NCBI GenBank assembly: GCA_025526995.1
Contig: JAHLKG010000004.1
Location: 1 to 64,000 of the forward strand
Direction of reading: 5' to 3'
DNA: 64,000 bases
From: Powellomyces hirtus
Lineage: Eukaryota; Chytridiomycota; Chytridiomycetes; Spizellomycetales; Powellomycetaceae
Shown here in pieces: positions 1-64,000 of the stretch (position 1 is its first letter; each line of letters opens with the position of its first letter). The position numbers and the translations under genes are program-made. The notes below the pieces were generated by a model. The model searched no databases. It was not told where the DNA came from and was given only the letters and a program-made list of their open reading frames with translations.

Positions 1-147
1 GGGGTCCTGTAGACAACAAGGGAAGACGGGGAACATGAGACGAGTTGCCACAGCCGAGGACGAGCACCGACCCCTACTCACCCGGGCGGGCTGGGCCCGC
101 TTGGTTGCGCCTTTCGCAAGTTGCTGGGCGGGCCGGCGCTTGCCCAT
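1..147 (-). CDS. Antisense RING-like protein gene, exon 1 and intron 1 (second copy, partial)
   Basis: Second copy of the antisense gene described at 17878-18572. Reading the minus strand, the ATG is at 147, exon 1 runs 147-82 (22 codons, identical in length to the G1 copy), intron 1 runs 81-7 with a GTGAGT donor and CTACAG acceptor, and the first six bases of exon 2 lie at 6-1 before the window edge. Start codon, frame and both splice sites are all kept. The gene faces away from the LTR at 644-918, as in G1. Its product beyond exon 1 cannot be seen here. Confidence 0.6.
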   Translation of the reverse strand, partial: MGKRRPAQQLAKGATKRAQPARVSRGRCSSSAVATRLMFPVFPCCLQDP

Positions 148-643
148 GGTGGTGGTGGTGGTGTCGGGGGGGGAGGAGAGTTGTTGGGGGTGTCAGCCAT
201 GGTGTGTGTGCGTATGTGTGTGTGTGTGGTGTGAGTTCGTCGAGCTACAAAGAAAAGAAGAGCGAGAGGGGGAGATTCAACGGGCAGTACCTTTTAAAGG
301 CTCGACCTGCTTGGGAACGCTCGGAAATTCAGGTGTTAGTGTTTCATCCCCTACGGAGCGCAGCAGATGTTACTTATCGAAATCTGCATGGAGGAAGCTA
401 CTCGTGATTCATCTAGGGCCCCTGCGAAGAGAGAAATAGACTTTCCGACGATTTCGCGCACCACGAAGGGCGGAGACTACCCGTCGGAGACTACCGCGAC
501 GCGACCCGCGCCAGGGCCGCCTCCCCAGCCTCATCTTCCCACAACCACGTCAGCATCCGTTAACCCGCCGCCGCCCGGCTTAGGCAAGCTTCGCCTCGCT
601 GAAGAGATTCGAGCCTAAGAGATAGTCGCGAATCTAAGGGGGG

Positions 644-918
644 TGTAATGAGGCGTGGCTCACCAGCCTAAGCCTAGACACGCGTCGGGAAGGGTCCCGC
701 GCGAGATGGATGCTAGCGTCAGCATCCCGAAGGGTACTAGACCTCAGGGATGGCCACAGATGGCCATCACGTGACCAGGGCCGCTCCGCGGCCTAGAAGA
801 AAAGTAGGAATGCTCTGACGAAGGCGCATTCAAGACTTAGAGATCTTACAGTAGAATTAGACATAGGGAATTCCCGAATAGAAGACTAGACTCTGGCAAC
901 GGACCTAGTATTATTACA
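644..918 (+). repeat. 3' LTR of gypsy element G3
   Basis: A 275-bp terminal repeat beginning TGTAATGAGG and ending TATTATTACA. It matches in reverse complement the LTRs at 17107-17381 and 24591-24864 but is visibly more diverged from them than they are from each other, so G3 and G1 are separate insertions of one family. Confidence 0.85.
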
Positions 919-953
919 CGTATTGTGTCCAGCACGGGCTAGACATCCACAGT

Positions 954-2966
954 ATGGGCGCTGTCACCGCCTTCCTTAACAGCGATATTGATAAGGATAT
1001 CTATATCGAGCAGTTTGAGGGATTCGAAGATCTGGATCACCCCAAAGGCGATTGGGTCCTGAAGCTACTGAAAGCTCTCTACGGCCTGAAGCAATCACCT
1101 CTTCTTTGGTATGAGACCTTGAAGACTGCACTGTTGAAGCTCGGCTACGAAGCGGTTTCTGTATGCCCGTGTATCTTTTTCAAGTACGCGACAGATGACC
1201 GTACACCTCCGTCGAACGACAACTTGGTCCTTATTCTCGTATTCGTCGACGATCTGCTCATTGCAGCGAAGGATCCGGAGATTCTGGCGACCAGCAAGAA
1301 AGAGCTACATTCGAAGTTCAAGTTTACGGAACAAGGTCGCGTAACCAGTCACCTTGGTCTCGTCTACAAATATGACTTCGACTCTGCTGTTCGTACCCTC
1401 AAAATCTCAAATGTCAAGTACATCGACGACGCTCTCGAACAATTCGGCATGAGCGACTGCCATCCTGTCTCCACTCCGTACGCCGTGTCAGCGCGTAACC
1501 AACAACCGGAGGATTCGACCCCATTCACGAATCTGAAAATGTATCAGGAAGCAGTGGGGGTCCTCACTTGGGCCTCCATCACATGGCGATGGGATATCGC
1601 CACTGCAGTCGGTTACGTTGCGCGCCGCGTCGCCGCACCTACCAACTCCGACTGGAACAATGTTAAGCGCATTTTCCGCTATTTAAAGGGTACCCGCAAT
1701 TATGCCCTCAAGTTTACATCCGAACGAAATGATCCACGTGGTCTACGCGTATTCACGGATGCGGACTATGCAGGAGAACTCACCGACCGGACGTCCACTA
1801 CAGGCATTTTGGCCCTTTACAATGGGTTCCCTGTTCTGTGGAAAAGCAGCAAGCAGAAGTGCACCGCCCAAAGTACGACCGAAGTGGAGTATATAGCTGC
1901 CAGTACCGGCCACAACGAAGCCAAATGGCTACGCCAACTCTTGGCGGAAGTCTTGGGACCTCAACCGGATTACAAATCTCGACCGGTCCCTCTCCATGTC
2001 GATAATCAGAGCGCTGGGGCCTTGATTCAGTCTAAGGCTATCAACCAACGCACCAAACACATCGACGTTCGGTACCACGCTATACGCGATTCGTTCGCGA
2101 AGCAAATTATCGAAATCATCGACACCAATACGGACGATCAACTGGCGGACATCTTTACGAAGCCTTTTCCCACTGTGAAACATAAGGACACTGTCCTGAG
2201 GATTACGAATGGGACTCATATATTTGATGAAAGGATACGCAATGAGGGCGCGTCTACGGAAGCACACCAAGCTCAAGTGTTACTCGCTGAATGTCAGGAG
2301 AACTACTCACAACACTGGCTTACCTTGGCTACTACACCGCAATTGCGGAACCCGAAGCAATGCCTCCCAAGGAGGATGGGCCTGCCCCTCCTCCATCATC
2401 CTCATCGCTTGAGGGTGAGCGTCGGCTTGAAGAACCCGATGGTCCCTCCAACTCCTCGGCTGCCCCCTCCTCCTCTTCCTCATCATTATATGGAGCTTCA
2501 CGCTCCAGGATGTCCCACATCCTTTTCACCTCCGCTACAGACTTCTTGTCCGCAGCCCTCTTCTTCTCCTGGGCCGCATCCTTGCCCTTCCCAACCGCCA
2601 GCTTCCGGCTCCGCCGGTCCTCTAGTATGGACCTCAGTCCATCAAGCGTCCCGGTCGCCCGTGCGCGACCCAGAGACGTCCCAGACCTCGCCCGGTCTTT
2701 CACCCGGTCTTTCGCCTGCTCGATGTGACGTTCAAGGACCCCTTGACGGTCCTTGCGGTGGAACTGTCGGGCATGCGCCGCCGACATCGTTCGAATCTCC
2801 GCTCGGGACAACCCCGCAGCGGGTGCGCCTCCCTGTGGCGCAGAGGGCACCACTGACGACGGCACAGCAGGAGCTGTGGTCGTCGCAGGAGCGGTTACCG
2901 GCGGTCCCAGTCTTTCTCGCTGTCTGCTTCGCTTTGCCCGAACCTGACAACTACACCGGCACATAG
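954..2966 (+). pseudogene. Copia A' reverse transcriptase-RNase H, 5'-truncated
   Basis: Copies retrotransposon RNA into DNA. The visible part begins inside the reverse transcriptase fingers/palm (AVTAFLNSDIDKD), carries the catalytic FVDD box (about 1247-1258) and an RNase H domain with the copia signature (DADYAG, ADIFTKPF, up to about 2215). It lacks gag, protease and integrase because the gypsy LTR interrupts it at 918. The frame stays open to 2966, but the last 200 or so codons are Pro/Ser-rich and lie opposite an antisense ORF; I read that tail as shadow of the antisense gene. No start codon of its own is expected. Confidence 0.8.
2332..2964 (-). CDS. Antisense ORF of copia A' (charged, coiled-coil-like protein)
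   Basis: Copy of the antisense gene at 14486-15103. It is rich in Lys, Arg and Glu in its middle (AQEKKRAADKKSV, LEREAPYNDEEEEEG) and Ser/Gly-rich at its C-terminus; I recognise no domain. The expected start (MSGSGKAKQTAR, about 2950) is one base out of frame with the body through a single-base indel near 2908-2914, so this copy may be broken at its N-terminus; the alternative start at 2964 gives a different leader. The body has the same length as in copy A. See the A copy for evidence that this strand is coding. Confidence 0.55.
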   Translation of the reverse strand: MCRCSCQVRAKRSRQRERLGPPVTAPATTTAPAVPSSVVPSAPQGGAPAAGLSRAEIRTMSAAHARQFHRKDRQGVLERHIEQAKDRVKDRARSGTSLGRARATGTLDGLRSILEDRRSRKLAVGKGKDAAQEKKRAADKKSVAEVKRMWDILEREAPYNDEEEEEGAAEELEGPSGSSSRRSPSSDEDDGGGAGPSSLGGIASGSAIAV

Positions 2967-3132
2967 TTAGAGCTTACGCCTCATTTGCGCGGATCTCATA
3001 GACGTACCCTAGCCATTCCTCGTCTTCTTAAATTGTAATAAATGGGGGTATGTGGGGTGTGTGCGCGGGGCTGTGTAGTAAAAGTAGATAGAGCAACTCT
3101 CTCACTGCCAGACTGACAGGTCTGAGTGGGGG

Positions 3133-3371
3133 TGTTAGCACGTACAGACTCTGTCATCGAGTCATAACTGCGCCATCGCAGGGCGTATCACGCGATCACG
3201 TGAGCCCACGTGATCAACTCCGATATAAGTAGTTTTCCTTCCATACTTAATATATCGGTGGGACTTTTCTCTTTTTCTCCAGTAGAGCGGGATTAAGTTA
3301 CTTCGTTGTTCTGCTCAGTCAACTACCCTAAAGCTTCCTCAATCATCTACTCAGATACTCTCAGACCAACA
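3133..3371 (+). repeat. 3' LTR of copia A'
   Basis: A 239-bp LTR beginning TGTTAGCACG and ending GACCAACA, nearly identical to the 3' LTR of copia A (15287-15526). It directly abuts the terminal repeat of the Harbinger element at 3372. Confidence 0.85.
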
Positions 3372-3414
3372 ATTTAATTGTGGCACAGCAGTCACATGTG
3401 AAGCCCCGAAATTT
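3372..3414 (+). repeat. Harbinger left terminal inverted repeat
   Basis: ATTTAATTGTGGCACAG is shared exactly with the right end, followed by an imperfect continuation (TCA, then TGAAGCCC after a small gap). Confidence 0.7.
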
Positions 3415-3425
3415 AAAATTCCCAC

Positions 3426-4879
3426 TTGCCAACCTCACACATTGGCGCTATTTCTTGCTTTACTTTCTTATGTAATGCCCAAATAGACCGGTTGAGAATG
3501 CTTGACAAATTCTGGGCCAAGTACGATACAAGGCAGTGGGGTAGACGCATTTTACAACGGAGACTGGAACAAAAAGAAGATGTGGAAAGAAAAACAGCAA
3601 GAAAGCGCCTCCGCAACCGTGACCGCCTTAGAACACTCGGACAAGAGCGTCTACTTCGAGACTATTTCAGGCTGATTGCATCTACAGTGAAAAGGATTTT
3701 AGGCGCCGATTCCGAATGTCACGCCAGCTTTTCCTGCGTATTCAAGCAGATCTGTGCAAAAGTGACCGTTACTTTAAACCAGTAAGTACGCTACCCGTTG
3801 GCCACGCAGTATGTTTGTATTAATCACAACCTCTGCAATAGCGTTGTGACTGTACAGGACTTACTGGTCTCTCATCCGAACAAAAGCTTACTGCCGCACT
3901 ACGCATGCTCGCCTACGGTGTTGCAGCAGATGCTGTGGACAAGTATGTTCGCTGCGCCGAAGCTACTGCAACAGTGGCATTACACCGCTTCTGTGCTGCC
4001 ATTGTGCACATCTATGCCGCTACTTACCTGAGACCGCCAAACCAAAATGACCTAAATCATATATTGCAAATCAACAGGCAACGTGGTTTTCCTGGACTGC
4101 TTGGTTCTCTGGACTGCATGCCCTGGGCATCGAAAAACTGTTCTCGAGCGTGGGCCGGTCAATTTCAAGGCAAGGAAAAGGTTCTGACGATTATTTTGGA
4201 AGCGGTTGCAACCTACGATTTACGAATTTGGCATTGCTCTTTCGGCGTTCCCGGCGCTAACAATGACATTAATGTTTTGGACCGCTCCCCTCTCTTTGAT
4301 GACCAACTGGCTGGTTGCACACCAAACCTTGATTACGAGATTAATGGACGTCAATACACTCAAGGTGCGTTGCGTGGTGCGTGGTGCGTATCTGCACATT
4401 GCAGTGGTACAGTACTGCATAGCACATACTCACGAAGAGCATTACTAGGATATTATTTGGTGGATGGAATATACCCTCCTTGGGCGATGTTTGTTCAGAC
4501 GTTCTCACAGCCTGACTGCGAAAAGAAGAAGTTTTTTGCCCAAATGCAAGAGGCAGTGCGCAAAGACATAGAGCGTGCCTTTGGAGCATTACAAGTGCGA
4601 TGGCACATTATTCAACGGCCCACTCGTGGATGGCATTGCGCGCAACTGGGAAATATCATGAAAACCTGTGTGATTTTGCACAACATGATTATTGAGGATC
4701 AAGGAGATGCGGCAATGGAAGATATAGCAGAGGATTTTGCCGACATTAACATCTCCCTGGGCAGTCGCAAAGAAACATCGCAACAAATAAGGAGAAAAAC
4801 ATTGCGTGACTCTGTGCTTCATCATCAGTTGCGCGCAGACCTGATACAACACTTATGGGAATGGAAGGGTAGTCAATAA
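3426..4879 (+). pseudogene. PIF/Harbinger transposase (DDE superfamily), with introns and a frameshift
   Basis: Catalyses cut-and-paste movement of the element. Exon 1 encodes a basic N-terminus (about 3498-3671); the frame then shifts by two bases into the conserved FRRRFRM segment (about 3672-3785). A plausible intron is 3786-3857 (exact phase match), then the frame runs through RMLAYGVAADAVD, the first catalytic Asp in GSLDCMPW, the second in PGANNDINVLD, and after a second intron (about 4363-4449, rejoining as QGYYLVDG) the Glu in RKDIERAFGALQVRW. The DDE residues are intact. The shift near 3671 could be an unrecognised intron rather than damage. The stop is at 4877-4879. Confidence 0.75.
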
Positions 4880-5080
4880 ATTGCATAAATCGTTTGCGAT
4901 CCCTGAAACATGTCATTGCGACTCAATGAGAGCATGCGAGTGTGCAACGCAAACTGGAACCTTATGATGTATGCCTTAAAAGGGTTGACCTGTTTCTTTG
5001 ACACATGGCAATATGTCTCCAAAGCATTTTTATACTTATACTATACTAGGACAGCAATGCCGCGCTGTTTTCTCATCACA

Positions 5081-5517
5081 ATGCCTCGCCCTAAAAAACC
5101 CAGAGTCCAAACTGACGCTGAGCGTCAAGCTGAAGAGGATGCAGCAGCTCTTGTAATTTGTTAAATTACTATACTGCTTATAACACACCACTTAATTTGT
5201 TTGTATCAGGTTGCAAGGCGCGCAGTGCAGCTTCGTCAGCTGCAGCCCCAATACCCACGCCTCTACCAAGAGGCAATGAAGGAGCACCTTGATGCGGTAA
5301 ATTGGAATATGGACTCGGCAAAGGTAATTGTAATATCATTTTCTGCTAACCTCGTTTACACTCACTGCAGCAAACTGTAACTCAGGCCAAGTTTGATGAA
5401 GTAACTGCATACGCGGAGAAATGGGTCCGTGCCTTTGCTTGGAGGGAAGGGGAGGGAAGGAGGAGGGGAGAAGAGGGGACGGGGCAAGGAGGAAGTGGAG
5501 GAGGAGGAAATGGGTGA
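5081..5517 (+). CDS. Small basic accessory protein of the Harbinger element (three exons)
   Basis: Not previously known to me. Exons 5081-5152, 5210-5323 and 5371-5517 join in phase 0 through introns of 57 and 47 bp with GTAATT donors and TATCAG/CTGCAG acceptors, giving 110 residues. It starts with a basic, AT-hook-like patch (MPRPKKPR), has a middle helix-forming region (LRQLQPQYPRLYQEAM) and ends in a Gly/Arg/Glu low-complexity tail read from a GA-rich tract (5444-5510). It lies between transposase and the Myb-like gene, inside the terminal repeats, so it travels with the element. A role in DNA binding is a guess from the basic start only. Confidence 0.55.
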
Positions 5518-5593
5518 AAGTCCCGAGCAAAGCGACCGTAAACTCGGTGGCTACCTTAACCGGTAGACAGGTTTTTTTATTCACACATGAACG

Positions 5594-6650
5594 CTAGCTG
5601 CTATCCTCACTTTGCAGTTCTTTGGCCAAGGGAGACAAGGCCTTTTGAGCAATGGAGCTTTCACGCCCAAAAAGCTGTACCAGTCTTTCCACCCTGCTAA
5701 GACGCTGCTCGTTCTCCTTTAATTGTAGCTCACGTTGCTGTATTTCCAGCTGTTGCTTCACAAGTTCCAACTCTTCATTCTTCAGTAAGTCCTCATCTCG
5801 TCGGCGCTTTGCTCGTTTGATACCAATTGGACGGACTTCGTCCTCTTCTCCTGCTGCCTTTTGTGGCGTTTTCTCGCTGTCTGCCATAAATCTAAATAGA
5901 GTTGATGTTAAAGCATTTCTTTACCACGCAGTGCGCATCGCGCAGGTACGCACAACATGACCACGCAGTACGCAGGTACGCATCACGCAGTATGTTGCCA
6001 CGCAATTAATTGCTTACCTTGGGGCAGTTCTGCAGTAAATTGTAGGCGTGCAGCAGGACAAACTTTTGCTTTTCCGCTCTGTAGTAGAAGTCTTCTCCTA
6101 GAAGAACGATTTGGTCTCTAGTGGCGCCACTGGGCAATGAAGCTGTGGCTGAGCGTATATGTCCTGCGAATTTGGCAACCGCACGAGACACAACCCCCCA
6201 GCGGTTTTTCAGCGAGCTTCTGGTCCACGCTTCGTCTGGTGGATTGTCTTTGAACACCTTATGGATTCGACTCCAAAGTGCATCCGCTTTCTGCACGTTG
6301 CCGGTGATGGGGTCCTCAGATATCTGAATCCAGACCACGCATAGGCGCTCGTCTTCTGTGCGAGAGAACCCTTTTCCTCTTGCACCACGCCACAAGAATG
6401 ATTCTGATGGAGGTGTGGCCTGTGCTTGCGGTGCAAGTGTTTGGCGTGGAGTTAGCGGTGTGGCCTGTGGCGGAGCTGGCAAAGCCAAAGGGAGATGTAT
6501 AGGCGGGACAAGTAGGCTGCTTTCTCCAGATTCTGTGTAGGTAGCTCCAGTATACGCAGCCGGGTTCTGTTTTAGCAAAGCTTGCGCAGCAACAGAATGC
6601 GGGTTTTGAGCAATCAACTGTGCAATTCGTGTTATAATGGGGTCTGCCAT
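5594..6650 (-). CDS. Harbinger Myb/SANT-like DNA-binding protein
   Basis: The second protein typical of PIF/Harbinger elements, thought to bind the element ends and import the transposase. Exon 1 (6650-6018) holds a Pro/Ala-rich leader and the Myb-like region (FSRTEDERLCVVWIQIS, then LKNRWGVVSRAVAKF). A GTAAGC donor at 6017 and a TTTAG acceptor at 5892 bracket a 126-bp intron; the second coding block (5887-5594) has the basic box RPIGIKRAKRRR and a Gln/Glu-rich coiled coil ending in a charged tail. The two blocks do not join in phase with these sites, so the true splice site differs or one base has been lost. It is convergent with the genes at 3426-5517. Confidence 0.7.
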
Positions 6651-6823
6651 GACGAAGGCAACTTTACGGGGTCGACTGTTGAGAGGCTTTATTTTAAAAG
6701 CTGGGAGCCGACCGGTTTCAAATATGAACTGTGGCGCATGAAAGTAGCGACGCTTAGTACAAAATAGCGCCCCCGCGCCACACCTATAACAGTGCTTTGG
6801 GAACCACGGGCTTCAAATTTTGA

Positions 6824-6840
6824 CTGTGCCACAATTAAAT
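6824..6840 (-). repeat. Harbinger right terminal inverted repeat
   Basis: CTGTGCCACAATTAAAT, the reverse complement of the left end at 3372-3388. Confidence 0.7.
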
Positions 6841-6859
6841 GCCTGCCGTTAAAGATGCT

Positions 6860-7129
6860 CTAAGAGCTGAATTGGATCATGTGTGATCACGTCATTGGAG
6901 AAAAAGTAGATTAGAACGCTCGACAAGCGAGACATTACCGATAAGACTTAAGACATAAAATACATTCACATACATTACATCTCCGTGCATCTGACAACAC
7001 TTCACCGTCAACTGCATAACAGAAGAGCTCTGTAAACCCCCCTACAAAGGCAATACAAGCAGACTGCCTCGGATTCGTCCAATCCTCTGCATTTCCGATA
7101 AAGTACTGGAAACGCCGATATCTCCAACA
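6860..7129 (+). repeat. 5'-truncated LTR of the copia B/C family
   Basis: Matches the LTR at 24969-25334 from CTAAGAGCTGAATTGG to the end TCTCCAACA; roughly the first 100 bases of the LTR are missing. Many substitutions and a small internal insertion/deletion show it is older than the other copies. No coding part of this family is attached on the right. Confidence 0.7.
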
Positions 7130-7537
7130 GACCGGTCAGCGTCATACGCCCCACTTCCAAGCATTGCTATCATAAGTGATGAGGACTATCTCCTTAAGCC
7201 ACTGGTTCGATTCTCAGTAAACGCGGGTCGGAGTTAGCTAAGGGGTGGCTGAAGAAAGCCTTATTTTATGCTGTCTATGATTAGGATAAAGCATATCCTT
7301 GTATTCAGCCAATCTGCCGCTGAATCCGGAATAAAGAAAAGCGGCTCGATAGTTGTTGTGATAAGTAGAATAGGTGCAAAGTAAAAATAGTAGAGTACTT
7401 CCCGCTCCCCCCAAAAATAATATACACACCCAAGACACCCGACTTGTGCATCTGCTTCATATCATCCCGGATTCATTCAATCATATTACATGGTAGCACC
7501 ACTCTAGATCTTGGCTATCCTCACTACCAATTAGATT

Positions 7538-8672
7538 ATGTCGACTTCACTTATCCAAACCGCTATTAATGCACAAGTAGCAGCCGCTGCAGTAGCCGCC
7601 GCCGCTGCTCCCCACGGAGCTTCACCTGCACCAGCATTATGGGTAGCCCCAGTATCCGCTCCAGCCGGTGGCTGGTCCAGAACAGTCGAAACATACACCG
7701 CCTGTAATGCTATGGAATCCGGACGAACCGAGGCCTCTCAGTATAAAGCCCAACAAGATTTGAAAGTGATAGATCGTTTTGTCACTTACTATTGAAACAC
7801 CTCTTCAATTTTGAATTGAATTAATCCTCGTGTTAACAAATTGACATATCTTGTCGAACAAGTGCCTCCTACTCTTTCAGCGGAAGTCCATTCATGGCAC
7901 GCCACTTTCATGTTGGCAATGATTGCTGCGTCCGCTGCTCCATTAGCAGGCCTCTTGGAGGATTGGATTGATGGTCTTTTGTTCCGTTTTGCACCTAAGA
8001 ATGTCACTGCACGACTTCATACAGAAATCCACTTGGCCTATCTGAAGACGTCTCTTGAAGAGTATATCCGATATATTGAACGAAGACGCCACTTGGAAGG
8101 ACTGGCCGTACACGCTAATGGCATTGCAATGGAGCGACGGCTGACCGACCACAAACTTATCAACATCTTCAAAACGGGTTTATCAAGTCATCCTCGCTAT
8201 GGTCAATACCTTGTGCAAGCGTTAGAAAACTATGCGACTACTGCTTTGACAAACCTGCAAGGGCCTGTAACCTTGAACGTTGCTGTTAACATTGTCCATA
8301 ACGCATTTAATGTCAAAGGTCTTACAAATCAAGACCTAACTATCCAACGACGAGCATGGTCTACACCCAAAACCTCTTACGACAATCGGTCCAACCCTTA
8401 TCCACAATGCGGTCGCAATATGCCTCCCTCTACTCCAAATCGTCAACAAGGACCGCCTCAGACACCTACACGCAGACAGACAGTTGAATCAGCCGCACCT
8501 CACACGCCTCAAACTCCGCGAAATCAAAGGTCGGGTAATCAAAACCAACGATGACAAACGAATACAGGAAGATCCTCCGGCTCCAACCGAATGCCTTGCA
8601 GTAGATGCGGTCGAACCAATCATCGTGCAGAAGAATGCTTTGCTCGACGACATGTGGATGGAACACCTCTGA
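7538..8672 (+). pseudogene. Gypsy G2 gag with zinc knuckle, frameshifted
   Basis: Structural protein of the retrotransposon particle. Block 1 (7538-7795) has an Ala-rich leader (MSTSLIQTAINAQ) and ends in a stop; block 2 (from about 7830 to 8554) carries the capsid-like region in a different frame; a third frame holds a CCHC zinc knuckle, C-x2-C-x4-H-x4-C (PCSRCGRTNHRAEECF, about 8598-8645). At least two frameshifts are needed to read it through, so it is inactive. It is followed by a protease block, which fits the gag-pol order. Confidence 0.65.
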
Positions 8673-8873
8673 ATGATACTATTGCAGCTTACGGTCCATC
8701 TGTGAAAAGGGAATCAGTGACGAATTTTCTAAATGGTTGGGACCAATAGAGGACTCAGAGTTCCTACCACATCAAATTTCCTCTGTATCCGATTGTCCGT
8801 TCCCTCCTCGTCTCTTGTCCGTTACCCATGAAAAATCTCCAAGCCAAACTTCAACTTCCTCGGCTCCTTATGG

Positions 8874-9332
8874 ATGATCACTGTGAGGATCGCAGGCAAA
8901 ATTATTCCTGCCTTACTTGACTCTGGTTGTAATACCATGGTGATGCAACCACGATTTGCCCATCGTCTAAATCTTCCCACTTCTCCACTTCCTGAACCCT
9001 ATCAAGTTCATACGGCTGCAGAAGAACATATGCTGACGATTTATATGATTACGGAACAATCTGTGGACGCCTTTAATGCATGTACCAATACCTTCGAGCG
9101 AATTGCCACCTTCAAATTCGAATTAGCCCCTATCGGTCTTACTTGTATCTTGAGTCTCTTCTTCTTCGAAGCAATCGGCAACCATTATGTTACCACATCC
9201 ATTCGCCCTCATCGAATAGAGTTCAAAATGAATGGAAAAGACTTTAAGATCACTACGATGCGGGATTACCACTATAAAGAAAAACCTGATTCTTTTGTTC
9301 GACATATTTCCACATATCGACTTAAGCACATC
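8874..9332 (+). pseudogene. Gypsy G2 aspartic protease region, truncated
   Basis: Retroviral-type aspartic protease with the active-site segment ALLDSGCNTMV about 20 residues into the block, followed by RFAHRLNL typical of gypsy proteases. The frame is open to 9338 but the last bases belong to the copia A LTR, so the natural C-terminus and all of reverse transcriptase are lost. Confidence 0.65.
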
Positions 9333-9594
9333 TGTTAGCGTGTACAGACTCTGTCATCGAGTCACAACTGCACCATCGCAGGGCGTATGCTACGCCACTA
9401 CGATGAGTCACGCGATCACGTGCAAACCACGTGATTAACTCCGATATAAGTAGTTTTCCTTCCATACTTAATATATCGGTGGGGACTTTTCTCTTTTTCT
9501 CCAATAGAGCGGGATTAAGTTACTTCGTTGTTTTGCCTAGTCAACTACCCTGAAAGCTTTCTCAACTATCTACCCAGATACTCTCAGACCAACA
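9333..9594 (+). repeat. 5' LTR of copia A
   Basis: 262 bp, TGTTAGCGTG to GACCAACA. It differs from the 3' LTR by a roughly 20-bp insertion around 9388-9410 (TGCTACGCCACTACGATGAG) and scattered substitutions. It contains a palindromic CACGTG-type segment and a GATATAAGTAG TATA-like box, likely the element promoter. Confidence 0.85.
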
Positions 9595-9608
9595 GGTTAT
9601 GAGCCCTG
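9595..9608 (+). promoter_or_regulatory. Primer-binding site matching the anticodon arm of initiator tRNA-Met
   Basis: GGTTATGAGCCCTG directly follows the LTR. It is complementary to CAGGGCTCATAACC, the anticodon stem-loop of eukaryotic initiator tRNA-Met (CAT anticodon inside). This is the half-tRNA priming known from Drosophila copia and yeast Ty5, not 3'-end priming. Confidence 0.7.
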
Positions 9609-11130
9609 AAATGGTAGGCAATGAAACAAGCCCCCGTTACACTCATAGTATGTTAAGACGCCTAGCGGGTCGACGGACCCCAGGGTCCAATACGCTACAA
9701 CAAGCCGTAGATCGTGCCGCTAAGAAAAGCGCACGAGTGCCTGGTGAATGGACATCACCAAGCAATGGAGGGAACTCTGCCGGTAATGATACACTGGCAG
9801 AGCCAACGTCTTTGAGTGTCGACGCCAACGAGGGCGACGATGCATTGGAAGGGCGTACCCGAAACATCGACCGACGGGATGCCAAGGTTGATACCCGTCC
9901 CCTATCAAGCAGTACGGATGATTACAGAACGATCAACTACAGTACTCCAGCGGCATTCCCAAGTGGGGAATCAGCAAACACTGTGCATGTCCGCCCGCGT
10001 GGGGCGGACATGGATAGGATAGATCGGCTTGAGAATTCTCTAGCCCAACTAACGGAAATGCTCCAAATGAAGTGGCGCATGGATCAGGATGTGAACATCC
10101 CGATCAACCCTCAGGTACGTACGGCGCAACGGTGCGTACGCACACCATCACCCACTCGCAACGACGGGTTCGCGGCACCGTGGACAGAGTACAATCAGTA
10201 GATTGGAGCTCAACAGGAATACCAACGTTCTCCAACCGAACACCGCCCTACGTCACCGACATCGAGCATACACAGCGTGACGACCAAAATCGTCGACAGT
10301 CGAGGTGCGAAGGCTTTCGTGGATGGAACGCTGAAAGATATTGGGTCCTACAATGGAAAATCCAATATGGTCAAACTTTGAACGTTCATCGACAAGATCG
10401 AGACAGTTGTGAAGTACGAAATGGTTCCGCCCGAGTTTCTCGTAGATTTTGTGGCTACGAAACTCACAGGATGGGCATACACTTGGTGGCAGTCGCTCTC
10501 ACCAAATAAAAGGAACGAAATTACAACGTGGCATGACTTTGAAGACGTTGATTCAGGAAGAACCAACACCGGTCTCAGGTCCGCCCTTCTGGCGCGGTTC
10601 GCGCCACGAAACCACACTAGGGATTCGCTGCAGAAACTACGGGAATTGCGTCCCAAAGGCCGCATGGATGAGTACATCACTCAGTTTAACATGCTGGCAT
10701 TTTCTCTGCCGAAAACACCGGATTACGTCCTTCAGGATTACTTCATCAACGCGCTAACACCAGACCTTGCGGCCTTGGTTCAGGCTAATGAAGAAAACAT
10801 AACTGATTTGAGCAGTTTACAGGCCGCTGCATCCAGGATCGCCGCCAACATGGCTAAGAAACCTAGCGGGACCACAACGGATACGCGACCAGGTGCCGCA
10901 CACACTGACGCCTCTAAGAAACAAAAGGGTGGCAAGAACCACGGGGAGAAGTCAACGAACGGCAAGAAGGACAAGGAATCTACGCCATCAAACAAAGGCC
11001 AGACCCAAAAGTCGGGTTGTTGGGCCTGTGGAGACCCTAAACACCGAACACAGGAGTGCGAAGTGTTAAAGAAGTTCAAATCCGAGATGGAGAAGAACAA
11101 GACGAAGCAGTCGTCTGATGGTGCTGTTAG
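9599..11130 (+). pseudogene. Copia A gag with two in-frame stop codons
   Basis: Capsid/nucleocapsid protein. The frame opens at 9599 (or 9611), runs to a TAG at 10199-10201, continues in the same frame to a TGA near 10378 and then stays open. The capsid-like block includes LTGWAYTWWQSLSPNK and LRELRPKGRMDEYITQFN, typical of retrotransposon gag; a CCHC zinc knuckle (CWACGDPKHRTQEC, about 11020-11061) closes it. Both stops can be derived from sense codons by single C-to-T changes (CAG, CGA). Downstream it runs straight into protease in the same frame. Confidence 0.8.
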
Positions 11131-12910
11131 CACAAATGCTGTGGAAGCATTACACGTCTGGGTCCGCCAAGAAAAACCGTATGAAGCCCTCATCGACTCT
11201 GGCGCTACGGACCACATGACACCTCACAAAGCGACCTTGGATCACTCAACCGTGTACAGTGATGTCAGAGCTGTTATGCTTGCTGACAAAACATCACTAC
11301 CCTCTACAGTTCGAGGTACGGTACGAGTAGAAGTTAACGACTATCTGAATCCGCTCAAGTTGGGCGGAGTCCTGCATGTGCCAGGACTACGACGAGATCT
11401 CGTATCGGTAGCAAAATGCAACGATCAAGGCGTTGACGTGCTCTTCAAATCGAATGGAGACGTCATTTTCACGCGAGACGGCAAAGAAATCGCCAAAGGC
11501 GTACGCCGCAACAACACGTATTACCTGCAAGGTACGCTGCTGTCTGAAAGTCTGTGGACAGATTCAGAAGCATGCACTGTCGAAGTCTCTCCTACACTCG
11601 CTCATGCTCGTCTTGGACACGTTGGCAAACACGTCCTGGAGAAGATGGCATCGGTTACGGACGGTTGGTCCGTAGTGGGGGATCTAAGCGACTTCAAAGA
11701 TTGTGAAGCCTGCGTGTTAGGAAAAGCCGCTCGTCTTCCATTCTCCCCTGGTAACGTTGAAACCAGGGAGATCTGTGAGCTGATTCATTCAGACCTACAA
11801 GGACCATTTCGCATCCCTGGTTACGAAGGATCACGCTATTCACTGGAGTTCATTGAACACACATCCAGATACGTGACTGTTTTCCCTATTCCTTCAAAGG
11901 ATTCAGCAGTCATACTCGACAAGTTTCTCATTTACAAGGCTTGGATTGAGAAACAGACTGACCGACACATCAAGATTCTACGCACGGATCGAGGCACCGA
12001 ATACTTTGGCGAAGTTCTAGAGTACCTATTGGAAAATGGTATCACTCATCAAAAGTCCGCGGCCTATTCGAGTCAGCAAAACGGGATTGCCGAACAATGG
12101 CATTGCACGGCGCTGGACAGGGTCCGCGCCACCTTTGCGGATACGAAACTACCTCGAAGATTCTGGCCTGCTTTACTGGTAGCGGCTGGATACATCTATT
12201 CCCTTACGTACAACCGCATCAACAAGAAGACGCCGCACGAAATACTGTTTGGCCGGCGTCCTGATGTCGCCCATCTTAGGCGTATCGGTTCCGTGGCGTA
12301 TTCTGTTCTAACAAGCAAAGGACGCGATAAAATGGGGAATCGAGCGAAGAAGGCTTACTTGGTAGGCTATGCTCAACCCTCAGGTACCAAGGGGTATCTG
12401 GTATGGGATCCTGTCACTGACAAGGTCGAAGTGTCACGAGACGTGATCTTCAAAGAAGACTTGGGACTCGAACCCAAATATCAGCAGGATCCAGCACATC
12501 TTGACCTTCTAGATGAGGAGAGTCAGGAGGATGACGTCGAATACACCGTGGAGGCAATTATCGACGAGCGCCGCAGTAAGGTGCACACAAAAGAGTACTT
12601 GGTTAAGTGGGAGGGATATCAAGAACCTACGTGGGAGTCCCGACTTTCACTACTCGATACTACCGCATTGGATGACTGGGAGAATCGAGTAGCCGCGTAC
12701 GATGTCGGCACACGTCGAAATGACCCCATTGCTGCATACGCCGCCCGCGCGCGGACTCAAGCAACGATCAACGAAGACGCCATGACATGGAAGCAAGCGA
12801 TGAAAACACCTCAGAAGGAGGAATTTCTCAAGGCTGCAGCATTGAGTACCAATCCCTGGTCGACAACGGTACATGGGAACTCACCAAGCGTCCACGTAAC
12901 AAGCACGTGA
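10409..12910 (+). CDS. Copia A gag C-terminus, protease, integrase and chromodomain
   Basis: One open frame of 833 codons. In order: gag C-terminal half, zinc knuckle (about residues 204-217), aspartic protease (LIDSGATDHMTPH, about 261-273), pre-integrase zinc finger (H-x3-H then CEACVLGKAARLPF), DDE integrase (HSDLQGPF, RTDRGTEYF, then Glu in IAEQWH), and a chromodomain (YTVEAIIDERRS to VKWEGYQEPTWE, about 12541-12640). The frame ends after a one-base loss near 12840 where the conserved KAAA-IEYQSLVDNGTW should continue, so reverse transcriptase starts in another frame. Presumably one polyprotein in the active ancestor. Confidence 0.85.
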   Translation: MKYEMVPPEFLVDFVATKLTGWAYTWWQSLSPNKRNEITTWHDFEDVDSGRTNTGLRSALLARFAPRNHTRDSLQKLRELRPKGRMDEYITQFNMLAFSLPKTPDYVLQDYFINALTPDLAALVQANEENITDLSSLQAAASRIAANMAKKPSGTTTDTRPGAAHTDASKKQKGGKNHGEKSTNGKKDKESTPSNKGQTQKSGCWACGDPKHRTQECEVLKKFKSEMEKNKTKQSSDGAVSTNAVEALHVWVRQEKPYEALIDSGATDHMTPHKATLDHSTVYSDVRAVMLADKTSLPSTVRGTVRVEVNDYLNPLKLGGVLHVPGLRRDLVSVAKCNDQGVDVLFKSNGDVIFTRDGKEIAKGVRRNNTYYLQGTLLSESLWTDSEACTVEVSPTLAHARLGHVGKHVLEKMASVTDGWSVVGDLSDFKDCEACVLGKAARLPFSPGNVETREICELIHSDLQGPFRIPGYEGSRYSLEFIEHTSRYVTVFPIPSKDSAVILDKFLIYKAWIEKQTDRHIKILRTDRGTEYFGEVLEYLLENGITHQKSAAYSSQQNGIAEQWHCTALDRVRATFADTKLPRRFWPALLVAAGYIYSLTYNRINKKTPHEILFGRRPDVAHLRRIGSVAYSVLTSKGRDKMGNRAKKAYLVGYAQPSGTKGYLVWDPVTDKVEVSRDVIFKEDLGLEPKYQQDPAHLDLLDEESQEDDVEYTVEAIIDERRSKVHTKEYLVKWEGYQEPTWESRLSLLDTTALDDWENRVAAYDVGTRRNDPIAAYAARARTQATINEDAMTWKQAMKTPQKEEFLKAAALSTNPWSTTVHGNSPSVHVTST

Positions 12911-15123
12911 TCGGCACAACATGGGTCTTTCGAACGAAGGTCAATCCCGATGGCACTTTTAACAAGTTCAAAGCCAGAGCAGTAGCTCAAGGCTTCTCTC
13001 AACAACCCGGTCGCGACTTTGGTGATACATATTTACCTACGCTACCATTCACAGCGCTACGCCTCTTCTTGGCGTATTGTGTCCAGCACGGGCTGGACAC
13101 CCACAGTATGGACGCTGTCACCGCCTTCCTTAACAGCGATATTGATAAGGATATCTATATCGAGCAGTTTGAGGGATTCGAAGATCCGGATCACCCCAAA
13201 GGCGATTGGGTCCTGAAGCTACTGAAAGCTCTCTACGGCCTGAAGCAATCACCTCTTCTTTGGTATGAGACCTTGAAGACTGCACTGTTGAAGCTCGGCT
13301 ACGAAGCGGTTTCTGTATGCCCGTGTATCTTTTTCAAGTACGCGACAGACGACCGTACACCTCCGTCGAACGACAATTTGGTCCTTATTCTCGTTTTCGT
13401 CGATGATCTGCTCATTGCAGCGAAGGATCCGGAGATTCTGGCGAACAGCAAGAAGGAGCTACATTCGAAGTTCAAGTTTACGGAACAAGGTCGCGTAACC
13501 AGTCACCTTGGTCTCGTTTACAAATATGATTTCGACTCTGCTGTCCGTACCCTCGAAATCTCAAATGTCAAGTACATCGACGACACTCTTGCACACTTCG
13601 GCTTGAGCGACTGCCATCCTGTCTCCACTCCATACGCCATGTCAGCGCGTAACCAACAACCAGAGGATTCGACCCCATTCACGAATCTGAAAATGTATCA
13701 GGAAGCAGTGGGGGTCCTCACTTGGGCATCCATCACATGGCAATGGGATATCGCCACTGCAGTCGGTTACGTTGCGTGCCGCGTCGCCGCACCTACCAAC
13801 TCCGACTGGAACAATGTTAAGCGCATTTTCCGCTACCTGAAGGGTACCCGCGATTATGCCCTCAAGTTTACATCCAAAAGAAATGATCCGCGTGGCCTAC
13901 GCGTATACACGGATGCGGACTATGCAGGAGAACTCACCGACCGGACGTCCACTACAGGCATTTTGGCCCTTTACAATGGGTTTCCTGTTCTGTGGAAAAG
14001 CAGCAAGCAGAAGTGCACCGCCCAAAGTACAACCAAAGCGGAATATATAGCTGCAAGTACCGGCCACAACGAAGCCAAATGGCTACGCCAACTCTTGGCG
14101 GAAGTTTTGGGACCTCAACCGGATTACAAATCTCGACCAGTCCCTCTCCATGTCGATAATCAGAGCGCCGGGGCCTTGATTCAGTCTAAGGCTATCAACC
14201 AACGCACCAAACACATCGACATTCGGTACCACGCTATACGCGATTCGTTCGCGAAGCAAATTATCGAAATCATCGACACCAATACGGACGATCAACTGGC
14301 GGACATCTTTACGAAGCCTTTTCCCACTGTGAAACATAAGGACACTGTCCTGAGGATTACGAATGGGACTCATATATTTGACGAGAGAATACGCAATGAG
14401 GGCGCGTCTACGGAAGCACACCAAGCTCAAGTGTTACTCGCTGAATGTCAGGAGAACTACTCACAACACTGGCTTACCTTGGCTACTACACCGCAATTGC
14501 GGAACCCGAAGCAATGCCTCCCAAGGAGGATGGGCCTGCCCCTCCTCCATCATCCTCATCGCTTGAGGGTGAGCGTCGGCTTGAAGAACCCGATGGTCCC
14601 TCCAACTCCTCGGCTGCCCCCTCCTCCTCTTCCTCATCATTATATGGAGCTTCACGCTCCAGGATGTCCCACATCCTTTTCACCTCCGCTACAGACTTCT
14701 TGTCCGCAGCCCTCTTCTTCTCCTGGGCCGCATCCTTGCCCTTCCCAACCGCCAGCTTCCGGCTCCGCCGGTCCTCTAGTATGGACCTCAGTCCATCAAG
14801 CGTCCCGGTCGCCCGTGCGCGACCCAGAGACGTCCCAGACCTCGCCCGGTCTTTCACCCGGTCTTTCGCCTGCTCGATGTGACGTTCAAGGACCCCTTGA
14901 CGGTCCTTCCGGTGGAACTGTCGGGCATGCGCTGCCGACATCGTTCGAATCTCCGCTCGGGACAACCCCGCAGCGGGTGCGCCTCCCTGTGGCGCAGAGG
15001 GCACCACTGACAACGGCACAGCAGGAGCTGTGGTTGTCGCAGGAGCGGTTACCGGCGGTCCTGTCTCTCTCGCCGTCTGCTTCGCTTTGCCCGAACCTGA
15101 CAACTACACCGGCACATAATTAG
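12787..15123 (+). CDS. Copia A reverse transcriptase-RNase H
   Basis: Copies the element RNA. The frame carries the full copia reverse transcriptase from VDNGTWELTKRP through the catalytic FVDD box (about 13400-13411) and RNase H (TDADYAG, ADIFTKPF, to about 14370). It is one base out of frame with the integrase ORF; the overlap at 12787-12910 makes either a mutation or, less likely, programmed frameshifting possible. The Pro/Ser-rich extension from about 14450 to 15123 lies opposite the antisense ORF and is probably not functional protein. Confidence 0.85.
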   Translation: MEASDENTSEGGISQGCSIEYQSLVDNGTWELTKRPRNKHVIGTTWVFRTKVNPDGTFNKFKARAVAQGFSQQPGRDFGDTYLPTLPFTALRLFLAYCVQHGLDTHSMDAVTAFLNSDIDKDIYIEQFEGFEDPDHPKGDWVLKLLKALYGLKQSPLLWYETLKTALLKLGYEAVSVCPCIFFKYATDDRTPPSNDNLVLILVFVDDLLIAAKDPEILANSKKELHSKFKFTEQGRVTSHLGLVYKYDFDSAVRTLEISNVKYIDDTLAHFGLSDCHPVSTPYAMSARNQQPEDSTPFTNLKMYQEAVGVLTWASITWQWDIATAVGYVACRVAAPTNSDWNNVKRIFRYLKGTRDYALKFTSKRNDPRGLRVYTDADYAGELTDRTSTTGILALYNGFPVLWKSSKQKCTAQSTTKAEYIAASTGHNEAKWLRQLLAEVLGPQPDYKSRPVPLHVDNQSAGALIQSKAINQRTKHIDIRYHAIRDSFAKQIIEIIDTNTDDQLADIFTKPFPTVKHKDTVLRITNGTHIFDERIRNEGASTEAHQAQVLLAECQENYSQHWLTLATTPQLRNPKQCLPRRMGLPLLHHPHRLRVSVGLKNPMVPPTPRLPPPPLPHHYMELHAPGCPTSFSPPLQTSCPQPSSSPGPHPCPSQPPASGSAGPLVWTSVHQASRSPVRDPETSQTSPGLSPGLSPARCDVQGPLDGPSGGTVGHALPTSFESPLGTTPQRVRLPVAQRAPLTTAQQELWLSQERLPAVLSLSPSASLCPNLTTTPAHN
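14486..15103 (-). CDS. Antisense ORF of copia A (205 aa, charged protein)
   Basis: Runs opposite to pol between the end of RNase H and the 3' LTR, starting MSGSGKAKQTARETG at 15103. The middle is rich in Lys/Arg/Glu with likely long helices (RQFHRKDRQGVLERHIEQ, AQEKKRAADKKSV), followed by an acidic run (NDEEEEEG) and a Ser/Gly tail. I recognise no domain. Compared with the A' copy (2332-2950) I count four substitutions in the body; three are silent in this frame while three change the residue in the opposite plus frame, which suggests this strand is the coding one. Function unknown. No introns are needed. Confidence 0.65.
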   Translation of the reverse strand: MSGSGKAKQTARETGPPVTAPATTTAPAVPLSVVPSAPQGGAPAAGLSRAEIRTMSAAHARQFHRKDRQGVLERHIEQAKDRVKDRARSGTSLGRARATGTLDGLRSILEDRRSRKLAVGKGKDAAQEKKRAADKKSVAEVKRMWDILEREAPYNDEEEEEGAAEELEGPSGSSSRRSPSSDEDDGGGAGPSSLGGIASGSAIAV

Positions 15124-15278
15124 AAACGTACGCCTCATTGGCGCGGATCTCATAGACCTACCCTGGCCATTCCTCGTATCTTTAAAAATGAAATAAATGG
15201 GGGTGTTTGGGGGTGTGCGCGGGGCTGTGTAGTAAAAGTAGATAGAGCAACTCTCTCACTGCCAGACTGACAGGTCTG

Positions 15279-15526
15279 AGTGGGGGTGTTAGCATGTACA
15301 GACTCTGTCATCGAGTCACAACTGCGCCATCGCAGGGCGTATCGCGCGATCACGTGAGCCCACGTGATCAACTCCGATATAAGTAGTTTTCCTTCCATAC
15401 TTAATATATCGGTGGGACTTTTCTCTTTTTCTCCAATAAGAGCGGGATTAAGTTACTTCGTTGTTCTGCTCAGTCAACTACCCTAAAGCTTCCTCAATCA
15501 TCTACTCAGATACTCTCAGACCAACA
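15279..15526 (+). repeat. Polypurine tract and 3' LTR of copia A
   Basis: GAGTGGGGG followed by the 240-bp LTR 15287-15526 (TGTTAGCATG to GACCAACA). The next base starts copia B coding sequence. Confidence 0.85.
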
Positions 15527-15527
15527 G

Positions 15528-17106
15528 TACCGAAGAACCCCAAACCTACAAACAAGCGCTCTCATCAGATGACGCGCTGAAGTGGACCGAGGCCATAAAT
15601 GCCAAATTGAAGTCCCTCCATACCAATGAAACATGGGAAGTCATTAACCCCAAATCCTTACCGCACAATCAACAGCCCATCCGCACCAAATGGGTATTCA
15701 AGATTAAGCGAGACCTGAATGGTTAACCCCAACGATACAAGGCCCGGCTTGTAGTGAAAGGCTTCGAACAACGCTACGGTATCGACTACAACGAAACCTA
15801 TGCTCCGGTTGCCAAGATTGCTACCCAACGCGTCCTTCTCGCTCTTGCCGCCAGCCTAGGCTTGAAATGCCATCAAATGGATGTAGTAACCGCATTCCTG
15901 AATGGGATTGATACCGAGACCATCCTAATCTATGCCCCTGAAGGCTCTGGCTTTCTGCCCGGGACCATCCTTCAACTCCGAAAGGCCCTTTACGGTCTGA
16001 AACAAGCCCCGTGCGAATGGTACTCCCTACTTCACAAAGAACTGACTTCTCTGGGATTCAAGCGCCTGGCAAATGACAATGCCGTTTACATCAGAACTCT
16101 ACCTGAAAGTGACTCATCGCAGTACATCTCCGTCTACGTTGACGATCTCCTCATTTTCGCAAAGACCGAATCGGAGATCTCATCAATCAAGACATCCCTG
16201 CACAACGAGTTCAACATGACAGACCTAGGCGAAGTCAACCACTACCTTGGAATGAGAGTTCGACGCGATTACTCAAGGCACGTCATCTACCTCGATCAAG
16301 AGTCATATGTAAATGACATTCTCGAGCGCTTTGGTATGCAAGACTGCAAGCCCGTCAATACACCGATGGACCAGACCAAGCTCGAACCCTACGAAGTCGA
16401 AAATACAAAGACCTCACCTAACCTGCAAGAAGGAGAATATCGCGAAATCGTTGGTTCTCTCATGTACCTGATGATATGCACGTGTCCTGACATCGCTGTC
16501 GCGGTCAGTATGCTTTCTTGCTTCGCAAGCAACCCTTCGCCTCAACATCTGCAAGCTGCAAAGCGCGTCCTTCGCTACCTATGGGGAACATCAAATTACA
16601 GCCTCTGCATCGGCGGAAATAACGTTACCCTTCACGGCTACAGCGATGCCGATTGGGGAAACAATATCATTGATCGACGGTCAATCACTGGCTACCTTTT
16701 CTACATTGGAAATGCGGGCCCCGTTACTTGGGCTTCGAAGCGCCAACCCACCGTTGCTCTCTCATCTACCGAAGCTGAATATATGGCACTTTCCTTCGCC
16801 ACTCAAGAAACAATCTGGCTTCGCTCACTTCTGCAAGAACTCCAAATCCCCGAATATCTCGATGAAAATGCTCGACCCACAACGATCTACAAAGATAATC
16901 AGTCATGCATCTCGCTGGCAATGAATCCAGTGCATCACGCCCGTACCAAGCACATCGACATTCGACACCACTTCATCCATGATCACGTCGACAAGGAGAT
17001 TCATCTGGAGTACTTACCTACCGCTGAGATGGTCGCCGACTCACTTACGAAGCCCTTACCGGCCCCGGCATTCAAACACCATCGCGAAAACATGTGCATC
17101 AAGCAC
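15528..17106 (+). pseudogene. Copia B reverse transcriptase-RNase H, interrupted
   Basis: Reverse transcriptase with YVDDLLIF (about 16136-16159) and RNase H (GYSDADWG, then ADSLTKPLPAP), about 90% identical by eye at protein level to copia C. An in-frame TAA at 15724-15726 separates the N-terminal segment (KWVFKIKRDLNG) from PQRYKARLVVKG; copia C has the same stop at the same place. Residue differences from C are mostly Arg-to-Cys/Trp, i.e. C-to-T at CpG. Gypsy G1 cuts the ORF between CIKH and YDN; the last 21 codons are at 24865-24929. Confidence 0.85.
17102..17106 (+). repeat. Target-site duplication of gypsy G1 (left copy)
   Basis: AGCAC, repeated at 24865-24869 on the other side of the element; removing G1 and one copy restores the copia B reading frame. 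Confidence 0.9.
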
Positions 17107-17381
17107 TGTAATAATACTAGGTCCGTTGCCAGAGTCTAGCCTCCTATTCGGGAATTCCCTATCTCTAATTCTACTGTAAGATCCCTAAGTCTTGAATACG
17201 CCCTCGTTGGAGTATTCCTACTTTTCTTCTGGACCGCAAGGCGGTCCCGGTCACGTGATGGCCATCCGTGGCCATCCCTGAGGTCTAGTACCCTTCGGGA
17301 TGCTGACGCTAGCATCCATCTCGCGCGGGGCCCTTCCCGACGCGTATCTAGGCTTAGGCTGGCGAGCCACGCCTCATTACA
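17107..17381 (-). repeat. 3' LTR of gypsy G1
   Basis: 275 bp, on the minus strand TGTAATGAGG to TATTATTACA. The adjoining internal bases (17382-17389) read AAGGGGGG on the minus strand, the polypurine tract. Confidence 0.9.
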
Positions 17382-17794
17382 CCCCCCTTAGATTTGCGAC
17401 TATCTCTTAGGCTCGAATCTCTCCAGCGGGGCGAAGCTTGCCTAAGCCAGATGGCGGCGGGTGAACGGATGCTGACGTGGTTGTGGGAAGATGAGGCTGG
17501 GGAGGCGGCCCTGGTGCGGGTCACGTCGCGGTAGTCTCCGGCGGGTAGTCTCCGCCCTTCGTGGTGCGCGAAGTCGTCGGAAAGTCTATTTCTCTCTTTG
17601 CAGGGGCCCTAGATGAATCATGAGTAGCTTCCTCCATGCGGATTTCGATAAGTAACATCTGCTGCGCTCCGTAGGGGATGAAACACTAACACCTGAATTT
17701 CCGAGCGTTCCCAAGCAGGTCGAGCCTTTAAAAGGTACTGCCCGTTGAATCTCCCCCTCTCGCTCTTCTTTTCTTTGTAGCTCGACGAACTCAC

Positions 17795-17824
17795 ACCACA
17801 CACACACACATACGCACACACACC
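17795..17824 (+). repeat. CA microsatellite upstream of the antisense gene
   Basis: A (CA)n tract with a TACG interruption directly before the first ATG of the antisense gene; present also in G3 (about 204-230 as GT). CT/CA-rich leaders are common in fungal 5' UTRs. Confidence 0.6.
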
Positions 17825-17877
17825 ATGGCTGACACCCCCAACAACTCTCCTCCCCCCCCGACACCACCACCACCACC

Positions 17878-18572
17878 ATGGGCAAGCGCCGGCCCGCCCA
17901 GCAACTTGCGAAAGGCGCAACCAAGCGGGCCCAGCCCGCCCGGGTGAGTAGGGGTCGGTGCTCGTCCTCGGCTGTGGCAACTCGTCTCATGTTCCCCGTC
18001 TTCCCTTGTTGTCTACAGGACCCCTCGGTCCATGAAAAGTCCACCCCCGAGAGGTCGGCCGACTTGCCCTCTTGCTGGAAGTGCAACCAATTCCGCAAGA
18101 GCAAGATGTTCACATCGGAATGCCACCATTTGGTGTGCCGGCCCTGCATCGTGGCGGCGGCCGATGACACGGTATGTCCCCCCCCCTTTGCTGAGAGGCG
18201 GCCTGATGTCTTCCTAACGGTGTGGTTCCTTTGTTCCTTTGCTTTCCAGAACGACGGCCCTCAGGGCCAGTTGACGTGCGGCGCCCCCCACTGCGACCGG
18301 GTCCTCTTCTTTGCGGCCATCCCCGCCGGGTGCCAGTTCGCTGGCTGCAACCACGTCGGAGCGGACCTCCGCATGTTCCCATGCAACCACCTCCACTGCA
18401 TGGGCCACGTCCGCGCGTAAGTAGTACTCTTCGGCCTGCTGCTGTCTTACCTGACTAACTCAGCTCTCTTCGCAGCAAGATGAACGTGGCAAATTACACC
18501 CCCCTCCGGTGCGGGTTGGGCGACCGGTGCCACGGCAATCGGTGCCAATTCTCCTTCACCAAGCTTGGTTGA
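17878..18572 (+). CDS. Antisense spliced RING-like cysteine-rich protein carried by gypsy G1
   Basis: Four exons, 17878-17943, 18019-18171, 18250-18416 and 18476-18572, joined by introns of 75, 78 and 59 bp with GTGAGT/CTACAG, GTATGT/TTCCAG and GTAAGT/CGCAG sites; all phases agree and give 160 residues. Exon 2 encodes C-x2-C (CWKC), C-x-H (ECHH) and C-x2-C (VCRPC); the last pair C-x4-C (CGAPHC) is in exon 3, so the C3HC4 RING forms only after splicing. More Cys/His clusters follow (FPCNHLHCMGH, CGLGDRCHGNRC). RING proteins are usually ubiquitin ligases; that role here is inference. It lies opposite gag-pol, between the chromodomain end and the 3' LTR. An alternative upstream ATG at 17825 leads into the wrong frame. 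Confidence 0.7.
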
Positions 18573-18821
18573 TTAGTTCTTTCCCCCCCCTTTCTTGTAT
18601 ATACTTTCGATTGTTGTCCGTTGCTCCCTTGGGGCCTGGCCCTTGGGCCGTAATCAAACTCAGTACCAAAATCTCATCGCCGTACTTGCCTTCTCATCGC
18701 TGTGCTCCCTTGAGCCTTGTAGCATTTCGTATGCGTCCGCTGTGTCCAATGTCACTCGGCTTCCTCCCGGCTATGGTGCTCATGGTAGATGCCCTGCATC
18801 ACACTTCCCCGTTGGGAAGAC

Positions 18822-19365
18822 CGCCCAGCGGTTCCCCGGCCATCGTCCAATGATGCCGGTATCTCACCTAGTGAGGTCTACTGCCTCGCAGTCTTCGGCT
18901 CATCGCCCAGCGATCCCGGCATCTCCCCCAGCGAGATATGCTGCCCAGCAGCCTTCGGCCATCGTCCAACAATGCCGGCATCTCACCTCGTGAGGTCTAC
19001 TGCCTCGCAGTCTTCGGCTCATTGCCCAGCGATCCCGGCATCTCGCCCAGCGAGGTATGTCACCCAGCGACCTTCGGCCCATCGTCAAACGATGCCGGTA
19101 TCTTGGCCGAAGCCCTTCTCTTCCCCTTCGCGTGGGTATGTACTACAGCCATGGTCCCCGCGGGTCTCGAGGTACGCCGCCATGCAAATCTGGTGCCAGT
19201 CACCTTGCATCGGCAAGCCGTCGGCTCATCGCCCAGCGATCCCGGCATCTCACCCAGTGAGGTATGCTGCCCAGCAGCCTTCGGCCATCGTCCAACGATG
19301 CCGGCATCTCGCCCAGCGAGGTATGCTGCCCAGCAGCCTTCGGCCATTGTCCTGCCGGGATCTCG
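18822..19365. repeat. Minisatellite in the 3' region of gypsy G1
   Basis: Tandem units of roughly 55-60 bp (core CCGGCATCTCGCCCAGCGAG, then TGCTGCCCAGCAGCCTTCGG) at 18822-19106 and again 19217-19365, separated by a unique 110-bp stretch. No gene seen between 18573 and 19427 besides this repeat. Confidence 0.75.
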
Positions 19366-19427
19366 CACTATAATGTCCTCTACCTCAAGTAGTATATCTC
19401 TTGTTAATTTACGGTACAGCTCGCTAT

Positions 19428-19913
19428 CTAGGTTCTCTTACGTCGCCTGGCTGCTAGCCTTTGGCCGTGGTCCTCTCCGGGGTGCTCCCGGAGCCATTCT
19501 TCCAGTGCGGTCGTCCCCTTCACATGTGCATATGGCTCCCACGTGTTCTGGGTGCTGTCGTAACCTGTCCACTTGACTAAGAACTGCTCGGTGTTCCTGT
19601 GCCATCTGGCATTTAGGATCTTGTCCACTTGGTAGGTCTCCTGACCGTCTTCGTCCTTCTTGGGCTCAGGCGGAGCGGTGACCTGTCTGTACGGGGTACC
19701 GCCTGGGTCATGGTACCGTCTCAGAATGTTGACATGAAAGACTGGGTGCAACCCGGTGAACTCCTTGGGTAGTTCGAGCTCGTAGGTGTCAGGATGCGGC
19801 CCCTTGCCGCGTACTGTGAATGGCCCAATCCATTGCTCAGCCAGCTTTTTGTTCCTTGTGGTGACGCTGGTAATCGCAATACCCTCACGATGGAGTAAGA
19901 CCTTGTCACCCTC
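19428..19913 (-). pseudogene. Gypsy G1 integrase C-terminus and chromodomain
   Basis: Same frame as the integrase block upstream but separated from it by a TGA at 19914-19916. It has the GPF-type integrase end (QWIGPFTVRGKGPHPDTYEL), LHPVFHVNILRRYH, and a chromodomain (YQVDKILNARWHRN, then FLVKWTGYDSTQNTWEP), which in chromoviruses guides integration to marked chromatin. Ends at 19428. Confidence 0.85.
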
Positions 19914-20624
19914 TCAGTATGCTTCCGTGTGCTTCTTGCGGTCGTAGTACTTTGCCTGCTGGTCCTGTGCGTCTCGGAGCTGTTGCTGCATGATGCGCCT
20001 CACGTCAGCGAATTCCTTAACCCGTCTCTCCATGGCGGTTCGTGCCGATTGCCTTATCATCTCTCCGGGGTTAGGTGCTACCCATTGGTTCGGTACCCGG
20101 GGGACGCGGCCTAGGTCAATCTCGAAAGGGGATAGTCCCGTCGACGTCTGCGGCGTTCGGTTGTAGTTGTACTCGAGTGTGGGGAGTAAACTCTTCCAGT
20201 TGGAGCTGGCATAGTCAAGAAAGGGGCCCATGATTCCCTTGATCATCTTGATGGCATTCTCCGCCTTGCTGTCGGTCTGTTGGTGTCGTGCCGACGAGAG
20301 TTCTTGCTTGACGGCGAGTGCCCGCATGAGGCACCGCCAGAATTCTGATAGCCACTTGGGGTCCCGATCGCTCACAATGGTGTGGGGTAACCCCGTGTGG
20401 CGAAATGCCTGTTCCAGAAAGAGTTGAGCCATCTCCTGAGCTGTAGCACGTGTGTTAGTAGGTAGAAGTATCACGCGGCATGAAAGGTAGTCGACGATGA
20501 GGAGTACGGCGTCTGCCGTCTTGGTCAGTCTCTCGCCGGTGTGGTGCGGAGGGTTATTCGGCACGTCAGGCTCTACCCGAGGTTCCCTCCCCTTAGAGCC
20601 TGACGTGGGGAAGAATATATCCAT
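19914..20624 (-). pseudogene. Gypsy G1 integrase catalytic core
   Basis: DDE integrase inserting the DNA copy: first Asp in LLIVDYLSCR, second in IVSDRDPKW, Glu in DSKAENAIKMIKG. In frame with the reverse transcriptase block but behind a TGA at 20688-20690 that follows the zinc-binding HHCC end (CPTCQRHK). Both stops sit where Arg (CGA) would fit, consistent with CpG deamination. Confidence 0.85.
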
Positions 20625-20687
20625 GCCGATTTGTTGCCAACGAGCGTTGGGGATCGGTAAGCTGCGGAGGAAACCGATCGGCGCGGT

Positions 20688-23087
20688 TCACTTGTGACGT
20701 TGGCAGGTAGGGCAGGTGCGGACATATTGGTACACATCACGTTCCATGTGGGGCCAGTAGTACGACTCCAGAAGTTTGGCTAGCGTCCATTGGACACCGG
20801 AGTGACCACCGTTCGCGAGGGAGTCGTGATGAATCTGAAGGAGTGGCCCCCGCAAGCTGTCGGGGACGTACCGACGGTCATGGTACATCAAGAATCGGTG
20901 CGGAGGGGAGTCCACTGTCCGGAATCGGCGTGCATGGCCGGATAGGTTCTCCGGGGGACTGTTGATGGTTAGTAAGATGTTTTGGCCGAAATCATCCGAT
21001 GCGAGCGCTTGGGTCCAGTCCGCATCGGTCGGCATGTGCATCGTGACGGGCTTCTCCGTCTGCACAATGGCGGTGACCACATCGATCTTGGCCTGGCAGG
21101 TTGCACACTTGGGGGCGTAAGTCGGGTCGCGACTGAGGAAGTCAGCGATCGAATTCCATGTGCCGGGGAGGTATTCCACTGAGAAACCGAACTGTTGGAG
21201 GAACTCGACCCAGCCTGCTTGGCGACGTGACAGGTGGGGTTGTTCCTGGAGGTAGATCAGGGATTTGTGGTCAACAAACGCGCGGAATGGGCGGCCGATG
21301 AGGTAATGGCGGTTGGCGCGTATGGGTTTGACTAGTCCCAGCAGTTCTTGTTCATGCACGGGGTATCGGGTCTCGGTGGGTTGCATCTTGCGGGAGTAGT
21401 ATGTCACCGGGCGAAGTTGCGGGAGGTTGGCTAAGCCCGATTTGGTGGTTGGTAGTGGGTGAGGGTAAGGGAAATCCCCTTTGGCCGGCTGCGCCAGCCA
21501 TCCGCCGTAGGCGTAGCCCGATGCGTCCGTGAACAAGTAGGTGTCGAGCGCCGGGTCGAAGTACGCTAGGGTGGGTGCCGAGGAGCATAATTCCTTTAAG
21601 CGATTGAACGCTCGATCTTCCTCGTCACCCCACTGCCATGGGCGGTTGCCGGATTGCAGATTCGTTAGGGGTAGGGCAATCTGTGCATACTCGGGGATGT
21701 ATTCCTTGACATAGTTGACGAGGCCCATGAAGCTTAGGAGCTCCAGGGAGTTGGTCGGGCGAGGTCGTTCCCGGACCGCGGTCACCTTGGAGGGGGCGAT
21801 ACTTAGGCCATCCTTGCCGACTCGGTGGCCGCAGAACTCGACTTCGTCAACCGCCCATTGACATTTGCTGGGTTTGACGTGGAGGCGATGTTCCGTCAAG
21901 GTCTTGAGGACCTCGTCGACGTGCTGAATGTGCGAACTCATGTCGGTGCTGAATATGAGGATATCGTCGAGGTATGAGATCACGTAGGCGTCGTACTTGT
22001 CGCCCAAGAGCTTGTTGGTTAGTCGCTGGAATGTAGCAGGTGCATTAGTTAAGCCGAAAGGTAGAACATTGTATTCGAAGTGTCCAAAACGTGTTCGGAA
22101 TGCTATTTTCTCCCTATTTTCCGGTCGGATCATGATGCAGTGGTACGCGTCGCGGATGTCGATCGCGGTGAATACCCGCATGTTGACAAGCCTGTCGCGC
22201 AGCTCCGAGAGGTTCGGAAGTGGCGTGGCATCCTTGTGAGTCATCTTGTTCAGTGCCCGGTAGTCAATGCAGCAGCGTAATCCACCGTCCTTCTTTGGGG
22301 CAAACAGGACGGGGGCGCCCCACGGGCTGCGAGAGTGTGAGATCCAACCCTTGTCGATTAAGCGTTGCATTTGCTGGCTGAGTTCGTCCAGCTCGTCCGG
22401 GCTCAAGTGCCGAAGTGGCTGCATCACGGGCTTGGAACCGGGTTCGAGCCGAATGGTGAAGTTGTCCTCGCCTCGGTCCGGAGGCATGCCTGACTGCTCG
22501 GTGAATAACGTCGTGACGTATTTCTCTAGGGTCGGTCGGAGTGGATGGTCGGCCGCCAGCGCCTCTAGCGGGTCCTCTTGATCTGCCGCCTTGGCTTCGG
22601 CGTTGGTGTGGCGTCGCTCCACCAAGATCGCCCTCTTCTTGGCGTCGATCGTTCGTACGAATTGAGCCTCTGCGACTGGAATCGCATCTACAATGTGTAC
22701 CTCAAAAACGCCGGTTATCTCGCCCTTCTTCATCAAGCGTTTCCATTGCTTGGCCGTGTAGATTCCCTCTGCATTGAGTGCTGGCTTCGCTGGCTGGAAT
22801 CTGCGGGGCCGTATCTCTCGTGGGGAGAGCAGGCGGGCAGCGCACGTGGACGGTGCTTCCCAATGGCGATTAGTCGATTTGGCTCGAAGGCTGAGGGTCT
22901 GGCCGTCATGGTAAAACGTCATCGTTGGGAAGCCTTCTTGATCGAAAAGCCCTCGGACGTCCAATCCCAATATGAACGGCAAGCCGAGTATGACATCGAC
23001 CCTGATCGGTGCGACCACAAACGGTACGGTGTCTTCCCGGTAGGTAATCTTCTCCTCGGTGAACACCAAGAGGTCCCCACAGGTCAT
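20688..23087 (-). CDS. Gypsy G1 reverse transcriptase, RNase H and integrase zinc domain
   Basis: 799 codons. Begins downstream of the protease, then reverse transcriptase (WGAPVLFAPKKDGGLR, LPFGLTNAPATFQ, catalytic YLDD near residue 366), RNase H (LFTDASGYAYGGWLA), connection region, and the integrase N-terminal zinc finger (H-x3-H, CPTCQRHK). Longer and more intact than the other pol blocks. The protease lies just upstream (about 23160-23235, active-site segment ILIDTACNTLIIS with Asp-Thr-Ala), broken by at least two stops between gag and this block. Confidence 0.88.
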   Translation of the reverse strand: MTCGDLLVFTEEKITYREDTVPFVVAPIRVDVILGLPFILGLDVRGLFDQEGFPTMTFYHDGQTLSLRAKSTNRHWEAPSTCAARLLSPREIRPRRFQPAKPALNAEGIYTAKQWKRLMKKGEITGVFEVHIVDAIPVAEAQFVRTIDAKKRAILVERRHTNAEAKAADQEDPLEALAADHPLRPTLEKYVTTLFTEQSGMPPDRGEDNFTIRLEPGSKPVMQPLRHLSPDELDELSQQMQRLIDKGWISHSRSPWGAPVLFAPKKDGGLRCCIDYRALNKMTHKDATPLPNLSELRDRLVNMRVFTAIDIRDAYHCIMIRPENREKIAFRTRFGHFEYNVLPFGLTNAPATFQRLTNKLLGDKYDAYVISYLDDILIFSTDMSSHIQHVDEVLKTLTEHRLHVKPSKCQWAVDEVEFCGHRVGKDGLSIAPSKVTAVRERPRPTNSLELLSFMGLVNYVKEYIPEYAQIALPLTNLQSGNRPWQWGDEEDRAFNRLKELCSSAPTLAYFDPALDTYLFTDASGYAYGGWLAQPAKGDFPYPHPLPTTKSGLANLPQLRPVTYYSRKMQPTETRYPVHEQELLGLVKPIRANRHYLIGRPFRAFVDHKSLIYLQEQPHLSRRQAGWVEFLQQFGFSVEYLPGTWNSIADFLSRDPTYAPKCATCQAKIDVVTAIVQTEKPVTMHMPTDADWTQALASDDFGQNILLTINSPPENLSGHARRFRTVDSPPHRFLMYHDRRYVPDSLRGPLLQIHHDSLANGGHSGVQWTLAKLLESYYWPHMERDVYQYVRTCPTCQRHK

Positions 23088-23350
23088 CTTCGTTGCACCG
23101 TAGTTTCCCGCTCTATCGCCCCATCGGACCTCCAGCGGAGTTGGAGAGGTCTAGGTCCGGATGCCGTGCTTGGCTGCCCAAGTGTCACTGATGATCAGGG
23201 TGTTACACGCGGTATCGATTAGGATGCGGGCAAAGTGCCCTCATATCTTCCCGTGAACCACAAATGTCTTCTTGTGGATGCGGGGTCCCGGCCTGTCCGT
23301 GGGGATCTTGTCTTGCATTCGGGGTTGGGTTACTGAGACGGTGCAAATGT

Positions 23351-24562
23351 TCAGCACCCGGGGCGAAAATCCGAGCTGTTGACTGAGCCCCCGTCGCTGA
23401 CCGCGTCGTCCCCGGACTCTTCGGTGATCTCTACAGGGGCGGCGAACGTTCTATGCTCACCGGTCTTACCTTTACCTGCTGAGCACCCACGGGCATAGTG
23501 CCCCTTGCCTCCGCAGTTGAAACATTTGTTGCGTTCATGACGTTCATTATAGGTGATGCGCTTGCGGTCTGAGATCCCTTGGTGGTTGTCCGTACCGCGC
23601 GTGGGACGACCTGAGCCATAGGGGGTGTGGCGCCCACGTTCTCGTGCTTGATAGTTCCCTCGGTGTACCTGGGCCGGCTGGACTGCGGCGTACTGACGTC
23701 TTCTCCCGTCGGGGGTCACCCGCGCAAGGTTGTCCGCATAGCCTCGAATCTTGTAGCATAACAGGGCTTCGTTCTGTAGCTCGGTGATCGGGATCTCGGC
23801 ACCGTTGTTCCTCATGATCGCGGCATAGCAGTGGTCTCGAATGCGCTGGCCGACGTGGTTGGTCGAGAATCCGGTCAAGAAGTAGTCGCGCTCTTGCCAT
23901 GGGGTAAGTCGCTCCTTATCGTCGAGCATTGCGATCTGGGCCCGAAGGGTATTGAACTTGGCGATATACTCCGATATGCTATTAGTGAAAACCAGCCGCT
24001 TCATCTTTGCTTCTGCGGTGTTTCGTAAGTTGGCGGGGTAGAAGCGGATGCGGAGGATCCTCGTGAATTCTTCCAATGTCGTGGGCTGGTCGCCGGCATC
24101 TCTGAGCATTTGCCACCATTCGTTGGCGGTTTCCTTGAGGTACCCCGAGATGTGGTCGAAGTCCCGGTGGTCCGTCCTGAAGTCAGTTGCCTCAAGGTAG
24201 TGCGTGTGGACCTTCAAAAACTCATCGACCTTCGACACCATTTCTTCACTGTTCCCTTTTCCGTCAAAGTGTGTCAGCTGCTTGCGAAGGTTCTTGCGGC
24301 GTTCCTTCTCGGCTTGCATTCGTGCGCGGTTTTCTTCTGCCAGGATGATGTCGACGTGCGGTGTTGCAACCGCTGGTTGGACTGGAGTCGGAATCCTTGA
24401 GAGAAGGGCTTCGAAGCGGGCCTCTCCCATTGCGATCTGTTCCTGCAGTAGGTGTTGGGTCTCCGCCAATTGTGCAGCCAACATTGCGACGGGGTTGTCG
24501 GTCGGTGTGTCGACTTCGGGTTCTCCTACTGCCATTGGGCTGTTCCTGGTGCTATGTGCCAT
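23351..24562 (-). CDS. Gypsy G1 gag
   Basis: 403 codons, intact. Capsid/nucleocapsid protein with an N-terminal coiled-coil-like leader (ETQHLLQEQIAMGEARFEAL), a capsid core (FDGKGNSEEMVSKVDEFL, LKETANEWWQMLRDAG), and one CCHC zinc knuckle (CFNCGGKGHYARGC) near residue 360, followed by an acidic tail. Start at 24562 is 28 bases inside the 5' LTR/primer site. Gag is the only uninterrupted sense gene of the element. Confidence 0.88.
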   Translation of the reverse strand: MAHSTRNSPMAVGEPEVDTPTDNPVAMLAAQLAETQHLLQEQIAMGEARFEALLSRIPTPVQPAVATPHVDIILAEENRARMQAEKERRKNLRKQLTHFDGKGNSEEMVSKVDEFLKVHTHYLEATDFRTDHRDFDHISGYLKETANEWWQMLRDAGDQPTTLEEFTRILRIRFYPANLRNTAEAKMKRLVFTNSISEYIAKFNTLRAQIAMLDDKERLTPWQERDYFLTGFSTNHVGQRIRDHCYAAIMRNNGAEIPITELQNEALLCYKIRGYADNLARVTPDGRRRQYAAVQPAQVHRGNYQARERGRHTPYGSGRPTRGTDNHQGISDRKRITYNERHERNKCFNCGGKGHYARGCSAGKGKTGEHRTFAAPVEITEESGDDAVSDGGSVNSSDFRPGC

Positions 24563-24577
24563 TGTTGTCGTCTACGG

Positions 24578-24590
24578 GGTGGTGCTACCA
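24578..24590 (-). promoter_or_regulatory. Primer-binding site of gypsy G1
   Basis: Minus strand TGGTAGCACCACC directly after the 5' LTR, nearly the same as in G2 (7491-7504) and close to the TGGTAGCGCC site used for initiator tRNA-Met 3' ends. Confidence 0.65.
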
Positions 24591-24864
24591 TGTAATAATA
24601 CTAGGTCCGTTGCCAGAGTCTAGCCTTCTATTCGGGAATTCCCTATCTCTAATTCTACTGTAAGATCCCTAAGTCTTGAATACGCCCTCGTCGGAGTATT
24701 CCTACTTTTCTTCTGGACCGCAAGGCGGTCCCGGTCACGTGATGGCCATCCGTGGCCATCCCTGAGGTCTAGTACCCTTCGGGATGCTGACGCTAGCATC
24801 CATCTTGCGCGGGCCCTTCCCGACGCGTATCTAGGCTTAGGCTGGCGAGCCACGCCTCATTACA
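24591..24864 (-). repeat. 5' LTR of gypsy G1
   Basis: 274 bp, about four differences from the 3' LTR at 17107-17381. Followed by the right target duplication AGCAC (24865-24869). Confidence 0.9.
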
Positions 24865-24929
24865 AGCACTACGACAACACGATCATGCCAATGACGAAAG
24901 CGTCCATGACGGAGCTCCCGAATGAGTAA
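24865..24929 (+). pseudogene. Copia B pol, last codons after the gypsy insertion
   Basis: Continues the RNase H C-terminus as HYDN...MTKASMTELPNE and stop at 24927-24929, matching copia C. Confidence 0.85.
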
Positions 24930-24968
24930 AATCCCATCATCGCGGATCGATTGCTCGGACAGGGGGTG

Positions 24969-25334
24969 TATTGGAATGTTGAGACTTGCGTACTCAACGT
25001 TTGGCCCTTACATTAGATCCTTACTTGGATTCTCCGACTAGAACGCGTGACCACCATACCGGTAACGCTAAGAGCTGAATTGGATCACGTGTGATCACGT
25101 GATTGGAGAAAAAGTAGATTAGAACGCTTGAAGCGAGACATTACCGACAAGACTTTAAGACATAAAATACATCCACATACATTACATCTCCGTGCATCTG
25201 ACAACGCTACACCGTCATCTGCATCACAGAAGAGCTCTGTAACCCCCTCTTACAAAGTATACTGGAGGCCACATCGAATTCGGCCCATCCTCTGCAATTC
25301 CGATAAAGTACTGGAAGTGCCGATATCTCCAATA
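24969..25334 (+). repeat. 3' LTR of copia B
   Basis: 366 bp, TATTGGAATG to TCTCCAATA, preceded by polypurine ACAGGGGGTG. Related to the 358-bp LTRs of copia C. The LTR tips form a TATTGGA/TCCAATA inverted repeat in place of the usual TG/CA. Confidence 0.85.
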
Positions 25335-28143
25335 CATTCAACCATATTACAGTCAGTCACTGCATCACCCAATGTCTTCATGAGGTCCATGCAGTCCAAA
25401 TATTGGCCATTTTCAACGAAGGAGCATTTCTTCTCAGCTCTTTTGTTCAGTGTGACACGTCAGCGCCTGTCAGTTCGAGTGCGGAAATGGATTTGGGGGT
25501 GGGCTCATAGTTCGGGGCTCCATCTTCCATCCCTCAAGGTCATTTAAAAGGAGATGCATGCTGTCCGCAATGTAGCAGGATGCCACACATATGAAGAAAA
25601 CTCGGTCTCTGAGTGCCCTTTCTTTCAAAATTCCCTTTTGGACACTATTCGGCGAGAGATATCAAATCCTGTGGTTTTGGGGCTGTTGGAAACATATCCT
25701 GAAGAGACTACACAGCCTTCAGAACTGTGGCATGGTGTGAAGTGGCATGAGGAACGCATTCTGCAAGCGCTTATGGTCAGGGTTAATGGTCTGGATTTCT
25801 ATAACAGGGAAACGGCGATGACGGGTGATGGAACTCTTATCAGAATCATGAAATTCTTCAAACTCAAAGGGAAGATGTCCTTTTTGGGGACAATATTGAC
25901 AGAACTGCCCGCTCTTCCACAGACTCCGGCTGGACAATTGTTTGCCCTTGCACGCCATCCATTGTCCTCCATTACAAGGCCCATGGAAGATCTGTTACCA
26001 AGTGCCTCAATAACAATGGTTGTCAAACAGGAAGCCAATGGAGCCATCTTGAACATCCAAGCGCCTGTGAATCATTTGCGCCAAACTGCCAATGGTTGTC
26101 AGATTCTTGTTGTTCCCCTTGTGATGTTCTGTGATGGTTCTTCTGGCAACATATCAAAACAATGGAACAATCATGACACTTGGATATTAACTTTGGCCGG
26201 TTTTCCATTTGACCAACGCAGCTCAGGTTACCATCAGCACTTTGTTTGCACAAGCAACGGACTTGATGGGATGGAAATGACAAGCGCCATTGTCGACCAA
26301 TTGAAGCAGCTCACCGAGGGCATCTCATGTGTTCATGGCGTCTCTCATGAGCCATTGCTTGTGATTGGAGGTCTGCTATGTTTGCTGGGCGACAACCGCG
26401 AGTCGAGCAAGTTTTGCTGCCACAGTGGATTAATGTCCTTGAAATATTGTCGTTATTGTGAAGTGAGCTGCAAGCTGACAGACGCCACTGGCCTTATTGA
26501 AATTGTCTCAACACCCACAACACAACGGAACTGGCAAACAACAGCGGCCATCATTGCTCAACAACTGCAGCTGTTATTTGAGAAACGCACCAAAACAAAA
26601 ATACGGGAGCTTCAGACTGCAACAGGCGTCAAATGCGTCCTCGCTCAAAAGGTCATCGACAAGGTGAGTCCCCTCCATTCATATTGGCACTTGCAACTGG
26701 CGGTTGGCGCTTAACATCATGTCTTTTCATAAACATTCCAGATGGGCGTCCAAAGTGGAGCTTTCCCGGCCGATTTCATCAGAGAGGGTCTCCCTTCCTT
26801 ACTGCAGAGACGCAATCCCCTCCTTCAATTGCCGGGGTTTGATGGGCATTTGGATACCCCGGTCAAAGTCCTCCACACTGTACTGCTTGGGTTTGTCAAA
26901 TATGTTGGCAATCAAACAATCAACTATGGCCTTGTGACAGGCGCCAACCGAGCAACAAACAAGGCGACAGTCATCGCGAGAATTGACTCGTTTGATGCTA
27001 ATGGCACAGATCGAAGACCAATGTGGGGGTCCACATTTGTAACCTATGTTGGATCACTCATTGGAAGGGACTTCAAGGCTTTCATTCAAGCGGGGGTTTT
27101 CATTTTTCACAGGCTCATCGCTGATGATGCGATGGCCATGTGGGAAAAACTGGCCGTGCTTTCCGTGTTGGTTTATGAAAACCGAATCTCAAATCTTGAT
27201 GCATACTGTGATCAATTGAAAGCGGCAACCAACGCTTTTTTTGCTGCAGTCGCCAACTTCTCCATTCAAGTTTTCAAAAAGACAAAATATCACATCTTTT
27301 GTTATCTAGTTCAGGACGTTCGTCGTTTTGGACTTCCTCGCCACTACCATATGGAAACATCTGAGAGGTTCAACCATGCGATACGCAGGCAATCTGTACA
27401 TAGCAACAGACAGGCGCCATCATTGAACATTGCAAGCGGTTTCTCCCTTCTTGCCACTATGCGCCATGTTGTCTTGGCAGGCATTTTGCGAGCCCAAAGC
27501 CCCGTGGGAGCTGATTCATGTGTCCAAGGCCATAACTTGTCTTGCAGGCGACCCGACCGTACAGGCACTCTTTGGCATCCAACCGAAAGCGTCAGCATTT
27601 GTCCTGCGCGAAGGAATGTTTGTTCTTCTCCAAGACTGGCGCTTAGCTTGGATTGCAGTTCAAACTAAGGCTGAGCTTGAGGTGGACCGGCTCCAGCTGG
27701 TCCCAGATGTTGTCTTCCATGGACTGCCCATTGTTGAGGAAACACCACATAGACGCTCGGTCTCACATGCCGATGTGAAGGCAATTCTGAATTTCCAGCA
27801 CCACTATGCAGCCGCAGGATGTGCCATCGCTGTGACGGGACGGAAGCGTTTGAAGCGTCGTGAAACCACCATAATGAGGCGGTCCATTTTGTGTGGGCCT
27901 CTCCAACAGTTTGTAGTGAACCTACATTGCATTAAAACAGCCCAAGCGCTTTGGACAATGGTTCCAAAACTAGATTGGGAGGAAAATGCTGCCAGATTGG
28001 AGGAGACCCTCAGCCAAACATGGTCTAGCGCCAAATGGATGCAGGTGCCACCACTCCCGCGTCCACCACACATGCTCGCGGACGGCGCCTCAAGCGCCAA
28101 TGAAGAAGACAAAGGCGCCGAGAGCTCCACATTGGTGCCATAG
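25335..28143 (+). pseudogene. Basidiomycete-type transposon-associated protein (gene T1), three exons, one stop
   Basis: I recognise the family as one repeated widely in Agaricomycete genomes but cannot name it with certainty; it probably is a transposase-like protein. Recognisable stretches are SKYWPFSTKEHFFSALL, LVMFCDGSSGNISKQWNNH, HFVCTSNGLDGMEM, DTPVKVLHTVLLGFVKYV and RFNHAIRRQSVHSNRQAPS. Introns 26664-26741 and 27504-27564 have proper GT-AG ends and keep the frame. A TAA at 25545-25547 interrupts the N-terminal part in frame, so this copy is probably dead. The 5' end is cut by or hidden under the copia B LTR. The frame ends at 28143, just before a GTAAGT, hinting at a further exon. Confidence 0.6.
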
Positions 28144-29215
28144 CAACAGCAGGTAAGTCTACACCTTCTGTCTACCACGTCGAATATAAAATCTTGGCCT
28201 CCTCCATTGGACCCTTTTGTCCTTCTCACTCACACCCTAAACCCTTAATTGTCCTTCATGACCCATCTGCACATCCAGAGTACTCTCCCAATCCATTTGA
28301 CACACCAGCAGCAAAGAGACAACAAACATCGAGTAACAGCCACAGGCAGCTCATGTGGAGTGCCCTGTAACCCGCCAAAAGTCCAACACCCACAAGCTCA
28401 AATGCAGGCTCAGATATATGGGTCTCATCTGAGATTGCCAACCAGTCCTCTTCCTGGCACAAGCACAAGCGCATGTGAAACAGATAACTGGAGAAATGGT
28501 GGGTATGTGGCGCTTGAAAAACCCCCACATGGATGAAACGCCGTAACTCTTCTTTCAGATCCCAGCTTTAGCAGGGATGGGCTCTATGTCACAAGGTGAA
28601 CTGGTGATACTGGGGGTTGTCATTTGTTTAATGGCGGAAATGACAAAACTTCAGGCCTTAAGCGCCAGTGATATGGTATGCATTTAGTGGTAGCGCCTGT
28701 TGACTCTCACAACACACTTATGGCGTCTTCATTTCTAGTCAGTGATTCAAGCCAAAGTTGGAAAGCACATGAGTCGGCCAGACCTTCCCAGCTATAACAA
28801 CCGTGGTCATGGCATCTCAGACAAGATCTGGAAACACATGGTGGAAGCAGAGACGTTTCCCCGTTCTCTTACCTGAAAAGATCATGTCAAGACCACCGTT
28901 CAAAAGCATATCAGTTATTGCATCTCTCAATGGAAAGCAGCGAGGAAAGCAGATGTAAGTCTCTTTTGGTGCCAATTTAAGCACCAAACTCATTCAAGCG
29001 CTTCTCAGCTCCTAGGATCCGTGAGGCGCCAAATCAACTGATATGATCTTCCCATTTTTACCAAGCAACTGTTTGTCATTCGATCCTCGCCCACAAGTGA
29101 CCAAATGGCACGGGCTGCCCTCTTGCTGAGAAGTCGGAACTGGCGCCTGATATCATTGAATGCCATGTGTGTTCACCATTATGTCGACAGCGTCATGTAG
29201 TTGAAGCGCTTGAGA
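25760..29215. repeat. Dispersed GCGC-core motif across T1/T2
   Basis: About 18 occurrences of a GCGC core with A/G before and C/T after (AAGCGC, GGCGCC, GGCGCT), for example near 25765, 26058, 26705, 27411, 27940, 28095, 28659, 28994, 29141 and 29203. The same motif clusters at 33673-33745. Confidence 0.4.
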
Positions 29216-29263
29216 AGAAGGGAAAAACACCAGACCAGAAGAGCAAGCTCCTGTGGTTGACTG
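28150..29263 (+). pseudogene. Second multi-exon transposon-associated gene (T2), left part
   Basis: Several protein-like blocks with in-frame stops: HPEYSPNPFDTPAAKRQ (about 28270), QAKVGKHMSRPDLPSYNN and GISDKIWKHMVEAETFP (about 28745-28860), and a final exon with IIECHVCSPLCRQRHVV and PDQKSKLLWLT (about 29140-29263). The last exon is cut at GACTG by copia C and continues at 32986. Family unknown. It follows T1 on the same strand, so both may belong to one large transposon. Confidence 0.45.
29259..29263 (+). repeat. Target-site duplication of copia C (left copy)
   Basis: GACTG, repeated at 32981-32985. Confidence 0.9.
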
Positions 29264-29633
29264 TATTGGAGATATCGTCGTTTCCAGTACTTTATCGGAA
29301 ATGCAGAGGATTGGCCGAATTTGATGTGGCCTCCAGTATACTTCGTAAAGGGGGTTTACAGAGCTCTTCTGTGATGCAGATGACGATGTAGCGTTGTCAG
29401 ATGCACAGAGATGTAATGTATGTTATGTCTTAAAGTCTTATCGGTAATGTCTCGCTTCGAGCGTTCTAATCTACTTTTTTTCTCCAATCACGTGATCACA
29501 CGTGATCCAATTCAGCTCTTAGCGTTACCGGTATGATGGTCACGCGTTCTAGTCGGAGAATCCAAGTAAGGATCTAATGTAAGGACCAAACGTTGAGTAC
29601 GCAAGTCTCAACATTCCAATACACCCCCTGTCC
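29264..29633 (-). repeat. 3' LTR and polypurine tract of copia C
   Basis: LTR 29264-29621; minus-strand GGACAGGGGGTG at 29622-29633 is the polypurine tract. Confidence 0.88.
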
Positions 29634-29660
29634 GAGCAATCGATCCGCGATGATGGAATT

Positions 29661-31100
29661 TTACTCATTCGGGAGCTCCGTCATGGACGCTTTCGTCATT
29701 GGCGTGATGTTGTTGTCGTAGTGCTTGATGCACATGCTTTCGCGATGGTATTTGAATGCTGGGGCCGGTAAAGGCTTCGTAAGTGAGTCGGCTACCATTT
29801 CAGCGGTGGGTAAGTACTCCAGGTGAATCTCCTTGTCGATGTGATCACGAATGAAGTGATGTCGAATGTCGATGTGCTTGGTACGGGCGTGATGCACGGG
29901 ATTCATTGCCAACGAGATGCATGACTGATTGTCTTCGTAGACCGTTGTAGGTCGAGCATTCTCATCGAGATATTCGGGGATTTGGAGTTCTTGCAGAAGT
30001 GAGCGAAGCCAGATTGTCTCTTGAGTGGCGAATGAAAGTGCCATGTATTCAGCTTTGGTAGATGAGAGAGCAACGGTGGGTTGGCGCTTCGAAGCCCAAG
30101 TAACAGGGCCCGCATTTCCAATGTAGAAAAGGTAGCCAGTGATTGACCGTCGATCAATGATGTTGTTTCCCCAGTCGGCATCGCTGTAGCCGTGGAGGGT
30201 GACGTTATTTCCGCCGATGCAGAGGCTGTAATCTGATGTTCCCCGTAGGTAGCGAAGAACGCGCTTTGCAGCTTGCAGATGTTGAGGCGAAGGGTTGCTT
30301 GCGAAGCGAGAAAGCATACTGACCGCGACAGCGATGTCAGGACGCGTGCATATCATCAGGTACATGAGAGAACCAACGATTTCGCGATATTCTCCTTCTT
30401 GCGGGTTAGGTGAAGTCTTTGTATTTTCGACTTCATAGGGTTCGAGCTTGGTCTGGTCCATCGGAGTGTTGACGGGCTTGCAATCTTGCATACCAAAGCG
30501 CTCGAGGATGTCATTTACATATGACTCTTGATCGAGATAGATGACGTGCCTTGAGTAGTCGCGTCGAACTCTCATTCCCAGGTAGTGGTTGACTTCGCCT
30601 AGGTCTGTCATGTTGAACTCGTTGTGCAGGGATGTCTTGATTGACGAGATTTCCGATTCGGTCTTTGCGAAAATGAGAAGATCGTCGACGTAGACGGAGA
30701 TGTACTGCAATGAGTCACTTTCAGGTAGAGTTCTGATGTAGACGGCATTGTCATTTGCCAGGCGCTTGAATCCCAAAGAAGTCAGTTCTTTGTGAAGTAG
30801 GGAGTACCATTCGCGCGGGGCTTGTTTCAGACCGTAAAGGGCCTTTCGGAGTCGAAGGATGGTCCCGGGCGGAAAGCCAGAGCCTTCAGGGGCATAGATT
30901 AGGATGGTCTCAGTAACAATCCCATTCAGGAATGCGGTTACTACATCCATTTGATGGCATTTCAAGCCTAGACTGACGGCGAGAGCGAGAAGGACGCGTT
31001 GGGTAGCAATCTTGGCAACCGGAGCGTAGGTTTCGTTGTAGTCGATGCCGTAGCGTTGTTCGAAGCCTTTGACTACAAGCCGGGCCTTGTATCGTTGGGG
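29661..31100 (-). CDS. Copia C reverse transcriptase-RNase H
   Basis: Frame from PQRYKARLVVKG through HQMDVVTAFLNG, catalytic YVDDLLIF and RNase H (GYSDADWG, ADSLTKPLPAP) to MTELPNE. Open apart from the TAA at 31101-31103 at its N-terminal side. Same frame as the integrase block, so only one codon separates them. More intact than copy B. Confidence 0.88.
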   Translation of the reverse strand, partial: PQRYKARLVVKGFEQRYGIDYNETYAPVAKIATQRVLLALAVSLGLKCHQMDVVTAFLNGIVTETILIYAPEGSGFPPGTILRLRKALYGLKQAPREWYSLLHKELTSLGFKRLANDNAVYIRTLPESDSLQYISVYVDDLLIFAKTESEISSIKTSLHNEFNMTDLGEVNHYLGMRVRRDYSRHVIYLDQESYVNDILERFGMQDCKPVNTPMDQTKLEPYEVENTKTSPNPQEGEYREIVGSLMYLMICTRPDIAVAVSMLSRFASNPSPQHLQAAKRVLRYLRGTSDYSLCIGGNNVTLHGYSDADWGNNIIDRRSITGYLFYIGNAGPVTWASKRQPTVALSSTKAEYMALSFATQETIWLRSLLQELQIPEYLDENARPTTVYEDNQSCISLAMNPVHHARTKHIDIRHHFIRDHIDKEIHLEYLPTAEMVADSLTKPLPAPAFKYHRESMCIKHYDNNITPMTKASMTELPNE

Positions 31101-32288
31101 TTAACCATTCAGGTCTCGCTTAATCTTGAATACCCATTTAGTGCGGATGGGCCGTTGATTGTGCGGTAAGGATTTGGGGTTAATGACTTCCCATGTTTCA
31201 TTGGTATGAAGGGACTTCAATTCGGCATTTATGGCCTCGGTCCACTTCGGCGCGTCGTCTGATGAGAGCGCTTGTTTGTAAGTTTGGGGTTCTTCGGTAC
31301 TTGCAGCCGAAAGAGCGCTCGCCGTCTTCTCGTTGATGTAGTCAGCGAAGACTGTCAAATGATTGACAATTTCGAGCGGTTCCCATGTATTATCTTCGTC
31401 TTCGAATCCTAGCCATTTGCAGAGGAATTCGGGGCCTTCCGGGCCATCACGTGAGTCGAGAATCTCTTCGACTTTGTAGAGTTCTTCGGGCGGAATGTAG
31501 TCTTTCGCGAGTTCGAGTGCTGAGTTTTCGTCGAACGTTACATCGCGAGAAATGACTATTTCTTGACGGTTGTCATCCCAACAGCGGTAAGCGCTGTCAA
31601 ATTCGTAACCAATGAGTTTGAGACGTGTGGCGCGCGGTGCCAACTTTGAGACTTGTTTTCTCTTGACGAGATGCACGAAGGCATCGGCCCAGATCACACG
31701 AAGGTGAGAAAGTGAGGGCTCTTCGCCGTTGAGCCGTTCGTACGGCGAAATGTTGTTATTGGACTTGTGGGGTAGGCAATTCCGTAAGTAGACTGATGTA
31801 GCCGCTAACTTGGTCCAGAGTTGTTTCGGGATGCCGTATGAGTGTTCCAATGAACGAATGGTGTCGAACAGGGTGAGGTTGAACCTTTCAGCTACACTGT
31901 TAGACTGTGGGGAATCTGCAGCGGTGACTTCGTGCAGAATGCCCTTTTTCGAAATGAATTCTTTCAGATCGTGATTGACAAACTCCCCCCCTCGATCGGA
32001 ATGAAGTCGTCTGACCCTTTTGTTGGTCTGTTTTTCGATGAAATTGATGAATTCAATCAATTTTGCAGTAGATTCGCTCTTCGTCTTCAAGAAGAAGATC
32101 CATGTGAAGCGTGAATAGTCATCGATCACAACGAGGGCATATTTCTCATCGCCAACCGCGGGTATGTGCGGACCGTTTAGGTCGAAATGTAGGCGATCGA
32201 GTGGCGTCTTGGACCGTGTCATCGTACCGTTGAATGGTGAGCGCTTGTGCTTACCAAACTCGCAACCTTTGCAGAATTTGCATGACAA
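31101..32288 (-). CDS. Copia C integrase and chromodomain
   Basis: Starts in the pre-integrase zinc region (CKFCKGCEFGKHKRSPF), then DDE integrase (LHFDLNGPH, LHSDRGGEFV, Glu in VAERFNLTLF), a chromodomain (YKVEEILDSRDG, FLCKWLGFEDEDNTWEP, about 31360-31480), and the first part of reverse transcriptase (RTKWVFKIKRDLNG) before the TAA at 31101-31103. The N-terminal half of the polyprotein has been removed by deletion near 32280. Confidence 0.85.
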   Translation of the reverse strand: MSCKFCKGCEFGKHKRSPFNGTMTRSKTPLDRLHFDLNGPHIPAVGDEKYALVVIDDYSRFTWIFFLKTKSESTAKLIEFINFIEKQTNKRVRRLHSDRGGEFVNHDLKEFISKKGILHEVTAADSPQSNSVAERFNLTLFDTIRSLEHSYGIPKQLWTKLAATSVYLRNCLPHKSNNNISPYERLNGEEPSLSHLRVIWADAFVHLVKRKQVSKLAPRATRLKLIGYEFDSAYRCWDDNRQEIVISRDVTFDENSALELAKDYIPPEELYKVEEILDSRDGPEGPEFLCKWLGFEDEDNTWEPLEIVNHLTVFADYINEKTASALSAASTEEPQTYKQALSSDDAPKWTEAINAELKSLHTNETWEVINPKSLPHNQRPIRTKWVFKIKRDLNG

Positions 32289-32508
32289 TGTCAGTCGGTA
32301 CTTCGGACGGTACTATCGCCGAGTCTGCATGAATTTCTCCATGATTCATCTCATCCACATCGGCATCTGCGTCGTGGGAATCATGGTAGATCGAGGCATC
32401 TATATTAACGTCTTCTTCAGCGTCAGGACCCCGTTGGGCTTCTCGTGTGGCTTGACGGGCTTGTTGGTGGGTCTGCACTCCTTGAATGGGAGATCTTGCA
32501 GTAGGCAT
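32251..32508 (-). pseudogene. Copia C gag, N-terminal remnant
   Basis: An 85-codon ORF starting MPTARSPIQGVQTHQQ about 115 bases inside the 5' LTR, acidic (DADADVDEMNHGE), then running out of frame into the integrase block at the deletion point. Lacks capsid and zinc knuckle. Confidence 0.6.
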
Positions 32509-32608
32509 CTTGACGGTGTGCTCGGTACTTTCTTGGCACTTGAATTTCGACGGAAGACTTGTAGTTTACAGGTTTTACAAAGGGAGAATGATTCGAATTC
32601 GACCGGTC

Positions 32609-32980
32609 TCAGGCTCAATACCTATTGGAGATATCGTCGTTTCCAGTACTTTATCGGAAATGCAGAGGATTGGCCGAATTCGATGTGGCCTCCAGTATAC
32701 TTCGTAAAGGGGGTTTACAGAGCTCTTCTGTGATGCAGATGACGATGTAGCGTTGTCAGATGCACGGAGATGTAATGTATGTTATGTCTTAAAGTCTTAT
32801 CGGTAATGTCTCGCTTCGAGCGTTCTAATCTACTTTTTTTCTCCAATCACGTGATCACACGTGATCCAATTCAGCTCTTAGCGTTACCGGTATGATGGTC
32901 ACGCGTTCTAGTCGGAGAATCCAAGTAAGGATCTAATGTAAGGACCAAACGTTGAGTACGCAAGTCTCAACATTCCAATA
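32609..32980 (-). repeat. 5' LTR and primer site of copia C
   Basis: LTR 32623-32980, followed on the minus strand by GGTATTGAGCCTGA (32609-32622), a degenerate form of the initiator tRNA-Met anticodon-arm site seen in copia A. Confidence 0.8.
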
Positions 32981-33141
32981 GACTGTGGAGGATTATTTAG
33001 CGGCTATCTTCAAGTGTCTACCCTCGGAACAGGCAACATTCCTAAGCACGGTTGTCTCTCAGGATCTGGCACTCTGGAAAAGTGCGGCGCCATACTCGGA
33101 TGAGGGCAAAGATGAAGACACTGTTGTGCGTAGCTCCGGTT
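32981..33141 (+). pseudogene. Gene T2, last exon after the copia C insertion
   Basis: With copia C and one GACTG removed, the frame of KSKLLWLT continues as VEDYLAAIFKCLPSEQ, then TVVSQDLALWKSAAPYSDEG and a stop TAA at about 33139-33141. This shows the insertion hit a previously open reading frame. Function unknown. Confidence 0.55.
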
Positions 33142-33402
33142 AAGGTGTAGTGCAACAAAGGTAGGCTAGCTCGACACTCTCAATGACAATGGGATGGTTG
33201 TATTGTTGTTATATGTAAACGGTGAAAAAGAAGATCTACGCTAATAAGAAGAAGGAAAAGTGGCTGTGCAAGCTATCTAAGCATACGCGGTCAGATGAAG
33301 CACCATTGCACAGCGGAAGTCACGTGGAGTCTTGGAGCGCTGTCGATTTGACAGGTTTATATCAAAAGTCCAATCTCAACAGACACTTGCCAGCGCCAGT
33401 CC

Positions 33403-33666
33403 ATGGCCAATTCCGAAGCCAATTTCAGAATGGAGCCTGGCCCAATCCTGCCAGAGGATGAGGATTCTGACAATGAAGTCAATCATCTCCCCCCAATCTC
33501 AGCGTTTGCAGGTCCCGCCAACTCTGCTCCGCCCTTAACCTATGGCAACTCTTTCACCGTGGATAGTGGGTTCCTGAGCCAGTTTGCACATTCTACCAAT
33601 ATCCAGGACTCAGAGATCTTTCCCAGTCAAACATTAACCACTCACTCGCTTTCACAATTGGATTGA
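33403..33666 (+). CDS. Small acidic ORF at the right end of the transposon-like region
   Basis: 87 codons, MANSEANFRMEPGPILPEDEDSDNEVN in parts, no recognised domain, possibly the last exon of a third gene: upstream blocks at 33222-33402 are Lys-rich and open in another frame. It ends just before the subterminal repeats at 33673. Confidence 0.3.
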   Translation: MANSEANFRMEPGPILPEDEDSDNEVNHLPPISAFAGPANSAPPLTYGNSFTVDSGFLSQFAHSTNIQDSEIFPSQTLTTHSLSQLD

Positions 33667-33757
33667 TCCGTTTGGCGCTTGTGGGAGTCCATAAGCGCTC
33701 GATTAGCTGCCATAGGCGCTCAATTAGCTGCCCATAAGCGCTCAATTAAACCTTTTT
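33666..33757 (+). repeat. Three-copy tandem motif with GCGCT core
   Basis: CATAAGCGCTCGATTAGCTGC, CATAGGCGCTCAATTAGCTG and CATAAGCGCTCAATTAAACC follow one another, preceded by GGCGCTTG. They look like subterminal transposase-binding repeats of the T1/T2 transposon. Confidence 0.5.
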
Positions 33758-34671
33758 TGCAATAAAATCAGTGCTCCACAACAAAATGTGAACTATTTCC
33801 ACTGTTTGTCCCCAGGTTTAATGGACGTTTTTGACAATTGATGGCTGTGCCACCACATCGATGCAAAAAATCATTGACAAGAACGTGCCTCGAGTGCCAA
33901 ATTCCTGAAAGGGAGAAGTGGAATTCAGTTGATTCACTGGTCAAGATTGTTGCCAAATAACGTTGAAAAGAACGTGGGAAAAGTACTGTTCCACTCATAT
34001 TTGGAACAGAATGTTGGTGTTGGATTTGCATTCGAAACATGGTGTACCTGCCGTGGTGTGTCTGGCTGTGTCACATTGGTTTTGTCTGAAACTGGCGTCT
34101 AAACTTCCATCTGACGAGCATTTGCCAGGCAGTGGTTGACCCATATCTCTTTCCAAACATGGAAACACGTCAACGTAGTGGTGACCTTTTTAATGGGTTT
34201 GCGTCAAAAGTGGGACGTATACACACGCAAATTCTTTCGTGTGTCCAACACCAAAAAAGCACGTGGATTGGTCGCTGCAGGGGTTCACGGTGTAGTATAT
34301 GTATCTAGTATGCCCGACCTTCCCCTGAAGTGAAACATGATAGATGTAGTATCCTGCCACGCCTTCTTAATTTAATCAATCAGCGTGAACATAGGCGAAT
34401 GGATGAGGATGAAGTGGATGGCTGGATGGCATGCATGCGTTAAACTCACCCGTCTCTTCTCTCGCTCGTCGGCGCCTCCCCTCCCTCGCTTTTGCCGCAT
34501 GCATGGCGAGCAACGCACCTCTACATATGTAACATCCATGTCTTGCCCTCCGCCTCAATCACCATCTGTAGCGCCTCCTTTTCATCGTCATCGTCAACCG
34601 CCGACTTTCACTTCAATCCCCGCTGCCCGCTCCCCCATCCCTTGATTGCCCCCACCCCTCTACGAGTAGTA
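33758..34671. other. Intergenic stretch, no supported gene
   Basis: Only a short open stretch (34136-34333, QTWKHVNVVVTFLMGLRQKW) of transposon-like character and CT-rich sequence just before the next gene (34440-34660, probable 5' UTR/promoter). Confidence 0.5.
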
Positions 34672-36163
34672 ATGGACTTCCCACGACAGGATACTTCGCT
34701 GCAGTCTCAAGTGACCCGACCGTTGGTTGCAGGCATCGACTATATTTTAAAGGCTCGTTCCCCGCTCCGCAATGAGGTAAGCAGAGCTTTTGTACCTCTA
34801 CTCGCGCCTTAAACCCGAGGCTCCTACGCTTCTCACCCCAACCAACTCACCATGTCTCTTCGCATTGACACGCAAAGGCTCAAAGAAATAAGCGGACGGC
34901 AAGACTTCCACCGCTCCAGAATCTTCCAGCCGGCCAGGTGACATTTGAGGAACTGCATCACACCTGTCAAACTTTTTTAACGTCCTTTCGCCACCGCAGA
35001 CACTGCTAGGCATCACCACCCTTCCGCCTGGCAACCTGTGGACGGGCGTCGGTCTACCAGCCGGGAACACCTGGACACGTTAGGGAGCAACTGAGACGTA
35101 CCCGGCCCCGGGAGGACCCGGGCCCGCCAACCCCGTGCTCCTGGCAGCCCACCGACTGGTGTGCGCCATGTTCAACTCCGACAAAGTTATCAACGCACTG
35201 GCATACCACTGCATCCCCGTCACAAGCCCAGCTGCCCCGAACCCGTCGATCTCTCTGCAACCACCGCCCTTCCAGCAGCCAAGGTGATCCGTGGCCACAT
35301 CATGGCTCACCTTCCTGACTTGATCGTGGACACCTCGATGGAAGCTGACGTGTTTTGTGAAGCGCGGCTCAATCCTCCCGGGCGTGATTTCTTATGCATT
35401 GCAGTCGATTTTTGGAACGAGTGCTCCTCTGTCGTGGATGAAAGCCGAAGGGTTTGGCTTGCGATTGTGTTGGCAATCAAAATGTTCCACGAGATTGCAC
35501 ATGTCTTGATGTTCCGGTAAGCCTGAGCGGTCGGACGAATGTAGTCGCACTGATTCTGACACCGTGCATTGCACTCCAGACAAGGATTCGGGGGGCAGGT
35601 TGCCACTACCACCCCCAACGTAGAGGCGTACCTCACACCAGGTGGCGTACTTGAATTCGAGGCCGGTGACGCGTTTGAAACACTGGCTTTTGGTGGACAC
35701 ATCTCAAACTTTACGCCAAAGGAAAGCGTTCAGGTAACAGTTGTCTGCCCGGCACGCGGCACGTACGCTTGACTTATTTAACTAGATTGATCCTGATGCC
35801 GATATCCTTCGGATACTTCGACAGGATTCAGTGTACGGGCTGACGTTTCAGGCGCTTAGAATGAAGAAACGGGTGATCCCGATTTCGTGGGCGATCAGCC
35901 TACTTGGCGCAGCGTTCTGGGTCACGGCCCCTCAACGGCTACACCCTTTCCCGTCGACCCCTGCCATTTTGGCGGCAACCGCTGTCGACGAGACCTTTTA
36001 TGCCGGCGAGACTCAATATTTGTCCCCCGATACCGTGTCGCCTCTGTCGGGACACAGTACATCCCCACCAGTCGCGGCCGCCGCCAACACCGTTGCTTTA
36101 AGTCCGACCCCCAGGCGTCGCTCGCTCAGGCAGCAGATTAAGAATCTCATGCACATCGCTTGA
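34672..36163 (+). CDS. HExxH-motif protein (putative zinc metallopeptidase), seven exons
   Basis: Exons 34672-34776, 34878-34937, 35000-35078, 35148-35218, 35284-35516, 35580-35733 and 35786-36163 join in frame through introns of 51-101 bp to give about 359 residues. Exon 5 ends with a helix carrying HEIAH (H174, E175, H178), the zinc-binding motif of gluzincin-type peptidases, preceded by DTSMEADVFCEARLNPPG. After it come GDAFETLAFGG, where a third zinc ligand such as Glu could lie, and a C-terminal tail rich in Ser/Thr/Ala with a basic end. I recall similar uncharacterised proteins in Agaricomycetes; peptidase activity is inferred from the motif only. No signal peptide is seen. Confidence 0.7.
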
Positions 36164-36364
36164 ACGAGGTTTTTTTTCCAGGTTGGGGCATTCATGTATT
36201 TTGTTTTGTTTCCCGGAACATCAAGTAAATGATGTCGTTTAGGTCGTATAGTGTAGTTAGCTCGGCGTAAGCGTCAACTCCTCAGTGGCAGTGTAAAAAT
36301 TTCTTCAATGTATTGTGCGTTTCGCAACAGAAGAAAAAACAAGTCATATCGGGGAGAAATCATG

Positions 36365-38171
36365 TTAGCAAAAGGCACGAAGGGCCTGCTGCTCCAATGC
36401 GAGCTCGTTTGACGATGCGTTCGGCTTGGCCAAGGCGAGGTCAACGCAGACGATTCTCCGCGCGGACGACAGCCAGGAGACGGACGGCAGCGCGACAAAA
36501 TTGCAGTCGCGGACATCGCCATGTGCAAAGCCAAGTTTATGGAGCGCTGCGAGGGACGCCTTGGCGGCGTGGCGTTCGTCGGGGTTGATCCAGTCGACCG
36601 CGGCGCCGCGCTCCATCACAAGACCCAGGGCTTGATAACCGTCGTACGCCACGCGCGCAAAGATCTGGGGGATGTGCTTGCCCTGGATGCTGCGCAGGCC
36701 CTCGTAGATTTGTGCCTCGTGGTTGAGCGCAACGACTTGTGAGCTGAATTTTCGATCTACGGTTTTCATGGCCACCGCACCGCCTTTCCATACACAGGCA
36801 ATGACCGTGCCATGAAGGCCCTGTCCAAGGCGAGAACCCCAGACGACGTCTTCAAAGTTCTCGAGGATAAAGCGTTCCGTCATGGGGTCAATTTTCACGT
36901 TTGGCTTGGCGAGAAAGGCCAGCGCAGTGGATGTGAGACTGGTAGCCACGTTTTTGGCAGTCTGCAGTGGATTTGCCCGGCCTTCGGCTGCGGTCGCCTG
37001 CGCAGTGGTTGCAAGCTTGCTGGCCAAGCCCCGGACCACTTGCAGCGGATGTGTCCGGCCTTCTGCTGCGGCCGCAAGTTCGTCGAAGACGGCAGAGGCG
37101 CGCCTCCGAATGTTGCCAATGAGCACCTCCGTCCCGCGAAGGGCATCAGTCCCAGCAATCTTGAGGCTTGTCGAATAGTCGGCAAGAAACGGCTGACCGT
37201 CACTCCCATTGGTGCTGCCGTTGTTTTCAGAAGACGAAGGGAAGTATTCCGATTCCGACGAACCCTCGATAGTGGTGGTGGTCTCCCCCGAGGACGCCAG
37301 ATGCAGGGTTTGGCTAGGGTCGAAGGGCTCCATATAACCGCCTCGGCCTTGGTTCGAGAGTACAAGGGACAGCACGTACGCGTACGCTCTTAGAAAAGAG
37401 GGGGCAGACGGGCCGCCCGTCGAGGTGCCGAGGACAGGGTCCGAAATTGCCAGAGACGATCTATCTCGACGAAGAAACCACGTACAGTCGTACGTGCTCA
37501 GAACCCCGTATTTCTGCCGATTGCGGTTCATGTATCCTGCAATCTGCTGGATTGGCAGAACCACGCACGTTTCTGGGCTCGTCACAACACCTCGATCGCG
37601 CCGGTCAAGGTGCTCGCGGTAGCGAATGTGGAGCGGCTTGGCCGTATTCGGTAAAACTAGGGGCTTTTTCACCTCCGTAAGCAGAATTGGGAACTTGAGG
37701 CCGTTTGCGTAGCTTTTCACACAGGATATATCGGGTTTTGTGCCTAGCGGGTCTAGCCATAAGTCTGTCACCCTGACAGACCAGTTCAGGGCGGCGTTCT
37801 CTTGCCTAAAAAAATCAACCACCGGTCGCAGCCTAAACATCAACTCGGCGGATAAGTGAGACTCGGCCTCGAAAATCGGGTCACTGCGATGCGAAAGGTT
37901 AGCTCACGTGGGAAGTTAGCGCGCCCCTCTGTGCAGATAACTGGCATTCATACGAAATAGGGCGAGCGAAGTCGGGGCGGTGTGTGGCCGACTGGTTGGG
38001 GAAGCGGTAAGCACTCGCGGCTTGAGCAAACACGGCCCAGTGAGTGACAGCTGGGGGTCGGACGCCGTGAACAGAGTCAGTGGTTGAGTTTCCAAGGCCT
38101 AGCTCGTTGGTGTACCTCCGAAGCGGGGAGTCGAGCTCACGCTCAAACTCAAGGACGCTGGGTGAGGCCAT
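36365..38171 (-). CDS. Restriction-endonuclease-like / protein-kinase-like fusion protein (copy 1)
   Basis: Two exons: 38171-37942 and 37883-36365, with a 58-bp intron (GTTATC...CGCAG) that joins as YEC-H-DPIFEAE; 582 residues. N-terminal half has a PD-(D/E)xK nuclease-like core: D128 in KPDISC and E146-x-K148 in LLTEVKKP. A low-complexity Ser/Thr linker follows, then a kinase-like domain with glycine loop GQGLHGTV, Lys in VAMK, catalytic HGDVRDCN (D533, N538) and metal Asp in CVDLALAKP (D558). The domain ends right after this, so the C-lobe is truncated relative to normal kinases. This order resembles fungal Crinkler-type effector relatives and fungal-specific kinases. The second copy is at 42827. 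Confidence 0.75.
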
Positions 38172-38193
38172 GTAAGTTGGACCTAGGCTGGAA

Positions 38194-38275
38194 ATGGTGG
38201 GAGTGGAAATTGGAGCGGGAATTGGAATGGGAATTGGAGCAGGAATTGGAGTGACAGGCGGGGGGGGGGGGGGGG
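38194..38275 (+). repeat. GGAATT-type minisatellite and poly-G tract
   Basis: Repeats of about 12 bp (GGAATTGGAGCG variants) at 38194-38255 run into 16 consecutive G (38260-38275), just upstream of the nuclease-kinase gene, in its presumed promoter. Confidence 0.75.
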
Positions 38276-38648
38276 AGTGTGAAACTCACCGTGCCATTAA
38301 CCTGTTTACGGTAATATCACATGCACAGCCACCCGCCCAGCCAACGCAAACCTCGGGGGGAAGACCGGGGGGGAAAAAGGCGGCCATTGTGCTAGCTCAC
38401 ACAGGACATTGAGAAGAGAGCGCAAAGATAACCGGTAAAGCTAGGCACTCCAATTTACCCCCTAACCCTACTCTGGCCGTGCCGTGTATTTTACCCTCGA
38501 CAGCATCAGCGACTCTTCGTGAAGTCAGTTATGGATGGGGCGTCCGTGTCTTTTTGATGCACAAGGCCGAGAGCAAGGGTGTGCAACCTTAACCCTAAGC
38601 TTCTGCTGACAACGGGACCAAATCCTTCTTGACAAAGGCTGGATCTGT

Positions 38649-38845
38649 CACTCTACAAGCCGTGGCAGGCGGCAGTCTTCTTTGCAAAAAAAAAGAATGG
38701 CACTTTACGCTGCTGCGTTGACCACCGGTGTTGCACGCAGACAAAGACGGATCGCACTCCGTTACCAAACCTCTTGAAGTTGCGCGATTACTTGCATGGG
38801 AAGAAGCTTTTCTCTGCGATCGACATAGACAAGGCGTAGAGAGAT
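38649..38845 (+). pseudogene. Degenerate gypsy reverse transcriptase fragment
   Basis: Reads LYKPWQAAVFFAKKKNG, TLRCCVDHRC, then TPLPNLLKLRDYLHGKKLF and SAIDIDKA before a TAG. This matches the conserved finger/palm start of gypsy reverse transcriptase (SPWAAPVFFxKKKxG, xCVDYRxLN, xxPLPLI, FxxxDLxxA). No LTRs or other domains are seen, so it is an old relic. The A9 run at 38686-38694 may hold an indel. Confidence 0.6.
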
Positions 38846-39289
38846 GCGACCTGTTGCTTGAGGACAACCGACATTGCTGAAAAGCTTCAAGCAAGAGAAA
38901 GAAAGTTTACACTTGCTTTTCTTCACTTTCTAACGAGGATGATCCGCTGCTGACACCTGTACAAAAAGGCCTTGGAAGTGCTAGGTCACTTTACCGACCC
39001 AGACGGTCCGAGTACCAAACCAGGCTTTGGGTCATTTTAACTCTCCGTCCTCAATGAAGTCAGTTCGACCAGTGTTTCGACGCGACGACCGGAGAACGTG
39101 TTCCGGACACATATGTCAAAGAGGCTGAGAAAGTGGTGCGGCCGGATGGTCGGACGCTGTTGTCGCCTCGCCATCACTTGAACACTTCTTGAGGTTTGCG
39201 CACGCCCAGAGGTGGTGATCGGGTATTCCGTCGGCAGTCACACGTACGCCAAACATCTCAAGTGAAGCGGCAGCCCCACACTCTTGGCC

Positions 39290-39817
39290 ATGGAAGGAGA
39301 CAACCCGCGATGCTACAGGAGCTGCCTCCGACAAGCAGATATGATAGGTTGTGCATACCGACGAGAGCGACCTTGCACTTCGGCACCTGCATCCCACAAC
39401 TCCGTCGCCTCTCGGTCTCTCTCGGACCGAAGCAGCGTCCAACGCATTCGAGCATCTCTCTTCGCGGCCTTTCCTGACGTCGCAGCCGACACCGTCTCCA
39501 CCGCAATGCTCACTGCCGCCGGCGAAACGCTCCATCACGTGCTCAGTGCTGGTGGAGACCCCCGCACGGTACTGGACCTGGCCCAGGACGTGGTCGCATC
39601 GATTGTCGCCCTCGCCCGGGTGCAGCAAGCCTCTCGCCGCGAGGCAGAACGCGTCCACGAGAAAGCCTTGCGGAACCGAAACCCGATATATTCGCAGGAG
39701 CTTGCGCCGGAGGTGGACTATCCGGAGCTGAGCGACAGTGAGGGCGACGAGCAGGATGACGACGACCGAGCTGAATGGGAAGCTCTCGAACGGCGACGTG
39801 CCCGCAAACGACAATAA
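39290..39817 (+). CDS. Hypothetical protein with acidic C-terminus
   Basis: About 175 codons, no recognised domain. Helical middle (TAMLTAAGETLHHVL, VVASIVALARVQQASRREAE), then an acidic run (SDSEGDEQDDDDRAEWE) and a basic end (ERRRARKRQ), a composition common in nuclear proteins. High GC third positions and an orderly composition from about 39400 favour coding, but the N-terminal 40 codons are irregular, so the true start may be an upstream exon not seen. Confidence 0.4.
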   Translation: MEGDNPRCYRSCLRQADMIGCAYRRERPCTSAPASHNSVASRSLSDRSSVQRIRASLFAAFPDVAADTVSTAMLTAAGETLHHVLSAGGDPRTVLDLAQDVVASIVALARVQQASRREAERVHEKALRNRNPIYSQELAPEVDYPELSDSEGDEQDDDDRAEWEALERRRARKRQ

Positions 39818-39909
39818 ATCTCAATCTTGATCTCGGTGCGGAAGATCACCTCGCAAATGCGATTACTCGAAGAGTGGGCGACGAACAGGATGCTTTGAAG
39901 CGCATACTG

Positions 39910-40043
39910 AGCATCCTGTTCGTAGCGCCCGCGTCGAGAGTATACGCTTCAGAGCATCCTGTTCGTAGCGCCCGAGTCGAGAGTATACACTTCAGAGCAT
40001 CTTGTTCGTAGCGCCAGCGTCGATAGCGCATACTATCGACGCG
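39910..40043 (+). repeat. 43-bp tandem repeat (three copies) ending in a palindrome
   Basis: Units begin AGCATCCTGTTCGTAGCGCC at 39910, 39953 and 39996, period 43. The third unit diverges into a perfect 10-bp inverted repeat GCGTCGATAG / CTATCGACGC with a 6-base loop (40018-40043). Confidence 0.8.
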
Positions 40044-41441
40044 GGCGCTGTGGCACCGACGGCTCTTCCACAAGTTCGGCGACATTTTTGTCTTGCACGT
40101 TACCGAAAAGACTCCTTTGCTGAGCCAGACGGAGGGGGTTGATGTGGGGCTACGAGTCTATCGAGGAAACACATCGCGGGGTGCGCGCATCAGCATTCAG
40201 CGTACCGAAGGCGATCTACTGGCCTGTAGTGGAACTTTTGATGTGTTGGGGGTATTCATCAAGTCGGAAGAGGACACCCTGTACAGTGATGCTCTCCAAT
40301 ATCTTCGTACCTGTTTCGTTTAAAAGGCACAATAAATAACGATGGCGTTCTCTTCACGCCGAGTGAATCGCCTGTAGTTTCCTCCGCTCACTCCGCATTG
40401 TGGCTAACGCTCCCATGTCATAAGCTTGGGCCTTGCCTTGCCTTTGGCTTAGCCTTTCATTTCAGTCAGCCTACTGGGTCGTTTGCCATCATACATTATA
40501 GTACAGTAGACGAGTGCAAGAACATAGTACAGTAGATGAGTGCAAGAACATCGCGCGCTATCAGCGTTCCTCGCCTCCTGTCAGGGACATGCGGGCAGTA
40601 GCCGGGCTTTTTGCAAAGTAGGTGAGAAGCATGTATTTCTTCATGGTATCATGGCGGATCCGCTTTCCGTCCGCATGGCAGCAGCTTCAGCCCTTCCTTC
40701 CTGCGCTTCACACGTTGTCCTCCAACGCTTGCCCTCCTGCGCTGCTCACTTTCACATATCTATAGTTGGGGCTTCAGCAAGTCGACACTTTCAAAAACGC
40801 GTTCGGCTCAGTGACTGACCCATACGCGTTAGTAGTATCTTCCCCGGCGCTTTCATAACACCTCTTAACCCATATCAAGAAAAAAGAAACGAACGAAGGA
40901 GATTGTGATTCAGAGTTATTGCGAGTTCGCGCATGTCTGTGGCACAGAAAACCGCTCAGAAACGCCCACTGTGTTGATCTAATCCTTACCCCTGTTGAGC
41001 GATCCCTTATCGATGACGTTAGTTGTGACCCGGACATAGACGCTCACCGTCCCAACATCCGCGCGGGACGCCCCAAAGCAGGATATCTTACGCCTTGTCC
41101 ACCAGCACGGCCGTCGTCGAGCTCTTACAAGGCTATATGCGAAAGCCGGTGCCCCAGCTCAGCTCCCCCCCCCCCCCCCCCCGCGGCTGCCGCTCCCGTC
41201 TTTGTGACGCACAAATTGGCCTCATCAGCAAGACCCCGCTTCCGCTTTCTGGCTTCTCAGCTGCAACGTATCCACGTCATACGCAACGAACGTGGCTTCT
41301 CCGCATGAGCCATACGTAGGTAGAATCCATATAAAAGAGGGACGGGAAGAGACAACCCACACATCCCCATAACTTGATTTTCACACACTTGCCCTTGGCT
41401 TTTACAACGCTTCCCCGATCAAGAGTTTCCAATCCACGCCG
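40044..41441. other. Intergenic stretch with short repeats, no supported gene
   Basis: Contains a 26-bp direct duplication (AGTACAGTAGACGAGTGCAA..., 40500-40551), an 18-C tract (41165-41182) and at its end the promoter of the next gene. Short open stretches (40093-40323, 40540-40818) show no recognisable protein. Confidence 0.5.
41330..41336 (+). promoter_or_regulatory. TATA box of the short-chain dehydrogenase gene
   Basis: TATAAAA 106 bases before the ATG at 41442; a CA/CCC-rich leader lies between. Confidence 0.55.
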
Positions 41442-42197
41442 ATGACAATTTCCACTACAAGTCCTAACATTTGGTTCGTGACCGGCGCCAACCGGGGCAT
41501 AGGGTTGGGCGTTGTTCAACTTCTTGCCAAGCGTTCTGACACTGTTGTGTTCGCAACGACTCGTAACCCAGCAAACGCGCCCGAGCTCACCTCGCTTGCC
41601 GAGACCCATGCGAACGTTCACATTGTTAAGTTGGAAGTCACCTCCGACGAGGATCATCTGAATGCGTTGCAGGAGGTTCGCCGGATCGCTCCGACCGGCA
41701 TCGATGTGCTACTCGCGAACGCTGGCGTGAACCCCATGCCTCCCGGCCTGGCGCTTGACGTGCCCTTGGACATGGTGCACTCTGCCCTCGACATCAATGC
41801 ACTGGGGCCCCTCCGAGCTATCCGCACGTTCTACCCATTGCTCAAGATGAAAACCACCCGCAAAGTATTTTTCACATCTTCTGAGATGGGGACATTTGCT
41901 CAGCTACCGATGGCCATGTTCCCTACTTTCGCGTACAACGTGTCCAAGCTGGCTGCGCGTTATACGGCAATGGAAATTGCTCGCGATCTGCGAGGAGAAG
42001 ATTTTACCGTCATCCCATTGCATCCGGGTTGGGTTGCTACAGAAATGGGCAACAAAGGAGCCGAGCTGTTCGGTCTTGAGCAAGCACCCGTCTCCATCCT
42101 TCAGAGCGCCGCTGGTATCATCAACACCATCGAGTGTGCTACTGCAAAAGATAGTGGTAAATTTCTGAACTGGAAAGGGGAGGAGGTTCCTATCTGA
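41442..42197 (+). CDS. Short-chain dehydrogenase/reductase (SDR), single exon
   Basis: 251 residues, the usual length of a classical SDR. Rossmann nucleotide-binding motif TGANRGIG (14-21), NAG (93-95), catalytic Ser in FFTSSEMG (about 146) and Y165-x3-K169 (YNVSK). The C-terminal PGWVATEMG is typical of the norA/C-factor-like ketoreductase group that acts on small carbonyl compounds with NADP(H). The substrate cannot be told. No targeting signal, so probably cytosolic. It has a TATA box upstream, no introns, and no neighbouring biosynthetic genes. Confidence 0.88.
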   Translation: MTISTTSPNIWFVTGANRGIGLGVVQLLAKRSDTVVFATTRNPANAPELTSLAETHANVHIVKLEVTSDEDHLNALQEVRRIAPTGIDVLLANAGVNPMPPGLALDVPLDMVHSALDINALGPLRAIRTFYPLLKMKTTRKVFFTSSEMGTFAQLPMAMFPTFAYNVSKLAARYTAMEIARDLRGEDFTVIPLHPGWVATEMGNKGAELFGLEQAPVSILQSAAGIINTIECATAKDSGKFLNWKGEEVPI

Positions 42198-42714
42198 TAG
42201 GACTTAAGGATCATGTATACTAGTAGCGTTTGTCTGATGCCCATGCGTTGCAATATGACTTTAAATCCGTACTGTTCACTTCTTTGGTCAATCATATAAC
42301 ACACGTACGCCCCTCCCAACTGTACTTTCTGCGCGAGGGATGACGATGAAAGTCAGACCAGCTATTCCAAAGCCATCGTTCGCTGAACCACCAGATTGTG
42401 ACATATTGAATGTGCTGTTCTGTACCATGAAACACTGTAGACCAGATTATGGAATACAGCGGACTCCACATTGACGAAACCTCAACGTGACTCCTGATAT
42501 GATAGATACCATTCCGCCAGGAGTATTTTCGGGAGGCCACAAATAATCAGGTTCTTGGCAAATTGAATTCGGAACCCATTATTCGCAACAAGGCTGTGGC
42601 TTGGCTTCGCGGTTGTGGCGTGTTTGAGGCGTGCTTGAGGCTTGCACCTTCCTCCTTGTTTCGGCAAGGTTTCTATCACTTTGGGAAAAAAAAGGAGCTA
42701 CAGTGGGAATGAAT

Positions 42715-42722
42715 ATAAATAT
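42715..42722 (+). promoter_or_regulatory. TATA box of nuclease-kinase gene 2
   Basis: TATAAATA about 112 bases before the ATG at 42827. Confidence 0.5.
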
Positions 42723-42826
42723 GGGGACTTTTGCAAGGTGCTTCTCTCCGTGCCCATAGATTCCCACCTGACCTCCTCAATCCTCTCATTCTACCACCAT
42801 CTCATCCTGCAACGACGACTGCCAAT

Positions 42827-44382
42827 ATGGCGACTGAGGAAACATACTATCAGAAAGCCCTTGCTAAACTCACTTACGGGAAGGCGTACTTCACATCCAA
42901 TACCACAACCATCTCGCCATATGCCTATTCACCGGATGTGGTATCACGGTTCGACGAGTTCGAACAAAATGCGGTGTTGCACACCAGCGATGAACCATTT
43001 CCTGACTTTTATCTGGACATGAACCAGTAAGGAGGAGCAATATTGCGTTTGCATTTCATCAACTAACCAGAGCCAAACCTTCCAGGAGGGAAATCGAGCA
43101 CCGCGCACCGCGGCCCATGCAAGAAGAGGTTAATGTTCAAGAGATGGTGGTCCTGGCCCTCAAGCCCATGACGAACGAAATCTTACCCCGAATAGAACAA
43201 GGAGTCTTTATTGGCTCGCCTGGGGAACTGAAGGACGCGCCTAAACCAGTGCTTGGCATCCCTGACCTTGTCCTCGCCAACATATCCCTCGCCGACCTAT
43301 CCTCCGGCATATCCTCCGGCACTCTTCACATGATATTTGAGATTAAGAAACATTGTGTCCTGTTCATCGGGCAAGACGAGCATCTTGCGGAGGTATATCA
43401 ACGTCACCGTTTCAACCAAAGACTGGAAAACGAGTGCAAACACGTGCAGGAATGCGTCGAACAGTGCTTCGGATATATGGCACACAACAAGATCCAGTAT
43501 GGAGTACTCAGCACCTATGTACAAACGTGGGTATTTTACCGTGATGTTGATAACCCACTATGTTTACGCATCTCCGCTACCATCAATGCGGATACAGCTG
43601 GACCAACCGCAATTACTTTCCGCCGTGCAATGGGATACGTAGCCTCACTTGCGCTTGGTGCCGCTACTTTGATGACACCGCCGCAATCGAGGCGCATATC
43701 CTCCCGAGGCAGCGGGGGCTCGTCAGCACGCACCACGCCACATACCACGCCACGATCCTCTCGACGCTCATCCCGCCGATCCACTCCGATTACAAGCCCA
43801 ACGACCTCACCACCCTCATCTCCCCTTTCTCGGCGGACAGTCGGATCGTCGCAAAGTAGGCATGGTCGACAACGGCAGATGGATAGCGCAGACTATGAGT
43901 TAGATGTGGATATATCTCTGGATAGAGCACTGGGTAGCGGCCGGAGCGGAACAACCTTCTTTGGTAGTATTTACGACTTGCCCGCAGCTATCAAAATGAT
44001 CGACCCCATCAAGAAGCCGGACACCAATACTGCCCTCGCTTATGAAACGGATGTATACGCGCGGCTATCGTCTCTACAAGGAAACGTCATTCCGAAAGTT
44101 CTTGGGCGGGGTGTCATAGGTGGAATGTTTGAGTTCTTAGCAACAGAGCCCATCAGTCCGGGTGTGATCCGCGAGTGGGGAGACGAGGAAAGAAGGTTGG
44201 CGTCTTTGGCGTTGAAAGGCCTGCATGACGCTGGCTACGTTCATGGGGACATACGTACAGGGAACGTGCTGTTTGATGGAACAGGTCCCAACCGTCGTGC
44301 CGTTCTGATAGATTTAGAGACCGCTAGGGAAGGTAGCGAGTCTGAGCGCTTAGAAGAGGAGCTGGCAGTAGCAGCACTTTAG
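42827..44382 (+). CDS. Restriction-endonuclease-like / protein-kinase-like fusion protein (copy 2)
   Basis: Two exons, 42827-43026 and 43086-44382, with a 59-bp intron (GTAAGG...TTCCAG) at the same relative place as in copy 1; 498 residues. N-terminal domain: D127 in GIPDLVL and E152-x-K154 in FEIKKH, the PD-(D/E)xK pattern, followed by YGVLSTYVQTW, which copy 1 has as YGVLSTYDCTW. A Ser/Arg/Thr/Pro linker (about 210-275) separates it from a kinase-like domain with GSGRSGTTFFG, AIKMI, HGDIRTGN (D455, N460) and LIDLETA (D476). It also ends just after that Asp. Sequence divergence from copy 1 is large, so they are old paralogues on opposite strands. Confidence 0.78.
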
Positions 44383-44404
44383 AAAGAAGTGAAGAAGATG
44401 TACG

Positions 44405-44489
44405 TTGATACTATCGATCTTCACTGTATCTTCACTATAGAGGTTAGGGTTAGAGATAGTGAAGAGACAGTAAAGATCGATAATATCAA
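44405..44489. repeat. 34-bp imperfect inverted repeat (hairpin) after the kinase gene
   Basis: Arms 44405-44438 and 44456-44489 pair with about three mismatches; the 17-base loop contains GGTTAGGGTTAG. It begins 22 bases after the stop codon, so it may shape the transcript end or be a small inverted-repeat element. Confidence 0.75.
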
Positions 44490-47009
44490 AGCAATGAAAC
44501 GGATTACTCCTTCTGTGATGTTATGCTGTGTTTCCTCATCTTGTTTTGTTCTGCGAAGGCGGAGACACTGGAAGCGTTCTTAAATTATGTGAAGAATTCT
44601 TTGAAACATCCGTCTCCCTGAACACTTGTAATATGGATAGAATTCCTTAACACCCGTTGCCCGTGAACAAAATTCCTTAACATCCGCCGCCCAGAACATC
44701 TAAGATGAAATACCAATTCAGGCAACGCGAGAAGCACAGCGCCCTCCATGAAAACGCATTCCCATACTGTATCTTTTGACTGTGTTCCTCCACCAGGCAA
44801 TCATAGCGCTATACACCCTCTATGGCCTATGCTAAGGATCACAGCATGGTTGGCTTTTGCGAAACCATCTACTCAACCCTACGGGGTAAACTATCCAAGA
44901 AGGGCACCAAGGGACCAGCCATCGCGTACTTCTCGTGGACGTGCTCCGTGCAAAGGAGGGACAGCGTCAACGAAAAGTATGCGCCAGTCGCAGCAGGATC
45001 CCTCCTGTCCGTGTGTGTCAGATGGATGTCGTCGCCGTAGTGCGGCTTTCCCTCCAGACCTGGTCAACGGCCCATGCACCTCTCGGCTCTATGCCAAACT
45101 CAGGCCGTTTACCGTCACGGACCTCCAGCAGCAAATCGTCGGCCTCCCATGATGTGTAATGTGCTCTTCCCCGACGCCAGTTGGACGAATCTCAGTGCTC
45201 CTCTGCTGCCGTTTTGGAAAACCGGCTCAAAGCAGCATCCACGACAATCTTCCATCCGCTTTCAGCTCCCCATGAATCATCCTCAGCAGCTAGAGACTAG
45301 CTTTTTGAACCGTGGCAGCGACCCAGCCGTTCTGGCGGTCCCGATCGCAAGAGCAGTCGTCCGTAACTCGTACTGGAACTGCAGGTCGAGCAACGTGAGG
45401 ACCGTCACATAGCGCATCCTCCCACGCTCCGACTCGCGGGGATCTGACACCAACGATCGCGGCGCAACCAGTGGCCGTATACTGATCAACGATCAACGAG
45501 GCCCATCGTCACTTTCGGTGACAAGTTTGGGACCAAAAGGATAGTTGACTTCGCGTTGTCTGCGGAGGGAGTGCGGCGTACGTATGTGTGTGGTGCCGTT
45601 TGGGCCAAAATCAGCTCTCTGCTATGGAATGACGTAGTTAGGCGCCTTGATGGCCGGCAACCCCCCCCCCCCCCCTGACTCTGGGGCACGTCTCGACAGT
45701 TGGAAGCACCAAACCCTGTAAATACACACCGTGCGCCAAAGTCACAGGCGAATGGACTTATCCAGATCCAGACTTCTTTGCAGATACTGGATAAACGAAT
45801 CTTAATCTGCGCAGGCACTGCCAAGGGAGACCCATGTCGGATATATTTCCTTTGGCGTTAGTTCCCACGATCGAGATGAATTGTCGAGGCTTTCATCCTG
45901 ACGTTTGCAGCATTTCGAGCACTATTCGATCAAGAGCTCAATCTCGTTTCCACCAATGGGCAGCACTCTTGGCAATTCTCCAAGGGCTCCTTGCTGAGCG
46001 ACTTGTCTGGATGTCGGCCAGCTTCTAGCTTTCGTCCGCAAATGCAAGAGCTACTACATTTGCTGGCGCCCCCCCCCCCCCCCTCTTCTCCGCAGTGGGA
46101 CCGGACGAAATGTCCGTCCAAGCACACGTCGTCGCCCTCCCACTCCATTCTGCCAAACGCCTGGTAATGCGCTGACCTCCGCGTGATTGTATCGCCGCGG
46201 CACCGTATAGCTGTTTGCCTATCCAGCGCCATAGATGCTGTCCATCCTCTACCTGCCAGACAGATAGCCATCGATCGACTTCTTCCGGATCCGCCACAGA
46301 ATGATGGCCCATTGCCCGCTGTGTAGCCGGGGATACGAGACCAGCATAAAGCGCTGCTGGCAGCTGTATCCCCAAATTCATTTCTTTTGGCCGAAATGAC
46401 ATAAGCTTTGTTTGCAGTTCTGGTCACACATCGGCCCATGATCACTCGAGCTCGGCTAACCCTAAACCTCTCCCTGTCGACTGTGAATGTTGCTGTGAGT
46501 TCCCGGCCGTACTAGCTAGTGACCACCTCGCACGTAACTGACCGAAGTCGTCACAACACCGCTACTTGGTATTGCAGCTGATTGCGTGCTCCCTCTCTCT
46601 CTGCAATCACACAACCTTCGCAAGACTGATGCTGATGGATATGAAGATTTAGCTGAGAGCAGCCCTTGTTGTGAAACAAGGAGTTTTACCCAGCTCGGGT
46701 TCCGAATCGGGAACTTGTCTTCTTCTTGCCTGTAAAGGAGAGGGCGCAATTTTTGCAGGAATTGTTTTTCAAAGACGGCCCCCGTGTTTGACACGGCACA
46801 CGGACCCGGTCTTCGGCGGCTCCTCACTGTTAACAGTACAACCAATCTGCTTCTGAGCTTTCTTTTCCGGGGATTCAGATCGTCTTTTCCTGTAATCATC
46901 TTCCCAGGGAATGTCGCAGCGCATTGGTGCTAAAGGTTCACGGCGCGGCTTGTCAGTGACGCTGCAGTTCTGCCCCAGTCATTCCCTCAAGCAACCTGGG
47001 ACGTCGTAC
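44490..47009. other. Long stretch without a supported gene
   Basis: Holds three degenerate copies of an AATTCCTTAACA-type unit (44590-44700), a 15-C tract at 45661-45675 and another at 46069-46083. Open stretches at 44822-45040 and 46025-46445 (minus) look partly protein-like (VSPATQRAMGHHSVADPEEV) but have no domain or splice structure I can defend. Confidence 0.45.
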
Positions 47010-47432
47010 ATGTTACGCTCGCCGTTGCGGCGGCTTCTGGTGGTCGCAAGTTTGATGACGACACTGCTCCTGGTCGATGCTGCCATAACGCCCATAACTT
47101 GTGGGAATGACGTCCTGGTTAACAACTTCAACAGCTCTACACATAACGCGACCACGGGGAGGTTACAATTATTACAACTACACGAACAGATACCGGCTCG
47201 AGAACAATGCCCTGACGGTAATGCCAAACTCGGGAGAGAAGTACTTTGGGGTCAATCTGGTAGGTACATGATTAGTGTGATAGAGGTAGCTGGCCAAGGG
47301 GGGAAGCTGGCATGCGGGAGAGACCCGGCATGCTTCCTCACAGCAGGTCACCACTGGGAAGTCGAGGGGCAGCTGAAGGAACTACTTGTCAAGGAGGGCG
47401 TTTTGCTACTTCCTCCGGAGAAATCGATATGA
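47010..47432 (+). CDS. Putative secreted protein, N-terminal part
   Basis: Start MLRSPLRRLLVVASLMTTLLLVDA is a good signal peptide, cleaved before or near AITPITCGNDVLV; then NNFNSSTHNATTG with two N-glycosylation sites. In a second frame the text ENNALTVMPNSGEKYFG (about 47200-47250) continues more like known fungal secreted proteins, and a GTAGGT lies after it, so a frameshift or unrecognised intron is likely and the given end (47432) is uncertain. Probably a gene or pseudogene of a small secreted protein; family not identified. An upstream in-frame ATG at 46911 would bury the signal peptide. Confidence 0.4.
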   Translation: MLRSPLRRLLVVASLMTTLLLVDAAITPITCGNDVLVNNFNSSTHNATTGRLQLLQLHEQIPAREQCPDGNAKLGREVLWGQSGRYMISVIEVAGQGGKLACGRDPACFLTAGHHWEVEGQLKELLVKEGVLLLPPEKSI

Positions 47433-48015
47433 GCCGCCAGAACGGAAAGGCAAAGGTAGTCTCTCCGGCGTTTCCGCCCTTCGCACGCGGAGAATGCTTT
47501 CATGCGGATGCGGGGACAAGGCCTGCTAGTGATCCCCATGATTGGTATATCTGCCCTCTCCCTGTGACCGACCGAACGTGACCGTGCGAGATAGGAATCA
47601 TCTGAATCTGCGCCTCGCTGGCCACGGTGGCGACGGTGCAACTCGCATCCAGTTCCATTCGGCCCTTGGAGATTTTGTTACAACGTGGTTAAAAAAACGC
47701 GGTGATGATGTGACAGCATACGTTGAAATGATGAGGATCGGATATTGTATGTCCAACATGAGCAGAAGAAATTGCCGGGCGCGCCAGGCGTTTAGCAAGA
47801 GAAATGTGTAAGCCTGAGCGGCGTGGAGAAGGCTTGAGTTGCCTAGTTCTGGAACAAAGGGACTCTGCATTTGCCTTCAACTGGGAGTGGAGGGTCTTTG
47901 TCGGTGCTGGTGGAATCGGGTGAGGAGAAAGGGTGCTAGGGTGTCGCATGGGACGCCGCGGTCTTTCTCTTAGCAAGCTCCTCAACAAGGTCAGGGTCTG
48001 CAAAGCTCGAACACG
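47433..48015. other. Stretch with no certain gene
   Basis: May contain further exons of the secreted protein (block CDRPNVTVRDRNHLNLRLAG at about 47570), but nothing can be joined reliably. Confidence 0.35.
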
Positions 48016-49159
48016 TCAGCACCAAAGCCAGGCGAAGCCTCTCGCAAGTAACGACCACTTACACAGCCATTCAATCAGCTCAATAAAGTTGATGAAATCT
48101 TTGTGGTCGACTCTAGCATCGCAACAGAACTGAAGCAACATTGTATGCGCGATGGCTCCTTGTTTGAGTGCTTCCGGGGTCGGCGATTTGCTGTCTTGGA
48201 AAGCTGAATCGGGCGGATGGTGGAACACCGACTTGGGATATTCTCCGAGCCTCTGGAATATGTCGTCTGAAAGCATCCTTGCTCTGGCACTACTCGGATC
48301 TGCGACCCCGGCTTGTCAGAATCATATTCACGATTCCCACCGGGTTTGCGGCTTTACCTTTAACAGATCGGACCGCCACGCCGAGCGCTCCGAGCATGGT
48401 AACCGAGCGCCGGAAACATTCCCTTAAATACTTCCTGTCGGGTTTGGTACACTTGGAGCGGTATATCAAATGCTTCTTGAGCTGCGCTACAGTGATTTTA
48501 TGCCCGAGATGGTGTGACTGCAGTTCTTCGTCGGCGCCGAGGCCTTGATGATCGTCGTGGCATATGAAGAAGTAGCCCGTCTCATGGTGTGGTATCTCGG
48601 CGATCCTGACGAACGTTCGAACTCGTTTGTTCTCCCGCAGACTTCGGATCCGTCCTTCGAGTTCCTCAAGTTCGCGATGTTTTCTGGCTTCGTTTCGGAG
48701 ATCTTCGGTTTTCTTCGCTTCTGTTTCTCGGAGGTCTTGGGCTTTGATCGCTTCTGCTTCTCGGAGCTCCTTGGCTTTGGTCGCGTCGTTCAAACGTAGT
48801 TCGTGCGCAGTATTACGTTCGTTGTACGAGAGCAACGAAGTCGAGAGGCCCGAGATCAAAACGCTACCGATGCTGGCTTCGACGAGAAGGCTCTTCATGT
48901 CCACTTGTACGCAGAATACAATCCAGACGATTGAGGCAAACGCTAAGCCACAGATGACGAGCTTGAGCTGGCGCTGAGATTTTTTGTGAGCGGCCTTGCA
49001 CTCCTCCACGGATGTGCCTTTCTCGAGATCCGGATCGGCTGGCGCAGACTCCACGGAGGGCCAAACGATTGTAGGAAGGTACTGCCTTCTAATCTGGGAG
49101 TGCGGTGCGTGAGTGCGGCGGCTCGCGCGATCTTTGTCCGCAGGCAGCGCCGGAGCCAT
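48016..49159 (-). CDS. Membrane protein with coiled coil, frameshift near its C-terminus
   Basis: From 49159: soluble leader, two transmembrane helices (LVICGLAFASIVWIVFCVQV; SIGSVLISGLSTSLLSY), then a coiled coil with a repeated unit (KAKELREAEAI, KAQDLRETEA, KTEDLRNEA), and a conserved-looking C-terminal domain (HHETGYFFICHDDHQGLG, KHLIYRSKCT, FRRSVTMLGALGVAVRS). The frame closes at 48290, while the next protein block (RMLSDDIFQRLGEYPKSVFH to ARGFAWLWC, 48276-48016) follows in another frame with no usable intron, so a one-base change probably split one gene. Family not identified; I recall similar fungal proteins of unknown role. Confidence 0.6.
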
Positions 49160-49535
49160 GGGAACCTACTTTGATCATCATTTGTCTAATTGAGGATGAA
49201 ATCGAGGGATTCTCATCCGGGTCACCGGTGACGTGGGTCTTAAAGGCGCTGTGGTGCTTCGGCGGCCTTTGTTCCGGCGGAGCCATGTTGGTGGCGGGAG
49301 AGCCGTTGTTCATTGTCTGTACGCTGCAGCTGTCAGAGTTGGAGGTATTTGTGGCGGGGGACCCTTTGTTCAATGCGTGTGGGCTGCAGCTGTCGGAGCT
49401 GGAGGTGTTGAAGCTTTGTTCGGAATCGGAGGTGTCGGAGCTATCGTCAACGCTGGGGGTGCCGGAACCGTGAACTGTGCAAAGGCATCAGATTGGGGCC
49501 ACGGGCGAGGCGTGGGACCAGTGAGAAGACAAATT

Positions 49536-50156
49536 TCATACCGCCGTTGGTCTCCTCGTTCGCCTTAGACGCGAGAGGGCCCACCATGAACTGTGGGCCG
49601 AGTGTTGGATCGTCGGCTCCCTTGTATAAGGATGGTCATCTTTGTGGCTGCAGTTCGAGGTGTTGCCGCATTGCCAGTGAGGGCGGCGTCTAGTCACTCC
49701 TTGACAACGCTTGGGATTGAAATCCCACTCGTCCGCTTTCTTCCCCTCTTTCTTGTGCTTCTCGCTCAAGAACACGCACTTCTCGCCATTTGGCAGAAGC
49801 ACGTAAGCCATGATCGATATGAGGTTGGTTTGCTGAGGGAGGGCGGCTTCCAAGCGGGGCGACAAGAGGCCATCGTGTTTATATGTCTTGTCGTCGGCGG
49901 GCACGATCAGAATGGCGGGAAGCGGCGTTTGGGCGTCCACGACGCGTCGCGTATGCAGCTGTGCAGGTGTAGAGTATATACCGGGGTGCAGCGACGGTGT
50001 ATACGCTCTCGGAGATGCGCCATCAAGATTTGCCTGATGGGCGCACCTCTGCGTCATGACTGTTACAAGCTTGTCAATTTGTTTTTGTTCTTCAACAGCA
50101 TTCCGTAATGCAAAGAAAACCCCCAACGATTTTAGCAACCGTCCACCTGGAATCAT
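49536..50156 (-). CDS. Hypothetical protein ORF
   Basis: 206 codons, no known domain. Central text MAYVLLPNGEKCVFLSEKHK and ADEWDFNPKRCQGV looks protein-like and Cys/His residues follow (CGNTSNCSHKDDH), but composition is irregular at both ends. It has no clear introns and sits 377 bases downstream of the start of the membrane gene, divergent partners absent. Could be an exon of a larger gene or chance. Confidence 0.25.
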   Translation of the reverse strand: MIPGGRLLKSLGVFFALRNAVEEQKQIDKLVTVMTQRCAHQANLDGASPRAYTPSLHPGIYSTPAQLHTRRVVDAQTPLPAILIVPADDKTYKHDGLLSPRLEAALPQQTNLISIMAYVLLPNGEKCVFLSEKHKKEGKKADEWDFNPKRCQGVTRRRPHWQCGNTSNCSHKDDHPYTREPTIQHSAHSSWWALSRLRRTRRPTAV

Positions 50157-50167
50157 TCAAAGTCGCC

Positions 50168-50199
50168 CCGGGCATGTATAATTTGCCCCGGGCATGTAC
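50168..50199 (+). repeat. 14-bp direct duplication
   Basis: GCCCCGGGCATGTA occurs twice within 32 bases, upstream of the minus-strand ORF. Confidence 0.6.
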
Positions 50200-50398
50200 C
50201 GGTATAGGGTATAATAAAAGAGGATTACATAAAACAGCCGCAGACTCAAATGACCTTGTTTTTCGGAGAATCACAAAATGGCTCTGTTAACCGAAGCTGC
50301 CCTTTGGCTGACTACTGCCTGACGACATACCATTACATCTCGCTTCCAACACCCTACAAATCAGTGAACGTCATTCCCACATTGTATAGTTGACGGGT

Positions 50399-50940
50399 GC
50401 GAGTAGGATTACCATTTTTTTTATCCAATTTGATGAGGTATTGACGAAGTTATTCTACTTGGCGTTTTTGACGGTTTTTTCTGACTATAGACGACATCTC
50501 TGTGCGTAGTTCTTCCCCAACCCAACACAGATCTCCCGCCGCATGAACCCCTGATAAAACAGACCCTGGCGAGTAAGAATATCGCTTTTTTATCCGATTC
50601 GGTCGGATATTGACAGAGTTATTCTATTTCGCGTTTTTTGAAGGTTTTTTTGACCATGGACGACATCTCTGTGTGCATTCCATCCCCATACACCACACAG
50701 ACCCAGCGCTGCATTGCCCCATTGTAGAGCGGATTCTGGCGAGTATGAAAATCGCTGTCTTGTTCCATTTGGACATTGACAGAGTTATTCGATCTCGCGC
50801 TTTTCGATGGCTTTTCGCAAATCTGCTCATACCCCTTCCAGATACCAGCCTCGCGATCTTACCACATCGTATGACACGCCCTCGCAAGTATAAAATTGTC
50901 TTCTTTTCATTATTTGGATCATTTCTGAGGGAGTAGTGAG
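50399..50940 (+). repeat. Tandem repeat of about 170 bp, three copies plus a fragment
   Basis: Units start GCGAGTAGGA (50399), GCGAGTAAGA (50569) and GCGAGTATGA (50739), with a shortened fourth start GCAAGTATAA at about 50884. Shared landmarks are TATTGACAGAGTTATTCTAT, CGCGTTTTTTG and GACGACATCTCTGTG. AT-rich; no coding seen. Confidence 0.75.
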
Positions 50941-52342
50941 TTGAGATGTGATGTCTACACGTTTTCACACAGATATACATCTATCCACTATACTCAGGAG
51001 CAGCAAGCGTCACTGTGTCAAGGATACAGAGGGTGTGATATACTGGTCACAAGGAGGTGCTAAAGGGGCGGGTGAGGGTTTACTCACGCCCCTCCCTCCG
51101 CGTGTTGAGCCCGAGCCCAGTGTGCGAGAAAGTGTTATGGGGTGGTGAAGTGTTTACTCACGCCCTTGCACACCTCTGCCCTCATGCCGTTGTCTCTCCA
51201 TACTTCTGCTGTCATACTGCCGGCTTTGTTCGCTGGATGCGGCTTCTGCCCCACTAAAAGGATGGTGTGCAAGGTGAATTGAACACTGTTCACTCCCATC
51301 CCTCCCTCCGTGTATCTCTACCTTTATGCTCTTACAGCACTTTGCAACAAGCCTGTGCTGTAACAGACTGGTGTCAACTTGTCTGATTCCCTGCGAGTTG
51401 AGTCCAGTGTGCAAGGAGGTAGGGGTGGTGCAGATCCCCTCACGCTCCTGTCTCTAGGTACTTTTGCTGTGACAGTATACCTTGGCTTGGTGTATTGGAA
51501 TATTGACCGTCGGAATTGTCTTCAATGCTGGTGTCACGTGACACCATGTAGGCCGCGAAATGCGAACACTGGAGGAAGCAGGTGGTCATCTCGGGCAAAT
51601 CAATTACGACCAGCTAGTAAAACGTTTTTTCAAGGGAAATGAAGTGGGAGATCTGTGGGGTCATTGGCGATCGGATGAGATCTGGACTAACCTAGGACTG
51701 ACGTGTCGGAGAGAGGGACACTTGGAGCTGTAGAGACCGATGCAAAAAGCAGACTGTCCATCGAGGATCGATATCGCCCTTCCGATCGACCCATCATAGT
51801 GCATGCAATCCGGATCTTCTCAAAACAGGCCGACCAACGTCTGTTCCATTGAACTCAGCCTCACGTTCAAGACTTTCAAGATTGGCGCCAAGGTTCTTGA
51901 TCCGGCGACCCATTGCATGTGACACTCCCACCTGGCCCGGAAAATAAGCTGACCTCTCACGACTTGAGCAGCGACAACTACATCGGTTCTGTCCTTTACC
52001 AATCTATAAAATATACGTCCGTAGCTCACAACTCTAATTAGAGATCACATGCTGCGTATTTTTGCTAGAATACGCCAGATTAGCCGTCCGAAAAAAAAAG
52101 GAAATTGGGAAAAAAATAAACCACTACAGTTGCGGTGTGGCTCAGCAACTGGCGTCTCCGGAGTCTCCGACTGATGAGGTGGGGAGGTGGGTGCGACTGA
52201 CTGACTGACCAATTGGCCCACAGCATTGTAAATGATTTACGGAGACATGTCTGTCCGTTGAACAATATTTTGAATACGCCCCTTGCCTCGGTGGCATTTG
52301 AGCTACTTTGATCCTGGTTGCAAGTCAGTACTGAGAAATGGA
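50941..52342. other. Intergenic stretch with degenerate repeats, no gene
   Basis: Related GTTTACTCACGCCC blocks at 51075-51175 and TTGAGTCCAGTGTGC at 51398 suggest a second decayed tandem array. No ORF of interest. Confidence 0.45.
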
Positions 52343-52391
52343 GGGGGGGGGGGGGGGGGGGGGGGGGTGGGGGGGGGGGGGGGGGGGGGGG
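52343..52391 (+). repeat. Poly-G tract of 49 bases with one T
   Basis: 25 G, one T (52368), 23 G. The longest homopolymer in the window, 217 bases upstream of the next start codon. Confidence 0.85.
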
Positions 52392-52607
52392 ACAGAGTCT
52401 GCCGCGGGAAATAGCAGCTGGCTCGCTCCGCGTGCTCCGTCTGGGCGGCCCGAGTGACGACTGGCCCACAGCCTGAACCACAGCCTGAAAGAATGAGTAA
52501 ATGCAGGGCCACTTGTCTGCGATACCAGAAAGGGAAGTACTTTTCCTTCCTCTACATATATCTGAGCAGAGTCGAGTCACTTCTTGCTGCTTCAACAGCG
52601 ACAAACA

Positions 52608-53966
52608 ATGGCCAACAGCAGGCGACCTGCCAGCACACCGTCCCAAGACGACGACGGTCCGTTGCTATTGCCAACCCTCCAGGTCCATCTGGGCGTCGTC
52701 CTCTGCTCAGGCAAGCCAAAACAGCGAAGTCACATAACCCTCGGAAGCCACGCAGCACTGGTCAAGAACCGTGCGGCATGTCACGACCACACCGTTAGCA
52801 AAGACGAACTCATTCGCTACCTGTGTGCCGATAAGAGACTGGACAACGAGCAGGCCGCCGCAATGGCCCTTTCCTACGTAAACAATGTTTATGGGAATCT
52901 TCCCGAGTTGATGCACTCAGTCGAGCATATGTTGACCACTACGCACATGTGGAGAACTCCCGAAGATTCCTGGATGCATGGAGACTCAAACATAATTGCA
53001 ACGGTGAAGAAACAAAACATGGCCTGGCAGAACGCCAAGGGAGATCGCGACCGATGGGGCTTTGACGGTTCATTTGAAACGCCCAGCGTGGATGAGCTGC
53101 TGGCGCTGCTGAAACGAGTCCGTCGAATCCGCCCGGGCGTCGCCGTTTCACAACGACTTCGTTTTTCTGCTCCTTTGCTGAAGCGTTTGCATTATGAGGA
53201 ACGCAGATCCTGGGCGCAGCGCTTGTCCGAACAAGACGATGTCTTGGAGGACGATCCTATAATGTTGTCCAAAATAAACTTTCGCAGAATCCAGCGGCTG
53301 GTCATGTCAATGTACGGCAACGGCGGTGACTTTATCCGAAGCGTACGTGATCTGTCTCGTGACCTTACATTGGGCAATATCTCTGTATTGGAGTCATCCT
53401 CGGATCCTTTCGCCATCTCATACTCCTTCATCGCATTTCAACGAAAAAAGCAGCTCAAAGTTGTCACCAATATAAGCGGTTCAGTTTTCTTGAGCAAGGG
53501 CTCAGTACAGCTCATTCAGCAGAATGTACCATACAACCCCTCGTCGTTCGAGACTATCCTGATCAGACGCGCTACCGATCGAAAAGCGCTCTCATCCATC
53601 GTCCCACCACCAAGTTTCCCTTCCATTGACAAGCGAAAACTGCTCGGACAGGTGCGGGCAGTGTGCGAACTCATGGAAAAATATGTCCAAATTTACGGCA
53701 AAGGCGACATACGCCGACTGCAGTTTTCACGTGATGTAGAAGGGGGCTCCGGAAGAGGACCGGTCGATGCATACAACCGTCTCGTTGATCTTCTGGCGAT
53801 GCTGAGAAGACGGTGCGAGGTCGCCGGAATACCGTTGAAGATGGGTCCTTGTCACAAATTCCTCGCCAAAGACATCATGAACTTCCATGAAAGCTGGAAG
53901 GATGATGCCTTTGCGGACAAAAAGATTCCGGGATGGATGGGCTATCTCTATGGCTTGCGGCTATGA
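52608..53966 (+). CDS. Hypothetical protein, single exon
   Basis: About 452 residues from the ATG at 52608 (an in-frame ATG at 52584 would add eight). No family recognised. Clean coding composition throughout, with segments such as DELIRYLCADKRLDNEQAA, LLKRVRRIRPGVAVSQRL, FETILIRRATDRKALSS and a C-terminal HESWKDDAFADKKIPGWMG. The N-terminus is Ser/Asp-rich. No signal peptide, membrane segment or obvious catalytic motif. Lack of introns is unusual among its neighbours. The poly-G tract lies in its presumed promoter. Confidence 0.65.
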   Translation: MANSRRPASTPSQDDDGPLLLPTLQVHLGVVLCSGKPKQRSHITLGSHAALVKNRAACHDHTVSKDELIRYLCADKRLDNEQAAAMALSYVNNVYGNLPELMHSVEHMLTTTHMWRTPEDSWMHGDSNIIATVKKQNMAWQNAKGDRDRWGFDGSFETPSVDELLALLKRVRRIRPGVAVSQRLRFSAPLLKRLHYEERRSWAQRLSEQDDVLEDDPIMLSKINFRRIQRLVMSMYGNGGDFIRSVRDLSRDLTLGNISVLESSSDPFAISYSFIAFQRKKQLKVVTNISGSVFLSKGSVQLIQQNVPYNPSSFETILIRRATDRKALSSIVPPPSFPSIDKRKLLGQVRAVCELMEKYVQIYGKGDIRRLQFSRDVEGGSGRGPVDAYNRLVDLLAMLRRRCEVAGIPLKMGPCHKFLAKDIMNFHESWKDDAFADKKIPGWMGYLYGLRL

Positions 53967-54777
53967 TTGTTATCGGAGTTGATCATTTGTAAAGAGAGCT
54001 GTCGCATGTTTTGATACCGAACCCTGGTGAATGGACTCGTGTCCGGAGCCATGGGCGCTGCGAAACATCGGAGTGTTTACTCCATGTAAGAGTAGCACGC
54101 CCGACTGGGTCACCTTCAACTTAGGAGACTAAGTCTTTTCCAAATTTTCAAATGGCGTTCTATTCCACCACCAATTTGATTACGTATTGTCAATCAGATA
54201 ATCCACTTGCTATTGTATAGTTTTGAGTGGTATCATAGTCTTGGTCTTTTTCAAATACTCTGTGGTCTCTCACCCACATTGCATGTATGCTGTACATAGA
54301 AAGTCTTTGACCTGGTCACACATGGATTGAAATTCCGAATGCTACGATGGGATTAAATCGTTTGTCCTGCTAACCAGACGGGTAACATGGATGTAAGACG
54401 AAGTGGAGTTTCAAAGCCCTTGGGCGCGGCGGATTGGGAGAGCGGCCGACCAAATCCGGCCTCGAAACGTCATGGAACGGTTGGTGTTTCTATGGATTTA
54501 CCACGTATGAGGGGGCACAAAGGAACTGATAAACAAGACCCCCTTGGAGCGTGAGAGTCAAGCGTGCCGTTCGTTCGCTCGCACGCTTTTTGTACACAAT
54601 GATTTCGAGAAGATCATCCACAAACATTCGATTGAGATTGAAGTCTAACGCAAATGCTAGTTAGGTACAACGCGAAAGTGAATGGGTAAAAGGTTTCACT
54701 TACAGTTATGACGGATGCTGTGTATGTTGACGTCTAGCAAGCTTGTATCGATTGTATCTATCAGAGACACTTTTCGA
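53967..54777. other. Intergenic stretch, nothing recognised
   Basis: AT-rich, no ORF above 70 codons, no clear repeat. Confidence 0.5.
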
Positions 54778-57700
54778 TCAATCATCCGTGAAAGCGTTGA
54801 TAGTCAAGACGCAAAACGCACCCATGTCGGGATATATCAGATATTTGTTGGGATTCCCGCGGAACCCACGAAAGGATGTATCATCAGTCAGCTCCTTTGC
54901 GTACTTTTCTCGGCCGCGCATGAGTGATTGCAATCGCTCTATTTCTTTCTGGACATCTTCTTGGACTTGTCCATACTTCCGTTCAAAAGTGCTTTCTGAA
55001 TGCGTGTGGGATGCACCCGGCGTAGTGCCAGGATGTAACAGATACTCAAATCTAGAAAGCAGCATAAACTTTAGCCGGTTCCCTCTGGCCTTCCGATTTT
55101 CTTGCCACGGATGTTTCAATTGTAAGAATCCACTCGTCCTGGTTTTTGGCAGCATCATGGGCGAAGCAGCTCTCCGATCCAAGTCACGGAGCATAATTGC
55201 CTCGCTGGAATCGTTCCCGCCAGAGAAAATGTCGGATGAGGACACACTGCGCACACGAGACCGACGCTTTTCCGGATCAGGTCCAGATGTGTCCCGCAGG
55301 TTTTCCGGTTCGCCCAGGTGCACATCTTCGTGCACATCATCCTCCTTGGGCACGACTGTGTATATGAGGGCAGGATTTCGACCCAGAACCTTTTTACGGA
55401 AAAGTCCCTCGAGCCAGAAAAGAGCTCCGTCATGCTCATCCACATAGCAGGTTATCAGATCACAATAATGTCGTATCTTTGCATAGTTTGTATCCAGAAA
55501 TTTCGCCAATGAGATCTGATGTTTGCTTGATTAGCAGAATTCAACGGGATCTGATAGATCACAAAATGATTGATAACTTACGTCTGCATTAATCAAGGTA
55601 AATGTGCACAACCGCGGCTTCGGTGCTTGCTGACTGCTTTCCCTATCACCAGCACTGAACTCACTAGACAGCGGGCCTTCGTCCTCCATTATCTGGTGGA
55701 AGATATCTCCGAACAGATCTGCAAACCCCACAGCAAGCGTGCAACCTGCCGAATGATTGAGGAGATGCACCTTACGTATGCCCGACGCTGCCAAATCCTG
55801 AATGAACTGTCGAAAAGCCTGCTGCACCATAGGATTGTAAGCAGCCTTGATCGCCAGAAGGTAGCTTAATTCCTGCCCGGACGGCCATCCGAAAACAAAC
55901 GGCTTAATCCAAGCAGGAAAGTCTCCGAGTGTCATCAGTTGTCCAAACCGTTTGATTGCCGCTTCCATGGAGCAATTCTAGATAATGCATGTTAACTTTT
56001 GTGAGAGGGAAGACATGAACCTGATAACGTTCATTGTTCTTTCAGCGAGAGGCGGCCATGACTTACGTATCCGTGAATGAAAACCAGCGCTTCATCCTCA
56101 TGTGCACGATCGGTATACCCGCCGCTACCCGACCATTCTGTAGCGGAGACACCAGGAGGGCTTCCACAGATGTTGTCGACTCGCTCCCAGCCATCGACCG
56201 AGAGAACACGATCAGACTCTGTTTTGATGGCCTTGATCGTAATCGAAGACAAGCCGTCCAGCTTGTCGGAGTCCTAAACAAACATGCAAGCGCATTGATA
56301 AGCGCACACAGCCATATACTGATCATGTCATCAAGTACCCCAGTACCAAGCCACCGCGCTGTCGGACCCGGCGGAAACCCTCCACTGAGAGTTCGTCACT
56401 CTTGTGATCTATGTGAATGACTACGCGCGATAGCGCGCTGTCGCAGTGTTTTGGCGAGCATTCTGCTGCAACAGGCTCCTTTGTTGCCACGCGATACCGT
56501 AGTGACTGACAAGATAAGAGACGAACCTGTATGTCAGCGTACATTGCATTCAAAGCACTACGGAAGACAACTATCACCTCGTACCCAGGCCTAGGCGCCA
56601 GTGGTGGTGAGCTGCCATGATTTGGGGATGACGCGGAGGATTTGCTGTATGATTCTGATGGTATCGGAGCTCGAGCGAATTCCCCGATCTTTAATTCTTC
56701 AAAAAGTGGGTCTAGAATCTGCAACGGGGAGCCGGGCTCCATGTCGTGCGAATGCCTGGCAGCTAGCTGGTCCCTATATTGAGCAGGGAAGCACTGGCTC
56801 ACTTGTGGCAACTCAGCAAAGAATTTGCTATGATAGCAATTATCCAAGGGAGAAATATGAGACCAGCTTAGCTAACGGTTGAATGCCTACCCAGCTCACA
56901 TGCATGTAACATACCCGCTAACACTGCACTCGACGCCCGCAACACCATATCTTATGCCTTTCTCATCTGCTTTTGGGATCGCTTTGTATTCATTCATTCC
57001 CAGTTTCGAGCAAGTGACGTAGGCGATTTTGACAGCAGCAAAAGAGTCGCCGCTGCCAAACTCCCTGGCGGTGAATGGCGGCACAGGAGATCCATTCTTC
57101 CAGTACCCTGTGGTAACCTCCCCGCTGTCGCAATCATCACACCACATCCCATACCCGTGAGGCAATCCCGCACTGTTTACTGAACCCGTGTACGAGAATG
57201 TCCGATTATCGTTCGAGAAAGACCATGGGTCATATATTGTGTATTGGAAAGTGCCAGGCTGCAGGGATATCGGGCGTACCCACCACCACCGAACAGCGGC
57301 AGCGTGACTGAATTTGCCAACAACCCGTGGATAAAGCACGCGGCGCCAAAGAGTAGCTATTAAGGTCAAGAATTGGACGGCGAGCAAGCAGATCAAGACA
57401 ATAAAGGTCGGTCCTGTATCTTTATTGAAGAGCACTGAGAGCCCAGTCGCGGATGGATTGCCGATGTTTGATGGAGTAAGCTGCCCTTTGTTTATAATGA
57501 GGAGGATCACAACAGCCAGAGCAAGTGCATAGAAGTACCACTGAGCGAGCAAACTGAGCTGTCAGAAAGTACGGGGGTCAACTGCATGCAGTAGCACAGG
57601 TAGCACGCGCAATGGGACGTGACAGGTGCAAGTACCTTTATGACAAAAATGAGGATGAAGACAAAGGCAATCACGACCGCTAAGGACGATCGCTGCTCCA

Positions 57701-58224
57701 CAGTCAATGAGGCATCCGGATTGTCCACATTGCTCGTATTGGGACTCTTGGGAAACAAGATGGACACGCCAGCTCCAATAACTTTTGACAAAGCACAAGG
57801 AAAAAGAGCGGAAAGAGGGGTATCAGGAGCGAGTAGTGAAAGGAACCCTCTCGCTCGACCAAGCACAGGCAGAGCGTCTGTTTTGATGCTTCTGGACGAA
57901 ACAGCATCTATCTCCGCTTGCACCCTCTGCCGCCCATTCCACATATCATTTTGGCTCATGCTCTCGTGCGCACTCACGAGACAGGAAGGCAATAACGGTC
58001 AATGCGATGCCTAGTATTTGTGCTTTTCGAGTCTTCCGCTTGTAGTGCCCGTTGGCTCTTCTCCTAGTGGACCTTGTGAGCATTATGGCAGCGGTCTTCT
58101 CCAGGTTCAAAATCACTGCCGGCTTTCCAGTTCCCACATCCCAGGCAACGAGGCCAGCGCCCTGCTGTTCATCGATAATGGCGGAATACTTTGCAGCGGT
58201 GGTCACTGTCTCCATGCGGGGCAT
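54778..58224 (-). CDS. Membrane protein with MORN-like and alpha/beta-hydrolase (DUF900-like) regions, multi-exon
   Basis: Supported exons: to 57636, 57540-56915, 56827-56347, 56273-56067, 55977-55582 and 55515-54778, joined in frame by GT-AG introns of 66-95 bp. In order: transmembrane helices (SSLAVVIAFVFILIFVIK; YFYALALAVVILLII; FIVLICLLAVQFLTLIATL), a MORN-like stretch (SAGLPHGYGMW), and a hydrolase: EALVFIHGY-NCSMEAAIKRFGQL, FGWPSG, nucleophile elbow NHSAG, then DEHDGALFWLEGL. The elbow has Asn where GxSxG expects Gly. The expected final His motif is not obvious, and the last exon is long and charged. The N-terminal exon(s) up to 58224 or about 58490 (MGRTYKLRMGILASADG) cannot be joined with certainty. 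Confidence 0.65.
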
Positions 58225-58512
58225 GCGGCTTTCCAGCTGTCCGTTTTACTGGCGTACTCGTCTTCTTCCTCTTCTTTCCTACCCCTTTCTCGACGGCGTG
58301 CTCCCAGCTTTCCTGGGTTCCTGCCTGTACCGTATGGCAGCCTCTTCTGGAAATTGCTAAACGCTGATGCGCAAAAAGGCTTGGCGCGACGCGTGTCAAC
58401 TCCAAACGAGACGTCAGTCTCACTCGAAAAGCAGATTCCGTCGGCAGAAGCAAGGATCCCCATTCGAAGCTTGTATGTTCTCCCCATTTCGCAACATACC
58501 CCAACCCTCACG

Positions 58513-58520
58513 TATATAAA
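58513..58520 (+). promoter_or_regulatory. TATA box of the reductase gene
   Basis: TATATAAA 102 bases before the ATG at 58622. A C-rich segment (58544-58567) follows it. Confidence 0.5.
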
Positions 58521-58621
58521 CAGCGGGGTCACTTAGCACCGTGCCCCCCCCTCCCCCCCGCCCCCCCAACTCTTGCCACTTCCGCGTTCTCACTATTGAC
58601 ATATAGATCGGCCCATTAGAA

Positions 58622-59641
58622 ATGCCAGCTGATATTGAAGATGGCCTGAGCAGTGCGCTCACCTCCGCGGCCGCTTGGTTGGACAACCAGATTGTTGCCC
58701 ACCCACGGTATCTCAAGGCGTTTGCTGGCGTCGGTGCCCTGTACGTGCTCTCTCGCGTTCTGAACATCAGCAGCTACCTGTTCTTGCCGCACGTTCTTCC
58801 GTCGCGCTTCGCAAAATTCAAGCATCCCGAGCACAAGAAAGGAAAGAGGCCTTGGGCCATCGTCACTGGAGCATCCGATGGTATCGGAAAGGGCTTTGTT
58901 TTCGAGCTTGCAGCACAAGGATTCAACGTGGTGTTGTGTGCGAGGAACAAAGCAAAACTCGAGAGTGTTGTCGGTGATCTAAAGGACGAATTTCCGGCCA
59001 CGGTCACCAAACTCTGGGTCGCTGATGCTGGCAACGTCAGTGGTGAAAATGCGGTCAACTTCCGAGAACTCTTGGACCTTATCTCTGGGCTACCCGTCAC
59101 AGTCCTGATCAACAACGTTGGTATTGCCAACGACCTTGTCGACTTTGAGAGGCTTGCAGAGGCGGACTTGAAGCAAATTATCAACGTCAACACGGTGTTC
59201 CCTACCCTGATCACCAAACATCTCATTCCGATCTTGGAAAAAAACGGCCCTTCCTTGATCATCAACGTGGGCTCCATCGCGGGTGATCTTCCCATGCCGT
59301 ATCTGAGCCCTTATTGCGGGACAAAGGCCTACAACAAGGCGTGGTCAAAGGCGCTGAGTCTGGAGCTTTCTAGCAGAAAGTCGAAGATTCAAGTTCAAAG
59401 TCTGATTGTCGGCGATGTGTCATCTAACAGCAACCATTCGAAAGAGAGTTTGATGGTCGCCAGCGCGCGTCAATTTGCACGTACCACGCTCAGAGTTCCT
59501 ACGACTCAGAAAGTTGCCACCCCGTACTTTTTCCACAAACTCGGCGTTGGTTGGACCTCTTCTGTTCCGAACTTTGTCATGGACCCCCTGATGGTACATA
59601 TGACTAAGCAAGTGAAAGCATCGCTCGATAAGAGGAGTTAG
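58622..59641 (+). CDS. Very-long-chain 3-oxoacyl-CoA reductase-like SDR (KAR/IFA38 type)
   Basis: 339 residues, the family length. An N-terminal membrane helix (about 34-60, GVGALYVLSRVLNISSYLFL) precedes the Rossmann fold: TGASDGIG (82-89), NNVG (164-167), Ser in GSIAG (S218), Y231-x3-K235 (SPYCGTKAY). This order and the ADAG/FPTLITKHLIP segments match the ER enzyme that reduces 3-ketoacyl-CoA with NADPH in fatty-acid elongation for sphingolipids. The C-terminus KASLDKRS ends in KxKxx-unlike basic residues; ER retention is inferred from the family. Single exon, with a TATA box upstream. It could be a diverged paralogue rather than the essential elongase subunit. Confidence 0.85.
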   Translation: MPADIEDGLSSALTSAAAWLDNQIVAHPRYLKAFAGVGALYVLSRVLNISSYLFLPHVLPSRFAKFKHPEHKKGKRPWAIVTGASDGIGKGFVFELAAQGFNVVLCARNKAKLESVVGDLKDEFPATVTKLWVADAGNVSGENAVNFRELLDLISGLPVTVLINNVGIANDLVDFERLAEADLKQIINVNTVFPTLITKHLIPILEKNGPSLIINVGSIAGDLPMPYLSPYCGTKAYNKAWSKALSLELSSRKSKIQVQSLIVGDVSSNSNHSKESLMVASARQFARTTLRVPTTQKVATPYFFHKLGVGWTSSVPNFVMDPLMVHMTKQVKASLDKRS

Positions 59642-59942
59642 GTGAATTGCCGTTATCCATCGCCGCTGGGATGAAGGAACGTCACCAAACGAAAACCCGG
59701 AACTTCGGGTCTCATCTGCCGGACTAAAGTACATAGCGCAAACTAGATTGAGAAACACTGGCCCGAAAATACACAATCATATTCAATTTCTTCGGCTTCT
59801 TTGATATTGCGCTAGGGTCGACAATGGTATTAACATACGCGCGCAGATACATTTTATAGTTCGAACAAAATCATATTTTGTGGTCAACTTTCACACATCA
59901 ACCGACGTCCGGTACGTTGGTCTTTCAAATCTCGGGGTACCA

Positions 59943-60254
59943 TTATTTGTCGTGCAGAATGTGCACTCCATTCCACGTGTCATGCGGTGGGAGCTTCTCA
60001 AACTCTTCAAGCCTATCACACAGGTTCAAAGCCGGACCATATCCACCATGATTTCCAAAGAACATGAGCAATTTCTTTCTCGCCTGGTCAAAGTCTCGTT
60101 TGAGGTATAGATCATACACTGTAGTCCACACTTTGAGCTTTTCCTCCATGGACTGGCCAATCTGTAAATCGAGACCTCGCGCCTTGGCCAGCTCAAACGG
60201 TGGGTGAGCTTCCCTTTGCCTTTGACTATCACGATGTCCTTGGGAAAGATCCAC
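59943..60254 (-). pseudogene. Class III nucleotide cyclase-like C-terminus, frameshifted remnant
   Basis: The text KLKVWTTVYDLYLKRDFDQA, GPALNLCDRLEEFEKLPPHD and TWNGVHILHDK matches the tail typical of bacterial-type adenylate/guanylate cyclases (W...LY..RDF..A...F, PP..WDGV..L..K). Upstream in another frame is KDIVIVKGKGK, like the VKG segment of the catalytic domain, so a one-base shift near 60190 breaks it; earlier catalytic motifs are not recognisable up to 60650. Either a decayed gene or one with exons I cannot place. Confidence 0.45.
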
Positions 60255-60674
60255 TACTCTTTTGGTCTGAGCAGCCGCACAGTCGAGTCGATCATTGAAC
60301 CTGTGAACCAGGAATCCTGGAGCACCCGTGTCCTTCCCAACCTGAGCAAACTGGAACGTGACACTGGAGGGACCATAGCTGGTAGCGGAGCGGGGCTACG
60401 CTATATTGATGATCATCGGCGCCTCACCCACGGGCTTGCCCCTGTGATGACAGCGAACACGACGGGTTCGGCCTGTTGGACGCGCCGAGCGTTGGTGCTG
60501 AGTCGGGTGGGGCCCAAGAACTATGGAATGGAACGCACGACTAGACGCTTGCCTCTCGGATTCGAAGTGGTTACACTGTTTATTTATGACGCGAACCGCA
60601 TGGAAGATTTCCGCACCAATGATTCAATACATTAGATTACATAGACGAATCAGAGAAAAGACTAAAGCAGACCA

Positions 60675-63149
60675 CTAAACTCCATTCGTTTCAAAGAGTG
60701 TGACCGACGCCAAACATCCCGTGTTATTGATAACCTGCGGGAGGCGATGAGTCTCATTGTGGGTCAATCATCCAATGTCGGGCCTCTGCGCTTACCTCAA
60801 AGACGACCCCCGGGTATCCATAAAAGCAGGTCGGACCAAAAGGATTCTGGTGGCCTCCTCTGTTGTGAACAACGGGTCGCGGTGGCTGCGTTGTTGTTGT
60901 CGCTGATGAGTGCATGATTCGTTGTATGTCTTCCCACTGTAGTGCCAAGGCTGCGTCAGATGTGATGTTGGGATGGAGCGCTGTAACAACTAACTCATAC
61001 CGTCGAGTCCGCGGTTATGGCTCGCTCTTGGTCACCTAGGACAAACTGGCATTTTGCATACTGCGTGAAGTCCCAATGACCGACGGGATTCATGTGAAGG
61101 ATAAGTTTCTTGATGGTGTGCGACGTGCCGGAAAAGAGAATGTCGAAACCCGATGTGAAATCTGAGAGATATTTCGTGTTGGTGGCTCAGGACGCAACCC
61201 AGTGGAATAGCAAAATGGGGAATAACGTAACGTACAGTTCCAGAAATAATCGCCCGTCTCATCTTCTTGCGCGCCGTCGTCCGCATTGTTAGAAGTCGTG
61301 TCTGGGGATTCGCCCAATATGCTCATCTGGTCATCGTCTTTTGCACATACACCCTCGGGTTTCCCGAGTGCGTCAAGAACATCCTGCGTCGGCGTCCCAA
61401 ATGCGAGAGATATCGGGATTGTGGTCGAGTTGTTGTTGTTGTGGCGGCGCGGATGGTTGGGAATGGCGATGCCTTCACCAATCTGGCCATGGAGAGAGAG
61501 AACGACAAAAGTCAGATCTCGCTTTGCAGATATGGTATCCCTCGCTGCTATGGCGACAAACCTTAACAACAACATGCCCTATGTCAAATTTCAAGCGAGG
61601 CGCGACGGCATGCTGCCACTGCTCGGATCCCGTGAACACATATACCCGGTTCAACACCGGTGTCGTGCCATCAGGGAATGAGAGCGGAAGATCTGCGCAG
61701 GACGTACTTTCGAATGAGCATGAGGAAAAACGCCGCGCGTATGGTCACTCCAATGAACCAATGCAATCTTCAAATACCAGTGAGACTCTGCAGTGGTATG
61801 TATGCGTCCGGGATCGGGAAAACGAACGAGACGCCCTGAGGTTTTTCAGAGAGTGGCTTTAGCAAAGAGGACATGGTGTAAGAAGGTATCCGAGGCCCTA
61901 CCGGATACGTCAGGGTATACTGCTTTCGTTCATCACTAAACTCGCCCTGATGACGCACAGATAATAAAGATCAGCGAGCAGCTTTCGTGACCACTTGGCG
62001 TTTCGGATGGAAGACGTACGGGATACGTGGGCCCAAACAACTTGTATATAGACACAAAGGTGGGCAAAACTCTATGCGAGCTGAATCGTGTATCAAAAGT
62101 ATGAGTTGTTTTGTTTCGCACATCAAACGGCCGAGATATCCCTCTGCAACACAGTGCCACATACTTGAAATCCACGTCTTTGTAGAACAAGGCCAACTTG
62201 GAAAAGTCCCAAAGCTCAATCAGTTTGAGGCGCTACCAAGGAAAGCACCGCATCAATAATGAAGAAGCCTGATGAAGAAATGTTGGCTATCCTCACTTGG
62301 GATGCAGGGTCAAAGCGCAAGCATATGCCATTGGATGGCAGGTTGAGGACAATATCTGACCGCAGTGGCGCCTGCAGGGGACCGCGTGGGAACGAGATAA
62401 TATCTGAGGATACGTGTTAATTCCTCCCCCTTCTTCTGTTTGTTCCTTACCGAATCATCATACATGCATTCCACATATGGCACGCTGTTTTCCATATCCC
62501 TGAACATGGCAACCACGCTTCCAACCGGCGTTCCAAGCACAAACGGTCCTACAGCGCGACCGGGCTGTACAGCGCATTCAAGGCGCTGAGCGACAGGTTG
62601 GGACGATTGAATGTTATTAGCTGTTGATCCAGGAAGCGGTACCGGCGCAGTTGCTGAAGCTGTGGCGAGCATCATTGGGACGGCACGAGCCGTAGCGGGC
62701 AGATCCAGCGTTTCGGGTTGAGTGATAGGTGCTGCCCTCGTGGGGCTCTGTTTCAGTCGCAGGGCCAGCTGGGAACTACGAGCTGTTGCTACGACTGTCT
62801 TTATGTCGAGTGAGGTTTGTTTCGGGGAACTGACTACGAGCCGCGGGGTGGGGGGTCGTGTATTCTCTACCGGCAGCGGCGGCTTGCCATGCGCCGGTTT
62901 TACTGGTTTCGCTGCACTGACAGCAACGGTATCTTCTGGCGGTGGCGTAGGCGACGGCAGGGGTTGTTCTAACGGTGGTTGCGGCAGGAGGGTGGGCGAA
63001 GATTTCTGTGGAGAGTTGTCGCTGTCGTCCTTGTCGACGGAAGGACTCGGTGCCGAGGGGTCGCTGTTCTCGGGACCAGAGAGTGACGGAGACGGCGGCT
63101 TGAGTGGAGTGCGCGGTTTGCGGTTCTTCCCTTTAGCTTTGGAATGCAA
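60675..63149 (-). CDS. PHAF1 / UPF0183 family protein, about nine exons
   Basis: Pieced together on the minus strand: a Pro/Ser-rich N-terminal extension (63149 to about 62600), then the domain: LECAVQPGRAVGPFVLGTP, intron 62450-62372, APLRSDIVLNLPSNGICLRF, intron, SKLALFYKDVDFKYVALC with YKLFGPTYPV, intron, YTLTYP|GVSFVFPIPD, further exon with GTTPVLNRVYVFTG, then FGTPTQDVLDALGKPEGV with DDDQMSIL, DYFWN|YFTSGFDILFSGTSH and KKLILHMNPVGHWDF, then WEDIQRIMHSS, NPFGPTCFYGYPGVVFE, and a last exon ending ASVTLFETNGV (stop 60675-60677). The many introns join at conserved phases. In animals PHAF1 binds autophagy membranes (PI3P). No ATG opens the 63149 frame, so the start lies in an upstream exon not identified. 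Confidence 0.75.
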
Positions 63150-63890
63150 TTGCGTGGGTTACGATGTAGTACGGGGGTCAGTTCAATTCAATTGCGCTTC
63201 TTCCTTTCTGTCGGTGGTGTAGATAATGCCTCCCAACCACCCTCGTGCCTCTATGCTGTCAGTCAGATCCTTCCCTACTTTCGTTTCGTGCGGTATCTCC
63301 CCAAGTTGCTTTCGGAAGGAAATGAGGACAAAACAAAAATATTGTCTGGAGCGACAAGATGTACTGCTGACATCCTTCTGGGTGAGTCATCACTGTCGAT
63401 TTCGATCGCGTTCAAAGCCACTCTTCCAACCCTTCCCTTCTTTTCTCAATCTACCGTTTCTGTCACCACAAGTCTTTTATATCAGACATACCCATAATAT
63501 TCAAGATGAGATCTTTTGCTTTCGTTCAGTCTTGTTGGAGGAGAGAGAAAGAAGGAAGAGGCGACAGTTTGAAGCTCTAATGTTTATATCATGGAAATTG
63601 TTGATATTGCTCTGATCTTGATCGGTTGGTTATGAATGAATTGGCTGCTCATGCGGTCGCTGTACGTGCTGCGCCAAAACATGCACACGTGCTGCACGCG
63701 TCTAAACTCGCAAACGCGTGACTCACGCGTCCCCCCACAACCCAACATGATAGACTTCGCGTATTGCATGTGTGAAAATAATAATAATGATAATAATAAT
63801 ACACAACAGAAAAGAGCACAAGCAAGGTCCAACCGCCAATCGTCATCACGTGTGCGCGTGTGTGCGTGCGTGTGTGTATGTGTGATGTAG
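63150..63890. other. Intergenic/promoter stretch
   Basis: Upstream of the PHAF1-like gene; CT-rich, with a GT microsatellite at 63849-63884 (TGTGTGCGCG...) near the 3' end of the next gene and an AATAAT run at 63776-63800. The missing first exon of the PHAF1-like gene is probably here. Confidence 0.4.
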
Positions 63891-64000
63891 CTAAGCAAGT
63901 TCAAGCCCTTCCAACAACTCAACACCTTCCTCATCCTCCAGAAGCGGAACGTATCCCTTCTTCGGACTCGGTGAGCGCCGGCTGCTGGCCGTAGTGAGAA
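63891..64000 (-). CDS. 3' end of a gene running off the right edge
   Basis: Minus-strand frame from the edge reads SSRRSPSPKKGYVPLLEDEE, then GVELLEGLELA and a TAG at 63893-63891. Ordered, acidic C-terminus without internal stops; clearly coding-like, product unknown. Confidence 0.5.
   Translation of the reverse strand, partial: LTTASSRRSPSPKKGYVPLLEDEEGVELLEGLELA

Follow-up and report, generated by a model that had tools for sequence, protein, structure and literature searches.

The window analyzed here, a stretch of 64,000 nucleotides from the chytrid fungus Powellomyces hirtus, contains a complete Ty3/gypsy element, termed G1, at positions 17107 to 24864 of the minus strand. The element is flanked by the target-site duplication AGCAC, which can be read directly from the sequence (17102 to 17106 on the left, with its partner at 24865 to 24869), and is bounded by a 5' LTR of 274 bp (24591 to 24864, minus strand, delimited from the LTR alignment and the sequence) and a 3' LTR of 275 bp (17107 to 17381, minus strand), which are 98.5% identical over 275 aligned columns. 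A putative polypurine tract adjoins the 3' LTR (17382 to 17389, minus strand; CCCCCCTT on the plus strand). The minus strand encodes gag (23351 to 24562), with a Retrotrans_gag domain and a CCHC knuckle scoring slightly below the cut-off, and pol (19428 to 23087, the lower end being computed from the translation), with reverse transcriptase (RT), RNase H, and integrase. The pol of this copy is decayed, with two in-frame stops within the stretch translated. About 2 kb separate the end of pol (~19428) from the 3' LTR, and this interval holds a gene on the plus strand, antisense to gag-pol, and, between this gene and pol, tandem repeats of ~60/119 bp (18837 to 19352).

The antisense gene comprises four exons and three GT-AG introns, all on the plus strand. 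Exon 1 (17825 to 17943) encodes a proline-rich start followed by a basic KRR...TKR stretch, exon 2 (18019 to 18171) contributes the RING-like ligands C-x2-C, C-x-H, and C-x2-C, exon 3 (18250 to 18416) adds a C-x4-C pair and a second Cys/His cluster, and exon 4 (18476 to 18572) ends with the stop codon TGA, giving a spliced product of about 178 residues. Intron 1 (17944 to 18018) measures 75 nt, intron 2 (18172 to 18249) 78 nt in the window copy, and intron 3 (18417 to 18475) 59 nt; the latter includes a branch-like ACTAAC, a candidate branch site. An earlier note, made from the window alone, had placed the splice junctions at 17943/18019, 18171/18250, and 18416/18476, and these positions proved exact, all of them GT-AG and with exon joins in phase. 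Its proposed start codon, ATG 17878, did not hold up, being found in only 34 of the 69 copies of the gene described below, whereas ATG 17825 is present in all 67 copies that have sequence there. Counted from 17825, exon 1 of the window copy spans 119 nt, which, owing to the length of its poly-C tract, puts that ATG out of frame, so that this particular copy can use only the inner ATG at 17878. ATG 17825 is out of frame in 13 of the 69 copies, that of the window included, as a result of exon 1 length differences that lie mostly in the poly-C tract, and 11 of these 13 possess the inner ATG. A TATA-like TTTAAAA some 95 bases upstream of the start (17727 to 17733, plus strand) is a candidate promoter element, and its two commonest forms together account for 47 of the 69 copies; a scan for sigma-70 promoters and terminators, using models unsuited to a fungus, found none.

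Several other elements were noted in the window. A Ty1/copia element at 29661 to 32288 (minus strand) has an integrase ORF with a chromodomain (rve, SH3_retrovirus, and Chromo, followed by RVT_2); chromodomains are a trait of Ty3 elements. By eye, a similar chromodomain-like stretch seems to be present in a copia ORF near 12530 to 12690. An ORF of 205 codons at 14486 to 15103 (minus strand) is antisense to copia, between the RT part and the right-hand repeat, and is perhaps a second antisense accessory ORF. A transposase ORF (Plant_tran / DDE_Tnp_4) is found at 3905 to 4879 on the plus strand. In keeping with a host in the Powellomycetaceae, one gene of the window has its nearest named relatives in Geranomyces (48%) and Fimicolochytrium (42%), two members of this family, and the named gag relative with the best score is that of Powellomyces hirtus, at 54% over 77% of the query.

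DNA and protein searches located the antisense gene, or part of it, at at least 69 places in the genome, the window included; this number includes some truncated copies and is a lower bound, because the scores of the protein search cover 150 of 219 candidates. Among copies with sequence at the respective site, GT donors were found in 65/67, 67/68, and 62/68 copies for introns 1 to 3, and AG acceptors in 65/67, 66/69, and 67/67. Intron 1 is 75 to 76 nt long in 67 of the 69 copies (75 nt in 65 of 67) and intron 3 is 59 nt long in 67, the copies outside these counts being cut short in the alignment, and the length of intron 2 lies between 68 and 81 nt in all 69. These lengths fit the proposal of the earlier note that introns in antisense orientation survive the RNA stage of a retroelement. 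Exon 2 has kept its length in 67 of 69 copies and exon 3 in 64, and the terminal TGA is likewise present in 64 (absent in two of the remaining copies, partial in one, and changed in two), while the surroundings of ACTAAC in intron 3 have their commonest form in 56. Intron 2 drifts: its length modulo 3 is unlike that of the window copy in 34 copies, and 40 of 69 contain in-frame stops.

A start codon, all six splice dinucleotides, an open frame, and a stop were retained in 35 of the 69 copies, and in 10 more when the inner ATG is taken as the start. The rule applied tolerates in-frame length changes and consequently passes copy L041, in which the start of exon 1 is altered by indels, as well as copies with a shorter exon 4. 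In the spliced frame, only 2 of 55 gap-free copies contain internal stops, versus 55, 55, 13, 55, and 55 of 55 in the five other frames. A sense (env-like) gene was also considered for this interval and discarded, since stops interrupt the minus frames (in 13, 55, and 55 of 55 copies), in which constraint specific to a frame does not go beyond the third-position mirror of the spliced frame. Copies L072 and L075 form a diverged subfamily in which exon 2 has a common stop; this subfamily may do without the gene or have a shorter version of it. A further stop, at the start of exon 4, is common to L031 and L045. A broken gene thus does not appear to have kept some lineages from multiplying.

Since CpG sites mutate fast, selection was assessed with context-corrected tests, with introns and UTR as the neutral reference. 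On a tree of 66 of the 69 copies, from which the truncated L057, L066, and L074 were left out, internal branches carry 106 missense changes where 223.4 are expected and 114 synonymous changes where 89.5 are expected, corresponding to an omega of 0.37, together with a single change in splice dinucleotides (7.6 expected) and one counted stop. The internal omega was 0.38 without L072 and L075 (64 copies) and 0.35 when four near-duplicates were omitted as well (60 copies); by exon, values for exons 1 to 4 were 0.13, 0.52, 0.27, and 0.74, that of exon 4 being based on few events. On terminal branches, omega was 0.71 and splice dinucleotide changes were close to expectation (10 versus 10.9), and 0 stops were seen where 7.1 were expected, for which simple neutral decay does not account. 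Pairwise comparisons, made on the 54 or 55 of 69 copies that are free of gaps, gave a mean NG86 dN/dS of 0.31 for the spliced frame (349 usable of 350 sampled pairs among 55 copies), and values of 0.19 to 0.22 against the diverged L072 and L075, whose gaps and stops were masked for this comparison. With growing distance between copies the ratio declines, from 0.68 among the closest pairs to 0.26 to 0.27 in the most distant bins. For comparison, the RT of the same gypsy family gave 0.17 to 0.25 in 20 copies, a sample drawn by taking 20 of 151 RT matches, dropping the short L096, and adding the window. A context-corrected test by frequency class on 40 copies showed depletion only where a variant occurs in at least three copies (omega of 0.46); singletons had an omega of 0.94 and doubletons one of 1.40, and the value for all variants was 0.78. 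Measured against introns, the depletion is milder than by NG86, as illustrated by L075 with a dN of 0.137 versus an intron p of 0.239.

The missense depletion, the kept splice dinucleotides, and the drifting intron 2 together indicate that the gene is spliced, coding, and selected during element multiplication, and there is little room for doubt that it is a real gene under selection at the protein level. The overall pattern is that of a gene that appears to be needed while the element multiplies and is largely free to decay after insertion. Random substitution and broken splice sites in the other copies, which the earlier note had named as the outcome that would speak against its reading, were looked for and the copies came out against them, yet there remain the two groups of copies with a common stop. 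The claim that an intron-bearing antisense gene belongs to the element was borne out by the conservation of both splice sites and protein across copies.

Selection might alternatively act on an antisense RNA involved in silencing or self-limitation, in which case the protein would be incidental. According to a passage of a review, antisense transcripts of LTR elements may be a source of siRNA and inhibit transposition (PMC7264820). Such an RNA would hardly explain codon-specific selection, given that the true frame has a ratio of 0.31 versus 0.75 to 1.71 in other frames, nor the drift of intron 2, and we regard this alternative as very unlikely. The exception among the other frames is frame -2 (0.33), which shares third positions with the spliced frame and is interrupted by stops in 55 of 55 copies.

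A different alternative concerns the product itself. In the window copy, the frame is open for 180 codons from 17878 to 18420, so that a single unspliced ORF could begin at 17825 or 17878, cross introns 1 and 2, and end with a TAA at the start of intron 3. Exactly such a read-through is on record: among 5.8 billion proteins (6 candidates), the search identified one relative, P0001, annotated as an "oncoid" of Powellomyces chytrid fungus MELD virus 1, which is a translation through introns 1 and 2 that terminates at the donor site of intron 3 and shows, over the full length, 95.9% identity to copy L020. P0001 hence belongs to the same gene family but differs from the gene model proposed here in being annotated as viral and in having introns 1 and 2 translated. 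Intron 1 by itself is not decisive on splicing, because its length is constant (75 nt in 65/67) and in-frame stops are few (3/67). Intron 2, with its stops in 40/69 copies and its shift modulo 3 in 34/69, contrasts with the downstream exon 3, which has kept its length in 64/69 copies and has an omega of 0.27; exon 4, which lies past the would-be stop, retains its Cys and TGA in most copies, and splice dinucleotides are conserved on internal branches. The drift of intron 2 between the kept exons 2 and 3 implies that the read-through protein is not the maintained product, and an intronless ORF was rejected on this ground; the chance that the unspliced form is nevertheless the functional one appears very small.

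The spliced protein is rich in Cys and His, and these residues are the least variable: the mean share of cells changed per position was 0.95% for Cys (14 positions), 1.8% for His, and 6.4% for others. Its best Pfam matches are RING families, all below gathering scores (16.3 bits at best versus 21), and zf-C3HC4 was matched in 6 of 6 members with a best E value of 0.0014, again below the Pfam cut-off; a search of NCBIfam gave no match. A profile of six copies run against the PDB retrieved PCGF5 (E value of 0.0033) and RING2 chains (0.2 to 0.51) over ligands 1 to 6, and the same run gave a CRISPR protein at 0.36, which marks the level of noise. RING-HC (C3HC4) fingers have eight zinc ligands with canonical spacing. 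In the antisense protein, ligands 1 to 6 fit this spacing and align with those of PCGF5 and RING2, the nearest RING-HC fingers, whereas the last pair, C-x4-C, is noncanonical, and beside this RING-like half-domain there are two further Cys/His clusters and the basic KRR...TKR stretch, a putative nuclear signal. The C3HC4 RING domain announced in the earlier note is therefore retained in part: the HMM search it had suggested placed RING families on top and the first six ligands agree, but no curated cut-off was reached and the last pair departs from the canonical form. An AlphaFold model of P0001 had a mean pLDDT of 35.1 and was not used. A zinc-binding RING-like fold is probable, a role as nuclear regulator has about an even chance, and a true ubiquitin ligase is a rather doubtful proposition.

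The annotation of P0001 raises the issue of origin, as the gene could have come from a MELD-type DNA virus and been taken over by the retrotransposon. The record of the one protein relative indeed assigns it to Powellomyces chytrid fungus MELD virus 1, on a contig of 21,205 bases. P0001 contains, however, the letters of introns, and its 95.9% identity to L020 over the whole length is within the range of the retrotransposon copies; at all 29 diverged copies, other parts of the gypsy 3' region match beside the gene; and scans of IMG/VR, from which the same or very near genomes may be missing, found no relative. Moreover, on C26 the G1 copy has an A32-like packaging ATPase at a distance of about 14 kb, and a public contig holding both is thus easily explained; it probably joins a G1 retrotransposon copy and an integrated virus. 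A viral source of the gene is accordingly considered very unlikely. A 2024 preprint in which "Oncoid" denotes a gene class states that nothing but short linear motifs defines this class (PMC11071296). As to the viral locus, L101 (3106 to 5971; G000:C26:291000-297500) has the A32-like ATPase between ORFs of 479 and 241 aa, neither of which matched any family, and when the viral-like ORFs of L101 were compared with PHROGs and the PDB, the ATPase alone was matched, in PHROGs. L101 is probably an integrated MELD/polinton-type virus, and four more A32-like places exist elsewhere in the genome. An LTR piece is present at 26 of the 29 diverged loci, in an unusual place in L075.

The gene could, finally, be a fragment of a host gene, captured once and carried as a functionless passenger. 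One-off captures are known in LTR elements, as noted in a section of PMC7264820, and L100 (G000:C34:4300-7300), the one unit examined of a sister family (RT 63 to 64%), has no relative of the gene. A passenger would not be expected to have its protein and splice sites under selection while the element multiplies, and the matches listed in the search of the fungus's own genome include no host relative (150 of 219 candidates were scored, so that weak host relatives could be missed). We regard the passenger reading as very unlikely. The sister family forms a head-to-tail array on C34 with a period of 4760 bases, its RTs being located at 2491, 7251, 12011, and 16771, and about 2 kb from the end of integrase to the next RT are left for LTR, gag, and protease. 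Further stretches probed for the gene in other gypsy copies or families (L097 to L099) consist mostly of other sequence.

We conclude that the retrotransposon very probably has an antisense accessory gene of its own, predicted to encode, after splicing, a basic protein that is rich in Cys and His, measures ~178 residues, and includes a RING-like half-domain. A promoter of the gene itself, situated between the LTR and the start codon, would drive transcription. The genomic RNA would carry the introns unspliced through reverse transcription because it represents the other strand. Since many copies have preserved the gene, its protein probably benefits the element; the protein would bind zinc, enter the nucleus, and act for the element, most likely by regulating element expression or by countering host silencing via protein or ubiquitin contacts, for which the regulation of HTLV-1 by HBZ offers an analogy. 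That it is a ligase directed against host silencing is a guess. The boldest form of this idea, namely, that a multi-intron gene hidden on the never-spliced strand encodes a RING ubiquitin ligase directed at a silencing or chromatin factor of the host, as an HBZ-like countermeasure evolved independently in early fungi, is unlikely, though not negligibly so.

Antisense genes at this position have precedents. Antisense ORFs between pol and the 3' LTR, termed aORF-3R, are described in passages on Grande (gene23), RIRE2, PvRetro13, and Retand (TRP28), as well as on brtn of the fungal element Boty (PMC7264820, PMC11963269). The window copy likewise has its ORF between pol and the 3' LTR and antisense to gag-pol, and its conservation, at at least 69 places and with a ratio of 0.31 versus 0.17 to 0.25 for RT, resembles that of other element proteins; position, antisense orientation, and conservation within the family are hence common to both, as far as the accounts of aORF-3R at hand go. 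For Grande, an antisense ORF with its own promoter has been shown, according to an excerpt of PMC7264820, and Retand, in the part of PMC11963269 that deals with it, has antisense ORFs plus, in about half of the elements, tandem repeats in the same region, which is also the region of the G1 repeats. Three conserved introns and a RING-like Cys/His product distinguish the G1 gene, none such being mentioned in the same accounts of aORF-3R. Among retroviruses, HBZ of HTLV-1 is a spliced antisense gene reported to down-regulate viral sense transcription, and APH-2 of HTLV-2 is reported to inhibit Tax2-driven LTR activation (both from a section of PMC3185765). These are, in that section, antisense genes at the 3' end of the element that are spliced and whose nuclear products dampen sense transcription. 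The HBZ transcript, which codes for a bZIP factor, has its start within the 3' LTR, however, whereas the G1 gene lies in the internal region and has three introns and Cys/His motifs. No bZIP family was among the matches listed for the antisense protein, and the likeness to HBZ proposed here is one of working alike only.

In view of aORF-3R and the HTLV genes, the kind of gene is known, and what look new are the three conserved introns, the RING-like product, and the chytrid element. A search of the literature, with subscription papers mostly outside its reach, retrieved no earlier RING or intron-bearing antisense gene in an LTR retrotransposon, and the available sections of PMC5408684, PMC8365987, PMC4227169, and PMC6338049 contain none. 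Antisense accessory ORFs of LTR elements are without known functions, and a 2020 review, in one of its passages, calls for a search for spliced antisense transcripts (PMC7264820). The G1 family, with its dozens of natural copies, provides evidence at the sequence level for both splicing and selection, and its product lends itself to a testable biochemical hypothesis. The family further suggests that the public viral "oncoid" annotation corresponds to a retrotransposon gene read through its introns, and it shows how the introns of an antisense gene can outlast the RNA stage.
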